IMG/VR virus record: IMGVR_UViG_3300020021_000054 | Location: 1 to 20,875 of that record | Source of the DNA: a virus | Reading direction: 5' to 3' (one strand) | DNA length: 20,875 nt | In this document: positions 1-20,875 of the stretch, in pieces | Position numbering within the stretch: position 1 is the stretch's first letter | Layout of the letters: each line of letters opens with the position of its first letter | Program-made: the position numbers and the translations under genes | The notes under the pieces: model-generated | Database searches by the model: none | Told to the model about the DNA's origin: nothing | Seen by the model: only the letters and a program-made list of their open reading frames with translations

Positions 1-18
1 AGGGGTTGATTCATCCAT
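1..18 (-). CDS. 5' end of a further leftward gene (partial)
   Basis: A reverse-strand ATG at 18..16 opens a frame (Met-Asp-Glu-Ser-Thr) that leaves the window after five codons. An AAGG lies about 12 nt upstream, inside the end of the preceding small gene, which fits the tight packing of this leftward operon. Too little is visible to say more. Confidence 0.3.
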
Positions 19-23
19 TTTCG

Positions 24-140
24 CTAATCCTTTTCATCTTCATAATCTGACCAGCAACAGACAAATTGGACACCATCCTCATAACACAATATATCTGTAC
101 CATCTTTTGGTGCAGAGTTAATTTTCATCCATTCACCCAT
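24..140 (-). CDS. Small phage protein with W-x-x-I-x-x-APKDGT motif (38 aa)
   Basis: A 38-residue reverse-strand frame. The segment W4-M-K-I-N-S-A-P-K-D-G-T-D-I-L18 matches the start of a very common small phage family of unknown function (W-x-P-I-x-T-APKDGTxIL). The rest is short and acidic (ends SDYEDEKD), so it is a shorter member or a truncated one. AAGGTGA lies about 5 nt before the ATG. It follows the Gly-rich repeat gene and precedes another start at 18, so it is part of the leftward operon. Function unknown; the family assignment is from memory of the motif. Confidence 0.6.
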   Translation of the reverse strand: MGEWMKINSAPKDGTDILCYEDGVQFVCCWSDYEDEKD

Positions 141-163
141 CTTCACCTTTCATTTCTGTAAAT

Positions 164-358
164 CTAGCCACTGCCATCGCCATAGCCATCGCCATAGCCA
201 CTGCCATAGCCACTGCCATCGCCATAGCCATAGCCATAGCCATCGCCATCGCCATCGCCATCGCCATAGCCATAGCCATAGCCATAGCCATCGCCATAGC
301 CATAGCCATCGCCATAGCCATAGCCATCGCCATTAGTTCGTAAATCCATTATTTCCAT
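164..358 (-). CDS. Gly-Tyr/Gly-Asp dipeptide-repeat phage protein (64 aa)
   Basis: After a normal N-terminus (MEIMDLRTN) the protein is almost entirely alternating Gly with Tyr, Asp or Ser, encoded by about 26 tandem hexanucleotides of the type GGCTATGGCGAT. I chose this frame over the Ala-Met frame across the same repeats because its ATG has GAGGAA 5 nt upstream and overlaps the end of the preceding gene by 10 nt. Similar GYGYGDG proteins are common in small phage early operons next to the RGW-motif gene found here. Function unknown. Repeat number is likely to vary by slippage. Confidence 0.6.
   Translation of the reverse strand: MEIMDLRTNGDGYGYGDGYGYGDGYGYGYGYGDGDGDGDGYGYGYGDGSGYGSGYGDGYGDGSG
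169..334. repeat. Hexanucleotide tandem repeat (GCCATA/GCCATC)
   Basis: About 27 tandem 6-nt units read GCCATA, GCCATC or GCCACT on the plus strand. All variation is at the last one to three positions of the unit. On the minus strand this encodes the Gly-x dipeptide repeat of the overlapping gene, and in another frame Ala-Met. Because the unit is a multiple of three, gain or loss of units keeps the frame open. Confidence 0.9.
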
Positions 359-591
359 TTTTCCTCATTACAAGAAATTGTTAAAATTAATTGTTGTTTA
401 TTAAACCTAATTAATGGAGTTTTTTCTAATTTTGTTTCAGGCAATGGCCCTTTTTCTGCTAGCTCGCCAAGACCTTCTGTAGTACCCCAACGCCTAATAA
501 CAAATGCATTTGTTAAAAAATACTCATCATTTTCTTTTTCCAAATTTCCCACTAAAACCCAACCTCTTTCGAGAACACATATTTTTTTCAT
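349..591 (-). CDS. Small phage protein with RGW and VIRRWGTTEGLG motifs (80 aa)
   Basis: An 80-residue protein with an N-terminal ICVLERGWVLVG strand, then LTNAFVIRRWGTTEGLGELA and a C-terminal beta-like segment ending EEKWK. I recognise this as a conserved phage family of unknown function that often precedes a Gly-Tyr repeat gene, as here (I believe DUF6948, from memory). AGGA sits about 7 nt before the ATG, just after the TAG of an upstream open frame. It overlaps the next gene by 10 nt, so translation is probably coupled. Confidence 0.75.
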   Translation of the reverse strand: MKKICVLERGWVLVGNLEKENDEYFLTNAFVIRRWGTTEGLGELAEKGPLPETKLEKTPLIRFNKQQLILTISCNEEKWK

Positions 592-598
592 ATTTTTC

Positions 599-727
599 CT
601 ATTCTTGTTTTATTTCTGTAAATCTAAATGAGGTTACATTTTTACCCCGATACTTTTCAAGGTCTATATTTTTGCCAAGGATGATTTCTTTCTTGGCAGA
701 AATATAAAAAATAAAAGACCGTTGATT
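599..727 (-). pseudogene. Open frame without a start codon, ending ...FRFTEIKQE (possible gene remnant)
   Basis: Between the HTH-like gene and the RGW gene, 43 codons read as plausible protein (SAKKEIILGKNIDLEKY, then VTSFRFTEIKQE) and end in TAG 7 nt before the next ATG. No ATG, GTG or TTG lies in frame after the upstream in-frame stop. A +1 shift at the stop codon of the preceding gene (GTT T AAT) would join the two. It may be a decayed gene, a non-canonical start (ATT) or a frameshifted tail. A 7-bp dyad, TGCCAAG/CTTGGCA (673-698), lies inside it. Confidence 0.35.
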
Positions 728-1022
728 AAACTTCGCCTTTTATCCATTGGAAGAATTCTTTTTCTTTTATAAATATTTTTGTGCCTAGTCTTATGGTTAC
801 TTTTTCATTAAAATCTTTTATATTTTGATGTATATACCATCTTATTTGACCTTGTGTGAATTCAGGATATAATTTCAAAAATTGACTAATTTTTAATAAT
901 TTATCTTTGTCATCAGAAACTTCAATTTCTTCCTTCTCATTTAAAATGTCATACACATCGCATAGCAATCTCACTGCTTGATTGATTTTTTCATATATTT
1001 TTTGATTTTTATTCATCGTCAT
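726..1022 (-). CDS. Small HTH-like protein, possibly excisionase-like (98 aa)
   Basis: The N-terminal half is charged and helical. The C-terminal half (YPEFTQGQIRWYIHQ, then RLGTKIFIKEKEFFQWI) has the pattern of a short winged or HTH_17/excisionase-type fold: two helices, a basic strand and a final aromatic helix. It directly follows the integrase-like gene and overlaps its end by 14 nt, and int/xis pairs are usual neighbours. No strong Shine-Dalgarno is visible; ATG at 1022 or 1016 could be used, probably by coupling. Excisionase is an inference; a generic DNA-binding accessory protein is equally possible. Confidence 0.6.
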   Translation of the reverse strand: MTMNKNQKIYEKINQAVRLLCDVYDILNEKEEIEVSDDKDKLLKISQFLKLYPEFTQGQIRWYIHQNIKDFNEKVTIRLGTKIFIKEKEFFQWIKGEV

Positions 1023-1584
1023 CTAAAGAATCATCTAAAGAATCATCTTTTTTGGAAATAGACATTTTTACTTGGTTCACTATTATTTGTGCAGGATTTG
1101 TCATATTAGCGCCATTTTGTATCATATACGAAAAAACGCAGGCTAATAATCTTAATCTATTTAAAATTGTCGTTTGGGAAATTTTTCTAATGTTACCAGA
1201 ATTTATATTCTCCTTTGACCCACCTTTTTTAACAACGCTATTTTGCATTTTTGAAACCAATTCTCTTAAAATATCGCAAGTAATTTCACCGATAGGTATA
1301 TCTTTAATTTCATTAAAATGATTTACACTATTTTTTAAATCCTCAATACTTCGTTTATCTATATTATTTTCAATAGCATCTTGAATTTTTAATTCTAAAC
1401 ATTGTTCATAAGTAATATAATTTTCTGGTGATACTTGAAAATTATCCATATTATCTATTAAATCTTCATGATATTTACTCCAAATTTCAGCAGTTTGTTT
1501 ATCCGAAAAAGTAGCTGATAAAGATTTATTTTTTCTTCTTATTATAGCGTGAAATTTCCCTTTCACATTTCTAAACGTAGCCAT
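1009..1584 (-). CDS. Tyrosine-integrase-like protein lacking the catalytic domain (191 aa)
   Basis: The N-terminus (MATFRNVKGKFHAIIRRKNKSLSATF...AEIWSKYHEDL) resembles the arm-type DNA-binding domain of phage integrases. The following segment (IPIGEITCDILRELV..., TILNRLRLLACVFSYMI...GANMTNPAQ) resembles the SAM-like core-binding domain. Where the catalytic domain with its R...HxxR...Y residues should begin, the protein ends in an acidic repeat, SLDDSLDDDE, encoded by a 12-bp duplication. A full integrase would be about 330-400 aa. The frames downstream show no catalytic domain. A Shine-Dalgarno AAAGGGA precedes the ATG. It could be a truncated integrase or a DNA-binding derivative with a regulatory role. 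Confidence 0.65.
   Translation of the reverse strand: MATFRNVKGKFHAIIRRKNKSLSATFSDKQTAEIWSKYHEDLIDNMDNFQVSPENYITYEQCLELKIQDAIENNIDKRSIEDLKNSVNHFNEIKDIPIGEITCDILRELVSKMQNSVVKKGGSKENINSGNIRKISQTTILNRLRLLACVFSYMIQNGANMTNPAQIIVNQVKMSISKKDDSLDDSLDDDE
1019..1047. repeat. 12-bp tandem duplication at the 3' end of the integrase-like gene
   Basis: TCATCTAAAGAA occurs twice in tandem followed by TCATC. It encodes the acidic DDSLDDSLDDD tail and also lies across the start of the next gene. Confidence 0.85.
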
Positions 1585-1635
1585 ATTTTCCCTTTAAATT
1601 TTGTAAAAATAATAAAAATGATGCTTCTAAAGAAT

Positions 1636-2913
1636 TTATAGGTTGCATATATTGTATTGCATTTTCATTAAGCTTTTTTTTTGGGAATCTAATAACCCTT
1701 TTGACATTAAAAATTGCTCAAAACTTGAAATAATACTAACTTCTTCTTTTTGCAAAATATAATCACTTAAACTAATTTCATTTATTTCTTTGTATAAATC
1801 TGTAAGAAGTATCCCATTTTTATAATCTCTTTGAAAATTTACTTCTTTTTCTTCATGTGCTGCTACATTAAAAGTACATATTTTATGAGAATTATCTGTT
1901 AATTCATAAACTTCGCAATAATTTTTATTTGGAAACTTTCTAGCACCCCTTCCAATCATTTGACAATATAAAGATTTGGATTTCGTAGGCCGGGCTATTA
2001 TTAAACATTGAATACTAGGTTCATCAAACCCCTCTGTTAAAAGTTGGCAATTTGTTAAAACATCAATTTCGTCAGTTTTAAATTTCAATAAAGTTTTTTT
2101 TCTATGTGTTATTGATTGCCGTCCAGAAATATGAAAGGCTTTTATGCCTTTTTCTTGTCTTAAATAATCTGCTATCTTTTCAGCGTGATCTACAGAAATA
2201 CAAAAAATAAGAGTTTTTTTCCCTAAACAATTTTCAATATAAGTGTCATAAATTAATTTATTCCTAGAGTAAGTGTCTAGCTTTTGCATTTCTATAGGTC
2301 TAAAATCACCTGAACTAACTTTAGATTCTATTTTTAATTTTGTCTTTATTTTAAAGCATTTTATATTACATAAATGACCTTGTATTATTAAATCATATAT
2401 ATTTTTCTTATATGTGATTTCATCAAAAACCTTTAAAAGACTTTTACCATCTAGTCTTTCGGGAGTTGCCGTAAAACCAATTAATTTAAGATTTATACCA
2501 TCAATTAATCCAAATTCTTCATAATAATCTAAAAAATCTGTATATGTTTTACATAAAGACTTATGCGCTTCATCAATAATAATATGGTCTAAAGTTCTCG
2601 AATATAGAAAATCTTTCGTGGCTTTAGAAGATAATGAAGGTGCTACAATAATGTAAATCGCTGAAGGTTTAAATTTACAAAATCCTGTTTTTAAAAAAAC
2701 TTCATCTTTATGATAAAAACTTAAGGCGCTTTCATATATTTGATATTGTAAATCTAATGTTGGAACAATTATTAAAGCTTCTTTGCTATTTTCTCTAAGA
2801 TATTTTAAAAATATTAAAGTTTTTCCGCTACCAGTAGGCAGTTGAATAAGTTGTTTTTTTTTATTCTTTTTTAAGATTTCGATACATTCGGATTGATAGT
2901 TCCTAAGTTTCAT
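1636..2913 (-). CDS. SF2 DEAH-type helicase (425 aa)
   Basis: ATP-dependent superfamily 2 helicase, probably acting on replication or recombination intermediates. Walker A PTGSGKT is at about residues 26-32, motif II DEAH at 114-117, motif III TATP at 148-151, and motif VI QMIGRGAR at 318-325. Both RecA-like domains appear complete; the family in phages is usually 400-550 aa. I prefer the ATG at 2913 over a GTG two codons upstream, because AGGA is then about 9 nt away rather than 3. The gene overlaps the exonuclease gene by 11 nt, and the bet-exo-helicase order suggests one recombination-replication unit. Specific substrate unknown. Confidence 0.92.
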   Translation of the reverse strand: MKLRNYQSECIEILKKNKKKQLIQLPTGSGKTLIFLKYLRENSKEALIIVPTLDLQYQIYESALSFYHKDEVFLKTGFCKFKPSAIYIIVAPSLSSKATKDFLYSRTLDHIIIDEAHKSLCKTYTDFLDYYEEFGLIDGINLKLIGFTATPERLDGKSLLKVFDEITYKKNIYDLIIQGHLCNIKCFKIKTKLKIESKVSSGDFRPIEMQKLDTYSRNKLIYDTYIENCLGKKTLIFCISVDHAEKIADYLRQEKGIKAFHISGRQSITHRKKTLLKFKTDEIDVLTNCQLLTEGFDEPSIQCLIIARPTKSKSLYCQMIGRGARKFPNKNYCEVYELTDNSHKICTFNVAAHEEKEVNFQRDYKNGILLTDLYKEINEISLSDYILQKEEVSIISSFEQFLMSKGLLDSQKKSLMKMQYNICNL

Positions 2914-3769
2914 TCTCACTTATCCTATAATATTGCGTAGGTTTTTTTCTGTAATCGTCTAGATTAACACTTTTTAAGCATTCAATGCTACTGTAATCTA
3001 CAATTCCTTTCTTAAGGCATTTCGAAACTCTAATACCATTACCTTGTGATGATTGACCATCACACATATCTATCAATTCATTGCGTAAACACTCTTCTTT
3101 AGCTTCTAGCAACTTTATCTCAGCCTTAGTCTGTTTCCATATTTCAGCATGTATACGCCATTCTTTAGAGTCTCTTTTGACGAAATCATGGTCTGTTGCG
3201 GGTGGTGGAGTAAAATCCATCATGCAGCGATAGAATTCATGAATCTTCGGCATTATTTCATTTAAAAAATCATCATCTCTTTTTATTTCTATTATGATCA
3301 TATCACCATCCCAATAAGCAGCAAAATACATTTCTCTCATATCTAGGCAATACATTTGCCAGTTCATCTGACAGCGATAAATATCATCTATGATGCCTTG
3401 TTTTGCTTTTTCATAAATCTTTTGAGAGCATTTAATTTCTACGGCTCGCCATTTACGTCTTGATAAACCGTCTAAACTTGCCATTTTCCATTTATCAACA
3501 GAATGAAAAACAACTTCTGGATATAAAACAATCCCAACTTCTTGTATAAATCTGGTTAATGCAATCGGTTCCAATTCAGAACCCCTGCGCATAGACTCGT
3601 TTTCTTGTTGCTGCAGTTCTAATCCTAATTTCTGGTTCCATAATTTTAAAGCAGTACACCAAGGATTGATGCCGATTATTTTACTAATATCGGTTGCCGT
3701 GATACAATTTCGGCGGTGATTTTTCCAAGCAGTGCTTCCTTGCACTGTTATATCGTTTTGATTAATCAT
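2903..3769 (-). CDS. YqaJ / lambda-exonuclease-like recombinase nuclease (288 aa)
   Basis: Probable 5'-3' double-strand DNA exonuclease of the YqaJ family (PD-(D/E)XK fold), which makes single strands for the neighbouring annealing protein. Visible features: GSTAWKNHRRNCITATDISKIIG at the N-terminus, RRGSELEPIA at about 61-70 (family RGxxxEP motif), catalytic-type D100, E111-I-K113, and a conserved Q in QMNWQMY. GAGGTG lies 6 nt before the ATG, and the start overlaps the bet stop as ATGA. The size is close to the family's usual 200-320 aa. The C-terminal 80 residues are charged and helical and may bind the partner. Confidence 0.92.
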   Translation of the reverse strand: MINQNDITVQGSTAWKNHRRNCITATDISKIIGINPWCTALKLWNQKLGLELQQQENESMRRGSELEPIALTRFIQEVGIVLYPEVVFHSVDKWKMASLDGLSRRKWRAVEIKCSQKIYEKAKQGIIDDIYRCQMNWQMYCLDMREMYFAAYWDGDMIIIEIKRDDDFLNEIMPKIHEFYRCMMDFTPPPATDHDFVKRDSKEWRIHAEIWKQTKAEIKLLEAKEECLRNELIDMCDGQSSQGNGIRVSKCLKKGIVDYSSIECLKSVNLDDYRKKPTQYYRISENET

Positions 3770-4587
3770 TCTAACACCTCAACTTCATCACCCTTGATGG
3801 CCATTTCTTTTTCTAACAAAATTGATTGATTGTGTTTATATCTTTCAACCAAAAGTCCTCTAATCCAATCATATTGTGAATAATATAAATCTAAAATATC
3901 TTTAACTTTAAATTTATTCATTATAACAGATATGATGCCTTTCTTTGCATCTTCGGAACAGCCTTCAAATAACTGCATAAGTTCATCTCTCTGTTTTTCG
4001 TCTAAAGACATTAAAAGTTTAGGTTGATTATCTGAAATGTAAAGCGGTTTTACATGATCAGCTTTATCCGCCTGATCCATTTCTTCTTGTCCATATAATC
4101 CGCTCATTTCAGCAGGGAAACTTTTACGTAAAGCTAAACATTCAGCACATTTACTTAACATAGCTCTTGGCATTTTCTTCCATAGGGGAGATCCTGCATT
4201 ATATTCATTAAAGCAAGCGTTGGCTGAAACTTCATGCCAAGTCCCATCTTTTGTCTGTTTCATTACATATGATGTAGCTGAAATCAAATTACCATTCTTA
4301 TCATATTCGAAAGTTGGCTCTTTTCCTGGCGCATATTTACCAGTTCTATCAGCTATCAAACGAAATCCATCAACACTAGTTTGAATAGTTCTTTGTCCAC
4401 CGCGTGGAACAGAGTAAATTTGTTTGGCAAAAGGATCAAGCCCTGATCTTTGGCAAGCCATTAAAAAGAACTGCAGTTCTTCATTGGTTGCACCTTTGCA
4501 AATGCTATTTTTGATAAGATCAACCTGCTCATTACTAAAATGTGATGTTGCAGGTTGAAATTTTTCTATTTTTGCTAATGTTGTCAT
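3766..4587 (-). CDS. bet: Bet/RecT-family single-strand annealing protein (273 aa)
   Basis: Phage recombination protein of the Bet/RecT superfamily; it anneals complementary single strands made by the downstream nuclease. Diagnostic residues: LIKNSICKGATNEELQFFLMACQRSGLDPFAKQIY (about 24-58), then an RTIQTSVDGFRLIADRTGKYAPG core (about 66-88), SPLWKKMPRAMLSKCAECLALRKSFP, and GLYGQEEM. The length is normal for Bet. The coding sequence contains a perfect 7-bp dyad at 4037-4055 that recurs near-identically at 19997-20015. Start at 4587 with a weak AAAAGA upstream; it is preceded by a 24-nt gap after the 112-aa gene. Confidence 0.95.
   Translation of the reverse strand: MTTLAKIEKFQPATSHFSNEQVDLIKNSICKGATNEELQFFLMACQRSGLDPFAKQIYSVPRGGQRTIQTSVDGFRLIADRTGKYAPGKEPTFEYDKNGNLISATSYVMKQTKDGTWHEVSANACFNEYNAGSPLWKKMPRAMLSKCAECLALRKSFPAEMSGLYGQEEMDQADKADHVKPLYISDNQPKLLMSLDEKQRDELMQLFEGCSEDAKKGIISVIMNKFKVKDILDLYYSQYDWIRGLLVERYKHNQSILLEKEMAIKGDEVEVLE
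4036..4058. repeat. Dyad motif copy 1: ATGTAAA-GCGGT-TTTACAT
   Basis: A perfect 7-bp inverted repeat with a 5-nt centre. A 23-nt stretch including it recurs with a single mismatch at 19996-20018, and 16 nt of it recur in reverse orientation at 17093-17108. Here it lies inside the bet gene, where it encodes HVKPLY. Probably a protein-binding site. Confidence 0.6.
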
Positions 4588-4611
4588 TTTATGTCTTTTT
4601 TATTGTTTTGT

Positions 4612-4950
4612 TTATTCGCCATCGTAACCATCAATATCCCAATCGGGATCATTTCTTTCTGTATCATCAAATGCTAGAAGAAAATCCACCAAATCATCTA
4701 AAACTGCGTAAGCATGTACCATTTTTAGACCTTTAGATTCCCATAGTTTTGTTGCCATTTTGCAACCATCAACATAAGCTTCTGCTATCAATTCGCAATA
4801 ATGTTCAATTTTTCTTACAGCTTCTTTTGCGTATACATCCATTTCTTTAAGTGTTTGACTTTCTTTATCTTGTCTATCTGCCATATAATCAAAATGAGCA
4901 TCCAACTGATATTCTCGAAACATTTGTTTTGGTGTTGTGAATGCTGTCAT
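4612..4950 (-). CDS. First gene of the leftward early operon, unknown (112 aa)
   Basis: I do not recognise a family. The protein is soluble, acidic and helical (YAKEAVRKIEHYCELIAEAYVDGCKMA, then VLDDLVDFLLAFDDTERNDPDWDIDGYDGE). It lies directly downstream of the leftward promoter, with AAGGAAAAT as ribosome binding site. It holds the place where lambda-like phages often have N or another early regulator, but it is acidic rather than arginine-rich, so an N-type antiterminator is unlikely. Confidence 0.75.
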   Translation of the reverse strand: MTAFTTPKQMFREYQLDAHFDYMADRQDKESQTLKEMDVYAKEAVRKIEHYCELIAEAYVDGCKMATKLWESKGLKMVHAYAVLDDLVDFLLAFDDTERNDPDWDIDGYDGE

Positions 4951-4964
4951 GATATTTTCCTTTA

Positions 4965-4994
4965 CTTATAGTGCTGTTATTGCTATCTTGTTAA
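4965..4994 (-). promoter_or_regulatory. Leftward early promoter (PL-like)
   Basis: Reverse-strand -35 TTAACA (4994..4989), 18-bp spacer and -10 TATAAG (4970..4965), each five of six to consensus. It is followed by AAGGAAAAT and the ATG at 4950. The -35 box lies inside the dyad TATCTT-GTT-AAGATA. Confidence 0.65.
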
Positions 4995-4998
4995 GATA
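4984..4998. promoter_or_regulatory. Operator candidate: TATCTT-GTT-AAGATA
   Basis: Perfect 6-bp inverted repeat with a 3-nt centre, covering the -35 box of the leftward promoter. Position and size suit repression by the adjacent Cro-like protein. Confidence 0.5.
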
Positions 4999-5003
4999 TG
5001 ATA

Positions 5004-5017
5004 ATGACACATGTCAT
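5004..5017. promoter_or_regulatory. Operator candidate: ATGACA-CA-TGTCAT
   Basis: Perfect 6-bp inverted repeat with a 2-nt centre, 42 bp before the Cro-like start. Its sequence differs from the dyad next to it, so two different proteins may bind, or only one dyad is used. Confidence 0.45.
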
Positions 5018-5058
5018 GTTATTTATGCAACAAAAATAATAAAAAAAGATTAATTTTT

Positions 5059-5247
5059 ATGAAACTCATAGAGTACTTGAAGCTAGAAAGATATACATCA
5101 ACATATTTTGCTAAGCTTTGTGATGTATCAAAACAACAGTTTAGCAACTGGACAAAGGGAAAAACAATGCCAAGAAAAGAAACTATTTTAAAGATTCAGG
5201 AATTGACAAAAGGAAAAGTTAAACCCAAAGATTGGTTCACTGAATAA
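5059..5247 (+). CDS. Cro-like HTH repressor (62 aa)
   Basis: Small DNA-binding regulator expected to act on the divergent promoter region just upstream. MKLIEYLKLERYTSTYFAKL leads into a helix-turn-helix (about residues 15-34, YFAKLCDVSKQQFSNWTKG) and the C-terminus KPKDWFTE, typical of Cro/YdaS-sized proteins. I start it at the internal ATG (62 aa), because the longer 78-aa reading from 5011 begins inside the TGTCAT dyad and adds a non-family leader. No strong Shine-Dalgarno is visible. No larger CI-type repressor is found opposite it, which is odd for a lambda-like switch. Confidence 0.85.
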   Translation: MKLIEYLKLERYTSTYFAKLCDVSKQQFSNWTKGKTMPRKETILKIQELTKGKVKPKDWFTE

Positions 5248-5347
5248 AATAAGATGACAACACAATTAAAAATATCAGGGTTGTGGCTATCACTGTCCAC
5301 CATTTCACATACTTATCTTGAAATATCTCTGTCAAAACCTGTTTCAT
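5237..5347 (-). CDS. Predicted small membrane peptide opposite the early rightward genes (36 aa)
   Basis: A reverse-strand frame with a cytoplasmic-looking start (MKQVLTEIFQDKYVKWW) and one hydrophobic helix (TVIATTLIFLIVLSSYFI). GAGG lies 7 nt before the ATG. It fills the 135-bp gap between the Cro-like gene and the next rightward gene, and its last 11 nt overlap the 3' end of the Cro-like gene on the opposite strand. No clear promoter is seen for it. It could be an exclusion-type or type-I-toxin-like membrane peptide, but function is unknown. Confidence 0.5.
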   Translation of the reverse strand: MKQVLTEIFQDKYVKWWTVIATTLIFLIVLSSYFIQ

Positions 5348-5406
5348 ATTTTACCTCGATTAAAATAAAGTTTTGAAGGATTATGAAGAAAAAAGCAAGG
5401 GGGAAT

Positions 5407-5703
5407 ATGGAAATCTATATATCACATTGTGAAAAATGCTTGCTTAGACTAGATGTAATACTACCGATTGTCTCATCCCTCTACTATAAAATATGCCTTT
5501 GTTCGGTAGAAGGGGCTGTGATTTTTAATGGAAATGCGCCAATAACAGAGCGGTATCTTGCTATGTTGGAAAAAAGAGGCTTTATTTTGACCACAGAGCG
5601 ATCAAATGACTCTTTACTTATAAAAGTGCTAGGTCACGAAGTTAAGGAACTAGAGGGCATTGAAATGCATTCTTTTTGCCGAGACAAGAACAAACATGTT
5701 TAA
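5407..5703 (+). CDS. Unknown early protein at the cII position (98 aa)
   Basis: I do not recognise a family. The N-terminus has a C-E-K-C pair (MEIYISHCEKCLLRLDVILP), followed by ITERYLAMLEKRGFIL and a strand pair (TTERSNDSLLIKVLG) that could be a winged-helix wing. AAGGGGG lies 4-5 nt before this ATG. An alternative ATG at 5383 also has AAGGA at a good distance and would add MKKKARGN. The gene lies between the Cro-like gene and the O-like gene, where lambda has cII, but no CII-like HTH is evident. A leftward RNA candidate ends just beyond its stop. Confidence 0.65.
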   Translation: MEIYISHCEKCLLRLDVILPIVSSLYYKICLCSVEGAVIFNGNAPITERYLAMLEKRGFILTTERSNDSLLIKVLGHEVKELEGIEMHSFCRDKNKHV

Positions 5704-5730
5704 AAGAAACTCGAAAGACAGTAACGTAAA

Positions 5731-5845
5731 TAAAAAAAGCCTCACCGAAGTGAGGCTCTAATAAAGAGAGGAACCAGGCAATGATACTCTCTTAGGATCT
5801 CTTAAACTTATATCGGATAAGCTAAGATAAATATAACGTAAAGAC
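5731..5845 (-). ncRNA. Candidate OOP-like leftward small RNA
   Basis: A predicted reverse-strand transcript of about 110 nt, starting some 7 nt after a good -10 box and ending at a strong intrinsic terminator 28 nt past the stop of the cII-position gene. It contains one arm of a 13-bp dyad, a stem AAGAGAG/CTCTCTT (5764-5793) and the terminator hairpin. No open frame of note lies in it. Location and orientation match the lambda OOP RNA, which is antisense to the cII end. Whether it overlaps the upstream mRNA enough to regulate it is inference. Confidence 0.55.
5732..5757 (-). terminator. Intrinsic terminator with TTCG tetraloop, leftward
   Basis: Read on the minus strand: AGCCTCAC-TTCG-GTGAGGCT followed by T7 (5738..5732). 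The UUCG loop and the T-tract are only on this strand; rightward it has no T-run, so it serves a leftward transcript. Confidence 0.85.
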
Positions 5846-5876
5846 CTATATTTATACAACACTTCCGATATAAGTT
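5805..5876. promoter_or_regulatory. 13-bp inverted repeat carrying face-to-face promoters
   Basis: AACTTATATCGGA (5805-5817) and its exact reverse complement (5864-5876) are 46 bp apart, with a second dyad, TAAATATA/TATATTTA, between them. The right arm contains the end of a reverse-strand -35 TTGAAC (5879..5874), which has a 17-bp spacer and -10 TATAAA (5856..5851). The left arm overlaps TTAAAC (5802-5807), which with a weaker GATAAA/TATAAC -10 may start rightward transcription of the replication gene. The arms lie where a repressor would cover both promoters. Confidence 0.55.
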
Positions 5877-5941
5877 CAATTGTTTCCCTAAGAAAATCAG
5901 CGGTTCTTTTCTATTAAAATTTAACTTAATAGGGAAATGCT

Positions 5942-6826
5942 ATGTCAAATCAATCACAAAATATCTCACCATCAGAACTTTACGCAATACATTTAGAAAA
6001 TGAAGAACCTTCATTTTATTGTATGATTCCTCACTTAATTTCTTATCTTACATACGATTTTATAGACAAAGACGGCAAAAAAGAGGTTAGAAAACTGAGC
6101 TTAGTGGCTAGAGAATTATATCGAGTAATCAAACAAACGGCAGGGGACAGGGGTAAATGTTGGCGAGATACAGATGGATTAGCCGAGCTTTGTGGCATGT
6201 CAGTAGGTTCTGTGGTTAATGCTAAAAAAGAACTCCAACAAAATTTCCATCAACTCAACAACACTCCTTTAATAACAGTCGTCGAATCTAAAAAAGCAAA
6301 CTTCAAAAACGACAAATGCGTCAATAAATCCCCAAGTCACATCATTACCGTTAAAAATATTTGGGGGTTCAATAACGCCTACATGTCAACTTTAAAATAT
6401 CAAAAAGTAGAGGCAGGTTCACCACATGAATCTGCCCAAGGGGAGGCAGGTTCACCACATGAATCTGCCCAAGGGGAGGCAGGTTCACCACATGAACCTA
6501 ATAACAACCCTAACAATAAAAACCCTTTGTCTAAAGAACAACAACCCACGGCTTGCGCCGATTCTGTTGTTGGTTGTTTTTTAAATAAAGAAGATTCTGT
6601 TTTGGTTGATAAAAAAGCGCGTGCTTGCAATTGGTTTTTGCAAATAGGATGCGATCTTAAAACAGCTACTTATTTTGTCGAAACTTATTCTTCTGATGAT
6701 ATTTATCAAGCATCCATGTACACTGAACAGCAACTAAAAAAGAAAAAAGCTAAGAACCAAACAATTCCTAACATTATAGGCTATCTTAGAAACACACTTA
6801 AAAATAGATACTGGGAGAAAAAATGA
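5942..6826 (+). CDS. O-like replication initiation protein with internal origin repeats (294 aa)
   Basis: Probable phage replication initiator that binds its own gene. Residues about 45-115 (LSLVARELYRVIKQTAGDRGKCWRDTDGLAELCGMSVGSVVNAKKEL) form a winged-helix domain like those of O-type and HTH_36 replication proteins. The middle is a linker containing two and a half copies of the peptide EAGSPHESAQG, translated from 33-bp DNA iterons. The C-terminal part (CNWFLQIGCDLKTATYFVETY...IPNIIGYLRNTLKNRYW) is helical and may contact a helicase loader. A Shine-Dalgarno AGGGA precedes the ATG. No P/DnaC-like loader gene follows. Confidence 0.8.
   Translation: MSNQSQNISPSELYAIHLENEEPSFYCMIPHLISYLTYDFIDKDGKKEVRKLSLVARELYRVIKQTAGDRGKCWRDTDGLAELCGMSVGSVVNAKKELQQNFHQLNNTPLITVVESKKANFKNDKCVNKSPSHIITVKNIWGFNNAYMSTLKYQKVEAGSPHESAQGEAGSPHESAQGEAGSPHEPNNNPNNKNPLSKEQQPTACADSVVGCFLNKEDSVLVDKKARACNWFLQIGCDLKTATYFVETYSSDDIYQASMYTEQQLKKKKAKNQTIPNIIGYLRNTLKNRYWEKK
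6411..6500. repeat. 33-bp iterons within the O-like gene (probable replication origin)
   Basis: Copies start at 6411, 6444 and 6477 with an exact 33-bp period; the third is cut short after about 20 nt. Each full unit holds an imperfect palindrome, GGCAGGTTCA-CCACA-TGAATCTGCC. The truncated third forms a perfect AGGTTCA-CCACA-TGAACCT. An A-rich, G-poor stretch follows. Iterons, palindromic units and a neighbouring AT-rich region inside the initiator gene match the lambda ori arrangement. Confidence 0.75.
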
Positions 6827-6948
6827 GATGGTTTATTGGTTCGCAGAAATGATGGTTCAGAAATTCAGCGCTAAGTCTTAAAAAAAGACCCATTCCGCTG
6901 ATTTTAGCTATAAGAAAACATCGTACGGATAAAAGTTGAATTTATAAT
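6827..6948 (+). other. Short intergenic region with a two-step hairpin
   Basis: Outer stem TCAGCG (6865-6870)/CGCTGA (6896-6901) and inner stem GTCTT/AAGAC are followed by TTTT, giving a weak terminator-like structure after the replication gene. A perfect TATAAT at 6943-6948 has no matching -35 box. A 17-codon frame (6830-6883) overlaps the first part and is too short to judge. Confidence 0.35.
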
Positions 6949-7188
6949 ATGTATATTTCAGAACATATGTTAAAAAAGAAAGCAAGAATTAATGATATAG
7001 AGAAGTTTAAAATAATAGGTTATAGCAATAATTATTCAAAATATATCGAAATTCTTCCAAAAAAATGGTTTGATCAAAGACAAAAAAACCACGAATATAT
7101 AAAATCTTGTCAGAAACATTTGCATGATTGCAAAGAATATTACACCAAACTTGAACTATATGGAAATACCGAAGACTTGCTAGGATAA
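6949..7188 (+). CDS. Unknown small early protein (79 aa)
   Basis: Basic, soluble protein with no family I recognise (KWFDQRQKNHEYIKSCQKHLHDCKEYYTKLEL suggests a helical C-terminal half with a C-x6-C spacing). It could start at 6949 or 6967; neither ATG has a clear Shine-Dalgarno. The stop is 4 nt before the next start, and the following three genes overlap or nearly overlap, so it heads a small rightward operon ending in the resolvase. Confidence 0.55.
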   Translation: MYISEHMLKKKARINDIEKFKIIGYSNNYSKYIEILPKKWFDQRQKNHEYIKSCQKHLHDCKEYYTKLELYGNTEDLLG

Positions 7189-7192
7189 AATC

Positions 7193-7363
7193 ATGAAACA
7201 CATTTTAAGGCTCGACATTCAAGAAATAGACGGTACATACACATTTATGTTAGATAAAGAAAAAAGTATCGTTACATTCAAAATAAACAGCATTACTAAG
7301 GGTTTTGAAAGAGTAATGGAAATCATGAAAGGCAAAAATCAGGTAGAAAGTGATGATGTATGA
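7193..7363 (+). CDS. Unknown small early protein (56 aa)
   Basis: Frame MKHILRLDIQEIDGTYTFML...SIVTFKINSITKGFERVMEIMKGK, predicted as three beta strands and a helix. AGGA lies about 8 nt before the ATG, and the gene sits 4 nt after its upstream neighbour. Its last codons overlap the start of the next small gene by 11 nt. No function can be given. Confidence 0.6.
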   Translation: MKHILRLDIQEIDGTYTFMLDKEKSIVTFKINSITKGFERVMEIMKGKNQVESDDV

Positions 7364-7496
7364 TGAATACGGTATGACAGAAAATGACTATATTAAGCTT
7401 GCACTCGAAAATCTAAAACAATTAGGTTTGGATATTTCAGAGTTGGAGAAAAAATATGTCTATGAAATTCAAACTTCCGATAAAGACAGTCAATGA
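7353..7496 (+). CDS. Unknown small early protein overlapping the resolvase gene (47 aa)
   Basis: Frame MMYDEYGMTENDYIKLALENLKQLGLDISELEKKYVYE, an acidic helical peptide. AGG lies 9-12 nt before the first ATG. It overlaps the upstream gene by 11 nt and the resolvase gene by 41 nt, and it contains that gene's ribosome binding site. The overlaps suggest translational coupling. Function unknown; a chance open frame is possible but less likely given the spacing. Confidence 0.5.
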   Translation: MMYDEYGMTENDYIKLALENLKQLGLDISELEKKYVYEIQTSDKDSQ

Positions 7497-7839
7497 AGCA
7501 AACTCCCGGGAACATTGGACTAAAAAGGCAAAGAGACATACGAAACAAAAAGATGCTATCAAATATAGCTTGGCTAATCATTTGGACGACTCATGTTTAC
7601 CATGCACAATCAAACTTACAAGAATAGCACCAAGAAAGCTTGATCAATGGGATAATTTACCAATGGCATTTAAATGGATTTTAGACTCGCTATGTTCCAT
7701 TTTAATTCCGGGTAAGGCAATTGGACAATCTGATTCAGATAAGCGAATACAAGTCAGATATGATCAAATTAGGGGCGTTCCGCATGAATATGCAATTGAG
7801 ATTGAGATAATCAAGATTTTCCCAACAATTCAGGATTAA
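7456..7839 (+). CDS. RusA-like Holliday junction resolvase (127 aa)
   Basis: Predicted endonuclease that cuts four-way junctions during phage recombination and replication. The family pattern is clear: small beta-rich protein, RIAPRKLDQWDNLPMAFKWILDSL (about 56-79, with the D-x-D-N-L metal-site motif) and PGKAIGQSDSDKRIQVRYDQIRG (85-107, second acidic cluster). The length matches RusA (about 120 aa). GGAG lies 7 nt before the ATG. It ends the rightward early run; its last 29 nt overlap a convergent reverse-strand gene. Confidence 0.8.
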   Translation: MSMKFKLPIKTVNEANSREHWTKKAKRHTKQKDAIKYSLANHLDDSCLPCTIKLTRIAPRKLDQWDNLPMAFKWILDSLCSILIPGKAIGQSDSDKRIQVRYDQIRGVPHEYAIEIEIIKIFPTIQD

Positions 7840-7969
7840 CACCCGATATTTTTTTTAGCTTTCGTAACACTCTAAGTTCTTCATTTCGATAACTTATAAG
7901 TTTACCCTTCGTATCAAAATAATCTTTTGGAAGTTTAGATGGCTTTATTTGAAGTATTTCGTCAGTCAT
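7811..7969 (-). CDS. Unknown small protein (52 aa)
   Basis: Frame MTDEILQIKPSKLPKDYFDTKGKLISYRNEELRVLRKLKKISGVNPELLGKS: a basic helical peptide. I start it at the ATG that overlaps the stop of the upstream gene (ATGACTGA); an ATG 12 codons upstream would lie inside that gene. Convergent with the resolvase gene and overlapping it by 29 nt. Not recognised. Confidence 0.5.
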   Translation of the reverse strand: MTDEILQIKPSKLPKDYFDTKGKLISYRNEELRVLRKLKKISGVNPELLGKS

Positions 7970-8243
7970 TAGGAAACACTCCCCTGCAAATTCCGCGTTC
8001 AACAATATTTAACCTTTCTTCAAGCTCTAACATTTTTCTTTGAAGATCTCCATTACGAGCAAATAACGCCTTTCGTATTTTCGTAACTGATACTTTTACG
8101 CCATCCATCTCTCGTACCAACATTTCAGTCTCGGATTCTTCTTTCGTTTGAAAAAAATCATACTGTACTTCATGACGTATTATTTTAACAAGACTTGGGT
8201 CAACACTATTAAAAAACTTTTCTTGTATTGCGTAAGCACTCAT
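7962..8243 (-). CDS. Unknown coiled-coil accessory protein (93 aa)
   Basis: Reverse-strand gene, first of a two-gene unit. The N-terminal part is mixed; residues about 48-85 (VKVSVTKIRKALFARNGDLQRKMLELEERLNIVERGICRG) read as a helix likely to form a coiled coil. No family recognised. The ATG has no clear Shine-Dalgarno. The unit lies opposite to the early rightward genes and next to a lipoprotein gene, which suggests accessory content. Confidence 0.6.
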   Translation of the reverse strand: MSAYAIQEKFFNSVDPSLVKIIRHEVQYDFFQTKEESETEMLVREMDGVKVSVTKIRKALFARNGDLQRKMLELEERLNIVERGICRGVFPND

Positions 8244-8271
8244 ATGTAAACTTTAATATTTATTTTTAACT

Positions 8272-8300
8272 TTGAAAGGGCTATTTGTAAAAAATAGTAT
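8272..8300 (+). promoter_or_regulatory. Promoter candidate for the lipoprotein gene
   Basis: TTGAAA (five of six to consensus), 17-bp spacer, TAGTAT (four of six). The predicted start leaves a leader of about 10 nt before GAGG and the ATG. Confidence 0.45.
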
Positions 8301-8317
8301 ACACAAGTGAGGTATTT

Positions 8318-8473
8318 ATGCGTAATATTTTTATTGAGATTATTGCTTTTTCAGCGCTAATTCTATTAATTTCTGCTTGCGCCTCAACATTTAAAGATTT
8401 ATCTTTACATGGAACTATTGATTTTGAAAAAGACGGGATGAAAGAAGAAATAGGGATTGAAGGCCACATGTAA
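8318..8473 (+). CDS. Small predicted lipoprotein (51 aa)
   Basis: The N-terminus is MRNIFIEIIAFSALILLISAC: a charged start, a hydrophobic stretch and the lipobox I-S-A-C with the lipidated Cys at 21. The mature part is about 30 residues and acidic. GAGG lies 7 nt before the ATG. The gene has its own promoter candidate and a hairpin after its stop, and it stands alone between reverse-strand genes. This is the usual picture of a moron expressed from the prophage; known phage lipoproteins of this size often block superinfection at the envelope, but that role here is only inference. Confidence 0.7.
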   Translation: MRNIFIEIIAFSALILLISACASTFKDLSLHGTIDFEKDGMKEEIGIEGHM

Positions 8474-8522
8474 TAGCAACGGACGATGTTAAAGCCATTT
8501 AATCCATCGCCATTACCATAAC

Positions 8523-8551
8523 ACGGCGACGTAGCACCATTGCTACGCCGT
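8523..8551. terminator. GC-rich hairpin after the lipoprotein gene
   Basis: ACGGCG and TAGCA pair with TGCTA and CGCCGT across a CCAT loop, leaving a 3-nt bulge. It is the only GC-rich stem nearby. The following bases (CGAATTTCT) are only partly T-rich, so termination may be weak. The 8552-8684 stretch holds nothing else I can support except a short AACAAT/ATTGTT dyad. Confidence 0.45.
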
Positions 8552-8684
8552 CGAATTTCTATAACAATTTTATTGTTAAATATTCAGTAAATTGTTTTAT
8601 CTGATAAATTTAACATAACGATCAATTTATTTCCAATAAAAATAATAATGAAAATATTTTACCAGATGGAAAGATTGAAGCCAG

Positions 8685-8867
8685 CTATTTTTCATTTGCA
8701 TCCAATACTACTTGTTTTTTTAGTGGTTTATATTCACCAAAAAATACGCAGTTGTAACATATATCCAAAGGCTCGATATCACCTGTTTCCATATTTTTTA
8801 TACTCATTCTATGGGTTACGCCGCATTTTTTACATGGTGGGTAAATGACTTCACTTTTGGATTCCAT
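8685..8867 (-). CDS. Small zinc-ribbon-like protein (60 aa)
   Basis: Two C-x2-C knuckles (C12-K-K-C15 and C37-Y-N-C40) separated by about 21 residues suggest one zinc ribbon or two-knuckle fold. No catalytic motif is seen. Last gene of a three-gene reverse-strand unit; its start overlaps the end of the membrane-peptide gene by 17 nt, so it is probably coupled. Function unknown. Confidence 0.6.
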   Translation of the reverse strand: MESKSEVIYPPCKKCGVTHRMSIKNMETGDIEPLDICYNCVFFGEYKPLKKQVVLDANEK

Positions 8868-9018
8868 TCACACCTTTAGGACTTTGAGGATATTCAGGCT
8901 CACATAATACAATCGTTTTTTGATGAACTGTTTTTGTTTTTTTACTTGCACAATATAAAACAAACATACAAATAATAAATATTATGAAACAAAGTATATA
9001 TTTCTTATTCATCATCAT
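8851..9018 (-). CDS. Small membrane-anchored protein (55 aa)
   Basis: MMMNKKYILCFIIFIICMFVLYCASKK is a positively charged start and one hydrophobic helix, followed by about 28 polar residues including EPEYPQSPKG. The sequence V-L-Y-C resembles a lipobox but Tyr at -1 is atypical, so I favour a transmembrane anchor. Three tandem ATG codons overlap the stop of the upstream gene, and no Shine-Dalgarno is visible, so translation is probably coupled. It could be an envelope moron. Confidence 0.55.
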   Translation of the reverse strand: MMMNKKYILCFIIFIICMFVLYCASKKTKTVHQKTIVLCEPEYPQSPKGVNGIQK

Positions 9019-9340
9019 TTTGTTTCATTGTTTTTAAAATATTTTCAAGGTCGCACAGTTCATCTAATACTTCTTTAAGTTCTGCTCCATAAACGGCCAT
9101 TCTTCTTGAGTTAATATTTTTATTCTCTTGTAGCTCCTGAATTCTAAATTCAAGATGGTATATTATAATTTTTTTTTGATCTTCATCTAACATTTTTTCT
9201 TCCTTTTTTGATAAAATTTGATCTATCCATTTTTTATTTGTAATTTGTGTACCCACACCAAATTTAACCTGATTAGGATTATATTCAGGTTTTTTGTGAT
9301 TATACATCATATTATGTATGAAATTATCTGATCGCATCAT
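9005..9340 (-). CDS. Unknown coiled-coil protein, first gene of a reverse-strand accessory unit (111 aa)
   Basis: The N-terminal 40 residues are polar; residues about 50-105 (EDQKKIIIYHLEFRIQELQENKNINSRRMAVYGAELKEVLDELCDLENILKTM) look like a long helix or coiled coil. Two ATG codons are adjacent (9340 and 9337); GAGG is 2 nt from the first and 5 nt from the second, so the second is the likelier start. It is driven by the strong promoter just upstream. No family recognised. Confidence 0.65.
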   Translation of the reverse strand: MMRSDNFIHNMMYNHKKPEYNPNQVKFGVGTQITNKKWIDQILSKKEEKMLDEDQKKIIIYHLEFRIQELQENKNINSRRMAVYGAELKEVLDELCDLENILKTMKQNDDE

Positions 9341-9361
9341 TACCTCAAAATTTTTATATAC

Positions 9362-9390
9362 ATAATATTTACAAAATTGCTATATGTCAA
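9362..9390 (-). promoter_or_regulatory. Near-consensus promoter for the reverse-strand accessory unit
   Basis: -35 TTGACA (9390..9385, perfect), 17-bp spacer, -10 TATTAT (9367..9362, five of six). The predicted leader is about 15 nt. It is one of the best promoters in the window and it points away from the structural block. Confidence 0.8.
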
Positions 9391-9430
9391 GACAACTTTA
9401 AACTCCCTGTATTTAAAGTGTCCTTTTTTT
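9391..9430. promoter_or_regulatory. Dyad ACTTTAAA-N9-TTTAAAGT abutting the promoter; terminator-like on the plus strand
   Basis: An 8-bp perfect dyad extended by GAC/GTC with one bulged A. On the plus strand T7 follows (9424-9430), making a low-GC intrinsic terminator. On the minus strand it ends exactly at the -35 box of the strong promoter. Either a terminator for rightward reading or an operator; the sequence alone does not decide. Confidence 0.5.
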
Positions 9431-9462
9431 CATGTAAGTATTTTAGGTTTTCGGGTTGTTTG

Positions 9463-9493
9463 AGCCGTGAGTGTAAAAGTTCACGGCTTTTTT
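9463..9493 (+). terminator. Intrinsic terminator before the packaging genes
   Basis: AGCCGTGA (9463-9470), 10-nt loop, TCACGGCT (9481-9488) followed by a T6 run. Rightward orientation. It insulates the structural block from upstream transcription. Confidence 0.85.
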
Positions 9494-9594
9494 CATGAAA
9501 ATAACCAAATTCCAAATTTCACAAGAAATAGAAAAGTTAAAACAAAGAGAGATATTGTCACTAACAAAGCGCAAATGTTAATCGTTATTTTCAT
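9493..9594 (-). CDS. Possible small transmembrane peptide (33 aa)
   Basis: Reverse-strand frame MKITINICALLVTISLFVLTFLFLVKFGIWLFS, almost wholly hydrophobic. The ribosome binding site is poor (GAGA about 12 nt away). Low complexity, AT-rich DNA easily gives such frames, so this is tentative. The stop is at the T-run of the adjacent terminator. The rest of 9494-9731 holds a direct repeat AGATTGCAA (9662 and 9677) and no other gene I can support. Confidence 0.25.
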   Translation of the reverse strand: MKITINICALLVTISLFVLTFLFLVKFGIWLFS

Positions 9595-9731
9595 TTTCTA
9601 CTATCTCTTTTTTCCATCTCTTTTTTTACAAGTTCGGCAATATATTCTTGTATAGATGGACAGATTGCAAGAAAAAAGATTGCAATTATGAATTAAAATT
9701 GTTAGTTTACAGGAAAAAAGGCTTTAAATAT

Positions 9732-10154
9732 ATGGCAAGACCCCCGAAACCAATAGACTGGGATAGAGTAGAAAGAAAAATGGAAGCGGGGTGTACAGCT
9801 GTTGAAATTTCTAGTCATTTTAGAATACATCCCACTACTTTTGTTTATAAATTTAAAGAAAAATATGGTGATTGTTTTACTAATTTCTCTAGTGATTTTC
9901 ACAGTGACGGAAAAGGAAATGTTAGAGAAATGCAGTACGAAGAAGCATTAGAGGGTAATACCCAAATGTTAGTTCTTTTAGGCAAATTATGGTTAGGTCA
10001 AGTTGATATTGAGCCAGAACCTAAAAAGACCAATGATTTCAATGCAGAAAATGAATTAATGAAAAAAGATCACATCATAGAAGAACAACAAGCACTTTTA
10101 AAGCTTCACAACATCGAGTTTAATGGAATTCAAGACAAGTCCGAAGCAGAATAA
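9732..10154 (+). CDS. Terminase small subunit (140 aa)
   Basis: DNA-recognition subunit of the packaging motor. MARPPKPIDWDRVERKMEAGCTAVEISSHFRIHPTTFVYKFKEKYG (1-46) is the N-terminal helix-turn-helix found in this small-terminase family. MQYEEALEGNTQMLVLLGKLWLGQ (about 68-91) is the oligomerisation helix, and a charged tail follows. I start at the ATG before ARPPKP, since upstream codons (to 9648) do not look like family sequence. AAGG lies 12 nt upstream. The last 32 nt overlap the large subunit gene, the usual terS-terL arrangement. Confidence 0.88.
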   Translation: MARPPKPIDWDRVERKMEAGCTAVEISSHFRIHPTTFVYKFKEKYGDCFTNFSSDFHSDGKGNVREMQYEEALEGNTQMLVLLGKLWLGQVDIEPEPKKTNDFNAENELMKKDHIIEEQQALLKLHNIEFNGIQDKSEAE

Positions 10155-11400
10155 ATCTTTTGTAGAAGCAATTCACCGTTACAATATTTGGGTAGGATCA
10201 ATCAGAGCAGGAAAAACATATTCAAGTGTAAGAAAATTTATTGATAGATTGCAATTTGGAGTACCTGGCGATGCGATGATTTGTGGCGTTAACAGGAGTT
10301 CTATTGGTAGAAATATTTTATCGCTTATGTATGATATGATAGGATTTCCTGCACCAACAGAAAAGTGCATGAAGACTAGATTATACGGTAGGGATGTATA
10401 TTTTGTAGGCGCTCCTGATATCAGCGCTGTAGCTACAATAAAGGGGGCAACTCTAGCTTATGCTTATATTGACGAAATAACGGAAATACCAGAACCTTTT
10501 TTTAAAATGTTAGACGGTCGTTTAAGCGTGCCTGGTGCACAATTATTTGGAGCTACAAATCCTGACGGCCCCGCACACTGGTTTAAGAAACAATATATAG
10601 ATAGAAAAGAAGAACTTGATTTAATTCACTGGGATTTTAATCTAGATGATAATCCTATTCTCGATAAAGAATATAAAAAGATCATAAAAGCTTCTTATAC
10701 AGGTTTATGGTTTGATAGGTATATTTTAGGTAAATGGGCATTGGCTTCTGGTGCTATATTTCCAGATTTCGATCATGAAAACATATTTGAAAAATCATTT
10801 TCCTCTCCTAACTATTATCTTGTAGGTATAGATTACGGAACCACAAACCCTACAGCTGCTGTATTAGTGGCTATTACACCAAATAAATGGCCACAGGCAC
10901 GAATTGAAGAAGAGTATTATTATGATTCTGCAAAAACTGGTATGCCTAAAACTGATGCACAACTTGTTAGCGATATAAAAAAATTTATAGGCTATCGAGA
11001 TGTAAGGTCAATATATGTTGATCCAGCTGCTGCAAGCTTTAAAATAGCTCTAAGAAATGAAGATTTGCCTGTTATTGATGCCAATAATGATGTTTTGCTT
11101 GGTGTAAAGACAATGAATAAATTTATTTCAGGAAGAAATATTGTTGTTCATAAGAATTGTGTAAATGCCATAGAACAACTTCAATCTTATGCATGGGACA
11201 GTAAGTATGCAGATAGAGGAGAAGATAAACCAGTTAAGAAAAACGATCATCAAGTTGATGCTATTAGGTATAGCCTGACACCATTTTTAGCGTCAGGTGA
11301 TTTTGGTTGCGCTGATGAACAACTTAATATTGAAAATCTTAGAAGAAAAGTTTACGGCGACAACGATATTTATTCACAGTTCAATAGCTTATTACATTGA
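10123..11400 (+). CDS. Terminase large subunit, ATPase-nuclease (425 aa)
   Basis: Packaging motor that pumps DNA into the prohead and cuts it. Walker A GSIRAGKT at 25-32, Walker B YIDE at 115-118, coupling motif GATNPDG at 143-149. RNase H-like nuclease domain with Asp in GIDYGTTNP (237), YVDPAAA (300) and HQVDAIRY (379). The length is typical of a 420-500 aa terminase. The start inside the terS gene is supported by a nearby GAG and by the first residues (KTSPKQNKSFVEAI), which fit the family. No intron or inteins seen. Confidence 0.97.
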   Translation: MEFKTSPKQNKSFVEAIHRYNIWVGSIRAGKTYSSVRKFIDRLQFGVPGDAMICGVNRSSIGRNILSLMYDMIGFPAPTEKCMKTRLYGRDVYFVGAPDISAVATIKGATLAYAYIDEITEIPEPFFKMLDGRLSVPGAQLFGATNPDGPAHWFKKQYIDRKEELDLIHWDFNLDDNPILDKEYKKIIKASYTGLWFDRYILGKWALASGAIFPDFDHENIFEKSFSSPNYYLVGIDYGTTNPTAAVLVAITPNKWPQARIEEEYYYDSAKTGMPKTDAQLVSDIKKFIGYRDVRSIYVDPAAASFKIALRNEDLPVIDANNDVLLGVKTMNKFISGRNIVVHKNCVNAIEQLQSYAWDSKYADRGEDKPVKKNDHQVDAIRYSLTPFLASGDFGCADEQLNIENLRRKVYGDNDIYSQFNSLLH

Positions 11401-11425
11401 TTTTATAGTTAGATGTATGTATAAT
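11397..11425 (+). promoter_or_regulatory. Promoter candidate before the first HNH gene
   Basis: TTGATT (four of six), 17-bp spacer, TATAAT (perfect). It begins inside the last codons of the large terminase gene and would give the endonuclease gene its own transcript with a leader of about 20 nt. Confidence 0.55.
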
Positions 11426-11451
11426 GTAGACACTTATATATTGGAGTCTAT

Positions 11452-12033
11452 ATGAAGTTATGCAGGACGTGTAATAAAGAATTTAATTACGCTGGTTTTT
11501 ATTGTCGATGGTGTGGTCAAAAAGCGAGAGAAGAAAAAAGAAAAGGTATGCCTTGCAAATCTTGTAATCAGGTTAAACCGATTAATAATAAAACTTTTCA
11601 TTTGTGTTCTACATGTTATATTAAAAAACGTGTAGACAGTAATCCTTTCTACAAAGAACAAAAACGTATTAGATGTTTTAAGTCTAGAAGAAGATGTAGA
11701 GGACAAGATCCTGATGCTCCATTAATGAAAAGAAAAAGTGGAGAGGGTTCTTTGGATAAAAACGGATATTTACAAATAACAAGATTAGGTCATCCAAATT
11801 GTACAAGTAATACAGGGAGAATAGCAGAACACACCTTAATTATGTCTGAGCATTTAGGTAGACCGTTAAAAAAGGGGGAATCAGTACACCATAAGAATGG
11901 TATTCGTGATGATAATAGAATAGAAAACCTTGAATTGTGGCATAAAGGTCAGCCAGCAGGGCAAAGAGTCGATGATAAGATTGCATGGGCTGTTGAATTC
12001 TTAACAAATTATGGGTATGAATGCAAAAAGTAG
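11452..12033 (+). CDS. Free-standing HNH homing endonuclease, copy 1 (193 aa)
   Basis: Four C-x2-C knuckles in the first 55 residues (C4/C7, C18/C21, C35/C38, C52/C55) form two zinc-binding units. [13 protein letters not shown] segment follows, then the HNH core with [22 protein letters not shown] and the QPAGQR tail. The family cuts DNA near its own insertion site and spreads by repair. GGAG lies 6-7 nt before the ATG. It stands between terL and a small gene with its own promoter. A 48-nt stretch over the HNH motif is identical to copy 2 at 17647-17694. Confidence 0.92.
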
Positions 12034-12278
12034 GCAATAAACTATCACCAAATTCGGATAGATATTTTACATATCCTATGGTCGAATATGATGAAGATTT
12101 ATGGGCTGATGCCAGTAAATTTTTACCTCTAGAATATGACCTGCTTTATCTAAAAATAGAAAATAAAAAAAGTATAATCCGTGGATGGTATACAGGCTAT
12201 GGATGGGATGGCGCTAAGTTTGAAGAAAATGATAAAGTTTTATGTTGGAAGAAAGCAAATCATCATGATGAGATATGA
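12021..12278 (+). CDS. Unknown small phage protein (85 aa)
   Basis: Residues about 20-80 ([28 protein letters not shown]...[28 protein letters not shown]) resemble the small DUF551-like phage proteins with a W-x-LP...GWY-x-G pattern; this is tentative. The first ATG overlaps the end of the HNH gene by 13 nt with GGG upstream; an internal ATG at 12078 is an alternative start without Shine-Dalgarno. If the HNH gene is an insertion, this gene originally followed terL directly. Confidence 0.6.
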
Positions 12279-12344
12279 AAGAAAAAGATTAAGTTAATAT
12301 TTTATACCTGATATATATTTAAAATTATATATATAAGGAATTTC

Positions 12345-14393
12345 ATGCCAAGTTATGATCGTGGTGGTTTCAATACTCAAATGAACGGATATATTGATCC
12401 AAGTGATGTAGGTGCTAGAAATTTAAAGCAAAGAAAAGACGATTTCTATCTTGCAAATTATACTTGTGGCTCTCGTTTTATGATGGAAGGGGCGATAGAT
12501 AAGCGTTTCAAAGTCGGCGATCAGTCGATGTATTCTTATGGTAATCAAAGCATCAATCAAAATTCATATCGTTATTTTTTTAATCTTATCAGACGTCATA
12601 TAAATATGACCTGTGGCTATCAACGTAAAAATCGTAAATCTACTATTGTTATACCAATTCATGATGATGATGATCCATTAGCTGATGATTTCAATGCAGT
12701 TATGAGATGGTGTGAAGATAGAGACGGATTTCAAGAATATCTTTCTGAATCATTTGAAGGTGCTGTTGATGTTGGTGAAAACTTACTTTATATGTATCCT
12801 GATTATACTTTAGACGCGGTGTCAGGTGATTTATTTACTGATAGTGTCGGCTATAATAATTATTTGATTGATCAATATTATAGAAAGCAAGATCTAAGTG
12901 ACTGCAACGGGATATATAGACGCAGATGGGTATCAAAAGAGATGGCTAAGTCTCTTTTAAAAGGATATGACAAAGAAATAGATAAAATGAATCCATCGGG
13001 CATGAAAGATGGTAGATTTCCTTTACAGGCTGAACTTAACAACGTAGCATTGAATAAGTTATTTACTTATGACGAGTTTCATTATCGCACAACACGTGAA
13101 GCGACAATGATTATTGATCCATACACCAGTGAATCAGTAGAATGGGAACAAGACGTAGACGATCAAGAAGATATGATGGAAAGAACCCTTGCACAACAAC
13201 CATGGTTGCAAGTTAAAAAGATGCAGATTCCTACCGTTAAACTTTGTGTTTCTCTTGGTGATAAAACTGTATACGATGGCCCGAACCTTTTAAATATTGA
13301 TTTATACCCCTGTGTTCCTTCAACATGTTACTATGAACCTGATGTTCAGAATCCTGCATGGCGTAAAATGGGCATGATAAGAAATATGCGTGATGCACAG
13401 TTTCTTTATAATATGAGAAAGGTTATTGAGCTTGAAATATTGCAATCTCAAATCAATAGTGGTTGGATATTTCCTACAGATGCAGTAACAGACGTAAAAG
13501 CATTTAGACAAACAGGACAGGGCTTCCTTATACCTCTTAAAGCTGGTCATTTACCTGCTGAAATACAGCGTATTGAAGCTGCTGCGATACCGCAAAGTTT
13601 GATGGAATTATCAGCCAGTTTAAGTGAAGACATAACAAAAATATCAGGTGTTAATGAAGAATTATTGGGAAGTGCCACAGACGACAAATCTGGAATTTTA
13701 TCAATGCTACGTCAAGGGGCTGGACTTACTACATTACAAACAATCTTCGACAAATTGGATTATACCCAACGATTATATGGGAAAATCAGACTTCAGGCCA
13801 TTCGTAAGAAATTTAGTAAAGGTAAGATTCGTAATATATTGGGTCATGATCCAGATGAGCGATTCTTTACAAGTCACAGTCAAAAGTATGGATTGGCAGT
13901 CGAAGAAGGCAATTATAGTACATCTCAAAGACAAATGGAATTGCAACAGCTCTTACATTTCAAAGAACTCGGTATGGGCATACCTGACAAATCAATATTG
14001 CGTGCTGCTTTCATTACCAATAAGCGTCAGATTGAACAGGATATGGAAGAGGTCAATCAACAACAACAACAAGCGCAACAAGCCGAAAGTGAAAGCAAGA
14101 TGAAAGTTGAAAATGCTAAAGTAATGAATATGTTTAGCAAATCTAAATTAGATATGGCTAAAGTTGCAGAAAGTGAAGCCAATGCCCAGAAGCTATTATC
14201 TATGGCAGATCATGAAACAATGGAAGCAGATTATGCACTTGTAGAAACTGCCATGAGACTTGAAGATGTGCAATTCAATCAGATTAAGAATGCTATTGAA
14301 CTTGCTCAAGGCATGAAAATGGCACAGCTTGAACACCAAGCGATGGCACAACAAAATCAAATGGCGATGCAACCTCAACAGATTGAACAATAA
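12345..14393 (+). CDS. P22-like portal protein (682 aa)
   Basis: Dodecameric head-vertex channel through which DNA is packaged and to which the tail attaches. The N-terminal body (FYLANYTCGSRFMMEGAIDKRF..., NLIRRHINMTCGYQRKNRKSTIV) and the central SGVNEELLGSATDDKSGILSMLRQGAGLTTLQTIFD segment match P22-like portals. The last 130 residues are Gln/Glu/Ala-rich helix, like the C-terminal barrel of the P22 portal. The length is close to P22 gp1 (725 aa). AAGGAA lies 6 nt before the ATG. The 66-bp leader is almost pure A/T with ATATAT runs. Confidence 0.93.
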   Translation: MPSYDRGGFNTQMNGYIDPSDVGARNLKQRKDDFYLANYTCGSRFMMEGAIDKRFKVGDQSMYSYGNQSINQNSYRYFFNLIRRHINMTCGYQRKNRKSTIVIPIHDDDDPLADDFNAVMRWCEDRDGFQEYLSESFEGAVDVGENLLYMYPDYTLDAVSGDLFTDSVGYNNYLIDQYYRKQDLSDCNGIYRRRWVSKEMAKSLLKGYDKEIDKMNPSGMKDGRFPLQAELNNVALNKLFTYDEFHYRTTREATMIIDPYTSESVEWEQDVDDQEDMMERTLAQQPWLQVKKMQIPTVKLCVSLGDKTVYDGPNLLNIDLYPCVPSTCYYEPDVQNPAWRKMGMIRNMRDAQFLYNMRKVIELEILQSQINSGWIFPTDAVTDVKAFRQTGQGFLIPLKAGHLPAEIQRIEAAAIPQSLMELSASLSEDITKISGVNEELLGSATDDKSGILSMLRQGAGLTTLQTIFDKLDYTQRLYGKIRLQAIRKKFSKGKIRNILGHDPDERFFTSHSQKYGLAVEEGNYSTSQRQMELQQLLHFKELGMGIPDKSILRAAFITNKRQIEQDMEEVNQQQQQAQQAESESKMKVENAKVMNMFSKSKLDMAKVAESEANAQKLLSMADHETMEADYALVETAMRLEDVQFNQIKNAIELAQGMKMAQLEHQAMAQQNQMAMQPQQIEQ

Positions 14394-14407
14394 AATATAA
14401 GGTATGT

Positions 14408-14509
14408 ATGAAAAAGAAAGAAGAAAAAAAAGAACATAAAAAACATGAAATGAAAGAAGTAAAAATGGCATCTGGAATGAAAATGCCTAAAAAATCAAAG
14501 AAAAAATAA
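14408..14509 (+). CDS. Very lysine-rich basic peptide (33 aa)
   Basis: About half of the residues are Lys (MKKKEEKKEHKKHEMKEV, then MASGMKMPKKSKKK). AAGG lies 6 nt before the ATG, 14 nt after the portal stop. Similar short basic frames are found between portal and scaffold genes of podovirus-like phages; a nucleic-acid-binding or minor head role is possible but unproven. A-rich DNA can also yield this composition by chance, which limits confidence. Confidence 0.5.
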   Translation: MKKKEEKKEHKKHEMKEVKMASGMKMPKKSKKK

Positions 14510-14535
14510 ATCAGCCGTAAGGCTAAGGAGTAAAT

Positions 14536-14736
14536 ATGGCACATAGTAAAGAAGCACATGGTCAAAAGAAAGCGATGGCACAGTTCAATGAAGGTCACTG
14601 GTCAAAAGATCAAGGCGAAACAACTGTTGCAGATGGCAAATATACATCAGGCGAGATGAGTAACCCAGAGCATCTTAAAAAATCTGTAGATATGCTTGCA
14701 AGCTATACAAAAAAGAATAAGATGCAGTATCCTTGA
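14536..14736 (+). CDS. Unknown small structural-region protein (66 aa)
   Basis: Hydrophilic protein (MAHSKEAHGQKKAMAQFNEGHWSKDQGETTVADGKYTSGEMSNPEHLKKSVDMLASYTKKNKMQYP). AAGGAG lies 6 nt before the ATG, a strong site, so it is probably made in quantity. No family recognised. It follows the portal and is followed at once by a structured terminator-like RNA element, closing this transcription unit. Confidence 0.7.
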   Translation: MAHSKEAHGQKKAMAQFNEGHWSKDQGETTVADGKYTSGEMSNPEHLKKSVDMLASYTKKNKMQYP

Positions 14737-14738
14737 GT

Positions 14739-14812
14739 AAGAATACTAGTCTAACTTTTAGGACATTCTTTAGTAAGAAAAATGAGGGTGAAAATCCCTC
14801 GTATTCTTTTTT
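14739..14812 (+). terminator. Cloverleaf-shaped terminator with tRNA-like outline
   Basis: The outer stem AAGAATAC (14739-14746) pairs with GTATTCTT (14801-14808) and runs into a T-tract. Inside are a 4-bp stem GTCT/GGAC, a TTCTT/AAGAA stem, and GAGGG-TGAAAAT-CCCTC, a 5-bp stem with a 7-nt loop exactly where a T-arm would lie. A functional tRNA is unlikely: the D-loop lacks GG, the anticodon loop lacks T33, the T-loop lacks TTC, and there is no CCA. Confidence 0.6.
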
Positions 14813-14900
14813 TATTAAAAAAATTAATTTATATGGCTCACAATATATCTAGAGAAATGTAAGGCGATGTAATTGAAAACATAACCTACGTTATCAGACG

Positions 14901-15074
14901 TTACTTTCTTAAACGTATTAGAATATCACCAGAATATTCTTTATTATCAGTTTTTATAGCTATTTCATAAAGCATTTGAGAGGCACATTCAAACGTTAAT
15001 TGATATTTACGCTGAATATATGATACCGAAATTATACCACGCCTTTTAAAGTCTTGCTTAATCTGTTTTTTCAT
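14901..15074 (-). CDS. Small winged-helix protein resembling the FtsK gamma domain (57 aa)
   Basis: Reverse-strand gene inside the rightward structural block. ISVSYIQRKYQLTFECASQML (15-35) follows the FtsK gamma pattern of S-I-S-x-IQR-x-Y/F-x-I-x-Y-x-x-A-x-x-x-x; the remainder (YSGDILIRLRK) would form the wing. FtsK gamma binds short DNA sequences, so a small DNA-binding regulator is likely. The Shine-Dalgarno is weak (AAAGA). A possible promoter has TATCAT as -10 about 30 nt upstream. The flanking 14813-14900 holds nothing I can support. Confidence 0.6.
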   Translation of the reverse strand: MKKQIKQDFKRRGIISVSYIQRKYQLTFECASQMLYEIAIKTDNKEYSGDILIRLRK

Positions 15075-15130
15075 TGTTATCTTTTTAAATTTGATCTAAC
15101 ATGATAGCATAATCTTTAAAAGGATACAAC

Positions 15131-15412
15131 ATGAAAAAATCAAAAGCAGCAATTGACTTAGGTGTTAACCCTATTTTCGGTAACTTAAAAGGCGCAAGAT
15201 CACATCATGCCCCTGATTATGCTAAGAATAAAGATGATGATGTTATTCCTAAAGTAACTAAAAGTGCTATTCCTAATGAGTACTATGAAATGGATGTTGG
15301 TAAATCAGTCTTTGCACAAGGCAATGGCGATGATCCAGCAGGAGCGTTTTTGCCAACACGTGGAAAAGATAGAGCGCAACCCCATAAAAAAGTAAACGAT
15401 CAGGATCATTAA
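15131..15412 (+). CDS. Unknown structural-region protein (93 aa)
   Basis: Hydrophilic, probably partly disordered protein (MKKSKAAIDLGVNPIFGNLKGARSHHAPDYAKNKDDDVIPKV..., ending QPHKKVNDQDH). AAGG lies 9 nt before the ATG. It restarts the rightward block after the terminator and the reverse-strand gene; a weak promoter may lie in the AT-rich DNA at 15085-15117. No family recognised. Confidence 0.65.
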   Translation: MKKSKAAIDLGVNPIFGNLKGARSHHAPDYAKNKDDDVIPKVTKSAIPNEYYEMDVGKSVFAQGNGDDPAGAFLPTRGKDRAQPHKKVNDQDH

Positions 15413-15610
15413 TTGAAAACTAGATACGAAAGAATTCCTTTGAATATGGGAACAAAAATTAATTGTCATCTTGGAATGTTTGAATTACCCTCCCAAATAT
15501 TAGAAGTAGGAATATTCGATGATTTTATCCAGTGTAAATGTGAAGATGGTATGTATCGAATAAACAAAAATCGCAATGGTTCAATCAATATTAATAAGAT
15601 ATGTGAATGA
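15413..15610 (+). CDS. Unknown small protein starting with TTG (65 aa)
   Basis: The frame begins at a TTG directly after the previous stop, with AGGA about 9 nt upstream; the first ATG would be 11 codons later and lacks a site. The protein (YERIPLNMGTKINCHLGMFELPSQILEVGIFDDFIQCKCEDGMYRINKN) looks like a small beta barrel. It ends ATGA, overlapping the next start by 4 nt, so the genes are coupled. Function unknown. Confidence 0.6.
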   Translation: MKTRYERIPLNMGTKINCHLGMFELPSQILEVGIFDDFIQCKCEDGMYRINKNRNGSININKICE

Positions 15611-16212
15611 CTAAAGAAACAGCAGGTTCAAAATCTAATAAAGCCAAAAAGAATTCAACAGATTATAATATGTTGGAACTTGGTCATGCTATCACAGATG
15701 AAATAACAGAAGAATTTAGAAAATGCAGAGAAATATACAATAAAGTATATGATGAAGATGAATATTGCCTTGTCAGACAGCCTGCAACAGATTGTCTTAT
15801 AAATAATGCTAAACGATATAAATATTATGGGTGGCTTTATCTACCTAAACCGCGACCTGACCAAATGGTTTGGTTATATAATAAAAGACTCGATCAATTT
15901 GTTAAGATGCTATGGGTGCTTCCATCTGCTGCCAGAATGGCACAATTAGCTTCTACACAATGTATAGTACCAAAAGAATATGCTAGAATGCAAGCTTGGT
16001 CTGTAGCATTTTATAAAGGCACATTTTGGGAATATATAAGACATGAAAGTAAAATAGATATGCCAAGCGAACATGAATTCTTTTTAGCTAATAGAGAGGA
16101 ATTGATTAAGGCTGGCTGTAATCTTCCCGATTCTGATGATTCCAAGGCCTTTGATTTTAGTAAAATCAGTGTCAATAAGGTCGAAGACCCTACGAAAACC
16201 ATTTTTGAATAA
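15607..16212 (+). CDS. Unknown phage protein between portal and scaffold (201 aa)
   Basis: Soluble, helical protein with many Trp/Tyr residues in the middle (KYYGWLYLPKPRPDQMVWLYNKRLDQFVKMLWVLPSAARMAQLAST, about 72-117). Its start overlaps the upstream stop (ATGA). Position suggests a head-assembly role, but I know no assigned function. Its last 129 nt overlap a convergent reverse-strand gene, so the C-terminus (FSKISVNKVEDPTKTIFE) and the antisense protein constrain each other. Confidence 0.7.
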   Translation: MTKETAGSKSNKAKKNSTDYNMLELGHAITDEITEEFRKCREIYNKVYDEDEYCLVRQPATDCLINNAKRYKYYGWLYLPKPRPDQMVWLYNKRLDQFVKMLWVLPSAARMAQLASTQCIVPKEYARMQAWSVAFYKGTFWEYIRHESKIDMPSEHEFFLANREELIKAGCNLPDSDDSKAFDFSKISVNKVEDPTKTIFE

Positions 16213-16362
16213 TATTTTTTCAATCTTTTCATCTAAACAAAGACACCCTAAAGGCACATCAGCAATAGATTGTTTTAGCATTTTATTATAATTTTCTAGA
16301 CTTTCAAGTAATTTCTTGTTAATTTCTGTTGCATCGCTAATAGTCAATTTAACTTCAGTCAT
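16084..16362 (-). CDS. RNA polymerase alpha-CTD-like protein on the reverse strand (92 aa)
   Basis: Residues about 35-90 (ADVPLGCLCLDEKIEKILFKNGF, then VFDLIDTDFTKIKGLGIIRIGKITASLNQFL) follow the pattern of the alpha subunit C-terminal domain: DLxLS, an N-x-L-like helix, a DL helix, then the K-x-LGxxxxxxI helix-hairpin-helix. The first 30 residues are helical and could dimerise. It may bind DNA or RNA polymerase partners. GGA lies 6 nt before the ATG, and an extended -10 (TGGTATATT, 16390..16382) lies just upstream inside the scaffold gene. It overlaps the rightward gene by 129 nt. Confidence 0.55.
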   Translation of the reverse strand: MTEVKLTISDATEINKKLLESLENYNKMLKQSIADVPLGCLCLDEKIEKILFKNGFRRVFDLIDTDFTKIKGLGIIRIGKITASLNQFLSIS

Positions 16363-16372
16363 AGGAGTCCAT

Positions 16373-17095
16373 TTGAATAATAATATACCAGAAAATATAC
16401 AAGAACCTAAAAAAGAGCAAGTTCAAAATGATCCACAACAAGGAACGGTTAGCCCATCTATTACAAATGACATCGTGGAAGATAAAAATTGGGCAGCAAT
16501 TAGAGAACAGCGGAAAGCAGATAGAAAAGCACGTGAAGAGGCGGATAAAAGAGCAGCAGATAAGGCAGCAGAAGCTTCAGCATTGAGGGCTGCTTTAGAG
16601 GCTATAACTAATAAGCCACAAATCCAGCAACAATATGGCGATCAAGAAGAAACTGAAGATGAACGTTTAAATAAACGTGTAGATGCTATTATAAAGCAAA
16701 GGGAAGCTGAATATCACAGAAAGAATGAAGAAAGAGAGCAGATAGAATTTCCAACACGATTACGACAAGCGATGCCAGATTTTGATAAGGTGTGTCATGC
16801 TGAAAATGTAGATTATTTAGAATATCATTATCCTGAACTTGTAAAACCATTTTCACATATGCCTAAAGGTTATGACTATTGGGAATCAATTTATAAACTT
16901 ACAAAAAAATTAGTACCTAATCTTGATCATAAGCAAGATCAAAAACGTATGGAACAGAATCTAGCAAAGCCAGGTAGTATATCAAGCACAGGAACTACAC
17001 AAGGTCAAGGAATAGCAGCACCTTCTAGATTGACAGAAGCGCAAAAGGCGGCTAATTGGGAAAGAATGCAAAGAGATAGAAAAGGGTTGAGATAA
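16373..17095 (+). CDS. Capsid scaffolding protein (240 aa)
   Basis: Probable internal scaffold for prohead assembly. An acidic, Pro/Gln-rich N-terminus is followed by a long charged coiled coil (about 38-130: AAIREQRKADRKAREEADKRAADKAAEASALRAALE and KRVDAIIKQREAEYHRKNEEREQIEF), then RLRQAMPDFDKVCHAENVDYLEYHYPEL and a basic C-terminus (AANWERMQRDRKGLR), as in scaffolds that contact the capsid. I start at TTG 16373, which has AGGAG 5 nt upstream; an upstream ATG at 16316 lies in antisense coding DNA with no site. It precedes the capsid gene, interrupted by an HNH gene. Confidence 0.8.
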   Translation: MNNNIPENIQEPKKEQVQNDPQQGTVSPSITNDIVEDKNWAAIREQRKADRKAREEADKRAADKAAEASALRAALEAITNKPQIQQQYGDQEETEDERLNKRVDAIIKQREAEYHRKNEEREQIEFPTRLRQAMPDFDKVCHAENVDYLEYHYPELVKPFSHMPKGYDYWESIYKLTKKLVPNLDHKQDQKRMEQNLAKPGSISSTGTTQGQGIAAPSRLTEAQKAANWERMQRDRKGLR

Positions 17096-17116
17096 AACCG
17101 CTTTACATGGTATAAT
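17087..17116 (+). promoter_or_regulatory. Strong promoter with a dyad-family site in the spacer
   Basis: -35 TTGAGA (17087-17092, five of six), 18-bp spacer, extended -10 TGG-TATAAT (17111-17116, perfect). The spacer consists of TAAAACCGCTTTACAT plus GG. These 16 nt are the reverse complement of the motif at 4037-4052. A protein bound there would block RNA polymerase. Confidence 0.75.
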
Positions 17117-17122
17117 ATTCGC

Positions 17123-17180
17123 AAGTACGCCTAGGAGGCATCCGAAAAACTCATCCTGAAGTTCGGCGTACTTTCTTTTC
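17123..17180 (+). ncRNA. Structured leader or small RNA starting at the promoter
   Basis: The predicted transcript begins at a 9-bp stem AAGTACGCC (17123-17131)/GGCGTACTT (17165-17173) with a 33-nt loop, followed by TTCTTTTC. The loop offers CCGAA, which can pair with TTCGG and compete with the outer stem. It is either a short RNA ending at a weak terminator or a 5' stabilising hairpin for the HNH-capsid transcript. Confidence 0.5.
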
Positions 17181-17205
17181 ATCAGGTTAAAAACACAGGA
17201 GTTTT

Positions 17206-17790
17206 ATGTCTAAAAAAATCAAGACTTGTCAGCATTGTAATAAAATATATTCAAATAAATGTTGTTCAAAGAATTGTTGTTATTCTTGTTATCATTTACT
17301 TGATGAATACGGAACAATTAACCCACCTCACTGGACTAGACAATGCAAACAATGTAAAGAAAATTTTACAAGTAAATGGTGGAAGCAAAAGACTTGTTCA
17401 AAAGAATGTGCTAAAAAAATCCTAATTCATAATAAATTTATTCAATATCGAATTGAAAACAATATTGATTTATCTATACCAAAGAAATTTAAAGCTCCTA
17501 ATGGAAGTGGACATAAAGAACCTCATGGTTATATTTATATTACTAAAATGAGGCATCCTAATGCTCAAAAACATGGAAGAATATATGAACATACATTTGT
17601 AATGTCCGAATACTTAGGGCGTTCATTAATAAAAGGTGAATCAGTTCACCATAAGAATGGTATTCGTGATGATAATAGAATAGAAAACCTTGAACTTTGG
17701 TCAGTAGGTCAACCAGCTGGACAAAGAATAGAAGACAAATTAAAATGGGCTATGAAATTTATAGAACAATACAAGGACTTTAAAAAATAA
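17206..17790 (+). CDS. Free-standing HNH homing endonuclease, copy 2 (194 aa)
   Basis: Same design as the copy at 11452: cysteine knuckles near the N-terminus (C8/C11, later QCKQC and TCSKEC), HGYIYITKMRHPN, then [22 protein letters not shown] and GQPAGQR. The two proteins differ strongly in the zinc-binding half. AGGAG lies 5 nt before the ATG. It separates the scaffold from the capsid gene, a common insertion point for homing genes. It is transcribed from the strong promoter at 17087. Confidence 0.92.
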   Translation: MSKKIKTCQHCNKIYSNKCCSKNCCYSCYHLLDEYGTINPPHWTRQCKQCKENFTSKWWKQKTCSKECAKKILIHNKFIQYRIENNIDLSIPKKFKAPNGSGHKEPHGYIYITKMRHPNAQKHGRIYEHTFVMSEYLGRSLIKGESVHHKNGIRDDNRIENLELWSVGQPAGQRIEDKLKWAMKFIEQYKDFKK

Positions 17791-17937
17791 TTTACATTAA
17801 TCATTAAAATATCATATTGTTAAAATGACTGATCTCTAGAATTCGTCATTCTTCGACTGAAAAGTACCTCGTCCGTACAGCTGTTTTAGTTCACTCGCAA
17901 TGAACATATTATCAACTGTTACCCACGAGGTATTTTT
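17791..17937 (+). promoter_or_regulatory. Capsid gene leader: long hairpin that encloses the ribosome binding site
   Basis: AAAGTACCTCGT (17861-17872) pairs with ACGAGGTATTTT (17925-17936), 12 bp with one G-U, ending one base before the capsid ATG. The capsid Shine-Dalgarno GAGG (17927-17930) is inside this stem. Within the loop are GTTCA-CTCGCAA-TGAAC and a possible ACAG/CTGT pairing. Upstream lie another dyad, AATGAC/GTCATT (17824-17850), and a possible weak promoter (TTTACA, 18 bp, TATTGT). The fold resembles a terminator or a translational switch. Confidence 0.6.
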
Positions 17938-18906
17938 ATGTCATTCCCAACTGGAATCACAAATATTAACAACTTTGCTCCTGAGCTCCCGGTTCAAGCG
18001 GCGGAAGATTTGTTAAGTACTCCCATGTTCAACCTCATACATAGTTTTGGAGTAGATCTACATCACGCCGAATCTTATATCGGTAAAACAACACGTATGT
18101 CACGTTTTGAACGTCTTTCTACCGATGGCGGTCAACTTGACGGAAGCGGTATTGATCCTGCATCTGAAGTACCTGTACGTACAGATATTGATGCAACTAT
18201 GGAAATATACGCTAAATCTATCGTTACTAACGAACAAGTTATTTTGTATGAGAATTCCAAAACTTTAACTAAGTTCACAGCATTGCTTGGACAATGGTTA
18301 AGAGAGAAAGAAGATTTGTTAATGAGAGATTTATTTTCTTCTAGCGTATCTTACATCAATTGTACAGGTGGTACTAACGGAGATCAGCCTTCAAACATTA
18401 GTTTGAATGATATTAATAATATCGAAACTATTTTGTTAGGTAATGATGCTCGTACAATGCTTGTAAGTATTGATGCCATGGATAAGTTTAATACAGGCCC
18501 AACACGTGATGCCTTTATTGCTTTAGCTTCTACTAATCTAACAAACGACTTGCAGAAGGTTCAAGGAGTTCTTTTAAAGAATGCTTACCCTTCACAAGAA
18601 GGTTTAAGACCAGAAGAATATTGTTCTATTTCAAGATTCAGATTCTTTGTTTCTTCAAAAGGTGCCAAGACACCTGGAATTTCTACACTTGGAAGAACAG
18701 TTTATACTATTCCAATGTATGGACTTGAAGCTGCTGCTAAAATTGAACAAAATAGTTATACAGCTGTAGTTGGCTATAGACCGCCATGGGTTGTTTCTTC
18801 TGTCGCACAGAATAGCCAACTTTATGCTAAGTTTGCAATTGCGAGAGCAATTACTAACCAAAACTGGATCTCTGGCTTAAACGCAACAACATTTAGCCCA
18901 TCATAA
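17938..18906 (+). CDS. Major capsid protein, N4-gp56 family (322 aa)
   Basis: Main shell protein, HK97-type fold. The N-terminal part (FAPELPVQAAEDLLSTPMFNLIHSFG), the segment SRFERLSTDGGQLDGSGIDP, and YAKSIVTNEQVILYENSKTLTKFTALLGQWLREKEDLLMRDLF match the N4-gp56-like capsid family. The C-terminal half has GLRPEEYCSISRFRFFVSSKGA and a hydrophobic ending. The length is within the family range of 300-400 aa. GAGG lies 7 nt before the ATG but in a hairpin. It is followed 10 nt later by the next head gene. Confidence 0.9.
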   Translation: MSFPTGITNINNFAPELPVQAAEDLLSTPMFNLIHSFGVDLHHAESYIGKTTRMSRFERLSTDGGQLDGSGIDPASEVPVRTDIDATMEIYAKSIVTNEQVILYENSKTLTKFTALLGQWLREKEDLLMRDLFSSSVSYINCTGGTNGDQPSNISLNDINNIETILLGNDARTMLVSIDAMDKFNTGPTRDAFIALASTNLTNDLQKVQGVLLKNAYPSQEGLRPEEYCSISRFRFFVSSKGAKTPGISTLGRTVYTIPMYGLEAAAKIEQNSYTAVVGYRPPWVVSSVAQNSQLYAKFAIARAITNQNWISGLNATTFSPS

Positions 18907-18916
18907 GGAGTACAAT

Positions 18917-19942
18917 ATGCCATTTACTATTACTATGGGTGGATCATTCACCTCTACAGGTGCAGGAGTTAAAATCTTGCTACCCAACTATGCTGATTAT
19001 TTTAAAGTTTGGAATATCACACAAATGCCATTAGCACCTGCCACTGGCGTTGTTATCGGTGCAGAATGGTTCGGTGCAAAATTTGGTCTTGGTGCTACTG
19101 CTGCAAATGATGGGATTAGAATTAAAAAAACTAACTCAACAAATGCGCCATTAATTGATACATTCCAAACAGCCACAGTTTCAAACGGCTTCACTTATGT
19201 TGCAACAAATCCTGTTGTAGAACAGCAAAATGCTGCCGTTATTACAAGTATTACACAAGCCAATGGTGCAGTTGTCTCACAGACAGCCCACGGTTATTCA
19301 AATGGCGATATTATCCAATTTTATAATACAACTGGAATGCTACAGATTTCTGGTATGAATTTTGAGATTTCAAGTGTGTCTTCTAATGCCTATACATTGA
19401 TAGGTCTTGATTCCTCTGGTTTTGCAGCTCCTGCAACAGCTGGATTTACAAGACGTATTTCAAGATTTTTAGCTGTCGATCCTCAATTCATGTATGTAAC
19501 TGCTGTAACTAAAGCTGTTCAAGCTGTAGTTACATTAAGTGTTGATCCATCGCTATATTATGTACCAGGCATGAGATTTCATTTTAGCATTCCTTTCTCT
19601 TTTGGTATGACAGAATTGAATCAAGTTAATGCTGAAATCTTATCTGTTAATCCTGCTACATATCAAGTCACAATTGATTTGAATACTACAGCATTCACAA
19701 CATTTGCATTTCCTGCATCTACTACATCGCCTACAGCTACATTATTTGCTACGGCTTCACCTAGTGGTACAAGAACTACTCGTGATCCTAATACTTTTGT
19801 TGAAAAAGGTTATAATTTTCAATTTCAAGCATTTCATACAGGTCAGTTTGTACCGTATATCTTCTTATCTGGAGGTGCGCAATCTCCTGCCGGTGCAAGT
19901 GGCGATCAAATCAACTGGCAAGCATATAAACTTGAGAATTAA
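18917..19942 (+). CDS. Head decoration-like protein with FCCH-like domain (341 aa)
   Basis: Beta-rich, Thr/Ala/Ser-rich protein just downstream of the capsid gene, 10 nt apart, with AAGGAG before the ATG. Residues about 105-175 (VITSITQANGAVVSQTAHGYSNGDIIQFYNTTGM..., VSSNAYTLIGLDSSGF) match the small E1-FCCH-like beta domain frequent in phage head proteins. Residues about 195-300 form a second domain (VDPSLYYVPGMRFHFSIPFSFGMTELN..., ASPSGTRTTRD) that is repeated in the gene at 20014. Probably a capsid decoration or head-fibre protein; the exact role is inference. Confidence 0.75.
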   Translation: MPFTITMGGSFTSTGAGVKILLPNYADYFKVWNITQMPLAPATGVVIGAEWFGAKFGLGATAANDGIRIKKTNSTNAPLIDTFQTATVSNGFTYVATNPVVEQQNAAVITSITQANGAVVSQTAHGYSNGDIIQFYNTTGMLQISGMNFEISSVSSNAYTLIGLDSSGFAAPATAGFTRRISRFLAVDPQFMYVTAVTKAVQAVVTLSVDPSLYYVPGMRFHFSIPFSFGMTELNQVNAEILSVNPATYQVTIDLNTTAFTTFAFPASTTSPTATLFATASPSGTRTTRDPNTFVEKGYNFQFQAFHTGQFVPYIFLSGGAQSPAGASGDQINWQAYKLEN

Positions 19943-19957
19943 AAACTTCCTGGTTTA

Positions 19958-19992
19958 TCCATATCGCCTTAAAAAAGCGATATGGATTTTTT
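19958..19992 (+). terminator. Intrinsic terminator after the decoration-like gene
   Basis: TCCATATCGC (19958-19967), 9-nt loop, GCGATATGGA (19977-19986), then T6. A perfect 10-bp stem; it closes the capsid transcript. Confidence 0.92.
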
Positions 19993-19995
19993 AAC

Positions 19996-20018
19996 AATGT
20001 AAAGCGGATTTACATGAT
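19996..20018. repeat. Dyad motif copy 2 at a start codon: ATGTAAA-GCGGA-TTTACAT
   Basis: Matches the bet copy at 4036-4058 in 22 of 23 positions. It directly follows the terminator; TTAACA (19991-19996) lies just before and CATGAT just after, so it may again lie between promoter boxes. The right arm contains the ATG of the following gene. Confidence 0.65.
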
Positions 20019-20409
20019 AGTACCTAATAATGCAAATACTTACTTACGACCTGTTGTCACAGTACCATCAGCATTGGAAATTACAGATATTACTAGATCT
20101 TTTCCAATGTTAGTGACAACTATAATGACAACAGATCAAGAAAATGTATTTCAACAGAATCAAGTTGTTTCATTGTCAGTTCCCGTTACTTTTGGTATGT
20201 GGCAAGCCAATGGATTAAAAGGCATAATTTTAGATATAAACGTAAACATAATCAGTTTGGCAGTCGATTCAACGCAGTTTGATACCTTCCTTGACCCTAA
20301 TAATGGTGAAATAGCAACTTTATCACCATCAGGTTCACGTAACCTTGAATATAATAACAACACGGCGTTACATGCGCCTTTTAGAAGTTTAAATAACATA
20401 GGAAATTAA
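20014..20409 (+). CDS. One-domain relative of the decoration-like protein (131 aa)
   Basis: Residues about 20-115 repeat the second domain of the preceding 341-aa protein: ITDITRSFP, a VSLSVPVTFGMWQANGLKGIILDIN segment equivalent to FHFSIPFSFGMTELNQVNAEILSVN, and TLSPSGSR equivalent to TASPSGTR. It therefore looks like a partial tandem duplication that became a separate gene. The site before the ATG is weak (AAGCGGA). The start codon lies in the dyad motif. Structural role likely, unproven. Confidence 0.7.
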   Translation: MIVPNNANTYLRPVVTVPSALEITDITRSFPMLVTTIMTTDQENVFQQNQVVSLSVPVTFGMWQANGLKGIILDINVNIISLAVDSTQFDTFLDPNNGEIATLSPSGSRNLEYNNNTALHAPFRSLNNIGN

Positions 20410-20412
20410 AAT

Positions 20413-20838
20413 ATGAGCGTAGTAGTTCAATACACACAATCTGGCGAAGCACATGGCTTAGTCGATATATTTACAAATTCATGTGAAAACAATGATTTTA
20501 AACATATGAAGCCAGAAACAAAAGCTAAACTTGAAAAAGAGAAGAAAGAAGACGCAAGACTTGTTGAAATGGAATATGTCAACCGTAAAGGCGCACATGA
20601 GCGTCTTGATAAGCATTATGTTAGATACGCAGGTGATCGTATTGAAAAATGGCATTTAATACCTGGAAGAAAATATACGGTTCCTATGGGTCTTGTTAAA
20701 GAAGTTAACGGCCTTGAAGTAATTGAAAGAAGTGGCTTACTTGAAGTTGATGGTGTTAATGCTACAGCATCAGGCGCACCATTAGATAAAGATAGAATTA
20801 AAAATTGGGAGCACCGCCTAATACCGTGTAAGTACTAA
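20413..20838 (+). CDS. Unknown head or head-tail region protein (141 aa)
   Basis: Starts 3 nt after the previous stop, with no strong Shine-Dalgarno, so probably coupled. A charged helical segment (HMKPETKAKLEKEKKEDARLVEMEYVNRKGAHERLDKHYVRYAGDRIEKWHLIPGRKYTVPMGLVKEVNG) is followed by a short C-terminal part. No family with a known function recognised; similar position in related phages holds small head-tail connector genes. Confidence 0.7.
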   Translation: MSVVVQYTQSGEAHGLVDIFTNSCENNDFKHMKPETKAKLEKEKKEDARLVEMEYVNRKGAHERLDKHYVRYAGDRIEKWHLIPGRKYTVPMGLVKEVNGLEVIERSGLLEVDGVNATASGAPLDKDRIKNWEHRLIPCKY

Positions 20839-20850
20839 TAAAGAGGTCAT

Positions 20851-20875
20851 ATGTCATCAGTAGCACCATCAGATT
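20851..20875 (+). CDS. 5' end of the next structural gene (partial)
   Basis: ATG with GAGG 5 nt upstream, reading Met-Ser-Ser-Val-Ala-Pro-Ser-Asp, then the window ends. Continues the same operon. Confidence 0.7.

Follow-up and report, generated by a model that had tools for sequence, protein, structure and literature searches.

A symmetric 19-bp palindrome with a bias towards gene starts recurs in at least three types of phages

A palindrome present in several copies on a phage genome fragment proved to be a real, recurrent and symmetric site that is selected as DNA, is biased towards gene starts and occurs in at least three types of phages. The fragment (the window, 20,875 bases from IMG/VR) carries genes for RecT, a YqaJ nuclease, a helicase, terminase, portal and tail proteins. 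The consensus derived from related contigs was the symmetric 19-mer ATGTAAAGC-S-GCTTTACAT.

The window contains two 23-bp copies, AATGTAAAGCGGTTTTACATGAT at 4036-4058 and AATGTAAAGCGGATTTACATGAT at 19996-20018, which are identical at 22 of 23 positions, and a stretch of 16 nt at 17093-17108 (TAAAACCGCTTTACAT) that matches 4037-4052 exactly in reverse complement. The initial annotation had reported these copies and had placed one in recT coding DNA, one across a start codon and one in a promoter spacer; direct reading confirmed both their positions and their settings (Table 1). Both full copies were one base off the perfect palindrome, displaying T or A instead of C at an inner position of the right arm. 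Several relatives carried the palindrome at the homologous position of recT, and several at the start of the 131-aa gene, whose Shine-Dalgarno sequence may be the GCGG of site 1. Hairpins were also found in relatives at the place of the terminator-like structure. The third copy, changed at three of the 16 fixed core positions, comes after the stop codon that ends ORF 16316-17095 and takes up the whole 18-nt spacer between the two promoter-like hexamers. A degenerate copy was present at the same place of a similar promoter in relative L012, and initiation may thus be controlled at such copies too. In both genomes (window 17087-17165, L012 3129-3215) a leader with the hairpin GCAAGTACGCC..GGCGTACTT came after this promoter, while the next gene differed.

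Table 1. Palindrome copies and associated features of the window
Feature	Position	Strand	Description
Site 1	19997..20015	.	ATGTAAAGCGGATTTACAT; overlaps ATG 20014-20016; same class (start codon within site) in relatives
Site 2	4037..4055	.	ATGTAAAGCGGTTTTACAT; inside recT, minus-strand reading V-K-P-L-Y
Third copy, degenerate	17090..17108	.	Exact 16 nt 17093-17108, in promoter spacer
Promoter-like TTGAGA-N18-TATAAT	17087..17116	+	11/12 matches; contains degenerate copy, precedes HNH gene
Terminator-like hairpin and T run	19959..19992	+	CCATATCGC/GCGATATGG; directly 5' of site 1; direct reading
131-aa late gene	20014..20409	+	Start codon within site 1; most relatives have a homologue
recT, single-strand annealing protein gene	3766..4587	-	Pfam RecT 4e-30; PHROG 1.7e-43; holds site 2
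78-aa Cro-like HTH protein, candidate phage regulator	5011..5247	+	HTH_3 9.3e-6

Pattern scans of IMG/VR detected the perfect palindrome in 80 stretches and the window's own variant in at least 118, whereas a permuted control palindrome of the same make-up gave no match in the same collection. A scan of relatives for the dyad had been proposed earlier, together with the claim that its recurrence was not due to chance. In 59 related contigs (2.09 Mb), 52, 96 and 109 occurrences of the 17-bp core were found at zero, one and two mismatches, respectively, against a mean of 0.035 and a maximum of one for 200 permuted palindromes at one mismatch, which bears out that claim; these contigs were gathered partly via the palindrome itself, so that their enrichment merely describes the group, and the unbiased test is the scan of all of IMG/VR with the control palindrome. 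Within the window, a loose scan (at most three mismatches) gave 13 matches against 6.7 expected, so weak matches were considered background and only exact copies informative. A de novo search for recurrent dyads recovered the palindrome in most site-bearing genomes, in which one to seven copies were dispersed over about 38 kb. Of the 160 fetched site-bearing loci, 113 contained a structural gene typical of the window's lineage, and nearly all others shared some gene with this lineage. To judge from their identifiers, none of the site-bearing contigs from the pattern search was an isolate genome, and a literature search with the literal palindrome sequence gave no match.

Comparison of the coding copies indicated that the palindrome is selected as DNA. 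Of the 167 distinct sites, 112 lay outside ORFs of 80 aa or more and 55 within them; the latter were read in two frames, as VK[PRQ]LY (37/55) and CKAALH (16/55), and were spread across many gene families. The peptide VKPLY occurred 18 times in all proteins of the 59 contigs and was written GTA-AAR-CCG-CTT-TAC in 16 of these, against 0.26 % expected from codon usage. Conservation of the peptide VKPLYI in RecT was considered as an explanation and rejected, since RecT proteins without the palindrome also lacked the linker peptide and codon choice was forced. An annealing protein unrelated to RecT bore the site-encoded peptide in its own linker. The portal protein of contig C204 shared the peptide YVKPLYN with three relatives that write it with other codons; only C204 displayed the palindrome there, and it harbored three further copies elsewhere.

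Sites outside ORFs were concentrated 18-26 bp ahead of start codons, immediately 5' of the Shine-Dalgarno sequence, or included the start codon (distance 8). This anchoring (31 of 42 sites) exceeded the 22 expected from random placement in the same gaps (P 0.0005). Divergent intergenic gaps contained a single site against 10.3 expected (P 2e-4), and convergent gaps contained 13, about the expected number. Sites that include the start codon formed a consistent class with a central G in 13 of 16 cases and an almost constant 5' half, and their sequences suggest that GCGG may act as ribosome-binding site in this class. Avoidance of divergent gaps and clustering before gene starts fit a gating of transcribed DNA better than a classical promoter operator.

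Three unrelated types of phages bore the palindrome, namely the window's lineage, C204-type phages and contractile-tail phages. C204-type phages possess another terminase and portal, and have fibre, replication and methylase genes in common with the window's lineage. In contractile-tail phages the palindrome lay between the tail sheath and tail tube genes, a junction that was bare in their relatives. Even close relatives may be devoid of the palindrome, and the portal tree displayed at least eight changes of state; four genomes (G027, G040, G020 and G018) seem to have regained it within a mostly site-free clade. Alternative dyads in site-free relatives were limited to the two-copy GTGTAACGCGTTACAC in G012, as another candidate, ATGAAAGACTTTCAT in G015, looked protein-coding and was discarded. 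A 57-bp tandem repeat with one palindrome copy per unit was observed at the end of contig C204 (positions 1-125 of locus L367 in G068).

The most likely binder, as judged from sequence comparisons, is a homodimeric DNA-binding protein encoded by the host. This assignment is favored because unrelated phages use an identical site, because sites come and go, and because no phage gene tracks them. No gene family was specific to the site-bearing genomes among 47 near-complete genomes, which led to rejection of a phage-encoded binder; families were built by BLAST clustering, from which a too divergent phage protein could escape. The strongest association, that of a serine resolvase family (cluster 34, e.g. 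G013 21292-21873) present in ten of 14 site-free and four of 33 site-bearing genomes, disappeared when the portal tree was allowed for, and it was discarded as following phylogeny. According to the initial annotation, the palindrome could be a sequence-specific binding site linking early and late control, and the Cro-like protein was among the candidate regulators. Selection at the DNA level and the presence of the site in both recT, an early gene, and late genes of relatives support the first part of this proposal; a Cro-like phage regulator acting at an operator of the classical kind was not supported.

An operator of a phage-encoded repressor of Cro/CI type, which would silence early and late genes in an immunity-like manner, was indeed quite unlikely. 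Lambda-type operators are similar 17-bp odd palindromes, the window encodes a Cro-like protein, and the degenerate copies of the window and L012 occupy promoter spacers, all of which would suit such a repressor. The Cro-like family was, however, represented in 12 of the 14 site-free genomes as well as in 22 of the 33 site-bearing ones, no palindrome adjoined its gene, and no gene family tracked the sites regained in G027, G040, G020 and G018. The scarcity of sites in divergent regions also speaks against a repressor, as do the identical letters across unrelated phages, since repressor sites diverge with their phages (PMC6550527). A hairpin in 5' leader or coding RNA that controls translation or processing was considered very improbable. 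The palindrome is able to fold and its copies are located in transcribed DNA, often right before the Shine-Dalgarno sequence or over the start codon; but arm substitutions were mostly unpaired mismatches, compensated pairs were not the rule among the collected sites, and the palindrome was therefore not regarded as an RNA hairpin. The late copy folded no better than shuffled sequence (z -0.6; recT copy z -2.8), the window had no Rfam match, and no orientation was evident from the centre base where sites preceded a start codon by 11-30 bp (18 C and 16 G in gene sense). Even less probable was a mobile or recombinogenic short repeat, kept only as microhomology for exchange of modules by RecT. Copies do occur at borders of exchanging modules in phages encoding RecT and YqaJ; conservation, however, was symmetric and ended at about 19 bp, and coding sites were created by synonymous change, which the spread of a repeat would not produce.

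The explanation that best accounted for the whole, at somewhat less than even confidence, was a site for a host-protein dimer acting as a stoperator-like roadblock in transcribed phage DNA. The 17-19 bp site TGTAAAGC-S-GCTTTACA would be bound by one homodimeric protein, inferred to be most likely host-encoded, and phages of a shared host group would retain between one and seven copies in their transcribed regions, both in tight gaps right before late-gene starts and within genes of the early and the late class. The bound dimer might obstruct moving RNA polymerase, or initiation at the single gene behind the site, and could thereby set the timing or amount of each gene's expression; this roadblock effect is a guess. 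Some half of the sites are intragenic and 13 occupy convergent gaps, locations at which control of a single gene is not obvious; the bias towards gene starts is partly expected of any site squeezed into short gaps, and the degenerate in-promoter copies fit control of initiation. A somewhat unlikely alternative is a genome-organising or marking site (parS-, MatP- or nucleoid-occlusion-like), bound by a host chromosome protein and allowed anywhere except in promoters. The dispersal of copies, their tolerance in many coding genes, their gain through point mutation at arbitrary places such as the C204 portal gene, the avoidance of divergent regions and the sharing of the site by unrelated phages would all agree with such marking. 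Anchoring to start codons beyond random placement in the same gaps stands against it, as does the lack of such sites in the bacterial genomes scanned, among which the true host was probably not included.

Among known systems, the stoperators of Cluster A mycobacteriophages (L5, Bxb1) and the SAS/ESAS repeats of Cluster K mycobacteriophages were the closest kinds, each differing from the palindrome in a defining feature (symmetry, orientation, phage-specific binder or architecture). Stoperators are dispersed in transcribed DNA, where they are thought to reduce transcription; they are asymmetric 13-bp sites, mostly in one orientation, which are bound by the phage repressor and drift with the phage (PMC6550527). 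The present palindrome likewise recurs at several scattered places of a phage genome, within transcribed DNA. Unlike stoperators, it is symmetric (centre base C 18 : G 16), and unrelated phages display the same letters with apparently no tracking phage gene. SAS and ESAS are repeats of unknown function at the translation starts of a subset of genes, SAS being an asymmetric 13-bp sequence and ESAS a pair of inverted repeats, each of 17 bp, that are 4-13 bp apart (PMC3203893). Placement at translation starts of some genes is shared with the present sites, which differ by being single 19-bp palindromes found also within genes. In Caulobacter and its phage phiCbK, host and phage XRE regulators use similar motifs and the phage encodes its own XRE factor (PMC10688885), unlike the present case in which no phage gene tracks the palindrome. 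Nor were sites found in a divergent promoter region beside a repressor gene, in contrast to Cro/CI operator regions. The TyrR box, TGTAAA-N6-TTTACA, has the same half site; the 5-base spacer with conserved GC..GC encountered here makes the palindrome a different site.

Matches of a few genes to plasmids hint at Chlamydiota as host group. The best plasmid match of RecT was on Simkania pSn (52 % over 166 aa), that of the alternative annealing protein was on a Criblamydia plasmid, and the second-best of the helicase was on a Waddlia plasmid; pSn itself contained no good copy of the palindrome. Two MAGs holding relatives (Bacteroidetes and Nitrospiraceae bins) displayed no site regulon. Many unrelated matches in host DNA had been named beforehand as evidence against a binding site; apart from the genome in whose bin a site-bearing phage contig was placed, none of 117 further genomes of the first MAG's phylum had a site, and this phylum is probably not the host's. 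The lack of a site regulon in this phylum and in the two MAGs counts against the roadblock by a host protein.

The sequences to which phage regulators bind usually diverge along with the phage. Independent gain of an identical site by unrelated phages, even inside genes, would point to strong selection by a common cell partner. It is tentatively proposed, with rather less than even confidence, that the hosts form an uncultivated bacterial group, which may be environmental Chlamydiota, and that one of their regulators or chromosome proteins has become a shared control point for which unrelated phages evolve the same 19-bp site, as a cross-phage regulatory or genome-marking code. Finding this partner would reveal either a new form of host timing of phages or a new anti-phage or genome-handling factor; the palindrome can serve directly as bait and also marks the phages that belong to one host group.

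Other features were noted along the way. A second recurring palindrome, CTCACAATATATTGTGAG, was present near gene starts in G032 (12141 and 32102, near the portal and capsid gene starts) and in G057 (6093). The 322-aa ORF 17938-18906 of the window was called a putative major capsid protein gene, because of its location and its weak similarity to a protein annotated as capsid. It is preceded by a leader of about 110 nt (17830-17937), with a counterpart in the corresponding position of about 80 relatives (alignment A1), which looks like a conserved structured RNA with repeated UUCGC/CCUCG hairpins; many compensatory changes were observed (8/8 predicted pairs), no Rfam match was obtained, and a long-range pairing of ACCUCG with CGAGGU is possible. 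Two related HNH endonuclease genes (11452-12033 and 17206-17790) shared 76 % DNA identity over 185 nt, each lying behind a promoter-like sequence. At the left end of the window (133-345), 6-bp units (GCCATC/GCCATA/GCCACT) formed a long array that reads as Met-Ala or Gly-Asp/Tyr repeats, and three tandem 33-nt repeats at 6405-6503, in a replication-initiator-like gene, encoded repeated AGSPHESAQGE.
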